A stretch of DNA of 64,000 nt from the IMG/VR virus record IMGVR_UViG_3300045008_000200, positions 19,214 through 83,213 of that record, one strand, 5' to 3'. Positions 1-64,000 of the stretch are shown piece by piece. Each line of letters begins with the position of its first letter. Position 1 is the stretch's first letter. Position numbers and translations under genes: made by a program. Below the pieces are notes generated by a model that had not been told where the DNA came from, did not search any database, and was given only the letters and a program-made list of their open reading frames with translations. Origin of the DNA: a virus.

Positions 1-213
1 ACCGACGAAGAGGCGGAGTGTCAGGAAATTGCCGGGTACGTTCGTCGCGGTCTGATGCGTCTTACGACCGTCCGCGAGCCAATGCAGCCGTTTCCGGCTC
101 CTGTGGTCGCATCGCCGCGTGAGGAAGCTCCGAAGGTTGACTTGGAGCGGAAAACGTCCATGAAAGTCAAAACTCCGTCGAAGAAGGAAGAGACGGAAGA
201 GCCGAAAGAGTAG
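1..213 (+). CDS. C-terminal part of an unidentified protein before the tail sheath gene (partial)
   Basis: The reading frame is open from the first base and ends at TAG 211-213, giving 70 residues; the start lies outside the window. The visible part begins with an acidic stretch (TDEEAECQEIAGYVRRGL) and ends in a Lys/Glu/Pro-rich low-complexity tail. It lies 12 bases upstream of the sheath gene and so probably belongs to the same head-tail or tail operon, where small connector or tail-completion proteins are usual. No family is recognised. Confidence 0.6.
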   Translation, partial: TDEEAECQEIAGYVRRGLMRLTTVREPMQPFPAPVVASPREEAPKVDLERKTSMKVKTPSKKEETEEPKE

Positions 214-225
214 GGGGACTGACCG

Positions 226-2646
226 ATGGAACAGTTTGCACCGGGCGTTGAGATTCTTGAAAAAGATTCTCTGCCCACCATTCAAACTTCGGGCGCGCAG
301 TTCTCCGGCATCGTGAGCACCGCGCAACGTGGCCCGGACAACGTGGTGACGCTGCTTTCCGGCATGGAGCAGTTCAAAAAGCGGTACGGCTACTACGGCG
401 GCACCTTCTTGGGCTACCTCATGGCGAACGGGTACTTCGATCAGCTTGGCGTGGGTCTCTTCTTTGTTCGCGCCACGCATCACGACGGGGTGACTGGTGT
501 GTACGTCCCCCGCGTGATGAATCAACAGTTGAACATCATCAGGACCATTTCCGCCATCACGAACGCCAACCCCGCCCGTGTGACGACTTCGGTGGCGCAT
601 GGTTTCGTCCGCGGTCAGAAGGTTCGCATGGTGGACGTGACGGGCATGACGCAGGTGAGCGGCAACGTCTATGTCGTCACTCCGCACGCCACCGATCCCA
701 CCATATTCTTCTTGGACGGTTGCGATTCGACCGCTTACGGCGTCTTCATCGCCGGAACGGTGGAAGGGTACGCGGAATCGTCCATCATCCAAGCGTCTTC
801 GACTGGCGCTTGGGCGAACAGCACGCTTCTCACCTGCCAGAAGTACGCGCTTTCCCTGAATGCTGAAACCACGGCGGGTGCAAGCACCTGCACGCCCGCC
901 AGCATCGCCGGGATGGAAGTTGGTGACGTGGTGTACTTGGAGCAGTATTTGAACATTCTGCCCAACATCGTCACCGCCATCAACACGGGGACCAATCAGG
1001 TCACTTTCCGCACGGCGCTCCCGGCGACGGTGGCGATCACCAGCATGACGGTGGGCGCTCCCGGTGCCCCGATTATCGTGACGAAGGCTGGGCATGGTCT
1101 CAAGACCGGCCAGTACGTCAAGATCAGCGGCAACACCCGCGTCACTGGCCTTCCGACTCTCAACGCAAATTGGGTCATCGCCCGAACGGGCGCTGATACG
1201 TTCACCTTGGACGGCAGCGATTCCATCAACTACACTGACACTGGTGTTGGAAGCTATGGCAATTACAACCTGACGTGGGACACCGGTGCGTACCTCAAGT
1301 CCACCAACACGCACAGGACCAAGACGGCGCTCTCCGTCGCGTACACGTCGGGGACACAGATTCAAGTGCTTTCCGCCGCGACGATCAACGTGGGCGCTCT
1401 GCTCCTGTTGGTCACGTCCACTCGTGTCGTGGAAGGCCGGGTGGTTTCCAAAAACGGGAACATTCTGAATGTGACCATTACCAAGGCGGATGGCACGGCG
1501 ACTTTGCCGGTCAACACCTTGGTTGTGTCCGTCAACTTCGATCTTCTGCATCAAGTGGATGGCACCACCACGCGGTACGAAGGTCTCTCCTGTGAATCCG
1601 AAGACAACATTGACCACTACGTTGCCCGCTTTGCGCAGAGCGAATACCTGCGGGGCGTGGCTGGCGATACCGGTGCGGGCGGAGACTACAAGGCGTACAC
1701 GTATCCGATGGCGTTCAATTACGAAGCCATGACGCAGGGCGCGGACGGCACCACACCGGACGACACGGACAAACTCGGTACGAACACCAACAAGGCGTAC
1801 AAGCACGGCATGGCGCTCTTTGACAGCGTGCCGACGCTTCCTCAATTCGCCGTTCCCGGTGGGTCCGTGACGGTGCAGCGGGCTGCGGACACTTACGCTC
1901 AGAGTCGTGGCGACACCATCAACGTCATCGCTGCACCGGAAACGTCCGACACGCAGGAAGAGCTTTTGGCCTTCCGCAACGTGACGCTCAATCTGGTGTC
2001 GTCCTACACCGCGCTCTACGCTCCGTGGGGTCGTGAGCCGAATCCCGACATTCCGGGTGCCTATGTGAATGTGCCCCCGGAAGGTCGTATCTTGGGCATG
2101 ATCTCGGAAGTGTCGAAGCGGCGCGGAATCCAGAAGCCCCCGGCCAACGAGCTTGTGAAGTTTGCGAGCTTGGTGGCGTCCTTCACTCCGACCGAGCACG
2201 GCGTTCTCAACGCCGCTGGTGTGAACTTGATCCTCATGGAAGAGGGTCGCGGAATCCGGTGCATGGGTGCCCGGACTCTGTGGCCCAACGCCGACCGGAA
2301 ACAGTACCTCAACGTCCGATCCATCCTCAACGGCGTGAAGCGCGGTCTCAAGGAGTTCGGAAAGGCCATCGCGTTCGAGGCTTCCGATGACCTGCTGTGG
2401 AAGTACATCCAGACCGAAGGCAACAAGTGGATGGAGCAGCGGTGGAAGGACGGGTGGTTTTTCCCGCGAAACGACAAGACGAAGGCGTTTTTCTTCAAGT
2501 GCGATGCCACGACCAACACCGAAGAGTTGCGCCTGAGCGCCAAGGTCCGCTCGGTGGTCGGAATCAATCCCGTCCTGCCGGGTGAGTTGATCCAGTTCGA
2601 GTTGATGCTGTGGGACGGCGGCGTGGTCGCGGTCAACGAGCTATAA
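226..2646 (+). CDS. Contractile tail sheath protein
   Basis: 806 residues. The N-terminus (APGVEILEKD, then a segment ending in a FFVRA strand) and the C-terminus (NVRSILNGVKRGLKEFGKA, EPN-type wedge loop) match the phage tail sheath family, whose subunits form the contracting outer tube. Two all-beta insertions at about residues 110-186 and 275-350 each carry a HGF/HGL-x-G-Q-x-V pattern and a TFxLDG pattern and look like copies of one small domain, probably surface decorations. The protein is longer than T4 gp18 (659 residues), which these insertions explain. Start ATG 226 follows GGGGGACTGACCG. The tail tube gene follows directly, the normal order in myoviruses. Confidence 0.95.
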   Translation: MEQFAPGVEILEKDSLPTIQTSGAQFSGIVSTAQRGPDNVVTLLSGMEQFKKRYGYYGGTFLGYLMANGYFDQLGVGLFFVRATHHDGVTGVYVPRVMNQQLNIIRTISAITNANPARVTTSVAHGFVRGQKVRMVDVTGMTQVSGNVYVVTPHATDPTIFFLDGCDSTAYGVFIAGTVEGYAESSIIQASSTGAWANSTLLTCQKYALSLNAETTAGASTCTPASIAGMEVGDVVYLEQYLNILPNIVTAINTGTNQVTFRTALPATVAITSMTVGAPGAPIIVTKAGHGLKTGQYVKISGNTRVTGLPTLNANWVIARTGADTFTLDGSDSINYTDTGVGSYGNYNLTWDTGAYLKSTNTHRTKTALSVAYTSGTQIQVLSAATINVGALLLLVTSTRVVEGRVVSKNGNILNVTITKADGTATLPVNTLVVSVNFDLLHQVDGTTTRYEGLSCESEDNIDHYVARFAQSEYLRGVAGDTGAGGDYKAYTYPMAFNYEAMTQGADGTTPDDTDKLGTNTNKAYKHGMALFDSVPTLPQFAVPGGSVTVQRAADTYAQSRGDTINVIAAPETSDTQEELLAFRNVTLNLVSSYTALYAPWGREPNPDIPGAYVNVPPEGRILGMISEVSKRRGIQKPPANELVKFASLVASFTPTEHGVLNAAGVNLILMEEGRGIRCMGARTLWPNADRKQYLNVRSILNGVKRGLKEFGKAIAFEASDDLLWKYIQTEGNKWMEQRWKDGWFFPRNDKTKAFFFKCDATTNTEELRLSAKVRSVVGINPVLPGELIQFELMLWDGGVVAVNEL
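879..892. repeat. Weak copy of the 14-bp dispersed palindrome
   Basis: TGCAAGCACCTGCA inside the sheath gene. The left half matches the consensus TGCAAGCGATTGCA but the right half differs at three positions, so this may be chance. Confidence 0.25.
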
Positions 2647-2665
2647 GAGAAGGGGGTAAGACGCA

Positions 2666-3148
2666 ATGGCAACCGGAACGCGCATTGATCCCTTCCGGGG
2701 GTACAATTTCTACGTGTTGGCCCAAGCCAAGGGCTTCACCGTGGAGATGGGCTTCAAGAAGGTTTCCGGGCTGGATGTGGAAGTCGAAGTGACGGAGTAC
2801 CGCGAAGGCACGGACGTTGCCACTGTCCGCAAGCTCCCCGGCTTGGCGAAGTATTCCAACATCGTGTTGGAGCGTGGCATCACCGACAACGGTGCGGCTG
2901 TCGAGTGGATGCAGGAGATCGTGAAACTCACCGAAGAGTCCGGTCTTGCTGCGGACGCCGATTTCCGTTCGGAGGTCACTATTCAACTGCTCAATCGCAA
3001 TCAGGAAGTCGTGCGTGAGTGGCAGGCGACGGCTGCGTGGCCCGCAAAGCTCACGGTTGGTGATTTCGACGCCACTTCGTCCGACGTGGCGATTGAGACG
3101 TTGGAGTTGGTCCACGAAGGTCTCACCTGCACGCAGTTTGGCGGGTGA
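2666..3148 (+). CDS. Tail tube protein (T4 gp19-like family)
   Basis: 160 residues. The sequence begins RIDPFRGYNFYV and contains GFKKVSGLDVEVEVTEYREG and RGITDNGAAVEWMQEI, which are typical of the short phage tail tube family (gp19/TIGR02241-like) also found in contractile injection systems. The product forms the inner tube through which DNA passes, inside the sheath encoded just upstream. ATG 2666 is preceded by AGAAGGGGG. The next gene encodes the chaperone expected between tube and tape measure. Confidence 0.93.
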   Translation: MATGTRIDPFRGYNFYVLAQAKGFTVEMGFKKVSGLDVEVEVTEYREGTDVATVRKLPGLAKYSNIVLERGITDNGAAVEWMQEIVKLTEESGLAADADFRSEVTIQLLNRNQEVVREWQATAAWPAKLTVGDFDATSSDVAIETLELVHEGLTCTQFGG

Positions 3149-3188
3149 TAGCTCTCTGATAACCCATATTCTTTAGGCGAACACGCAC

Positions 3189-3214
3189 GGCCCGTGCAAG
3201 CGATTGCATGGGCC
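3189..3214. repeat. 14-bp dispersed palindrome inside a longer stem-loop
   Basis: The core TGCAAGCGATTGCA (3195-3208) is an exact copy of the consensus. It is flanked by GGCCC and GGGCC, so the transcript could form an 11-bp stem (one G-U pair) closed by the tetraloop GCGA. It lies in the 95-base gap between the tube and chaperone genes, the only sizeable gap in the early part of the tail operon. No T-run follows, so it is not a standard terminator. It could be an operator or an RNA processing or attenuation element. Confidence 0.6.
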
Positions 3215-3243
3215 TTGTGACAAAGCCAAGAAAGGATGCTCCC

Positions 3244-4161
3244 ATGTCCGACGACAAAACTCCCCCGAAAGATACACAGGACGTTGTTGTGCCGGAGACG
3301 CCGGTGGAACTCCCGCCCGCTCCGGTGATTGCCGCTGGTACGCCGGTGGTCAAGTCCATTCGCGCCGCCATCAAGGATGTTCCGATTCATCTTGCGTGCG
3401 GCGTGCTGGTGGACGGGAAAATTTACCGGGATATTCTTGCCACTTCGATCATGGCCGGAGACCGCAAGGCGTTCGGAGAGTCGAAGAACAGGAACAACGG
3501 CGGGAAGATGATTACCGACCTGCTCACGACCAAGGTGCGGAGCTTTGTCGGAGCGAAATTTCCCCTGCATCAACGGCATCTTCGTGACATGATGCTTTCG
3601 ATGGATCGGGATCAGATCACCTATGAGCTTCGTAAAGCGACGGTGGGGGATCGGCCCTTTGAAGAGATTATGACGTGCGTGCATTGTTCCTCGAAAAACT
3701 CCGTTAGCGTGGAAGCCGCGGAGATCGAAGAATCTTTCCGTGTCATGCCCGACGATGTGCGGTTGCATCTGGATTCCAAAGGGCGTTGCTACTTCACGGT
3801 CCATGTGCCTGAGTACGGTTTCCATGCCGACTTCTTCTATGGGGACGGCAAGGAACAGGAGTACATGGCGGGGACCACCAACGACAAAACCAACGTCTTC
3901 GACATGGAGTTGCATATTCTTTCCCGTCTCTGTCTTGATTGGAACGGGGAAGGCCCGATTTCCGCGGAGCAGCTTGCGGAGATGGATGTGGATTTCATCG
4001 AACGTCTCCAAGACGCGATCCGCGACTACGAGTACGGGTACAACTTCACTCCGTTGGCGTCCTGTTATTCGTGCGGGCGCTTTACGAAAGTGAGGGTCAA
4101 CCCTCTGGATTTTTTGTTTCCGAAGACGGGCTTGGTGGAGCCGAAGAAGCGTCGTACCTAG
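3244..4161 (+). CDS. gp26-like tail/baseplate assembly chaperone, zero-frame product
   Basis: 305 residues from ATG 3244. This start is chosen over ATG 3208 because AAGAAAGGA lies 6-14 bases ahead of it and because 3208 falls inside the palindrome. Two CxxC pairs (CVHC near residue 145, CYSC near 273) could bind one zinc. Size, Cys pairs and place between tube and tape measure fit the T4 gp26-type chaperone family of contractile tails (T4_baseplate). The region CTG GAT TTT TTG near the end holds a slippery heptamer, after which the -1 frame is open to 4301, so this is probably the shorter of two products. The family call is by motif and position, not by alignment. Confidence 0.75.
   Translation: MSDDKTPPKDTQDVVVPETPVELPPAPVIAAGTPVVKSIRAAIKDVPIHLACGVLVDGKIYRDILATSIMAGDRKAFGESKNRNNGGKMITDLLTTKVRSFVGAKFPLHQRHLRDMMLSMDRDQITYELRKATVGDRPFEEIMTCVHCSSKNSVSVEAAEIEESFRVMPDDVRLHLDSKGRCYFTVHVPEYGFHADFFYGDGKEQEYMAGTTNDKTNVFDMELHILSRLCLDWNGEGPISAEQLAEMDVDFIERLQDAIRDYEYGYNFTPLASCYSCGRFTKVRVNPLDFLFPKTGLVEPKKRRT
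4110..4116 (+). promoter_or_regulatory. Probable -1 ribosomal frameshift site (T TTT TTG)
   Basis: The heptamer T TTT TTG is in the correct register with the chaperone frame (codons TTT 4111 and TTG 4114), matching the X XXY YYZ slippery rule. Immediately downstream, CGGGCT and AGCCG (about 4126-4143) can form a short stem-loop that might stimulate slippage. Programmed -1 shifts between two tail chaperone products just before the tape measure gene are well known in long-tailed phages (lambda G/G-T). Confidence 0.7.
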
Positions 4162-4301
4162 ACCGGGTGCTTTTCAATCTGGCCTACGGGCTTCATTGGC
4201 ACTACCAAGACATGCTTGAGTTGCCTTATGAAGTCCTGATCCGTATGCACGAACTCCTGCAAGAACAATGGGAGCGTGAGCGGAAGGCGTTGAAGGGGTG
4301 A
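4116..4301 (+). CDS. -1 frame extension of the tail chaperone (fusion with 3244-4116)
   Basis: After the slippery site the -1 frame reads VSEDGLGG and then a helical segment with AYGLHWHYQDMLELP and a charged end QEQWERERKALKG, stopping at TGA 4299-4301. This 61-residue extension has no convincing start codon of its own. It resembles small proteins of contractile injection systems (pattern a-Y-x-x-H-W-x-x-x-x-x-x-x-L, DUF6760-like) that sit beside the gp26-like protein there. The predicted fusion is about 352 residues. Fusion by frameshift is inferred from the heptamer and the coding character of the extension. Confidence 0.65.
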   Translation, partial: VSEDGLGGAEEASYLDRVLFNLAYGLHWHYQDMLELPYEVLIRMHELLQEQWERERKALKG

Positions 4302-4314
4302 GAGGGTCTAGGCG

Positions 4315-7300
4315 ATGAGTTTGATGAGTCTTGGAAATTTTGGACTCGGCTTCGTGGCACAGATGCGCGGAGTGCGATCCATCACCCTTGCCACTGCCGC
4401 CGTCTCCAAACTCCAAGATGAAGTGAACGCTCTCCGGCATCTTCAAGCGCGGGCGCGTATTGAAGCCTTTGGTGGGGATAAAGAAGCCCGGAAGTGGGGG
4501 CAGGCTTTTGGGATGCTGGCCGCGGAGCGAAGCGCGGAGCTTCGTGAGCAGGTGGAAGAACAGCAGCGGCTTCAAATGCGGCAATCCCTCATCGGCAAAG
4601 CAATGGTCGGTGTAGGTGTCGGCATGATGGGTGTCGGTGCCGCCCTTGGAGCGGGCCTCGGTGTGGCTTTGAAGAAGGCAACGCAGTTTGAAGCCACCAT
4701 GAACATCGTGCGGATGAACATTCGGAACATTGATGCTTCGCAGTTGAAGTCTCTTGGCGAAGAGATGAAGGTGCTTTCTATCCGGCTCCCCGGCACTGTG
4801 CAGGATATGGCGAATGCTGCGGTGGTGCTCTCCAAGATGGGTATTCCCACTCAGGAGTTGGCCGCGGCGACGGAGCAAGCCATTGTTCTGTCAACCGCCG
4901 CGGGTATTGACGCTGCGACGGCTGCGCAACACATTTCGACGGTCTATCTTACCACGAAGGCCACCCTTCCTGCGGTATGGAGCATGGGCGAAGCCATGCG
5001 CCGGATCAACTCGGCAATGGTGGCTCTCGCCACGTCCGGTCCTGTCACGGTAGATGAGTTGGCCGATCTCACCAAACGCTCCGCTGTGGCAGCGAATCAG
5101 CTTGGGTTGACCACGGATCAGACCCTTGCTTTTGCCGCTGCGTTGGGAGACCTGCGCATTCCGCCGGAAATGGGTGGTAGTGCCTTGCTTCGTATTTTCA
5201 AGACGATTCAAAGTCAGCCTGAAAAGATTATCAAGGGTTTGGAAGCCGTGAATCATCCGGCGGCGAAGATGTGGAATAGCCTTGCTGGTGTGGACAAGGT
5301 GAAGGCCGCACTGGAAGGCTTGAATATCGCCGCTCAGATGGAGCAGACCGGGCAGAAGATGGGTGGGCAGGCGGTGTCTTTGAGTAAGGTGATGGGTGAG
5401 ATGTTTGGAAAGAACATCCGTACCGACATTGCCCTTGGCGCTCTCATGTCCAGTTTGCAGGAATCGTGGGACAAGGGGGAAAAGGGTCTTACTCGCTTGG
5501 ACAACCGATTGAATACGGCGGCTCAGGGTATGCGTGAAGGTGCGGCGGCGGAACAGCGCATGGATCAGTGGGCCACCAGTCTTTCCGGTCAGTGGGAAAT
5601 TATGACTTCGACGTTGGACACGTTCATCACCAGCGTTGGGGAAGAATTGGTGCCGCTGGCGAAGAAGGTGGTGAGCGTTTTTCGTTCGATTGCTGATTGG
5701 CTTGGGAGTTGGTCGGCGGCGCAGAAGAAGTTGCTTGGGTACGTTACGCTTTCCGCGGCGGCATTTTTCCTGATTACAGGTGCCATTATCGCTCTTGGCG
5801 GTGCCGTGAAGATTGCTACCATTTCCTTGAGTGCGTTGGCTCCGGCGTTGGCTGCTGGTACTGCGGGAGCCACGGGATTTGGTGCAGCACTCTCCGCTGT
5901 TGCATGGCCGATTACGTTGGTCATCCTTGGTGTGGCGGCTCTTGGTGCGGCGATCTACGGTCTCTACAAGCTGAAATTTTTTGAGGGTTTCGTAGATGGT
6001 TGGAAGACGCGGGCCAAGGAGATGAGTGAGGTATTTTCCGGTGTGAAGCAGATTTTCGTGGATGCTTGGGCGAGCATCAAAGAGGCGTTTGCAGATGTGG
6101 TGGTTTCAATGGGTGGGTCCGGCGGTGTGACTGCTTCCTTCCGTGACGCCGGTAAAGCCATCGGGATTTTTGCTACTTACGCGATGCAGGTGTACGTTGC
6201 CTACTTCAAGCCTTTCATTCAGCTTACGGTGAGTGCGGTGGTTTTGGCCGTGCGGACCATTGTTGCCGTTTTTGCCTATCTCGGAAGCGCCGTTTCGAGT
6301 TTCGTGACCTTTTTCCGCGGTGTTTGGGCTGTTTTGAAGGGCATTTTCACTTGGGATATGAGCACGGTCAAAGAAGGTTTCTCCCTCATCCTGAGTGCCA
6401 TGAAAAGCTCTCTCTTGGGCTTCTTGACTTTTTGGAAGCGTATTTGGCGTGCCACGGGGGATTTCATTGTCAGCTTCCTTCCTGAAAAGGTGCAGCTTGC
6501 TTGGCGCAAGATGATCGGGTGGCTTGCCGATGCGTGGGACCGCTTCTTGGTTTGGATTGGGTTGAAGGAGAAAACGCGGGCACAAGAAGAACAGATAGCA
6601 CGCGATGGTGCCGTGAGTGCGGAGCAGCGTAAAGCGGAGCAGTTGCAGAAAATTCAGGAAGACGCCGCGGAGCGGCAGCGGGCCGGGGAGACGGCTACTA
6701 CCAAAAGAATCGAGAACGAGCTTGCGGAGCGGGTGGCATCCTTCAAAGCCTACCAACAGGAGATTTTAGGGCTTCCATCGGAGAAGAAGGCTGAATTGGC
6801 CGGGAAAATGGAAGCCGAGCGGATCAAGGTCACTGAGGTCATCCCGGCTTTAGAGGCGAATCGTATGGCCGTCTCCGGGGCTGGCGGTGTGGCTGGCGCG
6901 GCTGGCATGACTGGCGGTTTGGAGGCGTTGGTAGCGCAGGCGGAGAGCGCGGGTGTCTTGCAGGATTGGATGGGGAATGCCGTTAGCGAGATGGTGTCTC
7001 GCATCGAAACGGCCACTCCCGAACAGGCGGAGCAGGTGTCTGCGGCTGCGGAAGCCTTGGCAAATCAATTGTTCGAGAGCATCGGCGCTTCCATCATGCC
7101 GGACATTGCTACCTATGTGCAAAATCGTGCGACGGCGGATGTGGCGCAAGTGCAAGACCTCAATGCGCTTATTGCCGACATGACGGCAGATGTGGAGCCG
7201 TTGCGGGCTGCATACGAGCAGGCGGCGGCTTTGGCGGCAAGCAATCCCATGTTGGAAACTCTTGCGGATGAGGCGGAGATTCGTCGTCAAGTTTGGATGG

Positions 7301-7758
7301 AAGAGCAGGGGTATGTGGATGAGCAGCGTGCTCTTCTTGAAGCTACGCGCAATAGCCTTGGGGCTTTGGCGGAGTATAAAAGTCTTCTTGATGTGGCAAA
7401 TACCGCGGGTGGGACGCCGGAGCAAATGGCAGCGCGGGCCGAAGCCGTGCGTAAGCTGTTATCCTTTTTGTCCGGTAGAGACCTTCCCTATGAAGCTCCG
7501 TTTCGTCTTGAGGCGTTGCCCGGCGAGAAGGTTCCGCCTGCTGGCGCTCCGGGTGGTCGTCCGGGTACTCCCCCCGTTCGCGGCACCGGAAACGCTGTGG
7601 CCGATGCCGTTACGAGTGGGATGAACACCATGATAGAGCGGATGCCAAAAAAACTTGAGGGCACAATCAAGACCACTCTTCAAGTGGATCAGCGTGTGTT
7701 GGCTGAAACGGTCAATGAGTTCAACGCTAATGCCGCTGGTGCCACCGGAAATGGGTAA
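4315..7758 (+). CDS. Tail tape measure protein
   Basis: 1147 residues, the longest gene of the early tail operon and directly after the chaperone frameshift region, as expected. Residues about 90-330 hold the typical tape-measure core (ATQFEATMNIVRMN, then MANAAVVLSKMG and LADLTKRSAVAANQLG). Hydrophobic segments occur near 470-550 and 615-690, followed by long Ala/Glu/Gln-rich helices. The product sets tail length, occupies the tube lumen and is ejected with the DNA. ATG 4315 was chosen, with a second ATG two codons later. No lysozyme or peptidase motif was seen. Confidence 0.93.
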   Translation: MSLMSLGNFGLGFVAQMRGVRSITLATAAVSKLQDEVNALRHLQARARIEAFGGDKEARKWGQAFGMLAAERSAELREQVEEQQRLQMRQSLIGKAMVGVGVGMMGVGAALGAGLGVALKKATQFEATMNIVRMNIRNIDASQLKSLGEEMKVLSIRLPGTVQDMANAAVVLSKMGIPTQELAAATEQAIVLSTAAGIDAATAAQHISTVYLTTKATLPAVWSMGEAMRRINSAMVALATSGPVTVDELADLTKRSAVAANQLGLTTDQTLAFAAALGDLRIPPEMGGSALLRIFKTIQSQPEKIIKGLEAVNHPAAKMWNSLAGVDKVKAALEGLNIAAQMEQTGQKMGGQAVSLSKVMGEMFGKNIRTDIALGALMSSLQESWDKGEKGLTRLDNRLNTAAQGMREGAAAEQRMDQWATSLSGQWEIMTSTLDTFITSVGEELVPLAKKVVSVFRSIADWLGSWSAAQKKLLGYVTLSAAAFFLITGAIIALGGAVKIATISLSALAPALAAGTAGATGFGAALSAVAWPITLVILGVAALGAAIYGLYKLKFFEGFVDGWKTRAKEMSEVFSGVKQIFVDAWASIKEAFADVVVSMGGSGGVTASFRDAGKAIGIFATYAMQVYVAYFKPFIQLTVSAVVLAVRTIVAVFAYLGSAVSSFVTFFRGVWAVLKGIFTWDMSTVKEGFSLILSAMKSSLLGFLTFWKRIWRATGDFIVSFLPEKVQLAWRKMIGWLADAWDRFLVWIGLKEKTRAQEEQIARDGAVSAEQRKAEQLQKIQEDAAERQRAGETATTKRIENELAERVASFKAYQQEILGLPSEKKAELAGKMEAERIKVTEVIPALEANRMAVSGAGGVAGAAGMTGGLEALVAQAESAGVLQDWMGNAVSEMVSRIETATPEQAEQVSAAAEALANQLFESIGASIMPDIATYVQNRATADVAQVQDLNALIADMTADVEPLRAAYEQAAALAASNPMLETLADEAEIRRQVWMEEQGYVDEQRALLEATRNSLGALAEYKSLLDVANTAGGTPEQMAARAEAVRKLLSFLSGRDLPYEAPFRLEALPGEKVPPAGAPGGRPGTPPVRGTGNAVADAVTSGMNTMIERMPKKLEGTIKTTLQVDQRVLAETVNEFNANAAGATGNG

Positions 7759-7761
7759 GCA

Positions 7762-8373
7762 ATGGCTGTAACAACGCAGACACCTAAGAACAATTTGGGA
7801 GCACTGAATCGTGGTCCTGCCAAGGGTTTTTTGGCGGCGTATGACGACCCCAATGTGCGATTGGTGTTTCAGTACAACCCGCCTGAGATCACTGAGACAA
7901 AAGAGATGGAGTGGCCGGAGATCGTCATTCCCGGCGCGGATGATGCTTTGGCTAATTTTGGTGCGGGAAAGAGTTTCAAGCTGGCTTTCACGCTCTTTTT
8001 CAATGAGGTTGGCGAGTCGTACACGAAGCCCGGTGCGGTGCCTGCAAAGGATACCCGGCCCCCGGCTCCCCAAGGGATGCCGGACACTGGCAACCGGGTG
8101 GAGATGGCTCTGGCCTTTCTGCACTCTTTTACGGAGACACAACAGGCGACGGATCAGTACATGGGCCTTTCTCCGCGGATTCTGCTCTTTTGGTTCGGAG
8201 AGTCGCAGTTTGGGACCGGTGCGCAGTATCAATCTTCGCCCGGTGGCCCGGCCATGATTGTTCGGATTACGAAGTTGACCACGAAACGGGGCTTTTTTGA
8301 CAAGAAGACGCTGGTGACGCGCAGGGCAACCGCTGAGATCGAACTAACACGACACGCTCTGTTTCCGAGGTAG
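7762..8373 (+). CDS. Baseplate/tube-cap protein with tail-tube-like N-terminus
   Basis: 203 residues. The segment RLVFQYNPPEITETKEMEW followed by FKLAFTLFFNEVG matches the N-terminal domain of contractile injection system tube-cap or LysM-type baseplate proteins (FQYNPxxI pattern). Such proteins link the tube to the hub. The typical C-terminal LysM part is missing here, but a LysM/gp53-like domain is encoded by the next gene, so the two may together equal one longer protein elsewhere. It begins 4 bases after the tape measure stop. Confidence 0.75.
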   Translation: MAVTTQTPKNNLGALNRGPAKGFLAAYDDPNVRLVFQYNPPEITETKEMEWPEIVIPGADDALANFGAGKSFKLAFTLFFNEVGESYTKPGAVPAKDTRPPAPQGMPDTGNRVEMALAFLHSFTETQQATDQYMGLSPRILLFWFGESQFGTGAQYQSSPGGPAMIVRITKLTTKRGFFDKKTLVTRRATAEIELTRHALFPR

Positions 8374-8376
8374 GCC

Positions 8377-8691
8377 ATGCCGGTATATTCCACATCGCGG
8401 TACAAGGGTGGTCTGGTGGTTCCTATCCTTTCAGAGCGTAACGGGATCACCAAGGAGCGTCCTTATCTCTATACGCGCCCGGCAATCGGTAATGTCACGA
8501 TTACGCAAATCTACACCACGCAGGACGGGGACCGTCTTGACCTTCTGGCTTTCCGTTTCGCCAAGGATTCGACGTTGTGGTGGATTATCGCGGAAGTAAA
8601 TAAGATTTTCGGTTTTCCGTTCTTTTTGGCACCGGGCACGCCTCTTTTGATTCCGTCCTATGCCGATTTTCAGCGGCTTGGGGGTGCGTAG
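8377..8691 (+). CDS. gp53/LysM-like baseplate wedge protein
   Basis: 104 residues. The pattern DLLAFRFAKDSTLWWIIAE, then PFFLAPGTPLLIPSY, is the hallmark of the short LysM-like baseplate proteins related to T4 gp53 (GD-x-x-LWWxIA, then GxxLxIP). It probably contacts the central hub encoded by the next gene. Its stop TAG overlaps the GTG start of that gene by one base. Confidence 0.78.
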   Translation: MPVYSTSRYKGGLVVPILSERNGITKERPYLYTRPAIGNVTITQIYTTQDGDRLDLLAFRFAKDSTLWWIIAEVNKIFGFPFFLAPGTPLLIPSYADFQRLGGA

Positions 8692-9974
8692 TGGCGGAGT
8701 CGATGGTTACTACCATTTCAAGCAAGCACCGCACCGGTGACTTCATGCGCCATGCGCTCCGGCTTTCCGTTTTCGCTCTTCCTGAGAAGACGGGGCGTAA
8801 CGGATCAATGGATATTTCCGGCATTGTGTCCGGTGTGTCCATTGAGGAAGAGCATGGGGCGAAGAAGAAAGACGTGATGGCGACGGTTTCCGTTTTCAAC
8901 TACGACTATGCTATGCAGGAAGTGGTGCTTTTTTCAGAGGGTCATAGGCTCGCCATTTCGATGTTTGACGGGTACGTTGCCAGAGATTTTGGGGATTTCG
9001 TCATTGTGAATCCTGACCGGCAGTACGGAGAGAGTACGTCCTTGAATCTGCGGCTCCGGTCGGATCAAATCGTGAATCAGCTTCAACCCATCTCTTACAA
9101 GTTTGTCAACTGCACCATCGCAGAAGCGGTTGCCGATCTGTGGCAGTCCTTGGGGTATCAGACCGACGTGACGCCCACGGATGAGACTTTTCCCGAAGTC
9201 ATGTTGGCGAATGAAACGGCAGTGCAGTTCACGAAGCGGTGGGCGGAGAAGTTGAATTATGTATGGGGAATCCGAGAGGGGAAATTCTACTTCAAGAAAG
9301 AAGAAGAAGTTGTGGTGGATCATCGGACTGACCCGAAGAACACCCTCAAATTCTCGCCGCCTTTTCCCGAAGTTGGCTCCATTATCTCCGCACGATCACA
9401 GGCGAAGACGGATCAGGCGCGGGGTGGGAAGCCGAAAATTGCCGGGATTGATTTTTCCGCGGGCGGTTTCTCTTCCGATATTATGAATGACCTGATTGCG
9501 GCGGGCAGCGTGCGCACGGAAGAAGGGCGTCCTATTGTCACCGATCCCACCAAGAAACCGTCTTTTCAGGCGACGGACGTGACCCGGTATAAACTGCTCT
9601 CCATGCTGCGTGGCCCGAATTTTCAAGGCGGAGAGGATTCTGATAGCGTTTTGTTGCCGCCCTACTCCTTGGTTCCAAATGTTCCCGGTCGCGTGGGTTT
9701 GATTCAGCGGAGCAACGATCAGGCGAGTGCCATGCGCGATATTCTTTTTGTGCAGAATGCCGTGAATAACTATGAGTTGCAGGTGGTGACGTGGGGCAAC
9801 GCCGCCTTGAGTGTCGCGGGTTTGGTGGACGTAGCCGGGCTTTCGCCCGAAGATAATGGGACGTGGTTCATCAAGAAAATCGTTCATAACTTCGATTCCA
9901 CGTACAAACAGACGTTGACGCTCTATCGTAATGAGCGGGAAGCGGTTGCCAAGAGGAAGAAGATCAAAAAATGA
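8691..9974 (+). CDS. Baseplate hub protein, late control gpD / gp27-like
   Basis: 427 residues from GTG 8691, with GGGGGTG just ahead; ATG 8703 is an alternative. The N-terminal half (YDYAMQEVVLFSEGHRLAIS, FVNCTIAEAVADLWQSLGY, WAEKLNYVWGIREGKFYF) matches the gpD/gp27/VgrG-N hub fold, which forms a trimer that joins the tube to the spike. The spike gene follows with a 4-base overlap, so the two parts of a VgrG-like unit are separate here. Confidence 0.85.
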   Translation: MAESMVTTISSKHRTGDFMRHALRLSVFALPEKTGRNGSMDISGIVSGVSIEEEHGAKKKDVMATVSVFNYDYAMQEVVLFSEGHRLAISMFDGYVARDFGDFVIVNPDRQYGESTSLNLRLRSDQIVNQLQPISYKFVNCTIAEAVADLWQSLGYQTDVTPTDETFPEVMLANETAVQFTKRWAEKLNYVWGIREGKFYFKKEEEVVVDHRTDPKNTLKFSPPFPEVGSIISARSQAKTDQARGGKPKIAGIDFSAGGFSSDIMNDLIAAGSVRTEEGRPIVTDPTKKPSFQATDVTRYKLLSMLRGPNFQGGEDSDSVLLPPYSLVPNVPGRVGLIQRSNDQASAMRDILFVQNAVNNYELQVVTWGNAALSVAGLVDVAGLSPEDNGTWFIKKIVHNFDSTYKQTLTLYRNEREAVAKRKKIKK

Positions 9975-11335
9975 GATGGGTGAATCCACAAGACGGTCGC
10001 ACCTACTTTCTCGGCAAGTACCGTGGGAGAGTAGTGCGTGTGGACGATCCCACGAAAGGGTGCCGGGTACAGTGTCTTGTCCCTGATGTGTACGATGAGA
10101 TTCCTTCCCCGTGGGCCATGCTTTCCCTGCCCGGAAGCGACGTGAAGATTCCCCCCGCTGGTTCGCAGGTGTGGGTGGAGTTTGAGCAGGGAGACCCCGA
10201 CCTTCCGATTGTGTGCGGGTACACTCCGTCCGGCAAGGACGGTTCACAGGCTGCACCGGGGAATGCGCTGGCGGAGGATGACAACACCACGGAGATGTGC
10301 GGCGGCAAGGGTGGGGATGCCGTGGATGTGGAAGACGTGGAAGGCACCAACACCATCTTGGAGCCTACTACTTCTTCACAGCCGGAGTATGGATACGTGC
10401 AATCCCTTCGGGTCAATTCTACCATGTTTGAAGTGGATGGGACTCCCCAAAAAGAGCGCCTTCAAGCCTATCACGACACCGGCGCGTATTGGGAGTTTGG
10501 ACCGGGCGGGCAGTATAATTTCAAGGCTTTTGGTGTCAGTACGTGGTGGTTGAAGGGCAGCAAGGTTGAGATGGTGAGCGGCGGATTGAAAGCCGTGGTG
10601 GGTGCTCCCGCGGAGTATTACTACAACGCCTCTGTCACCACTAAGATCGGCACGGCGTACATCCTCACTGTCGGTGGGGACATTACCGAGACGGTCAATG
10701 GGAGCTTGATTCAGACCTACGAAGGCGGGTGGACGCAGGATGTGGGCGGTCTTGCCAACCTGAGTTACGGTGCCCTGAGCATTATGAGTGGCGGTCCATG
10801 CAATCTTGGTGTTATGGGGGCATACCAGATTGCCGTGACCGGTGCCATGAACGTGACCGTTGCCAACGCCGACTTTCAGAACGGGCAAGTGACTGCCTAC
10901 GCTCTTACCGCCATTGTCGGGAACATCGCTCTCACGGCGACGGCGGGGGCGTTTCTCATCACGTCCGGTACCGCGCTCACTCTCATGGCAGGAGCCGCGG
11001 CGACTCTTACGGCGAGTGCGGCGGTGACTGTGACGGCTGGTGCGGCCATGACGCTCACGGCTTCGGCTGCGTTCACCATTACTGCGGCGAGCGTAGTGCA
11101 GACTGCGCCGACGAATACGATTGTGGGGAAAGTGTTTCTTGGTGTGGCTGGCGCGGCTAATCCGGCAGTGCTTGGGATTGAGTTTGTGGCCTTGATGACG
11201 GCTCTTTTTACGTGGCTTGACACGCACACGCACACGGGAAATCTTGGGGCTCCGACGACCGTACCCATCGTGCCTTCAACGTCTGTGGCCAGTCTGGTGA
11301 CGGCTACTCAATCGAAAACGGTGACGTTGGTATGA
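9971..11335 (+). CDS. Baseplate central spike (gpV/gp5 OB-fold with beta-helix)
   Basis: 454 residues. Residues 12-90 look like the OB fold of gp5/gpV/VgrG spikes (KYRGRVVRVDDPTKGCRVQ, PPAGSQVWVEFEQGDPDLP, VCGY). From about 240 to 380 a run of alternating short repeats (ALTATAGAF, TLMAGAAATLTA, TVTAGAAMTLTA) predicts the triple-stranded beta-helix that forms the membrane-piercing needle. An HTHTG motif near 420 resembles metal-binding tip sequences seen in phage spikes. There is no lysozyme domain. It overlaps the hub gene by 4 bases. Confidence 0.87.
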   Translation: MRWVNPQDGRTYFLGKYRGRVVRVDDPTKGCRVQCLVPDVYDEIPSPWAMLSLPGSDVKIPPAGSQVWVEFEQGDPDLPIVCGYTPSGKDGSQAAPGNALAEDDNTTEMCGGKGGDAVDVEDVEGTNTILEPTTSSQPEYGYVQSLRVNSTMFEVDGTPQKERLQAYHDTGAYWEFGPGGQYNFKAFGVSTWWLKGSKVEMVSGGLKAVVGAPAEYYYNASVTTKIGTAYILTVGGDITETVNGSLIQTYEGGWTQDVGGLANLSYGALSIMSGGPCNLGVMGAYQIAVTGAMNVTVANADFQNGQVTAYALTAIVGNIALTATAGAFLITSGTALTLMAGAAATLTASAAVTVTAGAAMTLTASAAFTITAASVVQTAPTNTIVGKVFLGVAGAANPAVLGIEFVALMTALFTWLDTHTHTGNLGAPTTVPIVPSTSVASLVTATQSKTVTLV

Positions 11336-11613
11336 AGGAAAAAGACGGAGATAGACTGCTTGAGGAAGTTGCGGACGGCGTGAAAGGGCTTTTCACCCCG
11401 GATGGGACGCTCCCGGAGTGGAAGGGGCTGGCCGATACGCAATTCGGGCAGCGAATCGTTGACTTGGCGGGGAAGGCCAAGGAAGCTGAGAGAGTGATTC
11501 TTGAACAAGCGGTGGTGCAGTTGCATGGCTTAGCGATGCTGGCGCAACATTTTTTGCCGCCGGGGACGAAGGTGAACGTGCCGACGCTTGAGGAATTGAA
11601 GAATGTCCGCTAA
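11332..11613 (+). CDS. Small helical protein of the baseplate operon
   Basis: 93 residues, starting within the stop of the spike gene (ATGA) and overlapping the next gene by 11 bases. The sequence is mostly predicted helix (LLEEVADGVKGLF, VILEQAVVQLHGLAMLAQH), acidic at the N-terminus. No family is recognised; the position suggests a baseplate or tail-completion role. Confidence 0.8.
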   Translation: MKEKDGDRLLEEVADGVKGLFTPDGTLPEWKGLADTQFGQRIVDLAGKAKEAERVILEQAVVQLHGLAMLAQHFLPPGTKVNVPTLEELKNVR

Positions 11614-12841
11614 CGGCCAATGGGTAACGCTGCATCTCGAACTGCCGCCTGCCTTGCAGTCCATTTTGGACGTAGGGGCGGACGGGTTGGACGCGGTGGC
11701 TACTTTTTTGGAAGCGCAAGCGGCTTTCTTGCAGTTGATCGCGGACATGGCGCAGGCTCTTTTTGACGCCTACTCTGCCATTGTGAACGCTCTCATCACG
11801 ATGGTTCAAAATTTTCTTCTCGACCTGAAAAATGCGGGCATCTACGTCTTTTTGGATTATCCGAATAACTTGAAACTCTCCGACTTCAATCCGGCGGCGG
11901 AAGAGAATTGGGAAGGGACGATTTTTGATGACGACCTTCTTGCTGCTGCTTCCTTGAATGATGTTGACCTTGTGGCTATTGCCAAGCAGCGGAAATCGTG
12001 GAGCCGACAGTCAAATATGTTGCTGAGTTTCGGTGACGTGCTTTCCCGCATCTCCACCGGATTCTATGACGTGCATGACCCTTATCGTCCGCGGTTTTCC
12101 GAGACGGCGGCGACCTTTGGGGTAGTGATTCTCGCCTATTCCGTGGAGCTTGCCCTGTTTTTGAAGATGGTACGGCAACTTTCTGACATCTTTGCCCTCT
12201 CCGATCTCCGGGGCATTCTTCAACCGGCTATTGTGTCGGATGCCTTCAAAGCACTTTGGGGCAAAGCGGTGGACGAATGGGATTCGGTGGATTGGGAAAA
12301 TTGGAAGCCGCAGCTTCCCGCTAGTTTTCGCAATCCGGGGGCCTTCCCGAACTGGCTGGGGAGATTTACTTTTCAAGACCTTTTTCCGCCACTCGGACAG
12401 TTATTGCAGGCGTTGGCGAACATGCTTGAATTGCTCCGTCCCAATGGAGATATTGCGAAATTTATTCAGGATATGATAAACGCTTTGGTCAGAAAGGTTG
12501 ATAGAATCCGCAGGCTTGCAGAGACTTTGGCGGAGTTGGCCGATTTGATCCGAAACGTCTTTTCCGGTACTCAGTTGTGCGCGTGTGCTATCAATTCCGC
12601 GGAAGGAAATAGTGGATTTATCAATGGTCTTCGCTCTGCCAAAGGCGCTCCGCAGTTTGAGAAAGCCCTTTGTTGCTCGGTGGTGCTTTACACCGGCGGG
12701 CCGGGCATCGTTCCCTTGCAGTTGCTTTTCAGTGGCGAAGGCGAGCCTATCCCCGGATCGAGTTATGAGGAAAATCTTGAGAATGAGCGGCAGGATGAGC
12801 CGATTGTGCCGCCGGACTACACGGGGCGTGATCCACAATGA
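11603..12841 (+). CDS. Unidentified baseplate-operon protein, 412 residues
   Basis: No known family was recognised. The N-terminal 80 residues are strongly hydrophobic and helical (ATFLEAQAAFLQLIADMAQ, YSAIVNALITMVQNFLLDL), the middle has Trp-rich segments (DEWDSVDWENWKPQLP) and the C-terminal third holds a CAC and a CCS motif. The hydrophobic helices could be membrane-active or form a multimer core. Overlapping starts and stops with both neighbours make co-translation with baseplate proteins likely. The same location in other contractile systems often holds poorly conserved baseplate accessory proteins. Confidence 0.8.
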   Translation: MSANGQWVTLHLELPPALQSILDVGADGLDAVATFLEAQAAFLQLIADMAQALFDAYSAIVNALITMVQNFLLDLKNAGIYVFLDYPNNLKLSDFNPAAEENWEGTIFDDDLLAAASLNDVDLVAIAKQRKSWSRQSNMLLSFGDVLSRISTGFYDVHDPYRPRFSETAATFGVVILAYSVELALFLKMVRQLSDIFALSDLRGILQPAIVSDAFKALWGKAVDEWDSVDWENWKPQLPASFRNPGAFPNWLGRFTFQDLFPPLGQLLQALANMLELLRPNGDIAKFIQDMINALVRKVDRIRRLAETLAELADLIRNVFSGTQLCACAINSAEGNSGFINGLRSAKGAPQFEKALCCSVVLYTGGPGIVPLQLLFSGEGEPIPGSSYEENLENERQDEPIVPPDYTGRDPQ

Positions 12842-13224
12842 GTGGGATGTTCACCAGCATTGAGAGGGATACGATTTTGCGGGCACTCTCCGACTTGAGA
12901 GCCGTGTATTCCAAGTCAGAGGTTGCCAAGGAACGGCAGCGGCTTTTTGATTTACAGGCGGAGGTGGAGCGCAGACGGAAGGGCATTGAGGACGCTCGGA
13001 GTTTGCTGGCCGATTTGGAACACGCGGCGCGTTTGGTGCAAGCGATTGCACCTGATCTGGCTTATGCCTTCACGGTTCGTGCGAATGTGGTGCGGGAGCA
13101 GATAAAGAAGTTGAATCCGGCTGACTTAGAGCATAGAATGACGGGGATTGAAAACGATTTAGCGTTGGTGGCACTCTTGGGTGTTACGTTGTCCACGGAT
13201 TACAGGGAGCTTTTTGAGGAATGA
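12838..13224 (+). CDS. Coiled-coil protein of the baseplate operon
   Basis: 128 residues, ATGA overlap with the preceding gene and with the gp25-like gene after it. Residues 25-65 (SEVAKERQRLFDLQAEVERR and onward) form a likely coiled coil. The 14-bp palindrome copy at 13037-13050 lies inside this gene and encodes VQAIA. No family is recognised. Confidence 0.8.
   Translation: MSGMFTSIERDTILRALSDLRAVYSKSEVAKERQRLFDLQAEVERRRKGIEDARSLLADLEHAARLVQAIAPDLAYAFTVRANVVREQIKKLNPADLEHRMTGIENDLALVALLGVTLSTDYRELFEE
13037..13050. repeat. 14-bp dispersed palindrome (exact consensus)
   Basis: TGCAAGCGATTGCA within the coding sequence of 12838-13224. One of four exact copies in this orientation. Confidence 0.7.
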
Positions 13225-13706
13225 TTCGGCAAACTCCATACGATCCTGTTGGTGTGGGAATCAAAAGTCCCATGTCCTTCGATGGGGGTGGGCTGAATCT
13301 CACCGCTAGAACACGGGTCAAGGTGGTAGGGGATGCCGGAATTGGGGACGGTCCTCAGACCTTCACCCGTGAAGTGATTTCCGCGACGAACGAAGAGCGC
13401 AGGCAGACCATTGCGCAGGTGATGAATCGAATTGCCCTCACGCCGCAGAAGACGCGCTTTATGGACGGCGGCTACGGGTCTCTGGTGCCGGATTTTGTGT
13501 TTGAGACGAATGAGGATTGGGTGTGGGCGCTGGCGGCGTCCTACGCGAGCTTGGCGATTTGGTCTAGCGATGCCCGCGTGGTGGTGCAACAGGCGTGGGG
13601 CGAAGCGTCCGATGATGAAGAATACGCCTTCCTTGTGCATGTGGCGTACTCCGTGAAAGGCACCAGCCTGCTCGGAGAAGTGCAGATTGGGGTGGTGCAG
13701 CGATGA
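13221..13706 (+). CDS. Baseplate wedge protein, gpW/gp25 family
   Basis: 161 residues. The central segment RIALTPQKTRFMDGGYGSL followed by VPDFVFETNED matches the GPW_gp25 family (RIxTxxGxRxxxPxYGSxL, FExN), the wedge protein with a lysozyme-like fold that nucleates the sheath on the baseplate. It overlaps the gpJ-like gene by 4 bases, the standard W-J gene order. Confidence 0.88.
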   Translation: MIRQTPYDPVGVGIKSPMSFDGGGLNLTARTRVKVVGDAGIGDGPQTFTREVISATNEERRQTIAQVMNRIALTPQKTRFMDGGYGSLVPDFVFETNEDWVWALAASYASLAIWSSDARVVVQQAWGEASDDEEYAFLVHVAYSVKGTSLLGEVQIGVVQR

Positions 13707-15496
13707 CGAAATCGTGGAGACTTCCTTCCCTTGATTATACGAGCCGGGACTACCAAGCCATCCGCAACGACGCGGTGGAGCGAATCAGCGCCTTTATCGA
13801 AGAGTGGACGGACCACTCTCCATCTGATCCCGGCATTGTGATTTTACAGCTTTTTGCGGGGATGCACGATGTTTTGCACTTTTACGCCGACCGCGGGGTG
13901 AAGGAAAATCTCATCACCGATGTTCTTGGTCGCAGAAACATGATTGCGCTGGCCGCGCTGGTGGGACAGAGGCTTTTGGGCAAGGCTCCGGCGGTTGCCA
14001 ATATGACTTTCGACATTCCAGCGCAGCCTACGGATACTTCGATACCCACCGGCACTCTCTTGACGACGCAGGGGGTCACTCCGGCGGTTTATTTTGAGAC
14101 CCGGCAGGATGTGACGATCTTGGCGGGCGATACTCGTGTGGAAGACGTGCTTGCCGCGGCGGGGCGTACTTTCTCCGGCACTATCGGCACGTCCAACGGA
14201 CAGGAATGGCAGAGCTTCCTTGTGGCGGATACGGACGATGTACTTGATGAGGGTATTACCGTTACCGTGGACGGGGTGCCTTGGACTTATATTGCGAGCC
14301 TGGGCTTGGCGGAGCCGAATGGGACCAACTGGACGTACACACGGGATGAGCGTGGACGGGTGTATGTTTGCTTCGGCAACGGTACGGCTGATTCCGGGTA
14401 TGGATTGATCCCCGACAACCTTGCGGTGATTGAGGCGGCGTGGCGACAGGGCGGGGGGCGGTTTTCTTCGGTCCCCAAGAACACCATTCGTACCGTGGTC
14501 TCCACCATCATGTCCGGTGGCATACCCATCTCCGTATCTTGTACGAATCCGAATCCGGCGGAAGGTGGGGATGAGGAAGAGGATATTGAAGTGGCCCGGC
14601 GACGCATCCCACGGGCCTTCAAGGCGAATGACAGGGGCGTGACCGCTGGCGATCTGGAAGCGTTGGCGGAGAGCATTCCCGGTGTGGTGCAATCGCTTGC
14701 ATTGGTGACGCAGCCGGGGCATTGGACCGTGTATGTTGCCCCGCATCCTACGGTGGGAGCGGGTACACTTGGCGGTACCGATCCGTTTGGGTACACCGTT
14801 CTGGCAACGCAGGAGCTTTCGCAGCAGGCATTGGCAACGGTTGTGACCAATGCTCTGCTCGGCAAAAAGATGGGCACGGATAGTGTGCGAGCGATGCTGG
14901 TGCGGTACATGCCGGTGGAGATCGTCACCACGCTCTACCTGCTCCCCGGAGCGCGGCGGGATGCCGTGGAGGGGGAGCTTGCTACCTTCTTGAAGAGCTA
15001 CTTCGACGTGACCACCCGCGAGATTGGGTTGACCGGGCGTGTGCAGGGGGACGCCAACTTATCGAAGTGGGAAGACGACGTGGGGGATTTGGAAGGGGTG
15101 GATTACGCCACCACTACGCGGTTTCAGCTTCGTCCGATGGTGGAGACCATTCAGGCGGTGGGCACTCCCGTCTTCTCAAGCATCGTTACCACGGAGCACA
15201 CACGGCACGCCTATTGGGAAGTCCTGTTTACCAGTCCCACGGTGTTCGTGGTGTATCGACAGGATATTGGCGGACCGCGAATCCTGCAATCCGACTTGGG
15301 GCTTGTTGGGAAGTCCTATGTGTCGGCAGATGGGGAAGTTCAATTCTCCATCACGGTGCCTTCCGGCGGTACTCCCCCGGCTTCGGGAGATCGTTTTCGT
15401 TTTCGAGTGTCTCCGCAGCTTGATACGGTGAGGATATTGACCGGTGAGATGGCTGTTGGCGGTATCCTGAGTTATACAATGGAAGGCGGTGCGTGA
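13703..15496 (+). CDS. Baseplate J-like protein (gpJ / T4 gp6)
   Basis: 597 residues. The beginning (LPSLDYTSRDYQAIRNDAVE, then SDPGIVILQLFAGMHDVLHFY) is the classic start of large baseplate J proteins, which form the wedge ring that controls sheath contraction. The region GVTAGDLEALAESIPGVVQS is also typical. The gene carries an inverse copy of the 14-bp palindrome at 14688. It is followed by a gpI-position gene, as in P2-like baseplates. Confidence 0.92.
   Translation: MTKSWRLPSLDYTSRDYQAIRNDAVERISAFIEEWTDHSPSDPGIVILQLFAGMHDVLHFYADRGVKENLITDVLGRRNMIALAALVGQRLLGKAPAVANMTFDIPAQPTDTSIPTGTLLTTQGVTPAVYFETRQDVTILAGDTRVEDVLAAAGRTFSGTIGTSNGQEWQSFLVADTDDVLDEGITVTVDGVPWTYIASLGLAEPNGTNWTYTRDERGRVYVCFGNGTADSGYGLIPDNLAVIEAAWRQGGGRFSSVPKNTIRTVVSTIMSGGIPISVSCTNPNPAEGGDEEEDIEVARRRIPRAFKANDRGVTAGDLEALAESIPGVVQSLALVTQPGHWTVYVAPHPTVGAGTLGGTDPFGYTVLATQELSQQALATVVTNALLGKKMGTDSVRAMLVRYMPVEIVTTLYLLPGARRDAVEGELATFLKSYFDVTTREIGLTGRVQGDANLSKWEDDVGDLEGVDYATTTRFQLRPMVETIQAVGTPVFSSIVTTEHTRHAYWEVLFTSPTVFVVYRQDIGGPRILQSDLGLVGKSYVSADGEVQFSITVPSGGTPPASGDRFRFRVSPQLDTVRILTGEMAVGGILSYTMEGGA
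14688..14701. repeat. 14-bp dispersed palindrome (reverse orientation)
   Basis: TGCAATCGCTTGCA, the exact reverse complement of the consensus, inside the baseplate J gene. Confidence 0.7.
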
Positions 15497-18291
15497 TGGG
15501 TGTTCCGTCCTTCATCATCAAAGTCACTCCCACCCACGTTCCTCTCAATGGCGAGTTGATCGTGGACGCGATTCCTTCGGAACCTTTGCGGGGATATCCA
15601 GATATTACGGTGGACATGGCGACGTTGGTTGCCGGTCCAATGTATCAGCCGTGGGGGGCTTACCGGGCCGTTTTCGTGGTCCGTGGATATAATAACGGTT
15701 TGGTTCGGGTGCGCGGATTTTCCTATGAGGATGGGTTGGAAGGCGCATCCTTGGTGTCCGGTGCGTTTACGCTCGGTGCCGGTGTTCCCGTTGGCGTAGA
15801 GGGGGTGGGGTGGTCCCCGCCGGGTGTGAGTCTTGAGTTTGCTCCCGGTATGGCAGCTTCCGATGTGTTGGCGGCGTTCAACTTCCGGGTGGAACGTGGG
15901 TACGAAGGTCCACAGGTGGTGTGCAAGTGGGACAATCCGACCAACGAACCACTACTGCTTGTGGTTCGTACTGAATTTGCATGGCCGGAAGATGCTGATG
16001 GCACTTTTGGAAATTCCTTTGCGTTTCCGATGATCTATGGCGTGACCTCTTTTGCCGATGTGTGGTGCCAAGATGGGGTCATGTACTACTACGGTTTGTA
16101 TCGAGTGAACCTGGGCAGTGGCGATCCCCTACTGGAATGCCTCGGTCATGGGGCAATCTTTCCCATTGATAACCGTCCCACGGTGGAGCTTGTTCCGCAG
16201 ACGCCGGTTTTGGATGTTGTGGGCACTCTTCCGATGGCTCCGGTGGATGGGGACAGGTATTTGCTGGATGCGTCCCATCCCGAATCTCCGAAAATTGCCA
16301 CGTACACCGGCGGGGCTTGGGTGTATGAGATGCCTTCTCGCAGGTGGTCCGTGGTGTCCCCTCTCTGTACCAGTCCCCTCATGCGCTCTATTTTCAACAC
16401 GCTTGCGTTTCCGACGACATGGTGTTTTCGTGAATTTGGTGCTTACCTGCAAGACCTTACTGGATCGCCAGGTCTTTGGTGCCCCTTTGTGGATAAGGAG
16501 CGTCTTGACCTCTACTCCTTCTTGGATTTGTTTGACCGGGCGCAGGATTCCAAGTCCGTGACCAAAGCCCTGTCAACTCAGACCTTGGAGGAGTTGGAGT
16601 TTGATGAGAGGTTCAACTTCGAGACCGATCCGGGGATGATGCAGCCTGCGGCAAAGCGGTTTCTCAAACTTTTCACCTTGCCTATTGGGACAGCCAAGGG
16701 GTTGATTGACTGGCAGCGGAATAGCTTGATGCGGGTGAACACCACCGATTTGCGTCTTGTGCCCAACATTGGTGCCTTGGTGGGATATGAACACTACGAC
16801 GCCCTGCCGGTATCTTTGCAGCGATTTCTCGTCTTGAATCTGAGTCACTTTTATCCCATTCTTGGCCGGTGGGATGAGATCGGGAGAGCTTTCCGAAACT
16901 GGCTTGGTCCGGGGTATGATTTCAATTTGAAACCCTTTGCGAGCAACGTAGCCTACATGAACGAGGCCATGTTTGCCGTGGTGACGCCTTCCCCGGAAGA
17001 AACCGGAACAGAGCTTGACTGCGGTTTCTACATGACGCACACCGACCCGGAAAACGTACATCACTTCAAAGGCGTGGAGCTTTTTGCCGACATAAACCCT
17101 TTCTTGGTCACGTCGATGGCCGACCCCGAACTAGGTCCGTCCGAGTTTAGGCCGAAGCTGACCCCCACAAGGCGGGGAGCTTTTTGGACCGTGGTATCGG
17201 CAACGCAAACTACCGAGCCGACTATAGATCAGGTGGGACAGCTATTTTTAGTGCCGGTGGGTGCCGATCCGGGGTGGGCGCGCTTTGAGCGGGCCGTTGT
17301 TTTCGTTTTTGACGTTGGCGTGTATTTCCCGTGTTGGCCTTGGGACTACGAGGGGATTGTGGCCGAAGATACCGGACACCTATGGGTGTTTCGGCAAACG
17401 TGGCTTGGCGATCCGTTGGACCCACAAACGCACGGGGAATGGTTTGAGCTTCCGGGGCTGCAACAGTTCTATGCCTTGCAGTGGTGGTTGCAATGCTATG
17501 GAGCGCCGGGGACGCTGCACATGGAGTTTCGGGATCGTCCTTTTCCCCCGATGAGCCTGGTGGATGACCTGCGAAGTTGGCCCAATGGTCCGGTTACGTC
17601 GGTTACGTCGAAGCACGGGTGGTGGTCGGACACGGTTCCACCCATTTCCCTTCCGCCTGTGATTCCCTTTGACAAGCATGAGATCATGGGGGTGCATTAT
17701 CTTCGTGGCGGGGTGCCGGATTTGCCTTCCGGTTGGAGTCCGGGATCGAGTCCGTCTCTTTTGCAAGGAGTATTTGATTTTGCTTGCGCTGGTTATGGGC
17801 ATCGTAGGTTTGAGTTTACTTTGGATTTTGTACTCCCCGTAGGTTTTCCCGGTCCGACGATGCTGGGGGCGGTTCCTGTGGGCGATACGGCTTTTTATTG
17901 CCCGATTTCCTTGGCGTGTCGTGTGGATAATTTTGGTTTCTCTAATGGATTAGCCATGCTTACTGCGGTGACTTCGGGTGGTGTGTGCAGTTTTGTTTTC
18001 ACCGTTGGTCCCATACCAGGGGGCTCTTTTCCCGGCTCTTATCAAATAATTCCGGTGGGTGCTTTGGCGGACGGCAATCCGCATACGCTTTTCGTTGCGT
18101 GGGATTTGGATGACCAGCTAATTTCTGCCACTATTGATGGAATATATGGGATAGAGCATCCCGTTGTTTCGACCGGTGTACCGAATGGCATTGCTATCGT
18201 TTCTTGGGGTGGGCGGACATGGGTGGGGGCACCGTTGGTGAATGACATTCCCCCGTGGGATTTCACGAATCTTGAGATTTCCGTTGACTGA
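15496..18291 (+). CDS. Large gpI-position tail protein with LamG-like C-terminus
   Basis: 931 residues from ATG 15496, which overlaps the gpJ stop by one base; GTG 15493 also reads in frame. The central part (residues about 345-480, KALSTQTLEELEFDERFNFE to FYPILGRWDEIGRAFRNWLG) resembles the gpI/tail-protein-I type that follows gpJ. The last 190 residues (FEFTLDFVLPVGF, DGNPHTLFVAWDLDDQLIS) look like a LamG/concanavalin-type carbohydrate-binding sandwich, suggesting a role in fiber attachment or surface binding. The N-terminal 330 residues are beta-rich and unassigned. Family calls come from pattern and gene order only. Confidence 0.75.
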   Translation: MGVPSFIIKVTPTHVPLNGELIVDAIPSEPLRGYPDITVDMATLVAGPMYQPWGAYRAVFVVRGYNNGLVRVRGFSYEDGLEGASLVSGAFTLGAGVPVGVEGVGWSPPGVSLEFAPGMAASDVLAAFNFRVERGYEGPQVVCKWDNPTNEPLLLVVRTEFAWPEDADGTFGNSFAFPMIYGVTSFADVWCQDGVMYYYGLYRVNLGSGDPLLECLGHGAIFPIDNRPTVELVPQTPVLDVVGTLPMAPVDGDRYLLDASHPESPKIATYTGGAWVYEMPSRRWSVVSPLCTSPLMRSIFNTLAFPTTWCFREFGAYLQDLTGSPGLWCPFVDKERLDLYSFLDLFDRAQDSKSVTKALSTQTLEELEFDERFNFETDPGMMQPAAKRFLKLFTLPIGTAKGLIDWQRNSLMRVNTTDLRLVPNIGALVGYEHYDALPVSLQRFLVLNLSHFYPILGRWDEIGRAFRNWLGPGYDFNLKPFASNVAYMNEAMFAVVTPSPEETGTELDCGFYMTHTDPENVHHFKGVELFADINPFLVTSMADPELGPSEFRPKLTPTRRGAFWTVVSATQTTEPTIDQVGQLFLVPVGADPGWARFERAVVFVFDVGVYFPCWPWDYEGIVAEDTGHLWVFRQTWLGDPLDPQTHGEWFELPGLQQFYALQWWLQCYGAPGTLHMEFRDRPFPPMSLVDDLRSWPNGPVTSVTSKHGWWSDTVPPISLPPVIPFDKHEIMGVHYLRGGVPDLPSGWSPGSSPSLLQGVFDFACAGYGHRRFEFTLDFVLPVGFPGPTMLGAVPVGDTAFYCPISLACRVDNFGFSNGLAMLTAVTSGGVCSFVFTVGPIPGGSFPGSYQIIPVGALADGNPHTLFVAWDLDDQLISATIDGIYGIEHPVVSTGVPNGIAIVSWGGRTWVGAPLVNDIPPWDFTNLEISVD

Positions 18292-18312
18292 CTTCCGGGC
18301 TAAGGCTAAACT
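18284..18312 (+). promoter_or_regulatory. Predicted sigma70-type promoter before the fiber gene
   Basis: TTGACT (18284-18289), 17 bases, TAAACT (18307-18312). The -35 box overlaps the end of the preceding gene and the -10 lies 27 bases ahead of the start of the large fiber gene. It lacks the GTGT end of the spacer seen in the regulated promoter set, so it belongs to another class. Confidence 0.5.
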
Positions 18313-18338
18313 GCCTGACCAAGAAGGAGTAAGTGAAA

Positions 18339-21300
18339 ATGGCTCCTAGAATCATGCAACAGCCGTTCAACGGGGACTACTCGCAGGACTTGTTTTCCGA
18401 GCGCAAACAGTTCCTTGGTGCGCTTTTCCAGCAAGGCAAGAAGATCATGGACGCTGACTGCAATGATTCCACCGTGGCTCTGGTGGGACGGTTGCAGCGC
18501 ATGATTCAGTCGGCCTTTCCCGCGCAGGCGGTGGGGAAGGCGTTTCAAATCATTCAGTCTCCGACTGCGACCACCAACAATTTCTTGGTCCGCGGGTGCT
18601 GGGAAGACGGCTTCTACGCGCAAGCGGCGCTCCCTGAGACCTATGCCAAGCTCTTCATCGGCGGTCTGTGCGCCCTCATCTCCAACTGCACGACCACCAC
18701 GGCGGGAAAAGAGGGCATTGAATTTGCCTGGACGGGGCCGACTACGGGTGGCGGGGAATACATCGCTGGGGCGCTTCACCATCGGAGCACGGCGCTCGCC
18801 CCCTTGGTCTTGACCGATACCAACGCTCGATTCGTGGTCAACTCCCTCAAGGGCATGACGCTTGTTCCGTCCGTGCCCGTGGGGGGTGCACACACGTACC
18901 AGATTCTTTCCAACACGGAAACGCAGATCACGGTGGTTGATCTTGGCGGCACGGACATGACGCTTTTTGCGTCTGCCGGGGAGTTCTACCGCATCATGCC
19001 GTCCACGCCCATTGCGGGTGGAGCCGGACAAGGACGCCGTGACTTGGTGTTTTTGGATGTGTACGTGGGGGAAATGGACTCCGCGGAAGACTCCACGCTT
19101 CTGCATCCCATCGCCGGTGGTTACGAAGCGGCGCGGCGCATGGTGATTCGACAGCAGGTGTTGGTGCGCGAGAACAAGGACGGATCGGGAAACGATGTGC
19201 TTGGGACACTGGCTGACCCGGCGTACACGCGCCCCGGCCTCCCGTGGGCGAGTGATCCCACGGCGACGGAGAGCTACTATCAGGATGGGAACGGACAGAC
19301 GCATTATTGCGTGGCTTTGGCGGAACTTTCCCGTCCGCAAGCCGACGCCACTCTTGTCACGGCGTACATCACCGACCTGCGTGACCCATACTTCGGCTCT
19401 TCACGGGAAGTGGTGGAAGCCCGCCGCGGGTACGACAACCTCTATGACAGCATTGAAGCCGCGGAAAACAAGCCTTCCCGTGCGATGGCGCTTCCCCATG
19501 AAGCCCCGACTCCGGTGACGCTTTCTCAAACCAACGTCTTGCAAATTACTGACACGGCCTACGTTGGCGAATCTGTGTCCGACAACATCAAGGAGACGTT
19601 GAAGCTCTTTGAGTACGATCCGCAGCACCCGTCCGTGACAAGCCGGAATCCGTTGCGTGGCGATCCGGCTTCTCTCATCTCGCCCATCACGTCTTACGCC
19701 AGTTTGACCGGACAAGACTTGGCGGTACGGATGCGCGATCCCGTCACGGGGGCAGTGGTCAGTTCCACCGTGGGAAATTTCGGTGGCTGTGCGTCTCCGC
19801 TCACCGCGGCGCAGTTGGTGACACTGCTCAATGGCACGGTGTTCCCGGCCATGACCATCACTTTCTCCACCGGCGCTGTTGCCCTCAGTACGGTGTTGGT
19901 GGCGCAGGAGATTCAGAGCAAATACCTTGGATTGCGCTCTCTCATCACGGGCCGGTATTCGTACATCGAAATTCTCTCCACGTATCCAATCTCCAATCTG
20001 TTCGGCACCATTGATCCGGCCACGCATTTCTATCAGAAGTTTGCCGCCTACGAAGGGCCGGGTAACACGTTTTCGTCGGTGCGCACACACTCCGGGTTGG
20101 AACCGGAAGTGGTGGACATTGTGAACGCCGGGGGTACCAGCATCATCGGCGGCACGACGACTCCGCACTTCTTCCTCAATCCGTACTTCTGCTTCGACAT
20201 GATCTTGAACGTGCAGGCGATTGCACGTTACGGTATCAAAACGACCTTTGCCACGGAGCCGTCCAAGGCGTACATGCAGCGCGATCTTCACAACGGTCGG
20301 TCGCAACTGGATTATCGCTTGCAGGTGGAGCATGATGTTGACGGACAGCATCAGCGGGGGTTTCTTACTGAACCCATGATTGATCTCGGCATTGGTGCCG
20401 ATCAGGTTAGCGCGGCTTCCATTCGTCTCTTTGCCACCATCACCAACGTCGGTCTTGCCGATGTGACGACCATTCAACAGGCGCTTGAGGCGGTCCTTCC
20501 GCTGGCTGGCGGAACGCTTACGGGACTGCTCACCATCAACGCCGGTGTGCCGGTGGGTCTGAATCTCTCCGCTTCGCGCATCGCATCCGTGGCCGATCCG
20601 GTGAATCCGCAGGATGCCGCGACCAAAGCCTACGTGGACATGGTGGCCGCTGGTCTGGACATAAAGCCGTCTTGCGTGGCTCTCTCTGACACTCCGGGGA
20701 CGCTTGCCACCGATTTCAAGGCGGGGGATACGCTGGATGGCGTGGTATTGGGCTTGGGACAGCGCATTTTGCTCACCGCTCAGGCCGATGCCAAGGAGAA
20801 CGGCATTTGGGTGACGACAAATGCCGCTCCGACACGTCCGGCGGATTTCAGCCCTACGACTCCGAATACCACCGGTTCGTTGGTTTTCATCGAAGACGGT
20901 ACGAACTACCACGATACGCAGTGGGTGATGACCACGTATCCCGATCCGGTGATTGACACCGACGCGAATGACTGGACGCAGTTTGCCGGGGCGGGGACGT
21001 ATGTGTGGCGAGACGGTATTGACGCCACGGGCATGACCGTGGACGTGAAGGTGCTGGCTCCCATCACGATCAGCGGTGGCATCGGTTCCGGCGGCGTCGT
21101 GATGCTTGATTACTCCCGCCTGTTTCAGCTTGTGGCGAATGTCTTTGACGTGGACTCCGGGGAGCTTGCCGGGACTGGTTTGGAAGTGGGGCCGTCCATT
21201 GACACCTATTCCGGGCCTTTGCGCATCGCGGCGGCTGCGGCGGGGAACGGTCTCACTGGTGGTAGCGGTTTCCCCTTGGCGGTGCTGGCGAATCCGACAA

Positions 21301-23177
21301 ACGCGAGTATCACCGTGGGAGTGGCGGGAGTATCGGTGCGGTACAACGCCGCTGCCGCTTTGACGGTCGGAGCTTCCGGTTTGGCCGTAAACTCCACCAT
21401 CGCGGGTGGCGGTTTGACGTGGGCGGCGGGTGTTGTGGCAGTGGGAGCCGGTGACGGTATCACGGTCAACGCCGATGACGTTGCTGTAAACAACGGAAAC
21501 AACTTGGGTTTTGATGGGTCTGCTCTGGTTACGCTTGGTGTGTCTTCATGGGTGTCCGGTGATTCGGGCACAGTGAGCAATGTCAACCGACAGGTCATAA
21601 TCGGGTCGTCCGGTTCGCAGATTGTTAGTGTTCCCCAAGGGAGCATCATTGCTTCCGAGTCTTCTGCTATGGTCGGGCCTATTACGGGAGAAGAGGATGT
21701 TGCCATTCTTGCTTCTTCTGACGTGATTATGTGGGGCGCGATGGAGCAGGTGGCTTTTGTCGGGGTTTACGATTGCGATGTGAGCTTTCCATCCGCGGCC
21801 ACCGGCACCACCGTTCGTCGGGCCATCGTGGGCGGTTCTACCACCAGCAACTTGACGGGGGATGATGATTCCGCTCGTTTATATAATACGGCTATGTTCG
21901 CCTGCGTGGATGGGTACATTACGGCCAGTGAATCCAATATCAACGAAGCCGCGGTGATCGCTTCTGACGGCAGCGGAATTTTGGCGGATGCTTATACCAT
22001 TAACGAATCCGCGGTAATTGCATCTAAGGATAGTGAGATTGATAATACCAGCACTGGCGCTTCGCAGAACGTGGGACAGTGTGGGCTTTTTGCCACATCC
22101 AATTCCACAATAGATCATGGGCTTACGTCTGCTGTTGTTGCGTCTTCGTATGGTTTGGTGGGTCGCGGATCGCATGATGGGGATATTTTTAACTCTGCAA
22201 TCTTGGCGTCTTATGATGTGGACATGGGGTACGGAAACTACACTGGCGGTGTTCATAACTGTGCCATCGTCGCTTCCCGCGACGGATGCCGTGTTACGGC
22301 CCGTAGTACCTATGATACATATAGCTGTGCCATCGTTGCTTCGGATGATACCTGCGTGGTGGACGCGACTGCTGGAAATACAAATCAAGTTTTGATTGCC
22401 GCGTCCGACACGGCGACTGTAGGTGATGAAGTGACGATTGGCCTCACTATGTTGTCCACTTATAATTCGGTGCCGAATAATATCCCGCGGCCCATTTCTG
22501 GCATTTATGATGACTTACCAAGTTACTCAGTGCAGGGCGTTTACAACAACGGTGAAGCGTGGGCGCTGGATACGGTGGACGGGGATATTTATTGCACCGG
22601 CGCTTTGTACGATGGATGGGCACCCGATTATGCGGAGATGTTCGAGAGTGCGGATGGATTGAGCATCCCGGTCGGCACCTTGGTCACATTCGATGAGGCT
22701 TCGCCGGACAAGATCAGGGTTGGGAAGAAGGGGGATGACTACCTGTTGGGGGCCGTTTCTGCGACGGCTGGTGTGGTGCTTGGGTCGGCGTCTCTCCTTT
22801 GGGCCAAGAAGTTTGAACGTACCGAGTTCGGTGAGGATATTTATGAGGATGTTCCCGATACGGCATGGACACCGAAGGAAGGCGAGATTGAGGAACAGCG
22901 CCCGAAGATTCGTCAAAAGAAGCTGACGAAGGACTACGACCCTTCCAAGAAATACATTCCCCGTGTGAAGCGCAGTGAGTGGCACACTGTTGGCCTTGTC
23001 GGGCAGCTTTTGGTTCGGTGTGACGACAAATTGAAAGCGCGGGATTGGGTCGGATCAGACAACGAAGGTCGGGCTACCCGTTCACAGGAGCGTGGGATGG
23101 GCTGGCGGTGCATGGCGATTCAGGTGCCGTATGACGCTGATAAGGGGTACGGTGTGGCTCTCATAATGGTTCGCTAA
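18339..23177 (+). CDS. Very large tail fiber/appendage protein with C-terminal autocleavage-type (Peptidase_G2-like) domain
   Basis: 1612 residues from ATG 18339, chosen over GTG 18333 because AAGGAG is then 9 bases away. N-terminus: FNGDYSQDLFSERKQFLGAL and GKKIMDADCND resemble the DUF6519-type attachment domain found beside contractile tails. Residues about 760-880 match fiber repeats (ATKAYVDMVAAGLDIKPSC, KENGIWVTT). Residues about 1080-1390 repeat xAIVASxDxxxV every 20-30 residues, a probable beta-helix. The last 200 residues (APDYAEMFE, GDDYLLGAVSATAGV) match the Peptidase_G2 chaperone domain that cuts itself off after trimer folding. Likely the host-binding appendage. Confidence 0.85.
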   Translation: MAPRIMQQPFNGDYSQDLFSERKQFLGALFQQGKKIMDADCNDSTVALVGRLQRMIQSAFPAQAVGKAFQIIQSPTATTNNFLVRGCWEDGFYAQAALPETYAKLFIGGLCALISNCTTTTAGKEGIEFAWTGPTTGGGEYIAGALHHRSTALAPLVLTDTNARFVVNSLKGMTLVPSVPVGGAHTYQILSNTETQITVVDLGGTDMTLFASAGEFYRIMPSTPIAGGAGQGRRDLVFLDVYVGEMDSAEDSTLLHPIAGGYEAARRMVIRQQVLVRENKDGSGNDVLGTLADPAYTRPGLPWASDPTATESYYQDGNGQTHYCVALAELSRPQADATLVTAYITDLRDPYFGSSREVVEARRGYDNLYDSIEAAENKPSRAMALPHEAPTPVTLSQTNVLQITDTAYVGESVSDNIKETLKLFEYDPQHPSVTSRNPLRGDPASLISPITSYASLTGQDLAVRMRDPVTGAVVSSTVGNFGGCASPLTAAQLVTLLNGTVFPAMTITFSTGAVALSTVLVAQEIQSKYLGLRSLITGRYSYIEILSTYPISNLFGTIDPATHFYQKFAAYEGPGNTFSSVRTHSGLEPEVVDIVNAGGTSIIGGTTTPHFFLNPYFCFDMILNVQAIARYGIKTTFATEPSKAYMQRDLHNGRSQLDYRLQVEHDVDGQHQRGFLTEPMIDLGIGADQVSAASIRLFATITNVGLADVTTIQQALEAVLPLAGGTLTGLLTINAGVPVGLNLSASRIASVADPVNPQDAATKAYVDMVAAGLDIKPSCVALSDTPGTLATDFKAGDTLDGVVLGLGQRILLTAQADAKENGIWVTTNAAPTRPADFSPTTPNTTGSLVFIEDGTNYHDTQWVMTTYPDPVIDTDANDWTQFAGAGTYVWRDGIDATGMTVDVKVLAPITISGGIGSGGVVMLDYSRLFQLVANVFDVDSGELAGTGLEVGPSIDTYSGPLRIAAAAAGNGLTGGSGFPLAVLANPTNASITVGVAGVSVRYNAAAALTVGASGLAVNSTIAGGGLTWAAGVVAVGAGDGITVNADDVAVNNGNNLGFDGSALVTLGVSSWVSGDSGTVSNVNRQVIIGSSGSQIVSVPQGSIIASESSAMVGPITGEEDVAILASSDVIMWGAMEQVAFVGVYDCDVSFPSAATGTTVRRAIVGGSTTSNLTGDDDSARLYNTAMFACVDGYITASESNINEAAVIASDGSGILADAYTINESAVIASKDSEIDNTSTGASQNVGQCGLFATSNSTIDHGLTSAVVASSYGLVGRGSHDGDIFNSAILASYDVDMGYGNYTGGVHNCAIVASRDGCRVTARSTYDTYSCAIVASDDTCVVDATAGNTNQVLIAASDTATVGDEVTIGLTMLSTYNSVPNNIPRPISGIYDDLPSYSVQGVYNNGEAWALDTVDGDIYCTGALYDGWAPDYAEMFESADGLSIPVGTLVTFDEASPDKIRVGKKGDDYLLGAVSATAGVVLGSASLLWAKKFERTEFGEDIYEDVPDTAWTPKEGEIEEQRPKIRQKKLTKDYDPSKKYIPRVKRSEWHTVGLVGQLLVRCDDKLKARDWVGSDNEGRATRSQERGMGWRCMAIQVPYDADKGYGVALIMVR
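20212..20225. repeat. 14-bp dispersed palindrome (one mismatch)
   Basis: TGCAGGCGATTGCA inside the fiber gene; differs from the consensus at position 5 only. Confidence 0.6.
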
Positions 23178-23195
23178 AACGGCGGGGAATGCTCA

Positions 23196-23543
23196 GTGGA
23201 CACCACGAAGATTCTGGATTACATGCTGACCCAAGGACCGTGGGCCGTCGCGTGCATCGGGCTGGTGTGGGTGTGGTTGCGTACTCGCAAGGAAGCCAAG
23301 GAGTCAATGGACTGCTTGGTGAAAGAGCTTGGCGTTGTGCGCGATGCCTTGCAAAAAGAAAAGGACGAACGTAGGGAAGAAGCGTTGGCGCTTCAAGCCA
23401 AGAGCGCGGAGAGTGTGGCGAAACTGGCCGTACTTATGGACCGGGTGGAAGAGCATTTGAAGCGCACCGAAGCGGTGCTCTCCGAATGCCAAAGAATTTC
23501 CACGTTGGCCGCGGCACATAACCGAGACGGGGAACGCGGATGA
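23196..23543 (+). CDS. Small membrane protein with coiled coil, holin-like
   Basis: 115 residues from GTG 23196 (GGGGA 8 bases ahead). One membrane segment at about 14-31 (GPWAVACIGLVWVWLRT) is followed by a long charged coiled coil (residues 35-95, KEKDERREEALALQAKSAE). This layout resembles the BhlA/UviB holin-like family, usually located at the end of the tail operon near lysis genes, which fits. No endolysin was found next to it, so a role in lysis remains an inference. Confidence 0.65.
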   Translation: MDTTKILDYMLTQGPWAVACIGLVWVWLRTRKEAKESMDCLVKELGVVRDALQKEKDERREEALALQAKSAESVAKLAVLMDRVEEHLKRTEAVLSECQRISTLAAAHNRDGERG

Positions 23544-23749
23544 GACTGTTTTTCTTGCGGGGCATCTTGCCGCCGGGAGTGAAGACCACGGCGGACGTGT
23601 CGGCCTATGCCCGAAGCATTACCGGCAATCCACAACCGTCCGGGGTGAAGTATCAGCAAGCCGTTACCGACCTTTGGGATGCGCTTGCTGCCAAGGTGGC
23701 GTCGGTACTCGCTACTCTTGCGGTGTTTTTCAACCCTTCCAGCAAGTAG
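23540..23749 (+). CDS. Small unidentified protein at the end of the tail operon
   Basis: 69 residues, starting in a 4-base overlap (ATGA) with the holin-like gene. The C-terminal part (DLWDALAAKVASVLATLAVFF) is a hydrophobic amphipathic helix that might associate with membrane. The overlap suggests co-translation and a related function, perhaps in lysis, but no family is recognised. Confidence 0.65.
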   Translation: MRLFFLRGILPPGVKTTADVSAYARSITGNPQPSGVKYQQAVTDLWDALAAKVASVLATLAVFFNPSSK

Positions 23750-23780
23750 CCCCCCGTTGGTCCTCTTTCTTAGAGAAAAG

Positions 23781-23794
23781 TGCACGCGATTGCA
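23781..23794. repeat. 14-bp dispersed palindrome upstream of a promoter
   Basis: TGCACGCGATTGCA, exactly 8 bases (TTTTTCCC) before the -35 box at 23803. The same arrangement is repeated almost base for base at 35588-35638. Confidence 0.75.
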
Positions 23795-23802
23795 TTTTTC
23801 CC

Positions 23803-23831
23803 TTGACAAGTCTCTTTTGACGTGTTAGATT
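23803..23831 (+). promoter_or_regulatory. Regulated early-type promoter (TTGACA-17-TAGATT)
   Basis: TTGACA 23803-23808, spacer AGTCTCTTTTGACGTGT, TAGATT 23826-23831. The spacer contains the inverted-repeat arms AGTC and GACGTGT of the proposed operator. A leader with GAGAAGGGGACCGACA precedes the start of gene 23861. This promoter starts the small-gene region after the tail operon. Confidence 0.8.
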
Positions 23832-23860
23832 ACCTCTAGACGCTGAGAAGGGGACCGACA

Positions 23861-24382
23861 ATGGCAATCAGGTGGAAAGAAGGAAGACACCCTGACGGGA
23901 GCCGGATCGAGTGGGCGGGCCGGGTGCTCCGGGCCTATACTAAGGATGATTCCCTCGCGGAAGTTACGGAATACCTGGCGGATGTGTGGGATGGCATGAA
24001 AGTTCTGAGTGTGTCCTACGGCGGTTTTCAGTGGAATGCCGCCAACACTTCTCCCGATGCTGATGTGACCGTTGACGCCACTCCCGATGTGCGAGCGGCG
24101 GCGGATGCGTGGTGTGCCGTGGAAGCGCGCAAGCGGGCCTTGGAACGTGACGACCAAGAGGCTCGTAAGGTGCTTGTTGGGCGGGAAGTGGTGGTGATTC
24201 ATGGGCGTAAAATCCCGTGGGGCACGTCCGGTGTGTGTATTTGGCGAGGGCCAAACAAATACCGGCGGTACGGATACCGAGTGGGTTTCAAAACGGAATC
24301 CGGTCAAGTGTACTTCACCGACCTTTACAACGTTGTCGTGCACCGACCGGAGCGGTATCGAATGTGTGACCATGCCGCGTAA
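23861..24382 (+). CDS. Unidentified protein, 173 residues, first gene of the early-type region
   Basis: ATG 23861 follows the shared leader and ribosome site GAGAAGGGGACCGACA. Beta-rich N-terminal third, a basic helix near 85-105 (ARKRALERDDQEARKVL) and a segment VVVIHGRKIPWGTSGVC with WRGPNKYRRYGYRV suggest a small barrel or nucleic-acid-binding domain, but no family is recognised. It is the promoter-proximal gene of the set after 23803 and so probably expressed early and strongly. Confidence 0.8.
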   Translation: MAIRWKEGRHPDGSRIEWAGRVLRAYTKDDSLAEVTEYLADVWDGMKVLSVSYGGFQWNAANTSPDADVTVDATPDVRAAADAWCAVEARKRALERDDQEARKVLVGREVVVIHGRKIPWGTSGVCIWRGPNKYRRYGYRVGFKTESGQVYFTDLYNVVVHRPERYRMCDHAA

Positions 24383-24412
24383 GCGGGTGGGAGCGGCTTG
24401 CGGGGTGATGCT

Positions 24413-24733
24413 ATGAAGACGGAGTTGTGTAAAGACGGACTTTTGGCGGGAATTGAACGCAGTGTGGATGTCCTTTTGGACACGGGGGAAAAGCTGCTTA
24501 CCTTCATGGAAAAAGCTGGCATAGGACGGGTGACGGGGGCGGACTGGCACGAACCGGATCAAGCCGGGGTGTCCGCCGAAGTGCGAGGGAACCACCTTGA
24601 CAATGCGATGGGTGACGGCGGAGAGTGTGGGGAGTTTGCCGTCTTTCTGAAATGGACGGATGAGGCGGACGAAAGCAACACGAAAATCCAAAGTCTAAAC
24701 CTCGCCACTTTGTTGGCCCTTGCCGCGAAGTGA
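24413..24733 (+). CDS. Unidentified acidic protein, 106 residues
   Basis: ATG 24413 is preferred because GGGGTG lies 6 bases ahead; TTG 24398 is in frame but poorly placed. The sequence is acidic, with a His/Gly/Asp-rich middle (EVRGNHLDNAMGDGGECG) and a helical end. It lies between other short genes read in the same direction. No family is recognised. Confidence 0.7.
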   Translation: MKTELCKDGLLAGIERSVDVLLDTGEKLLTFMEKAGIGRVTGADWHEPDQAGVSAEVRGNHLDNAMGDGGECGEFAVFLKWTDEADESNTKIQSLNLATLLALAAK

Positions 24734-24756
24734 CGCGGGATGAAAGGGGAAATTGA

Positions 24757-25155
24757 ATGGACAACGAGCAACTAAAACTATCAGAATGCTCGGTGTGTAA
24801 TAAGCCGCCAGAGACCTACATGGCGAATCACAGATTTGCTTTGTTTTGCCCATGCTTGAAAGTTGTTGGCAAAGACTGGATTCGCGTTATTCGCGCGTGG
24901 CAGGCGGCCAATGGAGCAGTTCATCAGTTTGCCGACTTTCACGAAATGGTCAGGACGGAAATCGTTGACCTAAATCTATCGGTCAACCTGATGAATCGGC
25001 TACGCAATGCCGGATGCGCCTTTGGCTCCGATGCCTGGCAGAAGACGGAGCAAGAGCTTTTACGAATCAAGGGCTTCGGTCGAAGATGTCTTGAGGAGTG
25101 GCGTTCCTTTTTGGGAATTTATGGGCTCAAGCCTGGTGGGAAGAAATTATTGTAA
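24757..25155 (+). CDS. RNA polymerase alpha C-terminal-domain-like protein with N-terminal Cys motif
   Basis: 132 residues. Residues about 72-128 (DLNLSVNLMNRLRNAG, EQELLRIKGFGRRCLEEW, LGIYGLKPG) closely follow the bacterial alpha-CTD pattern (DLxLSVRxxNCLKxA, EExLLxIxNxGKKSLxE, GLxLG), the helix-hairpin-helix domain that binds UP elements and activators. Compared with E. coli alpha, the Asn at 268 and Gly at 296 positions are kept, while the Arg at 265 is replaced by Asn. The N-terminus has CxxC (SVCNKPPE) and FCPC, which could bind zinc. It may compete with, or redirect, the host alpha subunit at phage promoters. ATG 24757 has AAAGGGGAA ahead. Confidence 0.75.
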   Translation: MDNEQLKLSECSVCNKPPETYMANHRFALFCPCLKVVGKDWIRVIRAWQAANGAVHQFADFHEMVRTEIVDLNLSVNLMNRLRNAGCAFGSDAWQKTEQELLRIKGFGRRCLEEWRSFLGIYGLKPGGKKLL

Positions 25156-25169
25156 AGAGAGGAACAACA

Positions 25170-25274
25170 ATGCACTTCAAAAGCGCAATTGGAATGGTCA
25201 CCGATAACCGTGGCCTACCAAATTGCTCTGCTAGGACAGGAAAGAATTGGGCGATGGAGGATAACGCGCAATGA
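25170..25274 (+). CDS. Very small unidentified protein, 34 residues
   Basis: ATG 25170 has a strong AGAGAGGA site 5-12 bases upstream, and the stop TGA overlaps the ATG of the next gene (ATGA). The product starts MHFKSAIGMVTDNRG and has no recognisable domain. The strong ribosome site and overlap are the main support. Confidence 0.55.
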   Translation: MHFKSAIGMVTDNRGLPNCSARTGKNWAMEDNAQ

Positions 25275-25501
25275 TTAGAACTCAAATCATCTGTGACGGT
25301 TGCGGCAAAATCGGGTTGGAGTCCCAAGGCAAAGGGCGAATGAACGCCGGAAACATGCGCGTCGAACTCACCCGCCACGGATGGGTAAATAACACAAACC
25401 GCGCTTGCGTCGGCTCCAACGATTGGTGCCGGGAATGCTGGGCGAGTTTTCGCCAAAATCTTGCGGCAGCACTGAGCCCGCAACCGGACCCGATAACCTA
25501 A
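25271..25501 (+). CDS. Small zinc-finger-like protein, 76 residues
   Basis: Two Cys pairs, CDGC near residue 9 and CREC near residue 53, separated by about 40 residues, suggest one zinc-binding site. The start overlaps the preceding small gene by 4 bases. Such small Cys-rich proteins are abundant in this region. Function unknown. Confidence 0.7.
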   Translation: MIRTQIICDGCGKIGLESQGKGRMNAGNMRVELTRHGWVNNTNRACVGSNDWCRECWASFRQNLAAALSPQPDPIT

Positions 25502-25516
25502 ACAAAGGAGAATATT

Positions 25517-25624
25517 ATGCCCAGCCAACGAATCGCCGACTTGGAGAAAACCATCGCCACGCTGAACGACGAGGTGGCGACGGCGGAGCGGAAGTTCAGT
25601 ATGACGGGTGATGATAATGAATAA
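25517..25624 (+). CDS. Very small coiled-coil-like protein, 35 residues
   Basis: ATG 25517 is 6 bases after AAAGGAG. The product (RIADLEKTIATLNDEVATAE) is a heptad-patterned helix that could form a short coiled coil. It overlaps the next gene in another frame by 8 bases. Function unknown. Confidence 0.55.
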   Translation: MPSQRIADLEKTIATLNDEVATAERKFSMTGDDNE

Positions 25625-25814
25625 GGTCAAGCCTCCCCCCGAATGCGAGTTATGCACGAGCGAGGCCGCGTCGCGCATTTGTATCAAGTGTGGTCGAAAT
25701 TATGGCGAGCGGTGTCACTCGCAACACCCATTAGCGGACAGCGATATGTGTGTTGAATGCCTACCCGACAGCGATGATGGTAGTGACAATGAAAGCACCG
25801 AACGCACCCGATGA
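25617..25814 (+). CDS. B-box/zinc-finger-like small protein, 65 residues
   Basis: Cys/His spacing CELC...CIKC...C...H...CVEC resembles cross-brace or B-box type zinc fingers. ATG 25617 is preferred with GGG 8 bases ahead; ATG 25611 is possible. Its end overlaps the next gene. Likely protein-protein or nucleic-acid contact; function unknown. Confidence 0.65.
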   Translation: MNKVKPPPECELCTSEAASRICIKCGRNYGERCHSQHPLADSDMCVECLPDSDDGSDNESTERTR

Positions 25815-26067
25815 GGGCCGCCCCGCCGTGGGCCGGGGAACCGCTCGCATCCCGGCGATTCCGGCGAAGTGTTGCGGAAAACGCCCGCGGGTCATCATGG
25901 AATTGGTGCGCGGCACCCGATTTGGCGGTGGGCATGAGTGGCCGGTACAAGAACGGGCATGGAAAGTGAAGTGCCAGTGTTGTGGGCGGGAAAATACGCA
26001 CGGCCTTTTCCGTGGCCGGTACGGGCGAACGGGGGCTATCGCGGAGTGGAATGCGGAAACGCCTTGA
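25789..26067 (+). CDS. Small zinc-ribbon protein resembling the Lar restriction-alleviation family
   Basis: About 92 residues from ATG 25789; upstream in-frame starts at 25777 and 25750 exist. CCGKRPRV, a later KCQCCGRENTH and the end GAIAEWNAETP match the general layout of Lar-type proteins (CPxCG...CxxCGxxG...AIxxWN), several of which soften host type I restriction. The stop TGA lies inside the -35 box of the promoter at 26064. The Lar link is by pattern only. Confidence 0.55.
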   Translation: MKAPNAPDEGRPAVGRGTARIPAIPAKCCGKRPRVIMELVRGTRFGGGHEWPVQERAWKVKCQCCGRENTHGLFRGRYGRTGAIAEWNAETP

Positions 26068-26092
26068 CAATGCGTTTATGTAGTGTTAGGTT
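26064..26092 (+). promoter_or_regulatory. Regulated promoter (TTGACA-17-TAGGTT)
   Basis: TTGACA 26064-26069, spacer ATGCGTTTATGTAGTGT, TAGGTT 26087-26092. The spacer ends in GTGT as in the whole set, but the left operator arm is weaker. The TGA of the -35 box doubles as the stop codon of the preceding gene. Confidence 0.7.
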
Positions 26093-26113
26093 TCCGATGA
26101 AGGGAGCACCGCC

Positions 26114-26224
26114 ATGAGGCATCTGACCGTTGACGACATTATGCGGTTGGAGCCATGCGGCCACGACAAGGGAAGACGATGGCAAGAACTACACGCGCGC
26201 TCGCGTCAAGCAGTTGTTCGATGA
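26114..26224 (+). CDS. Very small protein, 36 residues, possibly a frameshifted remnant
   Basis: First start codon after the promoter at 26064, with AAGGGAG about 8 bases ahead. The product begins MRHLTVDDIMRLEPCGHDKG and stops at TGA 26222. In the frame one base later, DGKNYTRARVKQLFDDE follows, which would fit naturally after the LEPC segment, so the present sequence may be one base out of frame. The stop overlaps the ATG of the next gene. Confidence 0.45.
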   Translation: MRHLTVDDIMRLEPCGHDKGRRWQELHARSRQAVVR

Positions 26225-26466
26225 TGAGACACGTAACACAAGTCCTAATCCAACGGTTTCATTGCCATGCCTGTGGTGGTTTTCAGGTAGTTATTGTCTG
26301 GCGCAGAAAAACCCCGCATCTTCATCGGTGTTCTGCGTGTCGTGCGGAATCACAATGGCTTCGCCACGGCGATAGGACAGTCTGCATCGCGTCGCGCAAC
26401 CGGGGGATACGCAGGTGGTTTCGATTCGAGGAGTATTCGCCTACCGTGTCCACGCGAAGTAGGTAG
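26221..26466 (+). CDS. Small zinc-ribbon protein, 81 residues
   Basis: Starts ATG ATG at 26221 in a 4-base overlap with the upstream stop. Cys pairs CHAC and CSAC about 19 residues apart (FHCHACGGF, RCSACRAE) form a typical zinc ribbon; the C-terminus is Arg-rich. Probably nucleic-acid binding; function unknown. Confidence 0.55.
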   Translation: MMRHVTQVLIQRFHCHACGGFQVVIVWRRKTPHLHRCSACRAESQWLRHGDRTVCIASRNRGIRRWFRFEEYSPTVSTRSR

Positions 26467-26500
26467 GAGCCGACATATATCGCATCGAAAGGAGTAAGTG

Positions 26501-26752
26501 ATGATCCGTACTTGTTGTGGTTGTCATTGTTACCGACCAAAACAACACGACATCTGCGAGCTTGGATTGCGTGTTGAGTTGGGCTATTCCTCCGGTTTGG
26601 GGCGTTGGACTTATCGCCCATACCGGGGACAGACTTGTCCGAAGCCGAAAACGGCAAAGGCTCACATGAAACTGATGCAAGACCTCGGTGTGTCCCCATT
26701 GCCTGGCGACTACCGTGGTTCGTTACTAACATCGCGCCCATCGGCGCGATGA
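26501..26752 (+). CDS. Small Cys-rich protein, 83 residues
   Basis: ATG 26501 is 6 bases after AAAGGAG, a strong site. The N-terminus has CCGCHC and a further Cys at 19, the middle YRGQTCPK. It is basic overall. No family is recognised; it belongs to the group of small Cys-rich proteins in this region. Confidence 0.65.
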   Translation: MIRTCCGCHCYRPKQHDICELGLRVELGYSSGLGRWTYRPYRGQTCPKPKTAKAHMKLMQDLGVSPLPGDYRGSLLTSRPSAR

Positions 26753-26769
26753 ACTTGGAGGATAACCCG

Positions 26770-26994
26770 ATGCGTGAGTTGCTAGTGCGAATCATCGTTT
26801 TGGCCCTGTGGGCCACAATCGCCATTGTCCTCACCTACGCCTGGCAGCACTTTTGGACCCCCGCGCGCAACGAGAACCTCTTGGCGTGGCTCGAAAACGG
26901 CGGCCCGAACCGACTCCGACGCCGCGTCCTGATTGTGGCGGCCATTGTGTTGATTGCCGCTGGCATCGGGCTTGCCCTGCTGCCCGGTAACTGA
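26770..26994 (+). CDS. Small membrane protein with two transmembrane segments, 74 residues
   Basis: ATG 26770 is chosen because TTGGAGG lies 8 bases ahead; earlier in-frame ATGs lack such a site. Membrane segments at about 4-24 (VRIIVLALWATIAIVLTYAW) and 49-70 (LIVAAIVLIAAGIGLALLP) are joined by a short basic loop. Function unknown. Confidence 0.7.
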   Translation: MRELLVRIIVLALWATIAIVLTYAWQHFWTPARNENLLAWLENGGPNRLRRRVLIVAAIVLIAAGIGLALLPGN

Positions 26995-27002
26995 GGAAGT
27001 CC

Positions 27003-27233
27003 ATGTGTCTTCGCTGCAATTGGGAAAAGTGGCTTCAAACCATTGATGAGATGACCGAAGCGGAAGATGATCGTGGGCACTCGGTCTTTGATTGGGCGGA
27101 TGAAACGCTCACGAATATCTGCGTGTGGGTGCAGGAGCACCAGCATATTACAGACAAGCAGAAACAAGCCATTCGCAACATCGCCAATTCCATGATTCAA
27201 AAGGATCGGTGGGATGGTGAGTTGCCAGACTAA
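27003..27233 (+). CDS. Unidentified small protein, 76 residues
   Basis: Starts MCLRCNWEKWL with one CxxC pair, followed by acidic helices (EMTEAEDDRGHSVFDWADE) and DKQKQAIRNIANS. ATG 27003 follows GAGGAAG. Function unknown. Confidence 0.7.
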   Translation: MCLRCNWEKWLQTIDEMTEAEDDRGHSVFDWADETLTNICVWVQEHQHITDKQKQAIRNIANSMIQKDRWDGELPD

Positions 27234-27244
27234 GAGGGTGCCAA

Positions 27245-27979
27245 ATGCTTTTTGTCCAATGTCCTGATTGTAATGGAAGAGGATGGTTGCCCACGGGTAC
27301 AAAGGAGGTGCGGGAGCCCTGCTCTTTTTGCGGTGGAAGGGGACAGGTGGGGGTTTCACCGTCTGCCGAACTCGTTGGCGTCTCCGTGCAGAAGTTGGAG
27401 CCGGTCGCCGGTGACTTGGTGGTGATTCAGTACCCGGAAGACGCTCCCTTGAAGACGGTGCAAGCGATGGCCAAAGGCGTGGGGATGCTGGCGCGGGAGT
27501 TGGACATCCGAATCATCGTTCTTCCCCGAAAAGTGCGCGTGGAGCATTTGAATTACACCGACCCGGACGTGCTTGCGGCAGTGGGACAGGATTATCGAAG
27601 GGCCGTGCCCTATGGTGACGCTCCTGCCAAACTGCTTCTTCATGTGGACGCAGAGGATCAACATGCCGCGGGTTTACTGCGTGAGGGGCGAGCGGAAACG
27701 GTGGAAAGAGTGGTGAAGTTTCTGCGATTCCTGTGGGATTCGCCGGACGACTTCCGCATGGCACCGCCGGGCGGGTTGAACAAGGCCGCGATGGTGGCGT
27801 TGATCGAAGATCACTGCTTTCTGCGGAATGGAAGTGAGGCCGTACTATACGGCGGGTCCGTGGGCATCATCATCAGCGATCACAACGCTCCACACAGCTA
27901 CCGCGTGGCTTTTCCGTGGTCAGATGGCGGGGAAATTCTCACTGAGGTTGCCGCCGGGCAGCTTCGGAGAGTCGAATGA
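27245..27979 (+). CDS. Protein with DnaJ-type zinc finger at the N-terminus, 244 residues
   Basis: The N-terminus has two CxxCxGxG motifs (CPDCNGRGW at 6-14, CSFCGGRGQ near 27-35), as in the DnaJ central domain, here probably binding one zinc. The middle (VVIQYPEDAPLKTVQAMAKG) and the C-terminus are not recognised. It is one of the longer proteins of this region and ends just before the promoter at 27988. Another CxxCxGxG protein is encoded at 45943. Confidence 0.75.
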   Translation: MLFVQCPDCNGRGWLPTGTKEVREPCSFCGGRGQVGVSPSAELVGVSVQKLEPVAGDLVVIQYPEDAPLKTVQAMAKGVGMLARELDIRIIVLPRKVRVEHLNYTDPDVLAAVGQDYRRAVPYGDAPAKLLLHVDAEDQHAAGLLREGRAETVERVVKFLRFLWDSPDDFRMAPPGGLNKAAMVALIEDHCFLRNGSEAVLYGGSVGIIISDHNAPHSYRVAFPWSDGGEILTEVAAGQLRRVE

Positions 27980-27987
27980 GAAACATC

Positions 27988-28016
27988 TTGACACGCCAAC
28001 GCAGGCGTGTTAGTTT
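27988..28016 (+). promoter_or_regulatory. Regulated promoter with a perfect nested dyad (TTGACA-17-TAGTTT)
   Basis: TTGACA 27988-27993, spacer CGCCAACGCAGGCGTGT, TAGTTT 28011-28016. ACACGCC and GGCGTGT form a perfect 7-6-7 inverted repeat between the two boxes, the best example of the proposed operator. Confidence 0.82.
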
Positions 28017-28050
28017 AGGGAAAGGTTGACAACCGTTTGGGGGGTTGCCC

Positions 28051-28407
28051 GTGGCAAGAAAAAACCAAATCCTCATGTGCTTTCACAACGGGTGTGTGGA
28101 AGGACCAAAAACGACGCTCAGCGGGTTCGACATGCCCCTGGATGCGTGTCGTGCCGTCCTTCGCCGCACGGACCTTGACCGTAAGTATCCCGACGCCATT
28201 TTTGCTTTGGTGGACGATTCCAAGCGGGCCGGGCATCCCAAGCACCTTGTAGCCGCGTGGCGCAAAAAGGGGGAAATGCTGCTTCGCGTGCCCCTGAAAG
28301 ATGGGGTGATTGTGAATTTGCTGAAGAAGGCGGACACTCCCCCGGAGCCTCCGGTGCAACGGACAAATAAGGTATTGTACCGGGGTTGCAAATTGAAGGG
28401 TGTGTGA
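28051..28407 (+). CDS. Unidentified protein, 118 residues
   Basis: GTG 28051 is preferred with GGGGGG 7 bases ahead; TTG 28045 is in frame. The product is basic, with FALVDDSKRAGHPKHLVAAW and a C-terminal Pro-rich segment. It is flanked on both sides by its own regulated promoters, so it is probably a one-gene unit. No family is recognised. Confidence 0.7.
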   Translation: MARKNQILMCFHNGCVEGPKTTLSGFDMPLDACRAVLRRTDLDRKYPDAIFALVDDSKRAGHPKHLVAAWRKKGEMLLRVPLKDGVIVNLLKKADTPPEPPVQRTNKVLYRGCKLKGV

Positions 28408-28414
28408 AGATTGC

Positions 28415-28443
28415 TTGACACGCCAGGAATAGCGTGTTAGCTT
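28415..28443 (+). promoter_or_regulatory. Regulated promoter (TTGACA-17-TAGCTT)
   Basis: TTGACA 28415-28420, spacer CGCCAGGAATAGCGTGT, TAGCTT 28438-28443; the arms ACACGCC and AGCGTGT form a near-perfect inverted repeat. It drives the ComM-like gene. Confidence 0.8.
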
Positions 28444-28483
28444 TGTAAGCGTTGACAACCTTTTGCTGGAAGGATGAGTACCG

Positions 28484-29089
28484 ATGCCGATCAGGGGTCT
28501 GGAAAATGTCAAGGGACAAGAGCACGCGAAGCGGGCAATGGAAATAGCCGCGTGTGGCGGCTTTGCCGTGGCATTGATCGGTGCTCCCGGAAGCGGGAAG
28601 ACCATGTTGGCGGATTGCTTTTCCGAGTACGTGCCTACGGTGGTGGAAGCGTGGCCGTGCGCGTGCGGTCACTTCGGAAACCCAGCGAAAGAGTGCGGGT
28701 GTTCTCCCGCGGAAGTAAAGCGCGTCACTAAGCTGCTTCACTCCGCCATTGAGGACTATAGCGTGGCGCTTTGCGTCGAAATGCCCTCCCTGCGTTACCG
28801 GGAACTGGCAACGAGTCGTGGGGAAGATGGAGCCGTTGTCTCGGCACGGATTGACAAGATACTGGCTTTTCGTGCGGAGCATCCCGACACGGATGAGCGA
28901 TTGTCTTTTGACGCGGATTCACATCGTCTTATGGAGTCCGTGATGGATCGCTTGTCTTTTAGTGCTCGCGCCGTGGAACTCGTGCGCCGGGTTGCTCGCG
29001 TTATTGCGGACATGGAGGGCTCTATGCGCATTCGTGTCAACCATCTTTCTGAGGCGATACAATATCGTATCTTGGAGCGGGTGTTGTGA
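28484..29089 (+). CDS. Shortened ComM/Mg-chelatase-type ATPase-like protein
   Basis: 201 residues, against about 500 in ComM/YifB. Seen: IRGLENVKGQEHAKRAMEIA, Walker A GAPGSGKT near 34-41, then almost at once PCACGHFGNPAKECGCSPAE, the Cys region that in ComM comes after Walker B, and finally SARAVELVRRVARVIADMEG and LSEAIQYR, the C-terminal lid. Roughly 130 residues holding Walker B and sensor parts are missing. ComM is a hexameric helicase for branch migration in transformation. This short form may bind but not hydrolyse ATP, or act as an inhibitor or partner of the host protein. ATG 28484 follows AAGGATGAG. Confidence 0.75.
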   Translation: MPIRGLENVKGQEHAKRAMEIAACGGFAVALIGAPGSGKTMLADCFSEYVPTVVEAWPCACGHFGNPAKECGCSPAEVKRVTKLLHSAIEDYSVALCVEMPSLRYRELATSRGEDGAVVSARIDKILAFRAEHPDTDERLSFDADSHRLMESVMDRLSFSARAVELVRRVARVIADMEGSMRIRVNHLSEAIQYRILERVL

Positions 29090-29304
29090 CGAAGACGATT
29101 CCAATTCGTATTAATGGAGCACCTTACACGGGGCACGCTCCGGTGCAAGCACGACTATACCAAGAGACCCCACATGGTTGCCGTTGTGAAGTGGTGCTTT
29201 GTCGGAAGTGTAGGGAAGCCGTGACGATTTTGACGTACAAACATGGCGTGCGCACCGTGCGCCGCTATCGGGAAAAGCGTGGCAAGCATCAAGAAACCAC
29301 GTAA
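29086..29304 (+). CDS. Small Cys-rich basic protein, 72 residues
   Basis: GTG start overlaps the stop of the ComM-like gene by 4 bases. CRCEVVLCRKC in the middle suggests a zinc site; the C-terminus is strongly basic (GVRTVRRYREKRGKHQ). Function unknown. Confidence 0.65.
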   Translation: MTKTIPIRINGAPYTGHAPVQARLYQETPHGCRCEVVLCRKCREAVTILTYKHGVRTVRRYREKRGKHQETT

Positions 29305-29335
29305 AGGCGGTCTCCGCTTTGGCGGAGCCGTTGCC

Positions 29336-29641
29336 ATGACGGAGATGGCGAAGCGAGCGCGCATTTGCACCTGCAAGAGACCAAATGTGTGCCAGGCAAA
29401 CAAACACAAAATCCTGCCCGGTGAAAAGCATCTTGTTCTCTTTACGCCGGGGCGCTTCGGCACCGAACGGAAGGTGATGTGTGCCCAGGCTGGACGCTAC
29501 TTCTTGCTTTCGTTGATGACGGAGTGCAAACGCTTGCATGACGACCTCTCGGTGATCGAAGGATGCGACAGGAGACAACCCGTGGAAAGCGGCATCGTGA
29601 CGCGGGATGGTCTCAGGTTTTGTGGAGTGGGAAAGACATGA
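29336..29641 (+). CDS. Small Cys-containing protein, 101 residues
   Basis: ATG 29336 is chosen (GGAG 9 bases ahead); a longer reading from 29243 would overlap the previous gene. N-terminal CTCKRPNVC and basic residues suggest metal or nucleic-acid binding. The stop overlaps the next ATG. It contains a palindrome copy at 29525. Confidence 0.6.
   Translation: MTEMAKRARICTCKRPNVCQANKHKILPGEKHLVLFTPGRFGTERKVMCAQAGRYFLLSLMTECKRLHDDLSVIEGCDRRQPVESGIVTRDGLRFCGVGKT
29525..29538. repeat. 14-bp dispersed palindrome (close variant)
   Basis: TGCAAACGCTTGCA, with perfect TGCAA and TTGCA arms around ACGC, inside gene 29336-29641. Confidence 0.65.
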
Positions 29642-30069
29642 CTGCTTTGCGGATGATCCTTTACGATCCGGCAGTGCGCGGGTGGAATCCCTATGAAAGC
29701 AGCTTTTGGGCGGATAATCTCGTGGAGCTTCACGAACTTTATACGGAGAGTTTCTTGCTTTCGACGGACGCCAGGTTATACGTGCTTGCTCGGCACGTTT
29801 TTGAGTCGGAGTGGTCTCCGATCCCGGATGTGTCTGTGGCTTCCATCATGTTGTGCGGTGGTGAAGTGGAAGCCTTCCTGGATTTCGTGGACACCATTCA
29901 GGGGCAGGCTAATTTCATCTTCGTGATGGGAGAGCAAGTCGGCGGGCCTATCAGTACGAGAATTGCGGCTTTCCTCGCCGCACCGCGGGGAAGTCTGAGC
30001 ACGTTTCCTCAGAATTGTCCGGCCCTTCGATTGGTGAGGGGTGGGCGTGATGAGTACGGTCCGAACTGA
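29638..30069 (+). CDS. Unidentified acidic protein, 143 residues
   Basis: ATG 29638 overlaps the upstream stop by 4 bases (ATGA). The sequence contains FWADNLVELHELYTESF and VEAFLDFVDTIQGQANFIF and is acidic, a property common in phage proteins that bind host enzymes by DNA mimicry, though nothing specific shows this. No family is recognised. Confidence 0.7.
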   Translation: MTALRMILYDPAVRGWNPYESSFWADNLVELHELYTESFLLSTDARLYVLARHVFESEWSPIPDVSVASIMLCGGEVEAFLDFVDTIQGQANFIFVMGEQVGGPISTRIAAFLAAPRGSLSTFPQNCPALRLVRGGRDEYGPN

Positions 30070-30081
30070 AAGGAGTTTTTC

Positions 30082-30396
30082 ATGGCAGAGAAGGCGAAGT
30101 TGACAAAGGCGTTGAAGGCGAAGCAGGCGGGCGGCCCACCGAAGGTGACGCCGGAGATGAAGGCACAGAGGCGGGACGAAGACATTGACGGGCAGGCGTC
30201 GGTGCTCTTTGAGGGGTGCCTGATGCGCTTTGCCCGTGCGGAGCAGGGTGAATGTGTGAAGGCGGAGTTGGACATGGCGCTTGAGTGCCTGCGTGTGCGG
30301 ATGGCGCTTCGTACTCCGCACATGCCGGTGTCGCGGCTTCTTCCCATTCCGATCTTCCAGGCCGTCTCCGGCACGCCGATCAGCAAGGCGAAGTGA
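30082..30396 (+). CDS. Unidentified helical protein, 104 residues
   Basis: Preceded by AAAGGAG 7 bases before ATG 30082. N-terminus Lys/Ala-rich (KAKLTKALKAKQAGG), then acidic and helical. Ends in a GTGA overlap with the next small gene. Function unknown. Confidence 0.7.
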   Translation: MAEKAKLTKALKAKQAGGPPKVTPEMKAQRRDEDIDGQASVLFEGCLMRFARAEQGECVKAELDMALECLRVRMALRTPHMPVSRLLPIPIFQAVSGTPISKAK

Positions 30397-30536
30397 CGAA
30401 TGCTCTGGCTCGGTGTCTGCCCGCACGGAGCAAAAAACGTGGGAAGCAGACCGGTATTCTTTCGGTCTTGTCCGGGTGCGTTGGCGGACGACGAATCAAG
30501 ACCGAGATTTACAGATTGAAGATGGAGTCGATGTGA
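30393..30536 (+). CDS. Very small basic protein, 47 residues
   Basis: GTG 30393 overlaps the previous stop by 4 bases and its own stop overlaps the next ATG (TGATG). The product is strongly basic (ARSKKRGKQTG, GGRRIKTEIYRLK). Support is the overlap pattern only. Confidence 0.5.
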   Translation: MTNALARCLPARSKKRGKQTGILSVLSGCVGGRRIKTEIYRLKMESM

Positions 30537-30730
30537 TGCCCAAGGTTCTTCCGAAGATTCCGCCTACGACTGAGGGTGACGCGACGCACGATTGGATGGA
30601 CGACGCCAAGGCGGAGAAGCCGCTATTTCCCGGCAGGCAGGCACAGTATTGTCGCCGATGCGGGATCATGCGGCGGATAGATCACAAACATCGTCCTTGC
30701 CCCGGAAAGGTAAGGGTTGTCTTGAGATGA
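30536..30730 (+). CDS. Small zinc-ribbon-like protein, 64 residues
   Basis: Starts in the preceding stop (TGATG). The C-terminal [18 protein letters not shown] has three Cys and two His in a ribbon-like order. Its stop overlaps the hsdM start by 4 bases, which marks the exact joint between small phage genes and the modification genes. Confidence 0.6.
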
Positions 30731-32451
30731 GGCCGATCAAGAAAAAGGAAGAACGGGAGCAATTTGACAAGGATGCACGCGAAGTGATTGCGGCGCTAGC
30801 TCGTGAAGCAGAAATCGATGAGGCAGATGTCGTGGAATCGCCAGAAGACCACGCTGCAGGAGTAACGCGGAGGCGCAGGGGGCGCGCGGCTGCTGCGACT
30901 CCCACAACAAAGCCCATGGAGCAAATGCTCTGGGACGCAGCGTGCTCGATTCGCGGTGAAAAGGACGCAGCGAAGTTCAAAGACTACCTTTTGCCGCTCC
31001 TCTTCCTCAAGCGCCTGTCGGACGTGTTCGACGACGAGATCGTCCGTTTGGCCGAGGACTATGGCGACCGGGCGACCGCTCTGGAGATCGCTGAGTCCGA
31101 TCACTCGCTGCTTCGCTTCTATTTGCCCCCCGAAGCGCGCTGGGCGGTCATCAATGGCCGCGAGAGCTTCGATTGGCCGCCCAAGGAGCGTCCGCGTGAC
31201 ATCGGCGAGCACCTGACCAAAGCCGTGCGCGCTGTGGTTAAATACAACCCGTCGCTGTCCGGTGTCATCGATGTTGTGGACTTTGCCGCCGAACGAAGCG
31301 GCGAGCGTGATGTGAATCCGGCCAAGCTGCGCGACGTGGTAGAAACCTTCTCCGACCCCCGCTATCGGCTCGGTCTCGCTGACGTCCAGCCCGACTTCCT
31401 CGGAAGGGCTTACGAGTACCTCCTGCGGAAGTTCGCTGAAGGTTCGGGGCAGAGCGCGGGAGAATTCTTCACGCCGACTGAGGTGGGCTTATTAATGGCT
31501 CACATCCTGCGACCCAAGCCTGGACAAGAGTGTCATGACTTCGCTTGCGGCTCATCAGGGCTGCTAATCAAGCTCCAACTTGTAGCACGCGAATTCGACC
31601 CAACGAGTAAGGTGCCGCTCAAGCTATCAGGCCAGGAACTCCAAGCCGAAAGTTACGCCATCGCCCGTATGAATGCCATCATCCACGACATGGAGGTGGA
31701 CCTTCAGCGCGGCGACACGATGATCAATCCCAAATTCCGTTCAGCGGATGGCCGTATCAAGACTCAAGACCTCGTGGTCGCCAATCCGATGTGGAACCAG
31801 CCCTTCTCGACGGACATCTTCGCCAACGACCCCTTCGACCGGTTCCGTCCGACTGGCGGCATTACCACCGGCAAAGGCGACTGGGCCTGGCTCCAGCACG
31901 CATTCGCATGCATGAATGAGAACGGTCGTGCCGCTGTAGTGCTCGACACCGGTGCAGTGACGCGGGGTTCTGGCTCAAAACACGAGGACAAGGAGCGCAA
32001 CATCCGCAAGTGGTTCGTGGACAACGATCTCGTCGAGGGCATCGTGCTACTCCCGGACAATCTTTTCTACAACACGACGGCGGCGGGCATTATCGTGGTG
32101 TTGAACAAACGCAAGCCCCCCGCACGCAGAGATAAAATTGTACTGCTCAACGCAAGCAAGCGCTTCAAGAAGGGACGGCCCAAGAACTACTTGCCCGAGG
32201 AGGATACCCGATCCATCGCCGAGATGTTCAACAAGGCTGAGCCGGTCGATGGCGAGATCGCGGTCATCACCTGTGACCAGGCCAAGGAGGCGGACTACAA
32301 CCTAAGTCCGAGCAGATGGGTCAATGGGGCAGAGCAGTGTGACGCATTCGATCTTGCTCACTTGGTTCACGAACTCGGCTTGCTGTCACAAGAGGCACGG
32401 GGGGTGGACGACCGTCTCCTGGAACTTTTAAAGCCCCTTGCTGTGGAGTGA
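30727..32451 (+). CDS. hsdM: Type I modification methyltransferase subunit HsdM
   Basis: 574 residues from ATG 30727 (ATGA overlap). A charged N-terminal extension of about 60 residues, Arg/Ala-rich near 48-60, precedes the HsdM N-terminal helical domain ([17 protein letters not shown]). SAM motif I is [10 protein letters not shown] near 271, and the catalytic motif is [10 protein letters not shown] near 352, in place of the usual NPPF. It methylates adenine when complexed with HsdS. HsdS follows, but no HsdR lies anywhere in the window. Codon choice looks more C-ending than in neighbouring genes, a hint of later acquisition (not computed). Likely role: protecting phage DNA. Confidence 0.93.
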
Positions 32452-32453
32452 CT

Positions 32454-33740
32454 ATGGCGACTTCCTGGCTCCGAGTTTCGCTCCGTTCGATCACCAATCC
32501 AACCTCTACTTGGAGTCCGGCGAACGAGCCACGATCAACCATTCGTTATGTAGATGTATCTGCAATCTCTCGCGAGCGCCTATCTGTCGTTCTTCCGGAC
32601 GAGAAACCTGCCTCGACTGCGCCAAGCAGAGCGAGGAAGAAAATTCAAATGGGCGATACTCTCTTCGCAACGATCAGGCCGAGCCTGAGACGTGTCGCTC
32701 AAGTCCCGGTTTCGCTCGACGGCCAAATTGCTTCGACAGCGTTCTGCGTATTGCGCCCGAATCTGGTCTTCGTCGATCAAGATTTCCTGTTCTTCGCTAC
32801 CGTCGAGGACAGCTTTATTAGTTCGGTTTCGGCCCTCGAAACGGGAGCAAGTTACCCTGCAGTTCGCGACTCCGATGTTCTTGACCAAGAGATTGCGTTG
32901 CCGCCCGTGCATGAACAACAACGAATTGTCTCCGTACTGCGATTGGTGCGAAAGGCGTTGTTACAGCACATCGACTTGACCGAGCGCACGCATGACCTGA
33001 AGGCCGCCGCCATGCGCGAGCTTTTCACACTTGGCCTTCGCTCCGAGCCGCAGAAGGAGACGGGAATCGGATTGGTACCGGGGAATTGGGAGGTCTGTCG
33101 GCTCGACCAACATGCGAAGGTGGTCTCTACCAGGATGTCTTACACGGAATTGGAGTCTAGCCCAGACCATGCCCCTGACGGTGCCATCAAAGTCTTGGGA
33201 ATCAAAGTGTCGGACATGAATTCACCCGGCAACGAGTGTGAGATCCGCACTGGAGCTACAGAACGTCCCATTGCAGAAAAAGATATTGATCATTATTGCG
33301 CTCCACCGGGAACAATTGTTTTCCCGAAAAGGGGTGCCGCGATTGCGACAAACAAGAAGCGCTTGACTGCCGAATGGAGTGTGTTCGATCCCAACGTTAT
33401 TGGCGTGGTACCCGAAACCATCGACCGTCGCTATCTCTTCCATTGGTTCCAGATGTTTGACTTGCGATCAATTACCGAGCCGGGACCGACACCGCAGTTG
33501 AATAAAAAGCACCTTGAACCGCTGTTGATTCCTGTGCCTATAGCAAGAGATGAGCAAGTAGAGATTGCACAGATCCTCGACACCATCGATCACAAGATCG
33601 ACCTGCATCGCCGCAAGCGCGCGCTGATCGAGGAGTTGTTCAAGTCGCTGCTGCACAAGCTGATGACCGGCGAGGTCTGCGTCGCTGACCTAGACCTATC
33701 CGCGCTGCCATCGGATGCTGTTAAAGAGGCAAGACAATGA
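32454..33740 (+). CDS. hsdS: Type I specificity subunit HsdS
   Basis: 428 residues from ATG 32454; GTG 32448 is an alternative overlapping the hsdM stop. It has two target-recognition halves, each ending in a conserved helical region: LPPVHEQQRIVSVLRLVRKA near 145 with LKAAAMRELFTLGL, and IARDEQVEIAQILDTIDHK near 365 with RALIEELFKSLLHKLMTGEV. These helices form the dimer-like ruler that holds two HsdM subunits. The target sequence cannot be predicted. The end overlaps the Nudix gene by 4 bases. Confidence 0.92.
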   Translation: MATSWLRVSLRSITNPTSTWSPANEPRSTIRYVDVSAISRERLSVVLPDEKPASTAPSRARKKIQMGDTLFATIRPSLRRVAQVPVSLDGQIASTAFCVLRPNLVFVDQDFLFFATVEDSFISSVSALETGASYPAVRDSDVLDQEIALPPVHEQQRIVSVLRLVRKALLQHIDLTERTHDLKAAAMRELFTLGLRSEPQKETGIGLVPGNWEVCRLDQHAKVVSTRMSYTELESSPDHAPDGAIKVLGIKVSDMNSPGNECEIRTGATERPIAEKDIDHYCAPPGTIVFPKRGAAIATNKKRLTAEWSVFDPNVIGVVPETIDRRYLFHWFQMFDLRSITEPGPTPQLNKKHLEPLLIPVPIARDEQVEIAQILDTIDHKIDLHRRKRALIEELFKSLLHKLMTGEVCVADLDLSALPSDAVKEARQ

Positions 33741-34225
33741 CCACGATCAAGATTAGTGAAGCTGGTTCGGTCCAGTTCCCGATGGATGCTCGCAACATCC
33801 TGCTCGGCATGAAGAAGCAAGGCTTCGGCATGGGGCGCTTCAACGGTTTCGGTGGAAAAGTGCTGTTCGATGAGGCAGTGGTGAACGCTGCCATACGAGA
33901 GCTTTGGGAAGAGGCGCGGGTGTCCGTGCAACCGTCTGCACTGGACTTGTGCGCCATCTTGTCGTTCTATCCCTACCGCTGCCGTGTCCACGTTTTCCGT
34001 CTTGTGGTGGACAACGTATTGCAGCTTCCGTTTGCGGAGAGTGACGAAATGCTCCCCAAGGTATTCGCTCAGACGGAGATTCCCTACGCCTCCATGTGGA
34101 CGGACGATCCACTATGGCTTCCTCTTGTCTTACGGGGCTTTCGATTGCATGGCACCTTCCACTTCGGAGAGGATGACACGGTGAAAGAGTGGCGTATGAA
34201 AGGCTTGCCGCCAATTTTCCCGTGA
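33737..34225 (+). CDS. MTH1-like Nudix hydrolase (8-oxo-dGTPase type)
   Basis: 162 residues. The Nudix box (GX5EX7REUXEEX) is at about 39-61, with REL-WEE intact and Arg where Gly usually stands near its end. Beyond the box it resembles animal MTH1/NUDT1: ILLGMKKQGFGMGRFNGFGG before it, then RVHVFRL, AESDEM, MWTDDPLWLPLVLRGFRLHG after it. MTH1 clears oxidised purine nucleotides. It overlaps hsdS (ATGA), so it may have moved with that block or be part of phage nucleotide metabolism. A palindrome-like TGCAACCGTCTGCA at 33927 is weak. Confidence 0.85.
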   Translation: MTTIKISEAGSVQFPMDARNILLGMKKQGFGMGRFNGFGGKVLFDEAVVNAAIRELWEEARVSVQPSALDLCAILSFYPYRCRVHVFRLVVDNVLQLPFAESDEMLPKVFAQTEIPYASMWTDDPLWLPLVLRGFRLHGTFHFGEDDTVKEWRMKGLPPIFP

Positions 34226-34249
34226 CATTCCTGGGATTTTCGTTACAAT
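34222..34249 (+). promoter_or_regulatory. Predicted sigma70-type promoter before the HExxH gene
   Basis: GTGACA 34222-34227, 16 bases, TACAAT 34244-34249. The -10 box overlaps the possible ATG 34248, which supports use of the later GTG 34281 as the true start of the next gene. Confidence 0.45.
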
Positions 34250-34280
34250 GAGTGGGGGACAGAACCGCGGGGGTTTGGCC

Positions 34281-34739
34281 GTGCTTCGAGACTGGCTGGC
34301 TGCTAAACTTGGTGTTATAACACGCGAATACCACAACAATTTTGTGCCGCAGTATAAAATTCTATTCGTTCGCCTCAAGCCGGTGATCCTGCCCAACCGG
34401 GTGATGCAACGCATGGGAGCTTCCGGTGTGACCATAGGGGGTCTGGTGCTGGTGCGCAACGATGCATGGAACGGGCACATGCGGCGGGCACCGACTGACT
34501 TCTTCACGCAGTTTGAGAAGCATGAGATGGCGCACCATTGGCAGGTAATCCAGTGTCACGGCGTCCTATTCCACGTCCTGCGTTACTTCGGAGTTGGGTT
34601 GTGGATTTACTTGTTTCAGTGGGACAAGCATCCGTATTACGATCATCCGATGGAGACTGAGGCCCGGCATCTGGCAAGTCAGCCGCCCGTGGACTGGCGT
34701 GTTAGGGGAAAGAACCGATGGTGTCCGTGGTGCCTGTGA
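34281..34739 (+). CDS. HExxH putative zinc metallopeptidase-like protein
   Basis: 152 residues from GTG 34281, preferred over ATG 34248 because GGGGG lies 7 bases ahead and the promoter overlaps 34248. HEMAH (81-85) with a following hydrophobic stretch (VLRYFGVGLWIYLFQW) and METEARHLA about 35 residues later gives the HExxH...E layout of M48/DUF4157-like small metallopeptidases. The C-terminus has CPWC. Substrate unknown; such proteins often occur near contractile injection genes or in phage accessory regions. Confidence 0.6.
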   Translation: MLRDWLAAKLGVITREYHNNFVPQYKILFVRLKPVILPNRVMQRMGASGVTIGGLVLVRNDAWNGHMRRAPTDFFTQFEKHEMAHHWQVIQCHGVLFHVLRYFGVGLWIYLFQWDKHPYYDHPMETEARHLASQPPVDWRVRGKNRWCPWCL

Positions 34740-34751
34740 ATCGGAGCTTCC

Positions 34752-35138
34752 CTAAACTTCGCGCTTCTTGTCTTTGTTCAACGTGTTCTTGATCTCAAGA
34801 AAGACTATGAGTTTATTGGAAAATTCGATGTGGGCTTGTTTGCCGTTGTAGGCGATGTATCCCATGTCCAGTTCCGAAGCCAAGTCTTGCATGGCCTGAC
34901 TGAAATGCTTGGCTGCGACTGCCTTGACCCCTTTCAGTGAATGCAAGAGGGTTGCCGCGGCACGAATCGTGGCGGGTACGGCCCTGGTGTAGAGCGCAAC
35001 ATGAACCGGCCCATAAACCGTTTCAAACGTCACGTAGGCGGTATTGTGGGAACGGTGAAGTGTTCCCTTCACCGTTCCTTCCGTCCATTTCTCAAGCAGG
35101 GCTTGAATCAGAAGCTCGCAGTCGGTTACAACAATCAT
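34752..35138 (-). CDS. Unidentified protein, 128 residues (minus-strand pair, second gene)
   Basis: Starts in a 4-base overlap with the end of the YkgJ-like gene. Contains TEGTVKGTLHRSHNTAYVTF and an Ala-rich helical middle. It is the last gene of a two-gene minus-strand operon driven from the divergent promoter at 35551-35579. No family is recognised. Confidence 0.75.
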   Translation of the reverse strand: MIVVTDCELLIQALLEKWTEGTVKGTLHRSHNTAYVTFETVYGPVHVALYTRAVPATIRAAATLLHSLKGVKAVAAKHFSQAMQDLASELDMGYIAYNGKQAHIEFSNKLIVFLEIKNTLNKDKKREV

Positions 35139-35497
35139 TCATCAACCCTTCCCGTCTGGAATGCTTCGAGCACATCTCTAAACTGTCCATTCCATGCACA
35201 TCCTGTAGACCAGAAGGCACGGAACTCCGGAACATCAAACAAGACGCAACCGAAGACGCCTTGATCTTCCCGCAGGAAATCACACGGTTCATTTGGTCGC
35301 CTATCCACAATCCAGCTTCCTGTGCGCCGTCCAAGCCAAATATCGGGCGCGAAATGACTGGGATGAAAGCCATGCCGCAATAACGCCTGATATACACTGT
35401 CCGGAAACAAGCAGGTGCTGGCGAGACAGCAGGCGCCGCAGCGCACGCATCTTTCAAATCTTTCCGGTTCCTTTGCGGTTTGAGCGGGGCATGCCAC
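35135..35497 (-). CDS. YkgJ-type zinc/iron-chelating-domain protein
   Basis: 120 residues from GTG 35497, with AGGA 7 bases ahead on the minus strand. RCVRCGACCLASTC matches the CxxCGxCC signature of the YkgJ/UPF0153 family, with two later Cys (PCDF, GCVLF) in place. Family members bind zinc or an iron cluster; the biochemical role is unclear. First gene of the minus-strand pair, promoter at 35551-35579. Confidence 0.75.
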   Translation of the reverse strand: MACPAQTAKEPERFERCVRCGACCLASTCLFPDSVYQALLRHGFHPSHFAPDIWLGRRTGSWIVDRRPNEPCDFLREDQGVFGCVLFDVPEFRAFWSTGCAWNGQFRDVLEAFQTGRVDE

Positions 35498-35550
35498 GTA
35501 TGTTTCCTCAGCCGTCTTTGCAGGCGGGTCACGAGTTTTTCGATGGTTCT

Positions 35551-35579
35551 AATCTAACACCCCCAAAAGGGCTTGTCAA
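35551..35579 (-). promoter_or_regulatory. Regulated minus-strand promoter (TTGACA-17-TAGATT)
   Basis: On the minus strand: TTGACA (35579-35574), spacer AGCCCTTTTGGGGGTGT, TAGATT (35556-35551). It faces away from the promoter at 35610 with the palindrome 35588-35601 exactly between; the gap to the palindrome is 8 bases on each side. Confidence 0.8.
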
Positions 35580-35587
35580 GAAGAAAG

Positions 35588-35601
35588 TGCACGCGATTGC
35601 A
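35588..35601. repeat. 14-bp dispersed palindrome between divergent promoters
   Basis: TGCACGCGATTGCA, 8 bases from the -35 boxes of both the minus (35579) and plus (35610) promoters. The strict symmetry suggests a shared regulator site. Confidence 0.8.
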
Positions 35602-35609
35602 TTTTTCTC

Positions 35610-35638
35610 TTGACACGTCAGAAGGGGCGTGTTAGATT
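35610..35638 (+). promoter_or_regulatory. Regulated promoter (TTGACA-17-TAGATT)
   Basis: TTGACA 35610-35615, spacer CGTCAGAAGGGGCGTGT, TAGATT 35633-35638. ACACGTC and GGCGTGT form the nested dyad with one G-T type mismatch. The leader to ATG 35669 (AGACGCTAGGAAAGAGAACC) matches the leader of gene 23861 closely. Confidence 0.82.
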
Positions 35639-35668
35639 GCTTTCAGACGCTAGGAAAGAGAACCGACA

Positions 35669-35770
35669 ATGCGACTCATCGTGATGCAAGACGACCGCAC
35701 GCGCGGCGGCACGGCAGCGGCTCTGCTCCGTTGGCATTTCAAGAAGTCTTGCATTTTGCCGCAGGAGTGA
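35669..35770 (+). CDS. Very small protein, 33 residues
   Basis: First start codon after the promoter at 35610, with the shared leader AGGAAAGAGAACCGACA. The product starts MRLIVMQDDRTRGG. Promoter and ribosome site are its main support; no domain is recognised. Confidence 0.55.
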   Translation: MRLIVMQDDRTRGGTAAALLRWHFKKSCILPQE

Positions 35771-35773
35771 CCG

Positions 35774-35992
35774 ATGCCGCGGATGAAGAAGCATCTGATG
35801 ACCGAAGAGGAAAAGGCGCGGCTCTATCGTATCTGCTACGACGGAAAGCGCCGGACCGCAATGGACGTGGAAGATTTTTATTTCGCGGTGGAGATGTGGC
35901 ACATGGACCCGGAAGGGTACGATGTGGTACAAAAGAAAGCCGTGAAGGATTCCGTGGCAGACCAACCCGATGGGACGGGAGTTTCTCGATGA
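35774..35992 (+). CDS. Unidentified small acidic protein, 72 residues
   Basis: Starts 3 bases after the previous stop, with GCAGGAG ahead. LMTEEEKARLYRICYDGKRR and MDVEDFYFAVEMWHMDPEG are helical. The stop overlaps the next ATG by 4 bases. Function unknown. Confidence 0.65.
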   Translation: MPRMKKHLMTEEEKARLYRICYDGKRRTAMDVEDFYFAVEMWHMDPEGYDVVQKKAVKDSVADQPDGTGVSR

Positions 35993-36159
35993 TCCTTTTT
36001 CCGCAGTTTCACTTTGTTTTGATCCTTACGATTTGCGCGGGGGCGCTCGCCATGCGTCCCCGATTTGCCCGGTCAGGTACGGACACCCGAACGGTTCCGC
36101 TTTTGGCTTTTACTCTACCAAAGCGGCGGGTATGGCCGTACCCCTCTGGATTTGTTTAG
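35989..36159 (+). CDS. Small membrane-associated protein, 56 residues
   Basis: ATGA overlap with the previous gene. The first 22 residues (ILFPQFHFVLILTICAGALA) form a hydrophobic signal-like or membrane helix; the rest is basic. The frame ends just before the terminator at 36198, whereas a competing frame (35970-36260) would run through it. Confidence 0.5.
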   Translation: MILFPQFHFVLILTICAGALAMRPRFARSGTDTRTVPLLAFTLPKRRVWPYPSGFV

Positions 36160-36197
36160 GTGGGCTTTCCGTGCTTGCGACTAAAACATGGCAGAAA

Positions 36198-36228
36198 GGC
36201 GGAGCGTGCCTGCTCCGCCTTTTCTTTT
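36198..36228 (+). terminator. Rho-independent terminator
   Basis: GGCGGAGC (36198-36205), loop GTGCCT, GCTCCGCC (36212-36219), then TTTTCTTTT. A perfect 8-bp GC-rich stem followed by a T-run. It ends the transcript from 35610 and separates it from the promoter at 36233. Confidence 0.88.
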
Positions 36229-36232
36229 GGTG

Positions 36233-36261
36233 TTGCCACTCCTGCGTTTGTCCCTTATAAT
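36233..36261 (+). promoter_or_regulatory. Strong sigma70-type promoter of the glycine-tag gene cluster
   Basis: TTGCCA 36233-36238, 17 bases, TATAAT 36256-36261, a consensus -10. It lies directly after the terminator and 46 bases before the start of gene 36308. It has neither the GTGT spacer end nor the palindrome, so this cluster is outside the regulated set. Confidence 0.75.
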
Positions 36262-36307
36262 GGATCGGTAAGTTTGTGCGGCTGTGAACTCACGAAGGAG
36301 AACGATC

Positions 36308-36556
36308 ATGGCGAAAGGAACGGCAGGCGGTGGTGGCGGGATCGAAGTGGTGAAGCCGGGCGGTGCGTTCATCCGTCTTCCCGGCGGTGCTCGCATCCCT
36401 ATCACGGCTCCGGGCGGCGGCTTCCGCATCACTGGCCGTCGTGCTCCCGCGGCGCGGCGTCCGGCTGGTGCTGGCGGCGGTGTCATGGGCACGATCCGGG
36501 GTGTGGGACAGGCGATTCGTGCTCGGCTCAATCGGATTATCGGTCGCCGCGGCTAG
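36308..36556 (+). CDS. Gly/Arg-rich basic protein, 82 residues, first of the cluster
   Basis: ATG 36308 has AAGGAG 7 bases ahead; the earlier in-frame start at 36284 does not. It begins MAKGTAGGGGG, similar to the MGKGR tag of the next genes. The body is very basic, with GGGFRITGRR and a final amphipathic helix (MGTIRGVGQAIRARLNRIIG) resembling membrane-active or nucleic-acid-binding peptides. Function unknown. Confidence 0.7.
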   Translation: MAKGTAGGGGGIEVVKPGGAFIRLPGGARIPITAPGGGFRITGRRAPAARRPAGAGGGVMGTIRGVGQAIRARLNRIIGRRG

Positions 36557-36592
36557 TCTTCCCGTGAACCTGTCCCTATAAAGGGGTGAAGC

Positions 36593-37147
36593 ATGGGCAA
36601 GGGACGATCTGGCGGCGGTGGCGGCGGTGGAGCCGCCGTCGTAACCCGCGACAAAGAGAAGGCGGCTGCGGGGTACAATGAGGACACCCGCAACCTCAAC
36701 TTCGTCACGGACCATTGGCAGTCCGGTGCTATCGCTGCGTCCATCATCACGGGTGCGGGGAAGGCGATGGAACAGAGCCTTGTGGATCGTGGCCGTCGCG
36801 GTGATCCTGATTGGCGCGGTTATCGGGCGAATCGAAACCCCACCTACAATGCGTTTCGATTCAATGGCGTGGCGAAGATGGTGGCCCGTCCTGAGTGGAA
36901 TGATCTCACCTTCCGCTTCGGACGCGAAGGCTCGCCGGTGCTCTACGTCAAAGGGTCGGAAGCGCGTTTACAGGAGTTTTCTCGCGCCATCAAACGGCAT
37001 CGCCCGGATGAAAACGGGATTGACCGATTCCCGATGCGGGTGAAGCGCGATGCGCGTGGCGATGTCGTGTATAAAAACGCGGAGCGGACAGCGCACGTTT
37101 CGGAACGTAACCCGATGCAAGGCACTCTCCGTGTCTGGTGGGACTGA
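36593..37147 (+). CDS. Glycine-tag protein A, 184 residues
   Basis: N-terminal tag MGKGRSGGGGGGGAA. The body is related to that of 37461-37985: both have TYNAFRF, then a segment ending in (T/S)F(R/K)FGRE-SPVLYVKG, and both end RVWWD or RLWWD. It therefore arose with that gene by duplication. No known family is recognised. Start ATG 36593 follows AAAGGGGTGAAGC. It is co-transcribed from 36233. Confidence 0.78.
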   Translation: MGKGRSGGGGGGGAAVVTRDKEKAAAGYNEDTRNLNFVTDHWQSGAIAASIITGAGKAMEQSLVDRGRRGDPDWRGYRANRNPTYNAFRFNGVAKMVARPEWNDLTFRFGREGSPVLYVKGSEARLQEFSRAIKRHRPDENGIDRFPMRVKRDARGDVVYKNAERTAHVSERNPMQGTLRVWWD

Positions 37148-37155
37148 GGTAAGCG

Positions 37156-37461
37156 ATGGGCAAAGGACGAAGCGCGGGTGGTGTGGGTGGAGCAGTAAAT
37201 ACTAAACCACTGGTGTTGGTGCGTTACGGGTATATGCCAATAACACTCTCAAACGATGGGCGTACTTGGTACACAACCATCCAAGCTGTTTCTGGTCAGG
37301 AGTACGGCGTTGGACGAACAACGGCTCAAAAAGAAGCAGACAAGACGAATCGCATTCGTCGTGAAAAGGGTGATGATGTGGCGAGGCGGTCTCACGCTGC
37401 GTGGTTGTCGCGGTTCGACAAGGCTGTTCGGGACGAACTAAAGCGTAGTGGCGGTCGGTAA
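37156..37461 (+). CDS. Glycine-tag protein B, 101 residues
   Basis: N-terminal tag MGKGRSAGGVGGA, then an unrelated body with YGYMPITLSNDGRTWYTT and a basic helical end (KTNRIRREKGDDVARRSHA). Start 9 bases after protein A; the stop overlaps the next start (TAATG). Function unknown. Confidence 0.75.
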   Translation: MGKGRSAGGVGGAVNTKPLVLVRYGYMPITLSNDGRTWYTTIQAVSGQEYGVGRTTAQKEADKTNRIRREKGDDVARRSHAAWLSRFDKAVRDELKRSGGR

Positions 37462-37985
37462 TGGGCAAAGGACGAAGCACAGGTGGAGCAGGCGGCGGAG
37501 CGCCGGGAGTACGTCCCGCCGGTGGTGGTTTTTCCTTGGCCGCGGCGCGTGACGTTGACCGTGTGGAAAAGATTTTCAACGGCAGTATCGGTCCCATGCA
37601 CGGAGTTTATTCCCGACGCTACTACAAGGGGGCGGCTGCGGCTGAGATGGTCATGGCCGGAGCGCGGGGCACCGGAAGCCCGACGTACAACGCCTTCCGA
37701 TTCAGGACGATGGCTGCGGCGATGCGTGATCCTGCCTTTGCCGGTCTCTCCTTCAAATTCGGGCGTGAGTATTCCCCGGTGCTCTACGTGAAGGGGCCGG
37801 AGGCACAGCTTCGGACCTTCATGACACGGCACGGGCGCACGGCGGATGAGAAGTGGATTGTGCCGAAGGATGCGCGGGAGATCGTGCGGGGTCGTCGGGG
37901 CAATGCTTTGCTTGACGCCACCGGAACCGCCGTTCGCACGAAGGTTAGTCCGTTCCGCGGACAGCTTCGGCTTTGGTGGGATTGA
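37461..37985 (+). CDS. Glycine-tag protein C, 174 residues (paralogue of A)
   Basis: N-terminal tag MGKGRSTGGAGGGA. The body parallels protein A: SPTYNAFRFRTMAAAMRDP, LSFKFGREYSPVLYVKG, and the end GQLRLWWD. The paralogues are separated by protein B, so the cluster has been duplicated and shuffled. Function unknown. Confidence 0.78.
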   Translation: MGKGRSTGGAGGGAPGVRPAGGGFSLAAARDVDRVEKIFNGSIGPMHGVYSRRYYKGAAAAEMVMAGARGTGSPTYNAFRFRTMAAAMRDPAFAGLSFKFGREYSPVLYVKGPEAQLRTFMTRHGRTADEKWIVPKDAREIVRGRRGNALLDATGTAVRTKVSPFRGQLRLWWD

Positions 37986-38012
37986 GTGCGGGCACCTGCA
38001 CGGGAGTAGCGC

Positions 38013-38597
38013 ATGGGCAAAGGACGGTCAGGTGGTGGGATGGGCGGCGGGGCCGCTGCGAACATGAATCGCGCTGTGCCTTCTCTGCCGAGCCAGTTGA
38101 TCGGCGGGGTTTCCGAGAAGCGCACAAAGGCCGCTGCGGAAAAGTTGGCGGAGCATCTTGCTCTGACCATCCCCGGACGTGATCTGCGGGCCTTCACGGA
38201 GCGGGAGCGGGCGGCAATGAACACGTTGCCGCGGCGTTCTCCTGCACGGTTGGCGTCTGAGCCTTCCTTGAAGGTGTATGAGCGGGCGTTGGCTTTACAG
38301 CGCGGGGCCGGGATCGTTCCTATCACCTTCAAGGTGCTGCGCACCATGCCGGGACCGGGGCGATTGGGACCGGCGGAACAGGCGCGTGTGGCCCGCGGTT
38401 TGGCGCTGCGGCACACCGGGGAAGACCTGCGGGCGCTGGCGACCCATGCGCGTAAAGATGCCACGGATATTCGTGCGGCCATGCGTGGGGCTTCAAATCC
38501 CTTGCTTGCACGCCGCATCAAGGTACTCGAATACCGGGCAAGGGTGCTGGATCAAGCTGTCAGATACGCTGATGAGTTCGCAATTACACGCCCGTGA
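38013..38597 (+). CDS. Glycine-tag protein D, 194 residues
   Basis: N-terminal tag MGKGRSGGGMGGGAA, followed by an all-helical, Ala/Arg-rich body (EKRTKAAAEKLAEHLALTIP, AEQARVARGLALRHTGEDLR). No relation to A and C in the body. GGGAG precedes ATG 38013. Function unknown. Confidence 0.75.
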   Translation: MGKGRSGGGMGGGAAANMNRAVPSLPSQLIGGVSEKRTKAAAEKLAEHLALTIPGRDLRAFTERERAAMNTLPRRSPARLASEPSLKVYERALALQRGAGIVPITFKVLRTMPGPGRLGPAEQARVARGLALRHTGEDLRALATHARKDATDIRAAMRGASNPLLARRIKVLEYRARVLDQAVRYADEFAITRP

Positions 38598-38610
38598 TGG
38601 GGGTTGACGG

Positions 38611-38703
38611 ATGGGTGACAAGGGCCGGGCAGGTGGCGGTTTGCGGCGATTCCGAACTCTACCAAGGGGTCTTTGCGTCTTTGGTGGGATTGAGCGCGGA
38701 TAG
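38611..38703 (+). CDS. Glycine-tag mini-protein, 30 residues, probable remnant
   Basis: MGDKGRAGGGLRRFRTL and a TAG stop at 38701. The tag is present with one inserted Asp, but no body domain remains, so this looks like a truncated copy or a peptide made of little more than the tag. Confidence 0.5.
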   Translation: MGDKGRAGGGLRRFRTLPRGLCVFGGIERG

Positions 38704-38721
38704 CCGTGTAGGAGGTTTGTG

Positions 38722-39348
38722 ATGGGAAAAGGACGTGCTGGCGGTGGAATGGGCGGTGCCGGTGGGATGACGCAGAGTGAGCGTGACCGCGCCGAGATCG
38801 CACGCGAAGTCCGCCGGAACAGGGCGATTGACCTTCGTTCCATGCTTTCCGCCAATCGTCCTCTCGGTGCCACCCTTGAGGGACAGGCTTCGGAGATGGC
38901 TCGGTCCACTCGAAGCACTGAAAGCGTTGACCGGGCGCTTCGGGTGAGCCGTGATCTGCTTTTGCGGACACAGAGGGATGTGGCTTCCGGTATGACCATC
39001 CCCGCCGGTGACATGCTTCAACTGAGGATTCAGGTGGCCCGTGACAACCGTGCTCTGTACCTGCGTGGCCGTGACGCCGTGGATGCGGTGAATCGCACTG
39101 GCTGGCATACGGCGACGGACGGACAGATTGGTGCGATTGGGCACTACTTCGCCGGGTCGCGGGGCATCACTCAGATGCGGGGACAGATTGCCACACTTAC
39201 TCGACGGGCTGCGGAAGCGCGGACTTCCGGTGAGTCGGCCACAGCTACCCAAGGCAGACGCAATGCCATTGCCGCCTTGCAGAGAGGCTACAACCTGCGG
39301 ATGGAAGCACGACAGTTCGGACGTGACTTTACCCGTGCGGGTGGGTGA
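38722..39348 (+). CDS. Glycine-tag protein E, 208 residues
   Basis: ATG 38722 with GGAGG 6 bases ahead. N-terminal tag MGKGRAGGGMGGAGG, then a helical, charged body (ERDRAEIAREVRRNRAIDLR) and an Arg/Gln-rich end. The stop overlaps the next gene (TGATG). Function unknown. Confidence 0.75.
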   Translation: MGKGRAGGGMGGAGGMTQSERDRAEIAREVRRNRAIDLRSMLSANRPLGATLEGQASEMARSTRSTESVDRALRVSRDLLLRTQRDVASGMTIPAGDMLQLRIQVARDNRALYLRGRDAVDAVNRTGWHTATDGQIGAIGHYFAGSRGITQMRGQIATLTRRAAEARTSGESATATQGRRNAIAALQRGYNLRMEARQFGRDFTRAGG

Positions 39349-39542
39349 TGAAAGTACCTGCGTTGACCACCCCCGCACTCAACCTGATTCGACGGCTCCC
39401 TCTGCCTTACGCCATGCTTCCCAAGGTGTTGAAGGCGGAAAGGGCTGTTCCTACGCAAGCCGGGGGTGGGGTGCCTACCTCTGCCCAGGACACTCCCGTT
39501 CCCACGGAAAAGCATGAGAGTGGGGATACCCTCAACCCCTAG
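39348..39542 (+). CDS. Small Pro-rich protein, 64 residues, last of the cluster
   Basis: Starts in the stop of protein E. Begins MKVPALTTPALNLIRRLPLP and continues Pro/Thr-rich without a tag or known domain. The overlap suggests it is translated with the cluster. Confidence 0.5.
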   Translation: MKVPALTTPALNLIRRLPLPYAMLPKVLKAERAVPTQAGGGVPTSAQDTPVPTEKHESGDTLNP

Positions 39543-40396
39543 ATTGCTTCTTTCCTGACGCAAAGACATGGAGCTACCCATGCGCACCACGAGGACTGTG
39601 CCTCGTGCTCTGGTGCAAGCACTTGCATGGTGTCACCCTGCGCTACTTATGCCTTTAGATTGTGCAGCGTGACGCATGAAGGGGGTGGGGTGTGTTGCAT
39701 TCCCTTGTCCATAGCGAGTTCAACGCAGGGGCAGGGCGCAAGTCAAGCAGCCTTGCAAGGAAAGCGGGGGTGGGGGGCGGGCAGTAAGCAGGCGGTGTCC
39801 CGTGTGCGGGGACTAGGACCACCTGATAGGTAGGGCTTGCGGGGGTGTTCACGTAGCCAAGACCCTACACACACGGGGACTATGCCCACCCACGCCCTTG
39901 TTTCACGCGGAGCCGTAGGCCATGTCCTGCCCTCGTCCTTGTACGGGTCCACGGATCAAATTCACGCCTTTTTCGTTGTGTTTGGGTCGGGGGAGTGTCC
40001 GGGGGTGGCCCTCGATTTGAAAAGTCCCTTTTTCTAATCGTTTTTCAACCTATGTGCCGGAGGGGAATGGGGCATAGGACGTTGGTAATTCTCAAGAAAA
40101 TCAGGCGTTTCGGCGGGAGTGTTCGCCACGGATGCCCCGTGTGTTCATAGGACAAGAAAACTGAGCGCGTAGGACCAAAAAACACTCCGAGAGGGGCTTT
40201 GAGGGGGCCGGAAGCCCTTGAATAAGGAAAAAATCGTACCCGTGGGGGTGATCGCGGCCAGGAAAACGCCCTCAAACCTCCCATCCAACCCTCTCAAACC
40301 CTCTCAAACCCCTCCGACGAGTCGCGCCTTTGTCCAGAGGACAAGATAAAGGATTTCGACCGGGTGGCCCCCAAAGTTTCTAACACGCCTTTACTC
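39543..40396 (+). other. About 850 bases without a convincing gene; structured and repeat-rich
   Basis: No reading frame here has a good ribosome site. Seen: a perfect 7-bp hairpin CACGAGG-ACTGTG-CCTCGTG near 39589-39608, a palindrome copy at 39614, G-runs around 39765-39850, a short dyad TTTGTCC-AGA-GGACAAG near 40329-40346 and a pyrimidine-rich block at 40268-40318 with direct repeats of CCCTCTCAAA. Candidates are a replication or packaging site, or non-coding RNA. Nothing seen decides between these. Confidence 0.5.
39614..39627. repeat. 14-bp dispersed palindrome (two mismatches)
   Basis: TGCAAGCACTTGCA, with intact TGCAA and TTGCA arms, in the gene-free stretch after the glycine-tag cluster. 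Confidence 0.6.
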
Positions 40397-40425
40397 TTGC
40401 ATTATGGCCGGGACAGGTTTATGAT
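40397..40425 (+). promoter_or_regulatory. Predicted sigma70-type promoter
   Basis: TTGCAT 40397-40402, 17 bases, TATGAT 40420-40425, 25 bases ahead of gene 40451. Not of the GTGT-spacer class. Confidence 0.6.
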
Positions 40426-40450
40426 AGGGATGACATGAAGGAGAAATTCC

Positions 40451-41365
40451 ATGATTGCTGGTGAAGAACCGGGGAAGCGGGACGGACAGCAGCCCTCTCA
40501 GTTTGGCGAGGGTTGGTCTCAGTGTTTTCTCTGGCATAGGCGTTGGCCGGTGGCCTCCGGCGTGTGGCTCCTTCTCCTTCTCGGCATCGTCACGAACGCC
40601 TTGTGGTGGTGGAATTACGAACAGGAAACGACGGAACACGGGCAGCATCATGCGGAATTGTCGTCGCTTGAAGCTGACACCACAAAATACAAACGGGAGA
40701 TTGAGGTTCTTGAAGGTGCCGCCGATGTATTGCGGCAGGAGATTGAAAATGCTCCCTCCAAAACAACGGTACGAGTTGTACGGATCAGTGACGAACGCGG
40801 CCCCACGGCTTTACCGCCGGGTACGCCGCCCGATCACGAAAATACACCGACACCGGAGCCGCTGCCACTCGACTGCATAACCTGTTTCCGGCAGGTGGAG
40901 ATACCCTATCAGTTCACGAATCAATACGTGGTCCTCACCGACCTTTTGCGTTGGAACGAGCGGGCGCAAACCTTGGAATCCGACCCCGATCACCGCGCCA
41001 TTCGTTTCACCCCGGAGTTCAATCGCGCCTTGGTGGATGCCGGTATTGCCGGATTCGTCACTTATGACAACCGGGTGGCGCGCGCCCGTTTCTTCTTTGG
41101 GGTGGACGGTGGCGTGGCCCTGGCCGACACCCCGGTTTTCGGCGTGGGTGCCGGTCTTGAGTTCCTGAATTTCGAGAAATGGATTCGTGCGCCCATCGGG
41201 CTGCAAGCGGGCTTCTTCGGCACACCGATGGACTGGTGGCAAAGCCACGCTTCCCTTGGTCTTAGTTGGCGTTTCGTGCGCAACGTGAGCCTGAATCTTT
41301 CCTACGGACGGGCGTGGCGAACGAATCAAGTGCTGCTCGGCTTGAGCGTGTACCCTTTCGACTAG
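40451..41365 (+). CDS. Single-pass membrane protein with coiled coil and beta-rich end, 304 residues
   Basis: A 30-residue cytoplasmic start and a membrane helix near 33-55 (VASGVWLLLLLGIVTNALWW) are followed by a coiled coil at about 58-100 (LSSLEADTTKYKREIEVLEG), a Pro-rich linker and a CITC pair near 140. The last 100 residues alternate aromatic and small residues in the way of outer-membrane beta strands (GVGAGLEFLN, SLNLSYGRAW, LGLSVYPFD). The layout could span a Gram-negative envelope, as spanins do, but no spanin family match is seen. AAGGAG lies before ATG 40451. Confidence 0.7.
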   Translation: MIAGEEPGKRDGQQPSQFGEGWSQCFLWHRRWPVASGVWLLLLLGIVTNALWWWNYEQETTEHGQHHAELSSLEADTTKYKREIEVLEGAADVLRQEIENAPSKTTVRVVRISDERGPTALPPGTPPDHENTPTPEPLPLDCITCFRQVEIPYQFTNQYVVLTDLLRWNERAQTLESDPDHRAIRFTPEFNRALVDAGIAGFVTYDNRVARARFFFGVDGGVALADTPVFGVGAGLEFLNFEKWIRAPIGLQAGFFGTPMDWWQSHASLGLSWRFVRNVSLNLSYGRAWRTNQVLLGLSVYPFD

Positions 41366-41373
41366 GGGGTTTC

Positions 41374-41652
41374 GTGAGCACCGAGACGACGTGGTTGGAC
41401 ATTCAGTTTGATGTTGGTTTCCGACTTCGTGCCACCCGGTTTGGGGACGAGCACTGCACGTCTCGTTTTTCCATCACCACCCCAAGCGGTGTGTCCATAC
41501 CGGCGTCAAAGGTGCTGGCGAACGGACAGGTTATCCTTGACGCGGTGGAAGCTGATCCGGTGATGCCGGAAGCCGACATTCTGCGTCTGGTGCAATCCCC
41601 CAACGTCGTAATCGAAGCCCATTCCCGTGGCGATGTGGTGCTTCTAACATAG
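41374..41652 (+). CDS. Unidentified small protein, 92 residues
   Basis: GTG 41374 follows GGGGG by 5 bases, right after the membrane protein gene. Beta-rich, with SRFSITTPSGVSIPASKVLA; a small barrel is possible. Function unknown. Confidence 0.6.
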   Translation: MSTETTWLDIQFDVGFRLRATRFGDEHCTSRFSITTPSGVSIPASKVLANGQVILDAVEADPVMPEADILRLVQSPNVVIEAHSRGDVVLLT

Positions 41653-41666
41653 TGCAGGCGCTTGCA
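41653..41666. repeat. 14-bp dispersed palindrome (close variant)
   Basis: TGCAGGCGCTTGCA, in the gap directly after the stop of gene 41374-41652 and 25 bases ahead of the next start. Confidence 0.65.
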
Positions 41667-41690
41667 CGGATAGACGAAGGAGATTTTTGC

Positions 41691-41942
41691 ATGGCGAAGA
41701 CACCGGAAATCCGGGTGGACGCATCAAAGCTGGCGGAGTTGGTGCGGGAACGGGGTGCGCGTCCTTCGCCACCTTCCAACCCTTTTGTGGACGCCATCCG
41801 CCGTGGGAAGTCCGCGTTTGACGCCGGGGCCAAACCCGGAGATCAAGCATCCTGTCCCACTCACGAAGGCTCCAAGTTCGTTGCCTTCACCGGCAAGGGG
41901 CTGATCTGCGCCGTCTGTGCCAAGGAGCACGGTGTAAAATGA
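41691..41942 (+). CDS. Small protein with C-terminal Cys/His site, 83 residues
   Basis: ATG 41691 has AAGGAG 8 bases ahead; the earlier in-frame start lies inside the palindrome. C-terminal CPTHEG and CAVCAKEH could form a zinc ribbon. Function unknown. Confidence 0.65.
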   Translation: MAKTPEIRVDASKLAELVRERGARPSPPSNPFVDAIRRGKSAFDAGAKPGDQASCPTHEGSKFVAFTGKGLICAVCAKEHGVK

Positions 41943-42082
41943 CCCCACCCCTAAAATTTAGGGTGGTACGAGCACTCAAGCAGGCGATCTACCACGTCCT
42001 GCTCTTCCCCCTACTCGTCTTTTTCTGGATTCTGCGGTACATCGTCCTGCTCATTCCGTTCTGGATTCTCGAAGGGGTCTGA
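41939..42082 (+). CDS. Small membrane protein, 47 residues
   Basis: ATGA overlap with the preceding gene and TGATG overlap with the next. About 28 hydrophobic residues (HVLLFPLLVFFWILRYIVLL) form one or two membrane segments. Function unknown. Confidence 0.6.
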   Translation: MTPPLKFRVVRALKQAIYHVLLFPLLVFFWILRYIVLLIPFWILEGV

Positions 42083-42567
42083 TGCTGGCCTTCATCTGCA
42101 ACCGCTGTGGCTGGTGCTGCCTCAACATGCGCGCCGGATGCTACGTCACCAAGCCGACCATGCTCAGGATCATCGCGGCAGGACTGGCACAGGCGGGGGA
42201 TTTCTCCCCGACAATCATACCAAAGGCCATTTATCCCACTCCGTTCGGGCTTCATAGCAGTCCGGGCAAAGGTATTGTCCGTCTTCGCGGATCAAATCAC
42301 ACTCCGCAAATTCTTCATGGCAACCGTCGCAGTAATTGTGTCCGCGCCGGTGTCCGTGGGTTTCGGCGTAGCATGTGTCACATTGTTGTCGTCCGCAGTG
42401 ATGGCAGTGCTCTATACAATGCGTGCAGAAATGCCCCTTGCAGGTTGCGCACGTCCGCACGTCGGCACTCGATTCCAAGGCTTTCCCGCAGCTTGCGCAG
42501 ACTTCCGATTTTTTCATGTGCTCCGCACAAGGCTTGCATACACGCCCACCAGACGAGTCCACGGTGA
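42082..42567 (+). CDS. Possible YkgJ-like N-terminal fragment running into an opposing gene
   Basis: The start overlaps the preceding stop, and the first residues MLAFICNRCGWCCLNMRAGC recall the CxxCGxCC signature of YkgJ. After about residue 45 the frame lies opposite the Zn-finger gene on the minus strand and reads as low-quality sequence. It may be a truncated gene whose end was overwritten by the convergent gene. Only the first 130 bases are credible. Confidence 0.3.
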   Translation: MLAFICNRCGWCCLNMRAGCYVTKPTMLRIIAAGLAQAGDFSPTIIPKAIYPTPFGLHSSPGKGIVRLRGSNHTPQILHGNRRSNCVRAGVRGFRRSMCHIVVVRSDGSALYNACRNAPCRLRTSARRHSIPRLSRSLRRLPIFSCAPHKACIHAHQTSPR

Positions 42568-43060
42568 CGGTGTAGTGTTGGAAATGCGTCTGACCACAGT
42601 TGGCGCATTCCACCGTCTCTCCGTGAATGATTTTTTCGGTCTCATACACCTGCAAGTGACCTTCCGTCTCAAGGCGCTCTATCAGGTCCATTTTTCGCAC
42701 CGCAAATACGGTGGCCGGATCGTAGTGGTCGGGGGGCTTCAAGAAGAAAAGCGTCTCTTCCGGCTTCTCTTCCATTGTGGAGAGGATAAGCGCAATCGGA
42801 ATGGTCTCAAGATGTTCTTTTGGGGCAAGTGGTTTTGTGTCTTTGTGTTCAAACTGAATGCAGACGGGGGCGGAGTTCCCGTTCGACCAAACGCGGAACA
42901 TGGTGAGCGTGGTGAATGGAATTTCAATCACGGTCACGACACCATGAATTTTTTGCTTGGCTTCAAGCAGGTTCACCAGCGTACCCCGTTGACGTACCAC
43001 TCCGCAACGGTTTTCGCCGGGCCTTGTATTATTTGAACGTCGTGAACACTCATGGTTCAT
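42215..43060 (-). CDS. Multi-zinc-finger protein, 281 residues, N-terminus uncertain
   Basis: The C-terminal half holds many CxxC and CxxH pairs (CANCGQTHF, CASCGKAL, CHHCGRQQCDTC, CDGC, CPDC), typical of LIM/RING-like arrays for protein or nucleic-acid contact. The first 27 residues of this frame look like non-coding sequence. A second frame starting at ATG 43053 (MSVHDVQIIQGPAKTVAEWY) reads better and would join at the run of four C at 42984-42987 if one base were added, so a frameshift is likely. Last gene of the minus-strand operon from promoter 44185. Confidence 0.7.
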   Translation of the reverse strand: MNHECSRRSNNTRPGENRCGVVRQRGTLVNLLEAKQKIHGVVTVIEIPFTTLTMFRVWSNGNSAPVCIQFEHKDTKPLAPKEHLETIPIALILSTMEEKPEETLFFLKPPDHYDPATVFAVRKMDLIERLETEGHLQVYETEKIIHGETVECANCGQTHFQHYTVTVDSSGGRVCKPCAEHMKKSEVCASCGKALESSADVRTCATCKGHFCTHCIEHCHHCGRQQCDTCYAETHGHRRGHNYCDGCHEEFAECDLIREDGQYLCPDCYEARTEWDKWPLV

Positions 43061-43302
43061 CCCTCAGACGGCGTGGTGTCTCCCTTTTGGTCGCAGAGTT
43101 GCACCATTGTCAGCATGTAGTCCACCACGCTTGTCGCGCCGTTGTGTACTTGAAGGTTCGGACAAGCCAATACCGGCTTTTTCGGTGCTCCCTGGGGGAA
43201 GTAGAATACACGCCACTCGGCCCCTTGCCCATTGCGGGAACGGGCCTTGGCGCGAAGGTCTCCGTCCTTGTCACGGATTTCCACCATGATCGTGCGTTCC
43301 AT
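43057..43302 (-). CDS. Unidentified small protein, 81 residues
   Basis: Minus-strand operon, between the 148-residue protein and the zinc-finger gene. Basic and beta-rich (MVEIRDKDGDLRAKARSRNG). Function unknown. Confidence 0.7.
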   Translation of the reverse strand: MERTIMVEIRDKDGDLRAKARSRNGQGAEWRVFYFPQGAPKKPVLACPNLQVHNGATSVVDYMLTMVQLCDQKGDTTPSEG

Positions 43303-43303
43303 C

Positions 43304-43750
43304 TCAGATTTCCTTGCTCAAAGATTCCTCGTCAAATTCAATCGCGCATTCCCGGCAAAGATGCTTGCCGTGGCGATCTTCTAAGATTTCCGGTACTTGG
43401 ATTTGAATTTTGTTGCACTTTTCGCACGCCACCTCCTTCATGGAAGAGCGCGTGATTTTTTCGTCCCCTTCCTCATCGCAGTATTGTACTTCCACCCACG
43501 CCGCGAGGAAGAGGGTGTGCAGGTGTTCAATAAAATGAGCGCGCCGAGCGTTCCCCTTGTCGGATTCGGGCCACCCCTCTTTGCTTCCGTCCGGGCCGAC
43601 AAAGACGGTGTAGTATCCGTTGATGGTGCCTCGAAGCACATCGGACACCATTTGCGATGGGAAGAGCCGCTTGGCCGTCTTGTGGACTTCCTTGATTGTT
43701 GCTTTGTCCCACGTCGTCACGATGATGGCGTGGTGTCGCGTATAGCCCAT
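43304..43750 (-). CDS. Unidentified protein with C-terminal zinc ribbon, 148 residues
   Basis: ATG 43750 follows GAAGGAG on the minus strand and overlaps the stop of the upstream gene (TAATG). N-terminus MGYTRHHAIIVTTWDKATIK; C-terminus with CEKC and CREC about 27 residues apart. Upstream in-frame ATGs are rejected because they lie in the previous gene. Function unknown. Confidence 0.75.
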   Translation of the reverse strand: MGYTRHHAIIVTTWDKATIKEVHKTAKRLFPSQMVSDVLRGTINGYYTVFVGPDGSKEGWPESDKGNARRAHFIEHLHTLFLAAWVEVQYCDEEGDEKITRSSMKEVACEKCNKIQIQVPEILEDRHGKHLCRECAIEFDEESLSKEI

Positions 43751-44127
43751 TAGTTGTTCTCCTTCCCGATGGGGAGTAAGTCTTCCAGCCGGATCAGTAC
43801 CGGCTTCCGCTCGATCCCTTGCACGGCCAATTCGTCCACCGGGCAGGCATCCGTGGGCTGAATCACCACGGGCAGGCGGGAGTGGAGACTGAGATGGGCT
43901 TGGAGTACGGTGAGCAGGGCGGGGTAGGACGAATCGCGGACGTGAGACCAATCCCACTCTACCTGATTCGCAAACGCCTCATCCTGCATTCCAAACCCAT
44001 CGCAGAGCAGCCAGAGTCGCTTCCACTCTTCGGTTGAAAGGGCGGTGTTTCGCATCACGGAGAGCGCCTTGTGTCGAATGGACGCCCAACCCAGCTTCAC
44101 CACTTGGAGTGTCTTGGCATCGTGCAT
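43750..44127 (-). CDS. Unidentified protein, 125 residues, first of the minus-strand operon
   Basis: ATG 44127 is preceded on the minus strand by AAGAAGGGGACCGACA, the same leader as gene 23861 on the plus strand. Contains LSTEEWKRLWLLCDGFG. Driven by the regulated promoter 44157-44185. No family is recognised. Confidence 0.78.
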   Translation of the reverse strand: MHDAKTLQVVKLGWASIRHKALSVMRNTALSTEEWKRLWLLCDGFGMQDEAFANQVEWDWSHVRDSSYPALLTVLQAHLSLHSRLPVVIQPTDACPVDELAVQGIERKPVLIRLEDLLPIGKENN

Positions 44128-44156
44128 TGTCGGTCCCCTTCTTAGTGTCTGAGGGC

Positions 44157-44185
44157 AACGTAACACGTCTTTTCCGGCTTGTCAA
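44157..44185 (-). promoter_or_regulatory. Regulated minus-strand promoter (TTGACA-17-TACGTT)
   Basis: On the minus strand: TTGACA (44185-44180), spacer AGCCGGAAAAGACGTGT, TACGTT (44162-44157). It is the left half of a divergent pair around the palindrome at 44193, with a 7-base gap. Confidence 0.8.
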
Positions 44186-44192
44186 GAAAAAA

Positions 44193-44206
44193 TGCAATCG
44201 CTTGCA
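44193..44206. repeat. 14-bp dispersed palindrome between divergent promoters
   Basis: TGCAATCGCTTGCA, the exact reverse complement of the consensus, 7 bases from the minus -35 box and 8 from the plus -35 box. Confidence 0.8.
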
Positions 44207-44214
44207 CTTTTTTC

Positions 44215-44243
44215 TTGACAAGTCGTTTTAGAAGTGTTACGTT
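44215..44243 (+). promoter_or_regulatory. Regulated promoter (TTGACA-17-TACGTT)
   Basis: TTGACA 44215-44220, spacer AGTCGTTTTAGAAGTGT, TACGTT 44238-44243. Right half of the second divergent pair. Confidence 0.8.
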
Positions 44244-44285
44244 GTAATCATGGCGGCAAGAAGCCGCAAGGAAAGGACACGGACC

Positions 44286-44564
44286 ATGATCGGCACGGCT
44301 TTGGTAGCTCCCCGTTTCTGGCTTTGCGAGAAGACGGAAGGGGAGGAAAAGGGCTCGTGGTATCGGAAGGTGTTGCAGAGACGCCCGGACGGGTCGCTTC
44401 TGCACATCGGCACCGTTGGTTTTTGGCGGGGCCTTTTCCTGGTGAGGGTATCGAAAAAGCGGCTAGCGCACTCTCCGCTGGTTGCAAATACACTTCCCAG
44501 CCAGGAAGACACCTTTTGGGGCGCTCTCAGTCACGTTGTAAAGGATTTCGCGCTTCTAGGCTGA
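44286..44564 (+). CDS. Unidentified small protein, 92 residues
   Basis: ATG 44286 is preferred; ATG 44250 lies at the expected transcription start of promoter 44215. AAAGGA is about 11 bases ahead. Contains RFWLCEKTEGEEKGSWYRKV and GFWRGLFLVRV. No family is recognised. Confidence 0.6.
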   Translation: MIGTALVAPRFWLCEKTEGEEKGSWYRKVLQRRPDGSLLHIGTVGFWRGLFLVRVSKKRLAHSPLVANTLPSQEDTFWGALSHVVKDFALLG

Positions 44565-44572
44565 TTTTCGTC

Positions 44573-44601
44573 TTGACAATCCGAAAGAGGCGTGTTAGCT
44601 T
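44573..44601 (+). promoter_or_regulatory. Regulated promoter (TTGACA-17-TAGCTT)
   Basis: TTGACA 44573-44578, spacer ATCCGAAAGAGGCGTGT, TAGCTT 44596-44601. No palindrome lies upstream. The leader GAGAAGGGGACTGACA precedes the next start. Confidence 0.78.
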
Positions 44602-44620
44602 CTTGAGAAGGGGACTGACA

Positions 44621-44944
44621 ATGCCGAGACACTTCAACTCCATTCCCGATGAAGAGGACGTGGAAGCCTACCGCGACGTGGCGGAGCAGATCGTCTCTCT
44701 TTTTACCGGCAAGACCAACAACATCGGGCTTCACGAACCGGCCTTTGCGCAGGCGCTTGTCAACGCGATGCACCGGCAGCACCGGACACTCCAAGCCAAC
44801 GTCATTCGTGTCTTGCAGCACTTTCTTGTGGAATACGGCAAGCGTGACGGTATGCAGTGGGTGGATTTGCGGAACAAGGCGGCGGTGGAGCTTTGCCAGA
44901 AGGTGACGCCGCTTCTCATCGACAGCTACGTGCCCACGATTTAG
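44621..44944 (+). CDS. Unidentified protein, 107 residues
   Basis: ATG 44621 follows the shared leader GAGAAGGGGACTGACA. All-helical (DEEDVEAYRDVAEQIVSLF, LQANVIRVLQHFLVEYGKR). No family is recognised. Confidence 0.75.
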   Translation: MPRHFNSIPDEEDVEAYRDVAEQIVSLFTGKTNNIGLHEPAFAQALVNAMHRQHRTLQANVIRVLQHFLVEYGKRDGMQWVDLRNKAAVELCQKVTPLLIDSYVPTI

Positions 44945-44953
44945 GGGTGAGCC

Positions 44954-45151
44954 ATGATCGGCAAAGACTTTGCTCCGATTCTGCGTGAGCGTGTCCGGCG
45001 AGACAAAAGCCGCCTCTGGCGTGCCCGGCGGTGGTTTGGTTTTTCCGACTACTCATCGTGGGGGTACGTGATCGGAGAACTGATCGGGGGGATTCTTTTT
45101 CTCTCGTGCCTTTTCGTCTTCCCGGCGCTCTTCATGGCGCTGGGGGCTTGA
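44954..45151 (+). CDS. Small membrane protein, 65 residues
   Basis: A basic N-terminus (ILRERVRRDKSRLWRARRW) is followed by one membrane helix (GELIGGILFLSCLFVFPALF). AGGGGTGAG lies before the start. Function unknown. Confidence 0.65.
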   Translation: MIGKDFAPILRERVRRDKSRLWRARRWFGFSDYSSWGYVIGELIGGILFLSCLFVFPALFMALGA

Positions 45152-45153
45152 CA

Positions 45154-45615
45154 ATGAACATGCAAGTAGAGACGGCCAAGCGGAAAAGTTCCGTTGGTGA
45201 GCGGCGTTTTGCCAGAGAAAGGGCGTGGGCGCTTTATGCTCCGGTCGTCTTGTCTGATAGGCAGTGGCCGTGCGCCGATTGGATCAAAGAAGCACTGCCC
45301 TTGGCCCGGATGCTTCATCTTGGGGAGCACTATGCGAAAAGCAATGACCCCGTGGCCTTGGCGTCTGAACTTGATGTGCTTGCCCATTTGCAGAGCGCGT
45401 GCATGGAAGCCCCGATGCCTTCGGAGTACGTCCACATCTTCCTGCACCTTGGGGCGAAGATGATGGAGCAGTGGCAGGGAGCGACGAATGCATGGGATGT
45501 TACGGCGGCTCCACGGGAACTTTCGAGATACGAACGGTTGTGCCTTCTTGAGCTTCAAGGCAACATTTACCGGAAGCAAATGAACGCTCTGGATACTCCG
45601 GGGAAGAAGTTATGA
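45154..45615 (+). CDS. Unidentified helical protein, 153 residues
   Basis: ATG 45154 follows TGGGGG. Helical, with basic N-terminus (TAKRKSSVGERRFARERAW) and DWIKEALPLARMLHLGEHYA. Ends in an ATGA overlap. Function unknown. Confidence 0.72.
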   Translation: MNMQVETAKRKSSVGERRFARERAWALYAPVVLSDRQWPCADWIKEALPLARMLHLGEHYAKSNDPVALASELDVLAHLQSACMEAPMPSEYVHIFLHLGAKMMEQWQGATNAWDVTAAPRELSRYERLCLLELQGNIYRKQMNALDTPGKKL

Positions 45616-45719
45616 AACGAGGGTCTTGCCCCACCCCTTCTTATGCAGAAGGTGAAGCAAAACGTAATCCGCTTCGTTGTGGAAGTGGCCTTTTTCACAA
45701 CAGCACGGAGGTAGCATGA
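45612..45719 (+). CDS. Very small protein, 35 residues
   Basis: ATGA overlaps at both ends link it to its neighbours; GGGGAAGAAG lies ahead. MKRGSCPTPSYAEGEAKRN; no domain. Supported by overlap pattern only. Confidence 0.45.
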   Translation: MKRGSCPTPSYAEGEAKRNPLRCGSGLFHNSTEVA

Positions 45720-45940
45720 GTCCCAAGGAATTTTCGACAGAGCGGACGCCCCTTGTTCGGTTACAGGCGGCGAAGGAACTTCTCAAAGCAGTGAAGGTGC
45801 ATGGCGTTCCAGCCGTGACCGACAAGGTTTCCGATTTTTGGGAGTCCTTGGAGTCGGCGGTGAACGCGGGCCTTGAGTTGCACCAGGCCCTTTCCGCCAT
45901 TGAATACCGGGCTAAGATGGCCAAAGCGGGGCGGGCGTGA
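45716..45940 (+). CDS. Unidentified helical protein, 74 residues
   Basis: GGAGG precedes ATG 45716. LVRLQAAKELLKAVKVHGVP and DFWESLESAVNAGLELHQAL are amphipathic helices. Function unknown. Confidence 0.65.
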   Translation: MSPKEFSTERTPLVRLQAAKELLKAVKVHGVPAVTDKVSDFWESLESAVNAGLELHQALSAIEYRAKMAKAGRA

Positions 45941-45942
45941 GC

Positions 45943-46698
45943 ATGAACGAAGAGAAGTTGGATGGTAGCACGGAGCAGACGGTGGGACAGAAGGACCGCC
46001 AAGTGCGGGTGATGTGGGACGACGGGAATCCGCCGATGGCGAAGGCGGTATGTGATGTTGACGGCACTAACTTGCGCTACCGTGTGGTGTACGACTCCAA
46101 GACGGGGTACGAAGAATGGTACGAAGTGGAGCGGCTTCCGTCTGAAGTCTGCCCGTACTGCCACGGTCGCGGCACCACCGGCACGCTGATACAGCCACGG
46201 AAGAAGGGTCTTGCCATTGTCGGAAAGATCGAGGCGGGGCGTGCCGATCTGATCCGCAGGACGGTTGTGTGCAAGTGCCTTGGCAAGATTGGAAAACGGG
46301 TGCCGAAACCGCTTGTGGTTCCGCCGCGCGCGAAGTTTGATCCGATGGTGGCGTGGGTGATTGCCGTGCGCCAGTTGGATCAGGCCGTATCTCACTTCAA
46401 CACGTCTTGTGCCGTTTCGCAGGGTGAAGTGCCTCTGAGCATCGCGGAGCATGGACCCTTCTCCACGGCTCCGACCTGCTATGTGCTTGAAACGGAAGGC
46501 GGAAAGCCGCTCACCGAGTTTCCTGACAAGGACCGGGTGTTGGCCGTGGAGCAGGCGGTGAAGCTCGCCAATGACATGCGGGCGATAGTGCCGCCGGAGC
46601 AGCGGACGAGTGAGAACTTCACAAAAATGGCCGTGGCGATTCAAATGGCGGAAGCGCGGATGCGGTCCGTCAAGCCGCCGGAGACGCCGCCGGGATGA
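45943..46698 (+). CDS. Protein with CxxCxGxG zinc motif, 251 residues
   Basis: ATG 45943; GTG 45937 overlapping the previous stop is an alternative. CPYCHGRG near 77 and a later CKC resemble one half of a DnaJ-type zinc finger, as in protein 27245. The C-terminal part is helical (RVLAVEQAVKLANDMRAIVP). It ends in an ATGA overlap with the RNase H gene. Function unknown. Confidence 0.7.
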   Translation: MNEEKLDGSTEQTVGQKDRQVRVMWDDGNPPMAKAVCDVDGTNLRYRVVYDSKTGYEEWYEVERLPSEVCPYCHGRGTTGTLIQPRKKGLAIVGKIEAGRADLIRRTVVCKCLGKIGKRVPKPLVVPPRAKFDPMVAWVIAVRQLDQAVSHFNTSCAVSQGEVPLSIAEHGPFSTAPTCYVLETEGGKPLTEFPDKDRVLAVEQAVKLANDMRAIVPPEQRTSENFTKMAVAIQMAEARMRSVKPPETPPG

Positions 46699-47297
46699 CA
46701 CTTCCCGTCTTCATTTACACGGATGGCTCCTGCTACCCGAATCCGAATGGAGAGGGCGGATGGGCCTTCGTATTGAATTGCGGGTCTTGGTGGATGGCGG
46801 AGACCGGGTATCTTCCAAGAACGACGAACAACATAGCGGAGTTGGAAGCGGCGGTTCAGGCGTTGCTGGTTTTAGACGCCGATTTGCTGCGTAAACAGGG
46901 GCAAAGCGTCATTCTCACCACCGATTCGGCCTACCTCAAGAACGGAATCACGGATTGGGTGTGGGGCTGGCAGCGTCGGAGATGGCGGACGCGCACTGGT
47001 GCACCGGTGGCGAACGTGAACCTATGGAAGCGGTTGATGGCAGTTTTGGACGACCTGAAAGGTGTGTTCGTGCAATTCAAGCACGTACCGGGCCACCGCG
47101 GTCATACGGAGAATGAAGCAGCCGACTTCTTTGCGAAAACGGCGAGAACTAATCGGTGCGGTCTGAGCTTGCGTGAGGCGCGGTCTCTTGCTGAGCTTTA
47201 CGCATGGAGTGGGTTGACACCAAAAGGAGAACATCATGGGTTCCGAAGAAGGGATGGACTCCAAGGAGCACGCGAAAGCTGTTGCCCGCGCCCGTAG
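46695..47297 (+). CDS. rnhA: Ribonuclease HI
   Basis: 200 residues. The catalytic set is present: D10 in YTDGSC, E49 in NNIAELEA, D in TTDSAYL near 77, and a final D in GHTENEAADFFA near 144, with the His of VPGHRGH. It removes RNA primers and R-loops during phage replication. About 40 residues beyond the domain overlap the next gene by 62 bases, so the tail may have no function. Confidence 0.92.
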   Translation: MTLPVFIYTDGSCYPNPNGEGGWAFVLNCGSWWMAETGYLPRTTNNIAELEAAVQALLVLDADLLRKQGQSVILTTDSAYLKNGITDWVWGWQRRRWRTRTGAPVANVNLWKRLMAVLDDLKGVFVQFKHVPGHRGHTENEAADFFAKTARTNRCGLSLREARSLAELYAWSGLTPKGEHHGFRRRDGLQGARESCCPRP

Positions 47298-47706
47298 ATA
47301 CTTCCGCGGTTTTACCCACGGGGCGGGCATGGGGCCGGTGGATGATGATTCGTCGCCGGAGTACACGCAGGGGTGGCGTGATGGAAGAGCAGCCAAACAC
47401 CGGGCCGTCAACCGGTTCCGTGCGCGTCTCGGTCTTCCACCGGAAGTGATTGTGCGTCCGACCAAGGTGAAGCCGCCAAAGCGTGTGTTTGAGGGGTGGG
47501 TACGGTTGGACAGTCTTTCCGTGGGTGATACCTTTGAACCGGCGCGGAATCGGGGGCTAGGTGCGGGGCTCGTCGGACGGGTGCTGGAAAAACAGCCGAA
47601 GGACATGCACCCGAAGCTCCGCCCGTGGGCAATCAGGGTGCAGTTTGAAGGTTGCGATAGTCCGACCACGCTGGGGCTTTCCACACGAGTTTTACGGAAA
47701 CCATGA
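47236..47706 (+). CDS. Unidentified basic protein, 156 residues
   Basis: AAAAGGAG lies 7 bases before ATG 47236, inside the RNase H gene. GWRDGRAAKHRAVNRFRARL is strongly basic; the C-terminal half is beta-rich (GWVRLDSLSVGDTFEPARN), perhaps a small barrel. The stop overlaps the nuclease-like gene by 4 bases. Confidence 0.72.
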   Translation: MGSEEGMDSKEHAKAVARARRYFRGFTHGAGMGPVDDDSSPEYTQGWRDGRAAKHRAVNRFRARLGLPPEVIVRPTKVKPPKRVFEGWVRLDSLSVGDTFEPARNRGLGAGLVGRVLEKQPKDMHPKLRPWAIRVQFEGCDSPTTLGLSTRVLRKP

Positions 47707-48383
47707 TGGGGCGGTATCAGGACTTAGATCAATTCACCCTCTTTCCGATGGATGAAGCCAAAGTGCGTCGGGAAGGCATTTATCGCGTGCTCTCCGGTGA
47801 AGCAGCGGAGCGGGCGGCGCTCAAGATCATTCAAAAGCAGATAGACCCGAACGCCAAACGTCACCGGCAGGCTCACGGAGCTTTGGTGCCGGACCTGACT
47901 TTCTCCTTCATGGGGTACCCGGTGTGGGGGGAAGTGAAGAGCGTCAATATGCCTCACGGTGACGTGCTTCTTCGTATGGATCAGCACCACAACTTCGGGT
48001 TAGTGGAGCGGGATCACCAGGATGCAAACGTGGCCTACTGTTTCCTGCTTCATCCGCCGGATGTGCAAACGATTGCACCGGCTGACTTGGTGGGTTGGTT
48101 TTTGGCGCATGGACGGTTGCGCTTGCTTTCTCTGAATGAGGTGGATTGGCGCTTGCATCGGACGGGTGCGAGGGCGTACATACAGAAGAGCATGGTAGAA
48201 GCCCATGAACGCTACCGGCGGAAGCACAACATTCCAAAGGGTAGGCGGCGTGGGTGGGCGGCGTATCTCTGGTGGCGTGTGAAAGGAAGCCGGTTCTTTG
48301 AGGGGTGGGAAGGAACGGAGTACACTTTTGCCGAGGTTGAATTGCAAGGACGGGCGACGCAGGAAGCGCAAACCCAAGGGTAA
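47703..48383 (+). CDS. Putative PD-(D/E)XK-fold nuclease
   Basis: 226 residues. LVPDLTFSFMGYPVWGEVKS near 61-80 gives the PD...ExK core of the PD-(D/E)XK fold, with an upstream helix (RAALKIIQKQID) as in VRR or related nucleases. The C-terminal part is basic and Trp-rich. Possible roles are Holliday junction or damaged-DNA cleavage, or degradation of host DNA. Its neighbours are RNase H and methyltransferases. Confidence 0.6.
   Translation: MMGRYQDLDQFTLFPMDEAKVRREGIYRVLSGEAAERAALKIIQKQIDPNAKRHRQAHGALVPDLTFSFMGYPVWGEVKSVNMPHGDVLLRMDQHHNFGLVERDHQDANVAYCFLLHPPDVQTIAPADLVGWFLAHGRLRLLSLNEVDWRLHRTGARAYIQKSMVEAHERYRRKHNIPKGRRRGWAAYLWWRVKGSRFFEGWEGTEYTFAEVELQGRATQEAQTQG
48064..48077. repeat. 14-bp dispersed palindrome (close variant)
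   Basis: TGCAAACGATTGCA inside the PD-(D/E)XK-like gene. Confidence 0.65.
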
Positions 48384-48384
48384 T

Positions 48385-48837
48385 TTGGGCCGTTGGACCA
48401 ACAAACGGGCGGATGGCACGTACATGACTCGCGGGGGAAAGCGCAAGGCCGGGTGGTCCTACTGGCGAATGCAGACCTGTCCCCACTGCGGACGGAAGTA
48501 CCGATACTTCCGTATGGGCATGGCTCGTGAATCCGTGTATGAAAGCCTTTTGTCCGAGCAGCGTGCGGGGAAAAGAAACCATGTAACCTTGCGGACCTAT
48601 CTTGGAAAAATGCACGAAATCAAATTGCGAGCGTGGGAAGCTCATGTTACCTTTTGTGAGATGAATCAGAAGTATCTTCGCGGTGAAATTACCGACATGG
48701 AGATGGAACAGATATTTAGAGATGCCTACTCGCGTGGGGAACTGCCGGGAGAGTTTATCAAAGGGAGAGGAGGAAGGACGGCATGGCTAGAGGAACAGAA
48801 GAAACGCAAAAGGGCGGCGAACGACGTATCATTTTGA
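48385..48837 (+). CDS. Unidentified protein with CPHC site, 150 residues
   Basis: TTG 48385 is chosen: AAGGG lies 5 bases ahead, directly after the previous stop. Longer in-frame readings overlap the nuclease gene. TCPHCGRKYRYFRMG near 36-48, otherwise charged helices (EITDMEMEQIFRDAYSRGEL). Function unknown. Confidence 0.62.
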   Translation: MGRWTNKRADGTYMTRGGKRKAGWSYWRMQTCPHCGRKYRYFRMGMARESVYESLLSEQRAGKRNHVTLRTYLGKMHEIKLRAWEAHVTFCEMNQKYLRGEITDMEMEQIFRDAYSRGELPGEFIKGRGGRTAWLEEQKKRKRAANDVSF

Positions 48838-49160
48838 TGGTGGCGTTTTTCCTTGGTGGCGCGATGCTGTACCTATTCGCCGCGCTTTGCTTCGGCATTC
48901 CATTTCTTCTGGTGTACTCCGTGGGGCACTGGCTGGCCGGATGGCAATTTCCGCCGTCTTCGGTGGGGGGACAGGTGGTGATTTACTGCGTTGGGTGTCT
49001 GCACGCAATGACGGTGTACCGTCTATTGGGCATTTACCAAGAAAAACACAAGCAGCACCGTGCGCAAACCAGTCCTGTCCCTCAGATGCGAGTGCAAAAG
49101 CGTGTGGGTGACGCGCTTCTTCGATCTCGGCAGGCACAGGGGGGTCCGCCGGATGCCTAA
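48783..49160 (+). CDS. Membrane protein with two or three helices, 125 residues
   Basis: GGAGGAAGG lies ahead of ATG 48783; the start overlaps the previous gene by 55 bases. Hydrophobic helices near 17-40 (LMVAFFLGGAMLYLFAALCF) and 60-80. Function unknown. Confidence 0.65.
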   Translation: MARGTEETQKGGERRIILMVAFFLGGAMLYLFAALCFGIPFLLVYSVGHWLAGWQFPPSSVGGQVVIYCVGCLHAMTVYRLLGIYQEKHKQHRAQTSPVPQMRVQKRVGDALLRSRQAQGGPPDA

Positions 49161-50241
49161 AACATTGAGAAAACATGATGATTTGACTATTGAGAATATA
49201 GACCTTCATTGTGGGGATTGTCGGGAAGTTCTCCGTGATTTTCCCGATAATTCCTTTGATTCCGTGGTGACGGACCCCCCATACGGATTGAGCTTTATGG
49301 GCGTAGGGTGGGATCATGGAGTGCCGGGAGTGGTTTTTTGGCGAGAGATTTTGCGCGTAATGAAGCCGGGAGCACACCTTCTGGCTTTTGGGGGCACTCG
49401 TACTTATCATCGGCTGGCTTGTGCAATAGAGGATGCTGGTTTCGAGATCAGAGATCAGATTCAATGGCTTTATGGGTCTGGTTTTCCAAAAAGTTTGGAC
49501 GTTTCAAAAGCGATAGATAAATCCGTTGGCGCAAAGCGGTGGAACGCTAATAACACAGATGGAGATTATATTTATATGGCCCCGGCCTCCGACGCGGCTA
49601 AACAATGGGACGGTTGGGGAACGGCTCTCAAGCCAGCCAATGAGCCTCTTTGCCTTGCCAGAAAGTTCCTATCCGAGAAAACGGTTGTGGCTAACGTGCT
49701 GAAATGGGGAACGGGAGCTTTGAACATAGATGTGTGCAGAATCGCTTACGTGTCGGAGAAGGACAAGAATGGCGCTACGCCGCAAGGCTCCTGTACGAGC
49801 AAGGAATTGGCCGCTATCGGAGCCGAGCCGGATGCGGGCCGTAATCTAAATCGAATAACCTTTGAAAGACCGGAGCAGAAAGGACGTTGGCCTACCAACG
49901 TAATTCACGGCGGGTCGAACGATGTTGTTGAAGTCTTTGCTCAAGAGGCGGGGGCTTTGGATGTGGAAAATACGCCTAGTCGTTTCTTCTACTGTGCCAA
50001 GGCTCCGAAGTCGGAGCGCGGACAGGCAAATACGCATCCCACCGTAAAGCCCGTGGCTTTGATGAAATACCTTGTGTCCCTGATTACTCCACCGGGGGGT
50101 ACGGTTTTGGACCCATTCATGGGAAGCGGTACGACCGGAGTTGCTTGTGCCTGTTTGGGGCACTCTTTCTGCGGCATGGACGTGGAGCAAGAGTTTTGCG
50201 ACATTGCCAGCGTGCGTATAGGCGCTCTTTTTGATGAATAA
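49153..50241 (+). CDS. Beta-class DNA methyltransferase (N6-A or N4-C)
   Basis: 362 residues from ATG 49153. The catalytic DPPY (41-44, VVTDPPYGLS) lies before the SAM motif (DPFMGSGTTG near 320-329), the order of the beta class. HPTVKPVALMKYL before the SAM motif is typical. Methylation could protect phage DNA or mark it. No matching restriction gene is adjacent. It overlaps the next methyltransferase-like gene by 8 bases. Confidence 0.9.
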   Translation: MPKTLRKHDDLTIENIDLHCGDCREVLRDFPDNSFDSVVTDPPYGLSFMGVGWDHGVPGVVFWREILRVMKPGAHLLAFGGTRTYHRLACAIEDAGFEIRDQIQWLYGSGFPKSLDVSKAIDKSVGAKRWNANNTDGDYIYMAPASDAAKQWDGWGTALKPANEPLCLARKFLSEKTVVANVLKWGTGALNIDVCRIAYVSEKDKNGATPQGSCTSKELAAIGAEPDAGRNLNRITFERPEQKGRWPTNVIHGGSNDVVEVFAQEAGALDVENTPSRFFYCAKAPKSERGQANTHPTVKPVALMKYLVSLITPPGGTVLDPFMGSGTTGVACACLGHSFCGMDVEQEFCDIASVRIGALFDE

Positions 50242-50743
50242 AATCCACGGCGACTTCCTGCAAACCCCGCCTTCGGTGCTCATGCCGGTGCTTCCCTACT
50301 TGAAAACGCGATGGGTGGTGTGGGAATGTGCCGCGGGGGAGGGCTCCTTGGTTCGTGGATTGACGGATGCGGGTTTCATGGTGATCGGATCGGACGTGGA
50401 TCAGGGGCAGGATTTCTTGAAGTGGGCACCGGAGAAATTCGATTGCGTCGTGACGCACCCGCCACACTCTGAGTTGACCCGTTTCCTGGCGCGGGCCTAC
50501 GAGTTGGACAAGCCATTTGCCCTCCTCATGCCCCTGCACGCTTTGGACACGCCGAAACGACAGGCGCTTTTCCGCCGAGGGCTTGAATTGATCCTTTTGC
50601 CGGAGCGGGTGTGTTTCTATAAGCCGGGGATGGAGAAGCCGTTGGATCAGTGGATTCTTGCATGGTTCACTTGGAGACTGAGAGTAGGGCGGCAACTCAC
50701 CTTCTATCAAGGTGCGGTGAACATCTACCCGAAAAATCCTTGA
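50234..50743 (+). CDS. SAM-methyltransferase-like protein with altered catalytic motif
   Basis: 169 residues from ATG 50234. ECAAGEGSLVRGLTDAGFMV, IGSDVDQGQDFL and FDCVVTHPPHSELTRFLARA follow the class I DNA methyltransferase layout (motif I, motif II, motif IV), but motif IV reads THPPHS rather than NPPY. The final SAM domain half is present. It may be inactive or use a different target. Paired with the upstream methyltransferase. Confidence 0.7.
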   Translation: MNKIHGDFLQTPPSVLMPVLPYLKTRWVVWECAAGEGSLVRGLTDAGFMVIGSDVDQGQDFLKWAPEKFDCVVTHPPHSELTRFLARAYELDKPFALLMPLHALDTPKRQALFRRGLELILLPERVCFYKPGMEKPLDQWILAWFTWRLRVGRQLTFYQGAVNIYPKNP

Positions 50744-50831
50744 CACCGCAGGGCTTCGAGGGGGAGCAACGCGGGGCTTAGTCAGCCTCATGTGCCGCGT
50801 CACACGATCTTTGAGAGAAAAAAAAAAATAC

Positions 50832-50860
50832 TTGACACGTCGAATGCGGGGTGTTACGTT
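50832..50860 (+). promoter_or_regulatory. Regulated promoter (TTGACA-17-TACGTT) of the putative small RNA
   Basis: TTGACA 50832-50837, spacer CGTCGAATGCGGGGTGT, TACGTT 50855-50860. A long A-tract (50819-50828) lies directly upstream and could act as an UP element for alpha-CTD. No gene starts downstream before the next promoter. Confidence 0.78.
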
Positions 50861-50867
50861 GAAAGTG

Positions 50868-50970
50868 CATTGTTGTAGGAGTGGCCCCCAAGCCACTCGC
50901 CCCTTGGTCAAGTGTCCAGTGTCAGGCAGTGCCCGGTGGGGCTGGTCCTCATCGGGCATTTGCCTTTTTA
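50868..50970 (+). ncRNA. Putative small regulatory RNA with terminator
   Basis: The expected transcript from promoter 50832 has no credible reading frame. It contains a 7-bp hairpin GAGTGGC-CCCCAA-GCCACTC (50879-50898) and ends in a hairpin made of GGCA-g-TGCCCG (50925-50935) and CGGGCA-TT-TGCC (50953-50964) followed by TTTTTA, a rho-independent terminator form. Size is about 100 bases. Function and targets are unknown; secondary structure is read by eye. Confidence 0.55.
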
Positions 50971-50989
50971 TGGGAGCGGTATGCGAAAG

Positions 50990-51003
50990 TGCAAGCGCGC
51001 GCA
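50990..51003. repeat. 14-bp dispersed palindrome variant upstream of a promoter
   Basis: TGCAAGCGCGCGCA, with a changed right arm, 8 bases (TTTTTCCA) before the -35 box at 51012. The conserved spacing supports it despite the mismatches. Confidence 0.6.
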
Positions 51004-51011
51004 TTTTTCCA

Positions 51012-51040
51012 TTGACAATCCGTTTTTGACGTGTTAGGTT
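51012..51040 (+). promoter_or_regulatory. Regulated promoter (TTGACA-17-TAGGTT) of the CobS-like gene
   Basis: TTGACA 51012-51017, spacer ATCCGTTTTTGACGTGT, TAGGTT 51035-51040. Confidence 0.8.
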
Positions 51041-51075
51041 TCGGATGAACACTTGAACTACAAGAGGACATGACA

Positions 51076-52416
51076 ATGCCAGAAGCGAGAAAAAGACCGA
51101 GATGGATGGCCGGAAGGGGCCGCAAGGATATGGCTTCCACAATCCCCCATTCCGTCAGGGAGCGGGTGACTTCCGAAGAAGCGGGAACCGCGGCGAAGCG
51201 TGTCCCCCGTGTCCCGCCGATTGCTTCTGCCAGTACGGACCCGGAGCTTGCGAACCGGTTTGCGGATTTCCTTATTACTGATATTCAGGATCATCCCGAT
51301 GAGTACCCCAAATCCGTTGCGGATTTGGGACGGGCCGCGAAGGTCTCCGCCACTTACGTTCGTTTTCAGGTTGCCAAGCCGGACCTGATTGCTCGTGTAC
51401 GTGCTGAGACCGGAATGACAATGGAAAGTGATGGTGCGACCGTTACCCTTGATGGTACTCCGGTAGCACCCCGCACCCCCAGCGGCGAGGGGGTAACGGT
51501 GAAAAAGGATGGAGCACGCCCCGATACGTGGCGGGTGCGTCCTATGTCCTCGTCAACGGACTCCACGGTGGACCACGACCCCAATTTTTTCCACTATCCG
51601 CCGGGTTTCAAGGAGCGTGTTCGGGCCATTCTTGCCGCCGATCTAAACTTGTGGTTTTACGGAGAAACCGGCACCGGCAAGTCAGAAGGCTTTGAGCGTA
51701 TCTGCGAAGAGGATTCGCGCAAGGTAGTCAAGGCGTCCTGCAACGGGGAATCGTCGGTGGACGACGTGCTTGGACATTTTATCCTGCGTGGTACGGAAAC
51801 CGTGTGGGTGGACGGCGCTCTTCCTCTAGCCATGAAGACCGGCGCGGTGCTGATCTGCGAAGAAGTGGACGCGGCTCCGGCGGAGATCAACCTTGCTCTG
51901 CAACGGGCTTTGGAAGTGCGTGTTGGACGTAAACGGCATTTCCTGAATCCGCGCAACGGGGAGGAAGTTGAAGCGCAGCCGGGCTTCCTGATCGCCGCGA
52001 CGGCCAACACCAGTGGCGGCGGGGACTACTCCGGTATCTATGCCGGAACGCAGACGCAGAATGCGGCCTTCCGAGATCGTTTCGTGTTTATTCAGGTGAC
52101 GTACCCGGATGAGCCTTCTGAGATCAAGATTCTACAACATCGGGTGAAGGATTTTCCCTTTACGATTGCACAAAAAGCAGTGCGTCTCGCCAACTACGCC
52201 CGTAACGCAATGAAAAACGGGCAAACCTTCACTCCGGTTTCAACACGCTCCCTACTTGGGTTTGCGCAGTTGTATATGGCTTTCACCACCGGTGGTATTG
52301 GGGAGCGTACTTCCTTGCGTGACGCCTTGAATGCCACGATCTTTCACAAGGCGGCTTCCCCGTCCGATTCCAAGGCCCTCTCCGAGATGGCGCAAAAACT
52401 CTTTGGCACCTTCTGA
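51076..52416 (+). CDS. CobS-like AAA+ ATPase (MoxR type)
   Basis: 446 residues from ATG 51076, chosen over ATG 51070 because GAGGA is then 7 bases ahead. Walker A GETGTGKS near 196-203, Walker B VLICEEVDAAP near 258, sensor region FLIAATANTSGGG. An HTH-like segment (SVADLGRAAKVSATYVRFQV) near 80 precedes the ATPase. Like cobaltochelatase CobS, it is followed by a CobT-like VWA protein. In phages such pairs have unknown targets; MoxR-VWA pairs elsewhere act as assembly or activation chaperones. Confidence 0.85.
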   Translation: MPEARKRPRWMAGRGRKDMASTIPHSVRERVTSEEAGTAAKRVPRVPPIASASTDPELANRFADFLITDIQDHPDEYPKSVADLGRAAKVSATYVRFQVAKPDLIARVRAETGMTMESDGATVTLDGTPVAPRTPSGEGVTVKKDGARPDTWRVRPMSSSTDSTVDHDPNFFHYPPGFKERVRAILAADLNLWFYGETGTGKSEGFERICEEDSRKVVKASCNGESSVDDVLGHFILRGTETVWVDGALPLAMKTGAVLICEEVDAAPAEINLALQRALEVRVGRKRHFLNPRNGEEVEAQPGFLIAATANTSGGGDYSGIYAGTQTQNAAFRDRFVFIQVTYPDEPSEIKILQHRVKDFPFTIAQKAVRLANYARNAMKNGQTFTPVSTRSLLGFAQLYMAFTTGGIGERTSLRDALNATIFHKAASPSDSKALSEMAQKLFGTF

Positions 52417-52422
52417 AAATAC

Positions 52423-52451
52423 TTGACAAGTCTTTTGCGCCGTGTTAGGTT
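52423..52451 (+). promoter_or_regulatory. Regulated promoter (TTGACA-17-TAGGTT) of the CobT-like gene
   Basis: TTGACA 52423-52428, spacer AGTCTTTTGCGCCGTGT, TAGGTT 52446-52451. A separate promoter lets CobT be expressed apart from CobS. Confidence 0.8.
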
Positions 52452-52486
52452 ATACTTGACGTGGCGCTTTGGTTCAGGGAGTGCCC

Positions 52487-54439
52487 ATGACGACAAGGGC
52501 AATACAAGTCCTAGAAACGGCGAGCGAAAAAGTTGCACGGATGATGACGGCAACGGGCGTCACCGTGCAATTTCATCCGAAGTGCACGGTGCCTTGTGCA
52601 GACCCCGAAACGCTGTCCATTGTGCTCCCACCGCTGCCTGAAAAGCTGACCGAGGAAGAGGAAATGAAACTCCGTGGCGCTCTTGACCACGAAGTTGCGC
52701 ACATCCTCTTTAGCAAGAACAAGGATGGAAAGCCGGAAAACTTGGGCAAGCTGGGGGGAACACTAGCCGGGTACTTGTTCAATATCGTGGAAGACGGGCG
52801 CGTGAATCGCCTCATTGCCGAAAAATTCATGGGGGCTGGTGAGAATATCTTGGTGGAAGAACGGATGATTTTCAGGCATCATGCCGCAGAAGTGGCAACC
52901 AAGCGACCTACTTTGTCGGAAAAAGACAGGGTGAACTTGGAGCGATGGATTGCAGTGATGCGGGCGGTTGAAAAGTACGTTTTTCGGAGCGGGGAAGATG
53001 TCACGACTCCGCTGGGGCCGTCTCGCTTTGATGCGACCCTTCCTGCTTCCCTGAAAGCTCGTCTTGAAGCCGTGGCGACCTTAGAAGACGCCAAGGAGTG
53101 TGCGGACCCTATCAAGGTGTGGCTTTTCGGCAATCCTGATGAAGCCAAAAAAACCAAAAGCGACGCCCGCAAAGACGCGGGGAAGACCAAATCCGACAAA
53201 CGCGGCTCCGGTTCAGGCAAACCAGACCCTTCCAAGGGGTTTGAGGAGCCGGAGAAGGATGCAAAGGAGGAAGCCGGAGACAACAAAGCCGTGGAGGAAG
53301 AGAAGAAAGAAGCAGGGGGTAAGAACAAAGAGGAAAAGAAAGAAAAACCGGAAGCAAAGAGCGATTTAGAAGACGGTGAAGGCTTCGAGGAAAAAGATAC
53401 CGATAGGGATGGTGAGTTATTTGGGGAAGATGACGAAGAAAACGTCGGCGCTCTTGTCGCAGTTATGATGGAAGGGGAAGCGGATAAGGCGGAGTTCCTA
53501 GAGATTTCCGTTGATGCCTTCCGGGGGGAGACCCGGTACTACGTGGACACGTCAACGGATGCGGAAGTCCATGTGAGGGACGTTGCCAAGTATAGTTGGC
53601 GGGACGGAATGATTGACCCGGAGGCCCTCATTGAAGGGAAGCGTCTTTTCTCTGGCTTGGTGGACAAGGTGGCGGCTCTCCGTGGGCGACTCATTATGGA
53701 CCTTCAAAGCATCGGAAGAAAATGGGAGCGCCATCTTGAGACCGGTATCTTGGATACCCGCGCTCTTCATCGTCCATTCGTCGGTGATCCGCGGATGTTC
53801 GCCAACCGGGTCAAAAGGGAAAAAATCCATACGGCGGTTACGCTGCTTCAAGACTGCTCAAGTTCCATGCACGGAAAAAAGTTCAACACGTCCATTCAGC
53901 TTGCCGCCCTCTTCTGCGATGCGTTAGAGATGGCAAACGTACCGTGTGAAGTGCTTGGTTTTACTACGCATTATAATGCACGTCCCACGTTTGGCATTCG
54001 CCATGAATCCTTGCTTCATGTCGTTTTCAAGAGTTTCCAAGAGCGGGCTTGGTCGCACCGGAATGACTGGTATGCAATGAATGACCTGCTAGGTCAGAAT
54101 GTGGACGGGGAAGGTGTGCTTTGGGCGGCAAAGCGGCTTGTGGTGCGGCCTGAGCGCCGGAAGGTGCTTTTTGTACTCTCCGATGGTATCCCGATGGCGA
54201 TGGTTGATGGGCGTGGGACTGGTGGTGTTTACATTCTTCACTCCCACCTGAGAGAATCAGTCCGGGCGGCGGAGTTGGCCGGGATCGAGGTGATCGGTGT
54301 GGGGATCAGGACGGATGCACCCCGGTATTTCTACCGGAAGCATGTTGTTTACGATAGCCTTGGCGATTTGATGACGGGCTTCTACTCCGGGGTAGCTTCC
54401 CTACTTAGAGGGGGTCCGGGCTTGCCGATGGCCGTGTGA
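52487..54439 (+). CDS. CobT-like VWA protein with HExxH motif
   Basis: 650 residues from ATG 52487 (AGGGAG 5 bases ahead). N-terminal HEVAH at 68-72 within LDHEVAHILFS, followed by VEDGRVNRLI, gives a metallopeptidase-like signature. Residues about 215-315 are a Lys/Glu-rich linker. The C-terminus is a VWA domain with MIDAS motif DCSSSM near 457 and VLFVLSDGIPMA near 560. CobT couples metal-ion binding to CobS ATPase in cobaltochelatase. In phages the pair is common without a cobalamin pathway. Confidence 0.85.
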   Translation: MTTRAIQVLETASEKVARMMTATGVTVQFHPKCTVPCADPETLSIVLPPLPEKLTEEEEMKLRGALDHEVAHILFSKNKDGKPENLGKLGGTLAGYLFNIVEDGRVNRLIAEKFMGAGENILVEERMIFRHHAAEVATKRPTLSEKDRVNLERWIAVMRAVEKYVFRSGEDVTTPLGPSRFDATLPASLKARLEAVATLEDAKECADPIKVWLFGNPDEAKKTKSDARKDAGKTKSDKRGSGSGKPDPSKGFEEPEKDAKEEAGDNKAVEEEKKEAGGKNKEEKKEKPEAKSDLEDGEGFEEKDTDRDGELFGEDDEENVGALVAVMMEGEADKAEFLEISVDAFRGETRYYVDTSTDAEVHVRDVAKYSWRDGMIDPEALIEGKRLFSGLVDKVAALRGRLIMDLQSIGRKWERHLETGILDTRALHRPFVGDPRMFANRVKREKIHTAVTLLQDCSSSMHGKKFNTSIQLAALFCDALEMANVPCEVLGFTTHYNARPTFGIRHESLLHVVFKSFQERAWSHRNDWYAMNDLLGQNVDGEGVLWAAKRLVVRPERRKVLFVLSDGIPMAMVDGRGTGGVYILHSHLRESVRAAELAGIEVIGVGIRTDAPRYFYRKHVVYDSLGDLMTGFYSGVASLLRGGPGLPMAV

Positions 54440-54449
54440 GGAAGACTGC

Positions 54450-55511
54450 ATGAGGTTGTGCCTTGTGCCGGATACACTGACCGGGGTAAAGCCGGTGACG
54501 GCACAAGTGTATCTGCTCATGGCATCCCGAACCAACGAGTACGGGGTGTCCTGCATTTCCCAGGGGGAGATTGCCAAGACCTTGCGAATAAGCGAACGCA
54601 CGGCCAAGCGTTGCACCGGGGAACTTGAAGACCTTGGAATGATTCGGCATGTTGGCCGGGGTAGATGGGAGACGGCTGTGGGAGTGTTCTACTCGAAAAA
54701 CCGGGCGGCGGGCTACCGAAAGCGAGAGGGGACGAAAGGTGACGCCCGTGACACCTTTGGGGGGAAAGGTGACACCCATGACCCGTTACAAGTAGTCAGT
54801 AAAAAATTTCCTACTTTGAATGTACTTGGTACGAATAATGCTAATATACTAGCTGCGGGCCACCCATGTCACCTTTCGGGCCAAAAGGTGCCACCCATGT
54901 CACCTTTCATGTTTTCCGCGGAGTTGAACATGGCTTTGAATCTCAAAACAGTGGTGCAATCCTTCACTCCTGGTGCTCCCCCGGCGGATCAGAAGAAGGA
55001 TACCGAGAAGAAGTTGTTTTCCCGATCTGATACGGGGCAGTTTGCCGCAAGAGAGACGGAATTGGATGCCTTGCCGGTGGAGCGATGGACGGTGGGGAAT
55101 TTCGCCTCATATTGGCGGCAGCGGTACTATGCTCTCTACCCGAACGAGGGGCGGGTGCCTGCGGACGTGTTGATTGGGCGCAAGGGATTCGGGCAGTTGA
55201 AGAAGCTGCTTGGGCGCTTGGGCGACTCCCGGATGACGGAAGAGGACTCCCTTGCCGAAGCCCGGCAGAAGTTACGTGCGCTCCTGGACCATTTTTTCGA
55301 CAATGCGCCGCGGATCATGGCTGGTCTTGGGTTGACAGGTCGGCCTTTTCCCGGCTTGTTGGTGGGGTGGCAGGCGTCCATTGAGGAAGACATGAGGGGG
55401 ACCAAGCGCATTTCCCCGCGAGTGGCGACGGCGATGGATGAGGAGTGTCCGGGCGGGGACAGTGACGATCACGGCTTGGCTGGCGTTGAGGATTTTCTGA
55501 ATGACGAATGA
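54450..55511 (+). CDS. Winged-helix replication initiator-like protein, 353 residues
   Basis: N-terminal wHTH at about 12-75 (TAQVYLLMASRTNEYGVSCI, GEIAKTLRISERTAKRCTGE, DLGMIRHVGRGRW), as in phage replication O or DnaD-type initiators. The centre is disordered (KGDARDTFGGKGDTHDP), the C-terminus helical and conserved-looking (FASYWRQRYYALYPNEGRV), a possible partner surface for the loader. It heads the replication genes. The initiator role is inferred from fold and position. Confidence 0.65.
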   Translation: MRLCLVPDTLTGVKPVTAQVYLLMASRTNEYGVSCISQGEIAKTLRISERTAKRCTGELEDLGMIRHVGRGRWETAVGVFYSKNRAAGYRKREGTKGDARDTFGGKGDTHDPLQVVSKKFPTLNVLGTNNANILAAGHPCHLSGQKVPPMSPFMFSAELNMALNLKTVVQSFTPGAPPADQKKDTEKKLFSRSDTGQFAARETELDALPVERWTVGNFASYWRQRYYALYPNEGRVPADVLIGRKGFGQLKKLLGRLGDSRMTEEDSLAEARQKLRALLDHFFDNAPRIMAGLGLTGRPFPGLLVGWQASIEEDMRGTKRISPRVATAMDEECPGGDSDDHGLAGVEDFLNDE

Positions 55512-56142
55512 GCACAGAGGGCGTGGGCCGCACCCCACGATACAGGCCGATTCGTGCTCCACGGTGCGTGAGCTTGGTCCGCGTGACATGGAGATTATGA
55601 ATTTGCCCGCTGCTTTTTGGGGCACTACTCTGAGCGGATTGCCGTTGGGACCGGCGCGGGTGGCGGTGGACAGATTCGTTCGGCAGACCGTGGAAGCCAT
55701 GCGCAGCCCCGTGCACACCTGTTTCATCTTTCATGGGAACCTCGCCGTGGGTAACGATGCCGCGTCCATCATGGCGAAGAAGTCACGGGCGCATGGTTTT
55801 CGCGTTTTGTTTGTGTACGCGACCGACTTGGTGCGTCTCTGCATGGAAGACGACCTCTCGCCGGACGATGAGCAGACGTTTGAAGAGCGCCTTTACACCA
55901 CCGACCTTTTGGTGATCTCCGGCCTTGGGATGGAAAGCACCACGGACAAGTTTCGGGAGCTTTTCGGAAGCATTTTGCAGACGCGACAGAACGAGCTTTT
56001 CAAGACCGTGTTGGTTTCTGGCTTGTCCCTTTCGGTGTTGCGTTCTCACTACAAGGGGGCCATTTCTGGACTTTTTGAGGGGCGCGGACTTCAAATACCG
56101 TGCGGGGATGCAAGCGATTGCACCGGGGGTGAGAAGAGATGA
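55501..56142 (+). CDS. DnaC/IstB-like helicase loader with degenerate P-loop
   Basis: 213 residues. FIFHGNLAVGNDAASIMAKK near 76-95 sits where DnaC has GxxGxGKT, and TTDLLVISGLGME near 132 where DnaC has DLLxIDDLG, so ATP binding and hydrolysis residues are lost. The start overlaps the initiator gene by 11 bases and the stop overlaps DnaB by 4. Probably loads the helicase without ATP use, or with the host DnaC. Confidence 0.68.
   Translation: MTNEHRGRGPHPTIQADSCSTVRELGPRDMEIMNLPAAFWGTTLSGLPLGPARVAVDRFVRQTVEAMRSPVHTCFIFHGNLAVGNDAASIMAKKSRAHGFRVLFVYATDLVRLCMEDDLSPDDEQTFEERLYTTDLLVISGLGMESTTDKFRELFGSILQTRQNELFKTVLVSGLSLSVLRSHYKGAISGLFEGRGLQIPCGDASDCTGGEKR
56109..56122. repeat. 14-bp dispersed palindrome (exact consensus)
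   Basis: TGCAAGCGATTGCA at the very end of the loader gene, 17 bases before the DnaB start. It encodes ASDC here, a different frame from the VQAIA copies. Confidence 0.72.
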
Positions 56143-57416
56143 GCCAGCTTGAGCAAGACCTTCTCTCCCGTGTGCTCCGGCACCCCGAAGAATTGAAAGA
56201 AGTGTTGACGCACTCTCTTACCGACCGGCATTTTCGTGACCCGTCGAGGCTGGATGTGTTCAAGTACATCATGGGCGTTCGCCGGACCACGGGAAAGGTG
56301 CCAAGCCCTGAGACTGTGGCCCGGTACACCGGCTTCACCGCGTCTGATCCGCCGGAGACGGCCAAGTTCTATTGTCTTGAGATGGTGAAGCGGGCGACCT
56401 TCTATGCGTTGCAAGAAGGTGTGAATACCGCGGTGGACATGCTCAACGCCGGGAACGTGTATGATGCGGTCAGACAGGTGGCGTTGGCACATCGGGATGC
56501 GGCACGGGAAGCCGCGTACCAGCATGAGGTATTTTCCACGGAAGCGGTTGAATTGCGTGAAGAGCGGTATGACAAGGCCAAGGCTCGCGGCGGGGAGCCG
56601 GAAGGCTGGCCAATGCCTTGGGAACCTTTGACGAAGGCGACGATGGGATGGCGTCCAAGCCTGCTCGGTTTGATTGCGGCCCGCACTGGCGTCGGCAAAA
56701 CGATGCAAATGATAATGCACGCCGACTGTGCGTGGTCGGCGGGGGCCAAGGTAACGATCATTTCGCCTGAAATGTCCCCCCAATCCTTGCAGCTTCGCCA
56801 CGATGCCTACGTTGCGCAGGTGCCAATGAGTCGTCTTTTGGAAGGCACTTTGTCGGAAGACGATGAGGCGGAGTACCGGCGCACACTTGGTCTGCTCCGG
56901 TCCTACGAAGGGATCAAGATTGTCGGGCACAACATGGCCGCGACGGTGCCGGACGTGATTGCCACGATTGAACGGACGGAGCCGGATATTCTTTTCATTG
57001 ACAGCCTTTATCTGGTCCGCCCCACCCACTTTTCCGCCCGGATGAGTCGGAATGACCGTTTGGCGGAGTTGGGTGATGAGATGGCGACGTTGGCGAACGA
57101 TTACAAGATTCCCATTGTCGGATGCGTGCAGATCAACCGACAGCAGAAGAAGGGCGCGAAGGAAGTGGACACCGAAAACATCTACGGCACGGATGTTTTC
57201 GGGCAGCACGCCAGCATCATTCTTGGGATGGTGCAGTACCCCGAAGACAAGGCGGAAGGGTCCATGCACCTTTCCTGCTTCAAAAACCGTGACGGCCTCG
57301 TGTGTGCCTTGAAGGTGCGGTGGGACTTTGAGGACATGGTGTTTGACACCGTGGCCTTCGAGATGGGAGTGACCATGTTGAAACCGGCCAGGCCGCCGGT
57401 GGTGAAGGTGTGGTGA
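56139..57416 (+). CDS. DnaB-like replicative helicase
   Basis: 425 residues. The N-terminal helical domain is short; the RecA-like domain has Walker A AARTGVGKT near 181-189, Walker B DILFIDSLY near 282 and GCVQINRQQKKG near 328, typical of DnaB. It unwinds the fork and recruits the primase encoded next. ATGA overlap with the loader gene. Confidence 0.9.
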   Translation: MSQLEQDLLSRVLRHPEELKEVLTHSLTDRHFRDPSRLDVFKYIMGVRRTTGKVPSPETVARYTGFTASDPPETAKFYCLEMVKRATFYALQEGVNTAVDMLNAGNVYDAVRQVALAHRDAAREAAYQHEVFSTEAVELREERYDKAKARGGEPEGWPMPWEPLTKATMGWRPSLLGLIAARTGVGKTMQMIMHADCAWSAGAKVTIISPEMSPQSLQLRHDAYVAQVPMSRLLEGTLSEDDEAEYRRTLGLLRSYEGIKIVGHNMAATVPDVIATIERTEPDILFIDSLYLVRPTHFSARMSRNDRLAELGDEMATLANDYKIPIVGCVQINRQQKKGAKEVDTENIYGTDVFGQHASIILGMVQYPEDKAEGSMHLSCFKNRDGLVCALKVRWDFEDMVFDTVAFEMGVTMLKPARPPVVKVW

Positions 57417-57496
57417 TGGGCTGTTGTTGAGGAGGGGGTTGGGGCGGTGGATGTGCGTTTGAGGCAGACGACGACCTTCCCTTGTGAGGGTGAGAG

Positions 57497-58594
57497 ATGA
57501 ACACGGTTGATTTACATTCTTTGGCCCGGATGCTTGATTTGCAAGCCGAGACTGTGACCGGTAACGTGATGATGCTTTGCCCGTTTTCCCCGTGGTTGCA
57601 TGGAAAAAGCAGGATGCAGAATCCGCCGGGGAGCATGAGTCTGCAAGTCAGCGAGGGGGAATCCAAGTGGCACTGTTTTGCGTGCAACCGTGCAGGGCAC
57701 AATCTTTACGGATTGCTTTTCCAAATCAATTACTTAGGCTTTTTCAAAGCCCGCGGTGGTGAGGAATCTTATAAACGTGTCTTGGCTTTTGTGGAAGCGC
57801 GGGAGAAGCGTGTTGCCCCATCTCGTCGGTCGTATGAGGATGCGGTGATGATGCCTCGTTTGGTGAGCCTCTATTCGGCTCCGCCGGAAGACGTGCCGAT
57901 GTATGACGACGGGCGGTTAGATCGCATGTCTATTCCTCTTACGAACCCGGCAGCGTCTCCCGCGTTGGCGTATTTGCGGGATCGCCATGTGTTACCGGAG
58001 ACGTGGGAGACATTGGAGATTCGGTACGATCAGTTGCATGACCGGGTGGTTTTTCCCGTGCGGTGGTTTGGCGGGCAACTTGTGGGTGCTCTTGGCCGGT
58101 TGATTCATCCGCCGCGGGAGATTGAAGTGGTGCGTGATGGAAAGAAGGTCACGGAGAAGGAGAAGCCGCACCACACCTACTGGAATTTTCCGAAGGGGCA
58201 GGTGCTCCACGGGGAGCATTTGCTTCGCCCGGAGCCGGTGGTGGTGGTGGAGGGGCCGTTTGACCATGTGCGTGTTCGGCAGGCGGGTTTCAACGTGGTG
58301 GACACGGCGGGGGCCGGGTTTGCACAGGAACAGGCGGATAAATTGGTGGAGTTCGGTCAACCGGTAGTGATCTTTTATGACCCGGATAGGGCTGGTCAGA
58401 TAAACGGTGACAAACTCCATAGTGCTATTGTGAAACAAGGTGGACGTGCGGTACTCTACCTTCCGGTGGTGCTCGGCAAAGATGCGGGGAGCCACACGGA
58501 AGAGGAAGTGAAGGCCGCGCTTGGTCCACTCATAGAATCGTTGTCTGGCGGTTTGGCACGCCGGGTAAGCGGCGCTCCGATACATTGGGACTAA
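57497..58594 (+). CDS. DnaG-like DNA primase
   Basis: 365 residues. N-terminal zinc site: Cys 28 and His 35 in CPFSPWLHGK, Cys 60 and 63 in CFACNRAGH, as in the CHC2 domain. Toprim: VVVVEGPFDHVRV near 248 (catalytic Glu) and IFYDPDRAG near 293 (DxD). Makes primers for DNA synthesis. An 80-base gap separates it from DnaB; GAGGGTGAGAG precedes ATG 57497. Shorter than host DnaG because no helicase-binding domain is seen. Confidence 0.9.
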   Translation: MNTVDLHSLARMLDLQAETVTGNVMMLCPFSPWLHGKSRMQNPPGSMSLQVSEGESKWHCFACNRAGHNLYGLLFQINYLGFFKARGGEESYKRVLAFVEAREKRVAPSRRSYEDAVMMPRLVSLYSAPPEDVPMYDDGRLDRMSIPLTNPAASPALAYLRDRHVLPETWETLEIRYDQLHDRVVFPVRWFGGQLVGALGRLIHPPREIEVVRDGKKVTEKEKPHHTYWNFPKGQVLHGEHLLRPEPVVVVEGPFDHVRVRQAGFNVVDTAGAGFAQEQADKLVEFGQPVVIFYDPDRAGQINGDKLHSAIVKQGGRAVLYLPVVLGKDAGSHTEEEVKAALGPLIESLSGGLARRVSGAPIHWD

Positions 58595-58607
58595 GAGGGG
58601 GAATCGT

Positions 58608-59081
58608 ATGGGTGCAGTACCAACGGCAAAAGTGGTGGGATTGGTAGTCAATCTTGTCACGCACACAGACGGTTTGGTTCGCCTCTCGTTTTCCGGTGTC
58701 TCGCTGCGGTGCTTCCCGGCGTTGTCCGATTTTTTCGCGGTGAAGTTGACGGGATGCCCGGTCGGGCAATTTGTCCTTCCTCCGGCATTGCAGCTTGAGG
58801 CGGTGACGGACAAACGGGTTGTCCATCTCTTCCAACTCGGCTGCACTACCGCACTTGCCGGGTATGGTGCACTCAAACAATCACTTGCACCCCTTCTTTC
58901 GTCCGAAGAATGTGAAGCCGCGGCTCTCTCCCTGCTTCCTTCCGCCCGTGCTTTGCGGGGGGAGCTTGAGGCGATTTCCTTGGACGCCAGGGGTTTCTGC
59001 AAGCGGTATTCGGATTCCCCGGACCATGAGCTTCGGCAGTTGGCGCGAAAAATTTTCGTGCTTCTCCACGAATCTTCTTGA
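58608..59081 (+). CDS. Unidentified protein of the replication cluster, 157 residues
   Basis: Beta-rich first half (VGLVVNLVTHTDGLVRLSFS, FFAVKLTGCPVGQFVLPPAL), helical C-terminus. Position between primase and single-strand-binding-like gene suggests a replication accessory. The stop TGA lies inside the -35 box at 59078. No family is recognised. Confidence 0.7.
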   Translation: MGAVPTAKVVGLVVNLVTHTDGLVRLSFSGVSLRCFPALSDFFAVKLTGCPVGQFVLPPALQLEAVTDKRVVHLFQLGCTTALAGYGALKQSLAPLLSSEECEAAALSLLPSARALRGELEAISLDARGFCKRYSDSPDHELRQLARKIFVLLHESS

Positions 59082-59106
59082 CAATCCGCAAAGACGCAGT
59101 TAGATT
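59078..59106 (+). promoter_or_regulatory. Regulated promoter (TTGACA-17-TAGATT), weaker dyad
   Basis: TTGACA 59078-59083, spacer ATCCGCAAAGACGCAGT, TAGATT 59101-59106. The spacer ends CAGT instead of GTGT, the only exception in the set. Drives the ssDNA-binding-like protein and polymerase genes. Confidence 0.72.
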
Positions 59107-59189
59107 TTCGGTAGTGTCCGAGCGTCCCTTGACCTGCGTTGTCAACTTGGGGGACTGCTAAACTGAAACCTCTTTGAAAGGAGATTCCT

Positions 59190-59834
59190 ATGGCCGTTTC
59201 GACTCCCTCGTGGATGAAGGGCAAAGGCACCAAGACGATGGCGCACACCATCAAGGAAGCCGAAGCCCTCAGCAACCGTGGCCCCCGCCGATTCTGGCTC
59301 AAACCCCATACCGATACCGTGATCGTCTTTGTGGACGACGACGCTCCACAGATCATGGAGCATCAGGTTCGTGCGAACGGGCGGTGGGACAACTTCGCAA
59401 CGTGCCCCGGCCCGGAGTGCCCCGTGTGCGCCGCCGGTGACACCCCCTATTTGGTGGCCTTCTGGACCATCATTGATCGGACGCAGTACGTCGGCAAGGA
59501 CGACAAGACGTACAAGGATCAGGTGCGTCTCTTTGCGGCGAAGCAAAAGGTCATGGAGAAGTTGCGTCGCCGGTCGGAAGAGTTGATTGCCGGTGGATAC
59601 GCCAAAGGCTTGCAGGGGATCGTCGTGCAAGTCTTCCGGGGGGACGACAAGACGCCGGGCAGCGGTGACGACTTCACCATCAAGGCGCAAGCCGCGCCGG
59701 AATTGCTGATTGGGCCGGATGGCAAGCTCATCAAGCCCTTCGATTATGAGGCGATTCTGGCTCCGAATGAAGCCCGTTTGGCGCAGTTCGCCCGGATCGT
59801 GTCGGCGGGCGGCGGGAAAGGCGTTCCCTTCTGA
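59190..59834 (+). CDS. Putative single-stranded DNA-binding protein
   Basis: 214 residues. FWLKPHTDTVIVFVDDD, then WDNFATCPGPECPVCAAGD and ending in GGGKGVPF, follows a common phage ssDNA-binding pattern (barrel with an inserted Cys motif C...CxxC, glycine-rich tail). Between primase and polymerase, as expected. GAAAGGAG lies ahead of ATG 59190. The acidic C-terminal tip typical of SSB is absent. Assignment is by pattern and context. Confidence 0.68.
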   Translation: MAVSTPSWMKGKGTKTMAHTIKEAEALSNRGPRRFWLKPHTDTVIVFVDDDAPQIMEHQVRANGRWDNFATCPGPECPVCAAGDTPYLVAFWTIIDRTQYVGKDDKTYKDQVRLFAAKQKVMEKLRRRSEELIAGGYAKGLQGIVVQVFRGDDKTPGSGDDFTIKAQAAPELLIGPDGKLIKPFDYEAILAPNEARLAQFARIVSAGGGKGVPF

Positions 59835-59835
59835 A

Positions 59836-61767
59836 ATGGACTTCAAGTCCGCCCTCATCCGAACAAAGGACGAATGGTTACGGGAGCGTGCCCGCTTTGA
59901 GGCCGCTCCCGTGGTCTCCTTCGATTTTGAAACGGTTTCTCTTGACGATCACACCGTAACCGGTCTTTCCTTGGGGATTCCGCCCGTTACGTCGGAAGGC
60001 TTCGGGTATGCGGTGTATCTTGGTTTTGAGGACGACTGCGACCTTTCTTTTGATCGTGATGTGAAACCTTGGCTTGAGATTCTTTTTGCCGATCCACAGC
60101 GGGAAATTGTGGGGGTCAATCTCAAATTTGATACGATGGTGCTTCGTAACAATGGCGTGGAGAACGTGCCCGGAAATGTCGGCACGGCTCGTATTTTCGA
60201 TTGTATGGTGGCTTCGTGGATGCTTTCAAATGATGAGCGAAAGCATGGTATTGAAGCCGCGGCGGAGCGTTTTCTTCATACGACGGTGGTGAAAGACCTT
60301 GGTGAGATTCGCAAGCTGAAAGCTACAAATCCAGACCTTTATTGGAAAGAGATGTTGCGCTACGGGTACGTGGACGCGACGATTCCGTTGCAGCTTCGCT
60401 CCGTGATGATTCCGATGCTTCATGCCCGGAATTTGGAAAAGGCTTTCAAAGAACTTGAGATGCCGTGCGTTGGTGTGACGACGGAGATGGAGATGGCCGG
60501 TATTCCGATGGACACCGTTCATCTGCAAGCGATTGCACCGGGGATTGAAGAGGCGGCGAAGGCTGCACAGACTGAAGTTTTCAAGTACGCCGGGCGGGAG
60601 TTCAACATCGGCTCCCCGGTGCAGTTGTCGGAAGTGCTTTATGAAGGCACTCCGCCACTTCTTTCGAGTGAGGGCTTGGAGCGCGGAAAGTCGCGGGGCA
60701 AGAAGAATCCCAAGCCCGGCGCTTATCCCACTGGTTCTGAAATTCTTAAATACTTTGACCACCCTATTGCCAAGGCGGTTCTCGATTGGCGTGGGTCGGA
60801 AAAGTTGCTTAGGACATACGTGTATCCTCTCATTGAATTTTCCCATTCCCACGGGGGCCGGATTTACACGTCTTGGAGGCAGACGGGAACCACAACCGGG
60901 CGCTATGCCACTTCCGATCCCCTCAACGTGCAGAATTGGCCTCGGAAAAAGGGACTGATTCGGAAGGCGGCGAAGGCGTCTCCTGGTTTCGTGATAGTGG
61001 CAAGCGACTATTCGCAGATTGAGTTGCGCCTAATGGCTCACCAAAGTTGTGACCCGGTGATGATCGCGGCGTACCTGGCGAACGAAGACTTGCACCGGCG
61101 TACTGCCGCGTTCCTTTTGCGCATTCCTGAGAGCGAAGTCACTAAAGAGCAGCGACACATGGCGAAGGCGGTGAATTTTGGCTTCTTGTACGGAATGTCC
61201 GCGCAGTCTTTCGTGGAGTACGCTTTCTTGAATTATGGGGTGACGGTGAGTCCTTCCGATGCCGAAGCCTTCCGCAAATCTTTCTTCTTGCTTTATCGTG
61301 GGGTTGCTGAATACCACAATTACATGCGTGATTTTGTTTGGGAGAGGGGGTACGCGGAGAACGTCATTGGCGAGCGTCGGTATCTGCCGGAACATCGGTC
61401 TTCTGATAATTACAAGCGATGGTTGGCGTGGTCGGAAGGCGTGAACTACACGATTCAGGGGAGCGCGGCGGCGCTTATCAAGATCGCCATGCGCAACATC
61501 TACCGTGACTTGATTCGTCCGCACGGGTACAAACGGTCCACCCGGTATGGACGGCTTTTGACGTGTTGGGGCGCTCCGTCTCTTGCCCACGAAGTCCGCT
61601 TGGTGATGCAGGTGCATGATGAATTGGTGTTTGAGGTACGACAGGAAATTGCGGTGCCTTTCTCCAAGTGGTTGCGTCACAAGATGGAGACTGCGGTAAC
61701 GGCTTTCAAGATTCCGATTATCGCGGAAGCTGGGATTGGCCCGGACGTGGAAAGTGCGAAAGTGTAG
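59836..61767 (+). CDS. Family A DNA polymerase with 3'-5' exonuclease
   Basis: 643 residues from ATG 59836. Exonuclease: FDFETVS near 29-35, NLKFDTMVL near 95, YGYVDA near 180. Polymerase: motif A DYSQIELRLMAHQ near 391, motif B RHMAKAVNFGFLYG near 440, motif C VHDELVFE near 593. Phe stands at the E. coli 762 position, so dideoxynucleotides should be poorly used. No 5'-nuclease domain, as in T7-like phage polymerases. A palindrome copy lies at 60524. Confidence 0.93.
   Translation: MDFKSALIRTKDEWLRERARFEAAPVVSFDFETVSLDDHTVTGLSLGIPPVTSEGFGYAVYLGFEDDCDLSFDRDVKPWLEILFADPQREIVGVNLKFDTMVLRNNGVENVPGNVGTARIFDCMVASWMLSNDERKHGIEAAAERFLHTTVVKDLGEIRKLKATNPDLYWKEMLRYGYVDATIPLQLRSVMIPMLHARNLEKAFKELEMPCVGVTTEMEMAGIPMDTVHLQAIAPGIEEAAKAAQTEVFKYAGREFNIGSPVQLSEVLYEGTPPLLSSEGLERGKSRGKKNPKPGAYPTGSEILKYFDHPIAKAVLDWRGSEKLLRTYVYPLIEFSHSHGGRIYTSWRQTGTTTGRYATSDPLNVQNWPRKKGLIRKAAKASPGFVIVASDYSQIELRLMAHQSCDPVMIAAYLANEDLHRRTAAFLLRIPESEVTKEQRHMAKAVNFGFLYGMSAQSFVEYAFLNYGVTVSPSDAEAFRKSFFLLYRGVAEYHNYMRDFVWERGYAENVIGERRYLPEHRSSDNYKRWLAWSEGVNYTIQGSAAALIKIAMRNIYRDLIRPHGYKRSTRYGRLLTCWGAPSLAHEVRLVMQVHDELVFEVRQEIAVPFSKWLRHKMETAVTAFKIPIIAEAGIGPDVESAKV
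60524..60537. repeat. 14-bp dispersed palindrome (exact consensus)
   Basis: TGCAAGCGATTGCA inside the DNA polymerase gene, encoding LQAIA. Confidence 0.72.
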
Positions 61768-61778
61768 CGTGGTGAAGT

Positions 61779-63125
61779 ATGACGACTCCTTTTGTGGATT
61801 CTTGGCTGCACCTACCCGTTGGACCATACAATCCGTCCACGTTGGCCGGGCGTCTGACTTTTTTGAGCCGAGCGTCCGAGTTTGACCCCACCGGTGCGCA
61901 GTCTCAGATAGACCTTTTCAAGATGGAGCCGGGTGGGATCGCCATTCCGCGCAATGCTGCAATCGTTCCGCGAAGTGTGATCTTGGGTGCAACTGATTGC
62001 ACTACCGCGGGGGATTATAGGCTTTTCAAAGCCCCGTCCATCACGCTTCGTCCTCATCAAGAGCCGGTGTTGGCAACCGTGATGGACGCTTTGAGTGGTT
62101 CGTATCCTTATGGTGGGATTATCCTGGCGAAGCCGGGAAGCGGAAAGACGGTGATGGCGTTGGAGGTCGCCCGCCGCCTGTGTCGCACCACCCTGATTTT
62201 GGTCCACACGACGGCTTTGATGACGCAGTGGGGAGACCGTATCCGTGAGCATCTTCCGGGTGCGCGGGTGGGTTTTGTTCGTCAAGGCATGTGTCAGTTC
62301 GGTGATAATTACGACTTCGTGGTGGGGATGCTAGAAAGTCTATCCGTCCGACAGTACCCTTCTGCGTTCTACCGATGGCCGGGTGTGGTGATTACGGATG
62401 AGGTTCACCGGCTTGGGGCGGAGACATGGGCACCAGTGATTGTGCAGTTTCCTGCGAAGGTGCGCCTTGGGTTGACGGCCACCCCGCGACGCAAGGACGG
62501 GTTGGAGCCGGTTTTTTTCTGGCACGTCGGGCCGATCATTTCCACGGCGAAGCACGACGCGATTATGACCCCCACCGTGAAGGTGGTGAAGTACATCAAG
62601 ACGTACAAACGAAACTTCATTCAGCGAAACGGGAACTTCAACAGGGCGCGGTGGCTTACCAGTATCGGAGAGGATGCGGAGCGGAATTGGGTGCTCTGCC
62701 AGTTCATTTTGAAGGCGTTGCGGAATGGTAGGAAGATTCTTTGTCTTTCTGATCGTCTTGAGCAGATTGCCGCGGTTCGCACCATGCTTGCTCCCCACGT
62801 TCCGACCGGGAAGTGGGTTAGTCCCTACGTTGGGGAGTGTACTCCGGCGGAGCGAATGGAGGCCGTGGCGTCGGACGTGATTATGGCAACGTACCCGATT
62901 GCGGCGGAGGGCTTGGACATACCGGACTTGGACACCCTTATTTTTATGACTCCCCGTGGCGATGTGGAGCAAGCAGTGGGGCGTATTCAGCGTGTGGTGC
63001 CGGGGAAGTTGACGCCGGTAGTCATAGACATTGTGGACGCGGCTTATAGGTTTGGGGTTGCACTGGCAAAGGTTCGGCGGCGGGTTTACGAAAGAATCGG
63101 GGCGATGATGCACGAAGGGCGTTGA
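61779..63125 (+). CDS. SF2 DNA/RNA helicase (XPB/UvsW-like)
   Basis: 448 residues. Walker A AKPGSGKT near 117, DEVH in TDEVHRLG near 207, TATPRRKDG near 234, and motif VI EQAVGRIQR near 397. The T-A-T-P motif and order fit the XPB/UvsW/RecG-like group. Possible roles are fork restart or R-loop removal. The stop TGA lies in the -35 box of the next promoter. Confidence 0.9.
   Translation: MTTPFVDSWLHLPVGPYNPSTLAGRLTFLSRASEFDPTGAQSQIDLFKMEPGGIAIPRNAAIVPRSVILGATDCTTAGDYRLFKAPSITLRPHQEPVLATVMDALSGSYPYGGIILAKPGSGKTVMALEVARRLCRTTLILVHTTALMTQWGDRIREHLPGARVGFVRQGMCQFGDNYDFVVGMLESLSVRQYPSAFYRWPGVVITDEVHRLGAETWAPVIVQFPAKVRLGLTATPRRKDGLEPVFFWHVGPIISTAKHDAIMTPTVKVVKYIKTYKRNFIQRNGNFNRARWLTSIGEDAERNWVLCQFILKALRNGRKILCLSDRLEQIAAVRTMLAPHVPTGKWVSPYVGECTPAERMEAVASDVIMATYPIAAEGLDIPDLDTLIFMTPRGDVEQAVGRIQRVVPGKLTPVVIDIVDAAYRFGVALAKVRRRVYERIGAMMHEGR
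61988..62001. repeat. 14-bp dispersed palindrome (CG to TG change)
   Basis: TGCAACTGATTGCA inside the SF2 helicase gene; the central CpG of the consensus is lost. Confidence 0.5.
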
Positions 63126-63150
63126 CAAGCCCCTTTTGGCGTGTTATAGT
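63122..63150 (+). promoter_or_regulatory. Regulated promoter (TTGACA-17-TATAGT)
   Basis: TTGACA 63122-63127, spacer AGCCCCTTTTGGCGTGT, TATAGT 63145-63150. The dyad ACAAGCC/GGCGTGT is clear. The -35 overlaps the stop of the helicase gene. Confidence 0.8.
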
Positions 63151-63184
63151 TAGAAAGGGTGAAACTTTGAAAGGAGAAACCCCC

Positions 63185-64000
63185 ATGAGAATACCCGTGA
63201 AAGCGAGACCAAGGACGAAGGGCGATGCTCTTCTGGTTTCTTCCGCAGCGTCCGGCGGACCCGTGCAAGACGGGGAGTTGTCGGAGACCGTGGATACCAG
63301 CGTTTTCGACGAGATTGACGGTGTGACGCCTGATCCGGTGGACGACGCCGCTTTGGAGAAGGAACATCTTGCGGCGGGCGCTTCGGTGGAAGAGGACGCC
63401 AATTTGGGTCCGGTGGCCCACATCGAAGACGCAGCGAATATGACGGAAGGCGACGCCGTGAGCGGTGACAAGCCGGTGACGATTCCCCAGGGCGGCTTGC
63501 CGGTACTTGGCAAAGAGGGTGCTGTGGTGACTTCCGGCACCAAGACCGGGCGGTTTACCACGGCGGTCTCATCCGTCAAGGAAGTGGAGAAACCGGTGGA
63601 TTTGGTGAAGGGGCGCGGGGATGCTCCGGTGGAAAAGCATCCGGCTCCGGCTCCCGGTGAGACGGCGGAGATCATCTTGGTTCCGTCCACCATTACCGTT
63701 CGCAAGCAATTCTTGAAAGTCACGGACGGCAAGATGAGGATGGTGCGGGAAGAGGAAAGCACGGAGACCATTGCCGTGCATCGCTTCGTAACCATACCGG
63801 CGCAGCCGGGGTACACGGCGCAACGCACCGTCAACCTTGGGGACTTCAACTCCCTGAAAGTCGGCGTGTGGGGCACCGTTCCGTGCTACAAGGAGGAGTA
63901 CGACGAGGCTTGCCAGTTCATTCAGGAACACACCGACGCTCGCATGGACTCCATTTCGGACGCGATTGACAAGAGCATGGAAGGCGGGGACGTGCCGGAG
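63185..64000 (+). CDS. Acidic protein, N-terminal 272 residues (partial)
   Basis: ATG 63185 with AAAGGAG ahead; the frame is open to the window end. Residues 20-170 are acidic and low-complexity (Asp/Glu/Ala/Val/Pro). The last part (RTVNLGDFNSLKVGVWGTVP, then CQFIQEHTDARMDSI) matches a motif found in phage replication or recombination accessory proteins of unknown function (NLGxxxSxxVGVxxxxPC). Last gene in the window, driven by the promoter at 63122. Confidence 0.7.
   Translation, partial: MRIPVKARPRTKGDALLVSSAASGGPVQDGELSETVDTSVFDEIDGVTPDPVDDAALEKEHLAAGASVEEDANLGPVAHIEDAANMTEGDAVSGDKPVTIPQGGLPVLGKEGAVVTSGTKTGRFTTAVSSVKEVEKPVDLVKGRGDAPVEKHPAPAPGETAEIILVPSTITVRKQFLKVTDGKMRMVREEESTETIAVHRFVTIPAQPGYTAQRTVNLGDFNSLKVGVWGTVPCYKEEYDEACQFIQEHTDARMDSISDAIDKSMEGGDVPE

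Follow-up and report, generated by a model that had tools for sequence, protein, structure and literature searches.

The internal proteins Ip1-3 of phage T4 are described as having nothing in common but an N-terminal packaging leader, and as being injected into the host, where they inhibit different GmrSD restriction enzymes (PMC12373910). For incorporation into the head, the first 10 residues of IPIII suffice, and the T4 internal proteins are both basic and poorly conserved among relatives (PMC9026906). In phage P1, which carries several different cargo proteins, an N-terminal segment of DarB of no more than 30 residues brings a reporter into the capsid (PMC9024508). Similarly, gp53 and gp54 from the phiKZ-like phage SPN3US possess an identical 15-residue N-terminus, and N-terminal propeptides may target ejection proteins in this phage (PMC5694885).

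Here, an uncultured phage is described in which at least six basic proteins begin with one short Gly/Arg-rich N-terminus. The first-pass annotation of its DNA knew of no described family with such a layout; however, the T4 proteins Ip1-3, which are united by a common N-terminal leader only (PMC12373910), provide a precedent.

The phage and its tagged genes

The window, meaning the whole stretch of 64,000 nucleotides that was analyzed, comes from a virus record of 83.2 kb, of which it covers bases 19214-83213. Another record, G001 (86.9 kb), shows more than 99.9% identity to this one in their overlap but has a different start point, and the two records combined imply a genome of about 104 kb that is either circular or permuted. 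The presence of genes for a portal, major capsid protein (MCP), sheath, tape measure, baseplate, DnaB and DNA polymerase identifies a contractile-tailed phage. Its head genes have distant kin in Streptomyces phages of the Karimac type, while the kin of its TerL are found in Vibrio and Stenotrophomonas phages, in both cases with identities of at most 45%. A head maturation protease/scaffold ORF is also present, its function having been assigned from its sequence and its place among the genes.

The portal protein is 941 aa long (L015:6244-9066 in G000, upstream of the window), and its residues ~279-600 find matches among DnaB, terminase and DarB-like records, while the flanks match portals. This insert is probably an intein. 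A portal-terminase fusion was rejected, since the insert matches DnaB and DarB-like records as well as terminases, as would be expected of an intein. Separate parts of a 1612-aa protein (window 18339-23177) match pre-neck appendage, head decoration and tail fiber families.

All ORFs of the first-pass annotation were recovered at their coordinates, and each of its five tagged ones (genes A-E, Table 1) starts MGKGR(S/A)xGGxGG. Gene Z, to which a looser version of the tag had been ascribed, is indeed a loose match only, yet it heads the unit that contains the tagged cluster. The five exact tag starts lie within 2.2 kb, and the stop codon of B overlaps the start of C (TAATG). The set is larger than the first-pass annotation had it, as a further tagged gene, F, lies apart from the others near the terminase genes; in G001 it is found 4.7 kb upstream of TerL, and its neighbors are DNA-metabolism genes that include those for RuvC and a ParB-like nuclease. 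Z and A-F have pI values of 10.3-12.0, as compared with a median of 6.9 for the 121 predicted ORFs of the phage, 20 of which exceed a pI of 10.

Table 1. Positions of the tagged genes and of associated features (window coordinates unless a record is named).
Feature	Position	Strand	Description
Terminator-like hairpin	36194..36223	+	Intrinsic type, 13-pair stem and T run; divides the cluster from the upstream unit; terminator-like sites in the phage overall are no more frequent than in shuffles
Sigma70-like promoter	36233..36261	+	TTGCCA-N17-TATAAT, 11/12 consensus, without operator-like spacer
Z	36308..36556	+	82 aa, MAKGTAGGGGG (loose tag), pI 12.0
A	36593..37147	+	184 aa, MGKGRSGGGGGGG, pI 10.3, paralogue of C
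B	37156..37461	+	101 aa, MGKGRSAGGVGGA, pI 10.5
C	37461..37985	+	174 aa, MGKGRSTGGAGGG, pI 11.1, paralogue of A
D	38013..38597	+	194 aa, MGKGRSGGGMGGG, pI 11.5
30-aa ORF	38611..38703	+	Reads MGDKGRAGGG...; probably what is left of a third A/C-type gene after deletion of its middle
C/A 3'-end repeat	38671..38699	+	LWWD-stop region; DNA repeat families D3 and D6
E	38722..39348	+	208 aa, MGKGRAGGGMGGAGG, pI 11.6
Untagged 64-aa ORF	39348..39542	+	Start overlaps E stop; probable last gene of the cluster unit
F	G001:33171-34244, outside window		357 aa, MAGKGRASGAAGGGGG
Operator-type promoters	23803, 27988, 28415, 35579(-), 35610, 44185(-), 44215, 44573, 51012, 52423, 59078, 63122		More copies lie beyond the window

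Two other ORFs lie near the cluster. The protein encoded at window 40451-41365, adjoining it, has a hydrophobic segment at its N-terminus, a stretch resembling a coiled coil and a C-terminus that may be similar to an outer-membrane beta-barrel; its only matches were below threshold (spanin-like, E=0.18, in PHROGs; under the cut-offs in Pfam). The ORF at window 33737-34225 was taken for a Nudix-type hydrolase by sequence inspection only. T4 ipII and ipIII likewise lie near a nudix gene, nudE, a parallel that is probably a coincidence.

The promoter of the cluster ends 46 nt before the ATG of Z. Genome-wide, a promoter-operator element was found in about 24 copies, TTGACAAGCC-N6-GGCGTGT-TAGATT (also given as TTGACAAGCC-N6-GGCGTGTTAGATT), in which the spacer is palindromic (ACACGCC-N6-GGCGTGT) and the -10 region extended; these copies suggest a phage-wide regulon under one regulator. 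On a matrix built on 22 such sites, which score 25.6-41.1, the cluster promoter scores 0.3. It belongs to a set of four strong sigma70-like sites that do not have the operator-like spacer and that each score below 1 on this matrix; in random sequence of equal composition, sites with at least 11/12 consensus positions occur at 0.13 per 104 kb strand. The other three precede the 66aa-protease/scaffold-MCP, 110aa-sheath and 113aa-tail-fibre operons, and the operator-free promoter type therefore groups the cluster with the major virion operons, as judged by consensus matches at n=4 sites. The portal gene does not lie behind a promoter of the virion type. Furthermore, the promoter upstream of F (G001:31821) is of the operator type, and regulation is thus not common to all of the tagged genes.

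Origin of the tag and divergence of the bodies

It had been noted in the first-pass annotation that the bases around the starts are alike. The 14-nt sequence ATGGGMAARGGACG does occur exactly at the five starts of A-E and nowhere else in the window. With up to two mismatches allowed, it has 10 matches in the window versus 2.1 expected, a count of 10 being reached in no shuffle, and the starts of F and E have GGAAAAGGACGTGC in common. In addition, the second glycine of the tag is encoded by GGA in 6/6 genes (A-F), a codon that accounts for 15% of Gly codons; its use in every tag despite this rarity implies that the tags descend from one ancestral sequence.

The minimum number of changes in tag codons 2-12 of A-E, counted as distinct states in a small alignment and with no tree, is 4, 4 and 17 at positions 1, 2 and 3 (17/25 at the third; P=4e-4 versus equal rates). 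When F is included, codons 2-5 show 0, 0 and 4 changes at these positions. The Ser codons of the tag switch between TCN and AGC, and the upstream ribosome-binding sites differ from gene to gene in the cluster. The third-position excess implies selection on the peptide, which was kept while the DNA drifted. By these measures of sequence, the tag is genuine, of common origin in the proteins that carry it, and conserved as a peptide.

Outside of this phage, the tag pattern was found neither in 40 related virus records nor at terminase-neighbor loci, and a search of all IMG/VR detected it at credible ORF starts in this phage only; four matches elsewhere lie in the interior of ORFs or within a 23-aa ORF. 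The tag thus represents a lineage-specific system, as far as these collections show. None of the known virion proteins of the phage carries it. The near-identical record G001 begins at window 37162, 6 nt into the tag of gene B; the repeated tag might vary at this point within the population, but an ordinary end of an assembly would account for it equally well.

Beyond the tag, the bodies are unlike one another except for those of A and C, as had been claimed. A and C share 40% identity (SW z=30.8), while all other pairs have z<2 (largest 1.9), so that D and E as paralogues are unsupported. The ORF at 38611, by contrast, had been regarded as a mini-version of the tagged proteins and is better read as a decayed A/C-type gene: its 3' end repeats that of C (38676-38699, 92% over 24 nt) and resembles that of A (38671-38694, 79% over 24 nt), and together with its tag-like start this is most simply explained by a third A/C-type gene that has lost its middle. 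The A/C pair and the decayed third copy show that gene duplication and loss occur within the cluster, and they lend some support to the earlier suggestion that payload genes could be exchanged via the repeated DNA.

No homologues of the bodies were found in PHROGs and Pfam (the Pfam scan covering Z and A-E). By tblastn against 50,697 phage records, bodies A, C, D, E and F gave no match and body B gave two, at chance level. The IMG/VR scans yielded no relative, the search with E returning near-identical G001 alone, and no relative was found in a GTDB scan, in which the sole hit (L108) was rejected as a chance match within a glycosyltransferase-like ORF. Comparison with the PDB similarly detected no relative and no known nucleic-acid-binding domain. 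A weak resemblance of D to phrog_6176 (E=0.04) was rejected because it is absent from all relatives checked. Structure prediction was poor and uninformative for A (pLDDT 57) as well as for B (pLDDT 62, one helix), and Foldseek with the A model returned nothing below E=0.001 and matched no known fold. Since all of the bodies are orphans, the tag is the sole present clue to their role.

Possible roles of the tag

The best-supported reading is that the tag acts as a capsid-targeting signal, similar in kind to that of T4, for variable cargo, and it is held here with about even confidence. The proposal of the first-pass annotation that one tag could direct different payloads to one destination is strengthened in part, by the conservation of the tag at the level of the peptide, the unrelated bodies, the uniform basicity and a promoter of the type that serves the high-copy virion operons. 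Capsid targeting also finds support in the head maturation protease/scaffold ORF and in the like pattern of the T4 ip genes (see below). Speaking against it are the operator-type promoter and DNA-metabolism neighbors of F, the portal gene outside the virion-type promoters, the small number of sites (n=4) behind the promoter classes, the known virion proteins that carry no tag, the dissimilarity of the tag to the T4 signal, its lack of a visible cleavage motif, and the poor models of A and B. The cluster would accordingly constitute an accessory-protein operon, in which a homologous tag of about 12 residues is placed on variable, strongly basic bodies, with F as a distant member. We infer that these proteins would be expressed with the virion genes, and that the tag would recruit unrelated cargo into the assembling head via contact with a head component, a core component or packaged DNA. 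The cargo would then be present in the virion and travel with it, could be delivered with the genome, and would probably serve early host or anti-defence functions. More tentatively, the tag may be an independently evolved cargo-loading signal, chemically unlike that of T4, which sorts many unrelated, fast-changing proteins into one virion, with new cargo arising as a new body is joined to the repeated tag DNA; this is possible, if somewhat improbable.

The uniform basicity could also be read differently, with the tag as a nucleic-acid-contacting tail, histone-tail- or RGG-like, on abundant intracellular DNA- or RNA-associated proteins that are not specifically virion cargo. The flexible, Gly/Arg/Lys-rich nature of the tag and the position of F among RuvC and ParB-like nuclease genes would agree with such a function. 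However, only two residues of the tag are basic, no known nucleic-acid-binding domain emerged from the PHROGs, Pfam and PDB searches, and the promoter of the cluster is of the type that serves virion operons; we consider a nucleic-acid tail rather unlikely. Alternatively, the tag might have no targeting role and be a relic of repeated duplication, its first codons being kept for translation initiation or as a recombination joint while the bodies diverged or were replaced. Common descent is clear from the six GGA codons, the A/C paralogues and the decayed third copy, and the tags do form a repeated stretch of DNA. Yet the dominance of third-position changes and the TCN/AGC switches of the Ser codons are not what a relic at the DNA level would favor, and the ribosome-binding sites upstream are not kept alike among the genes, so we judge this explanation unlikely.

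It is highly improbable that the tag anchors the proteins to a membrane or host structure, or that it is a modification signal. No hydrophobic segment is present within the tag, and although A-D begin MGKGRS and formally fit MGxxxS, the pattern used for N-myristoylation, this pattern is broken in E and F. Bacteria are not known to possess an N-myristoyltransferase, and N-myristoylation was rejected as belonging to the wrong domain of life. Gly-rich N-termini also occur in unrelated phage ORFs, but chance or low complexity with no common origin is a negligible explanation for the tag and was already refuted by the shuffle test, given the 14-nt identity at five starts and a match count that shuffles do not attain. 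The sharing of the rare GGA codon by every tag and the occurrence of the full pattern at credible ORF starts in no other IMG/VR contig speak against it as well.

If the tag does target the head, it would represent another short signal of this kind, unrelated to that of T4, and cargo loading through a common N-terminus would have evolved more than once. Head targeting would also provide a sequence handle with which to find the anti-defence proteins that uncultured phages inject, along with a loading peptide that is portable.

Comparison with known cargo-loading systems

In SPN3US, long, protease-cleaved propeptides are carried by paralogous bodies (paralogue family A), whereas most of the bodies described here are unrelated; pfam12699, the family of phiKZ-like inner-head paralogues, had no match among Z and A-E in the Pfam scan. 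The Dar proteins of P1 have no common N-terminal sequence by BLAST (PMC9024508), unlike the obvious, common tag of this phage. As regards DarA, DarB, DdrA, DdrB, Hdf and Ulx, the tblastn against 50,697 phage records, which may or may not include P1, gave no match for A, C, D, E and F and two chance-level matches for B.

The layout resembles that of the T4 internal proteins, which are also small and basic, with a common N-terminus of about 10 residues, bodies without homology, and poorly conserved accessory genes. As a control, the same tests were applied to the T4 ip genes and yielded a shared N-terminus (11/12 identical residues between ipII and ipIII), unrelated bodies, pI values of 8.9-9.5 and lengths of 95-193 aa. 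The tagged proteins of this phage are more basic than those of T4 and are encoded by one compact operon of 6-7 genes plus the distant F. Furthermore, the tag is Gly/Lys/Arg-rich and has no similarity to the T4 leader (local alignment scores of 5-13 against T4 N-termini), and while the T4 leader is cleaved off by the prohead protease at a motif with a terminal Glu, the signal of IPII and IPIII ending at Glu10, the tag contains no Glu and, by inspection, is followed by no common motif. Because the tag is unlike the T4 leader and shows no Glu cleavage site, the tagged proteins are not assigned to the T4 family, but are proposed to act in a similar manner.
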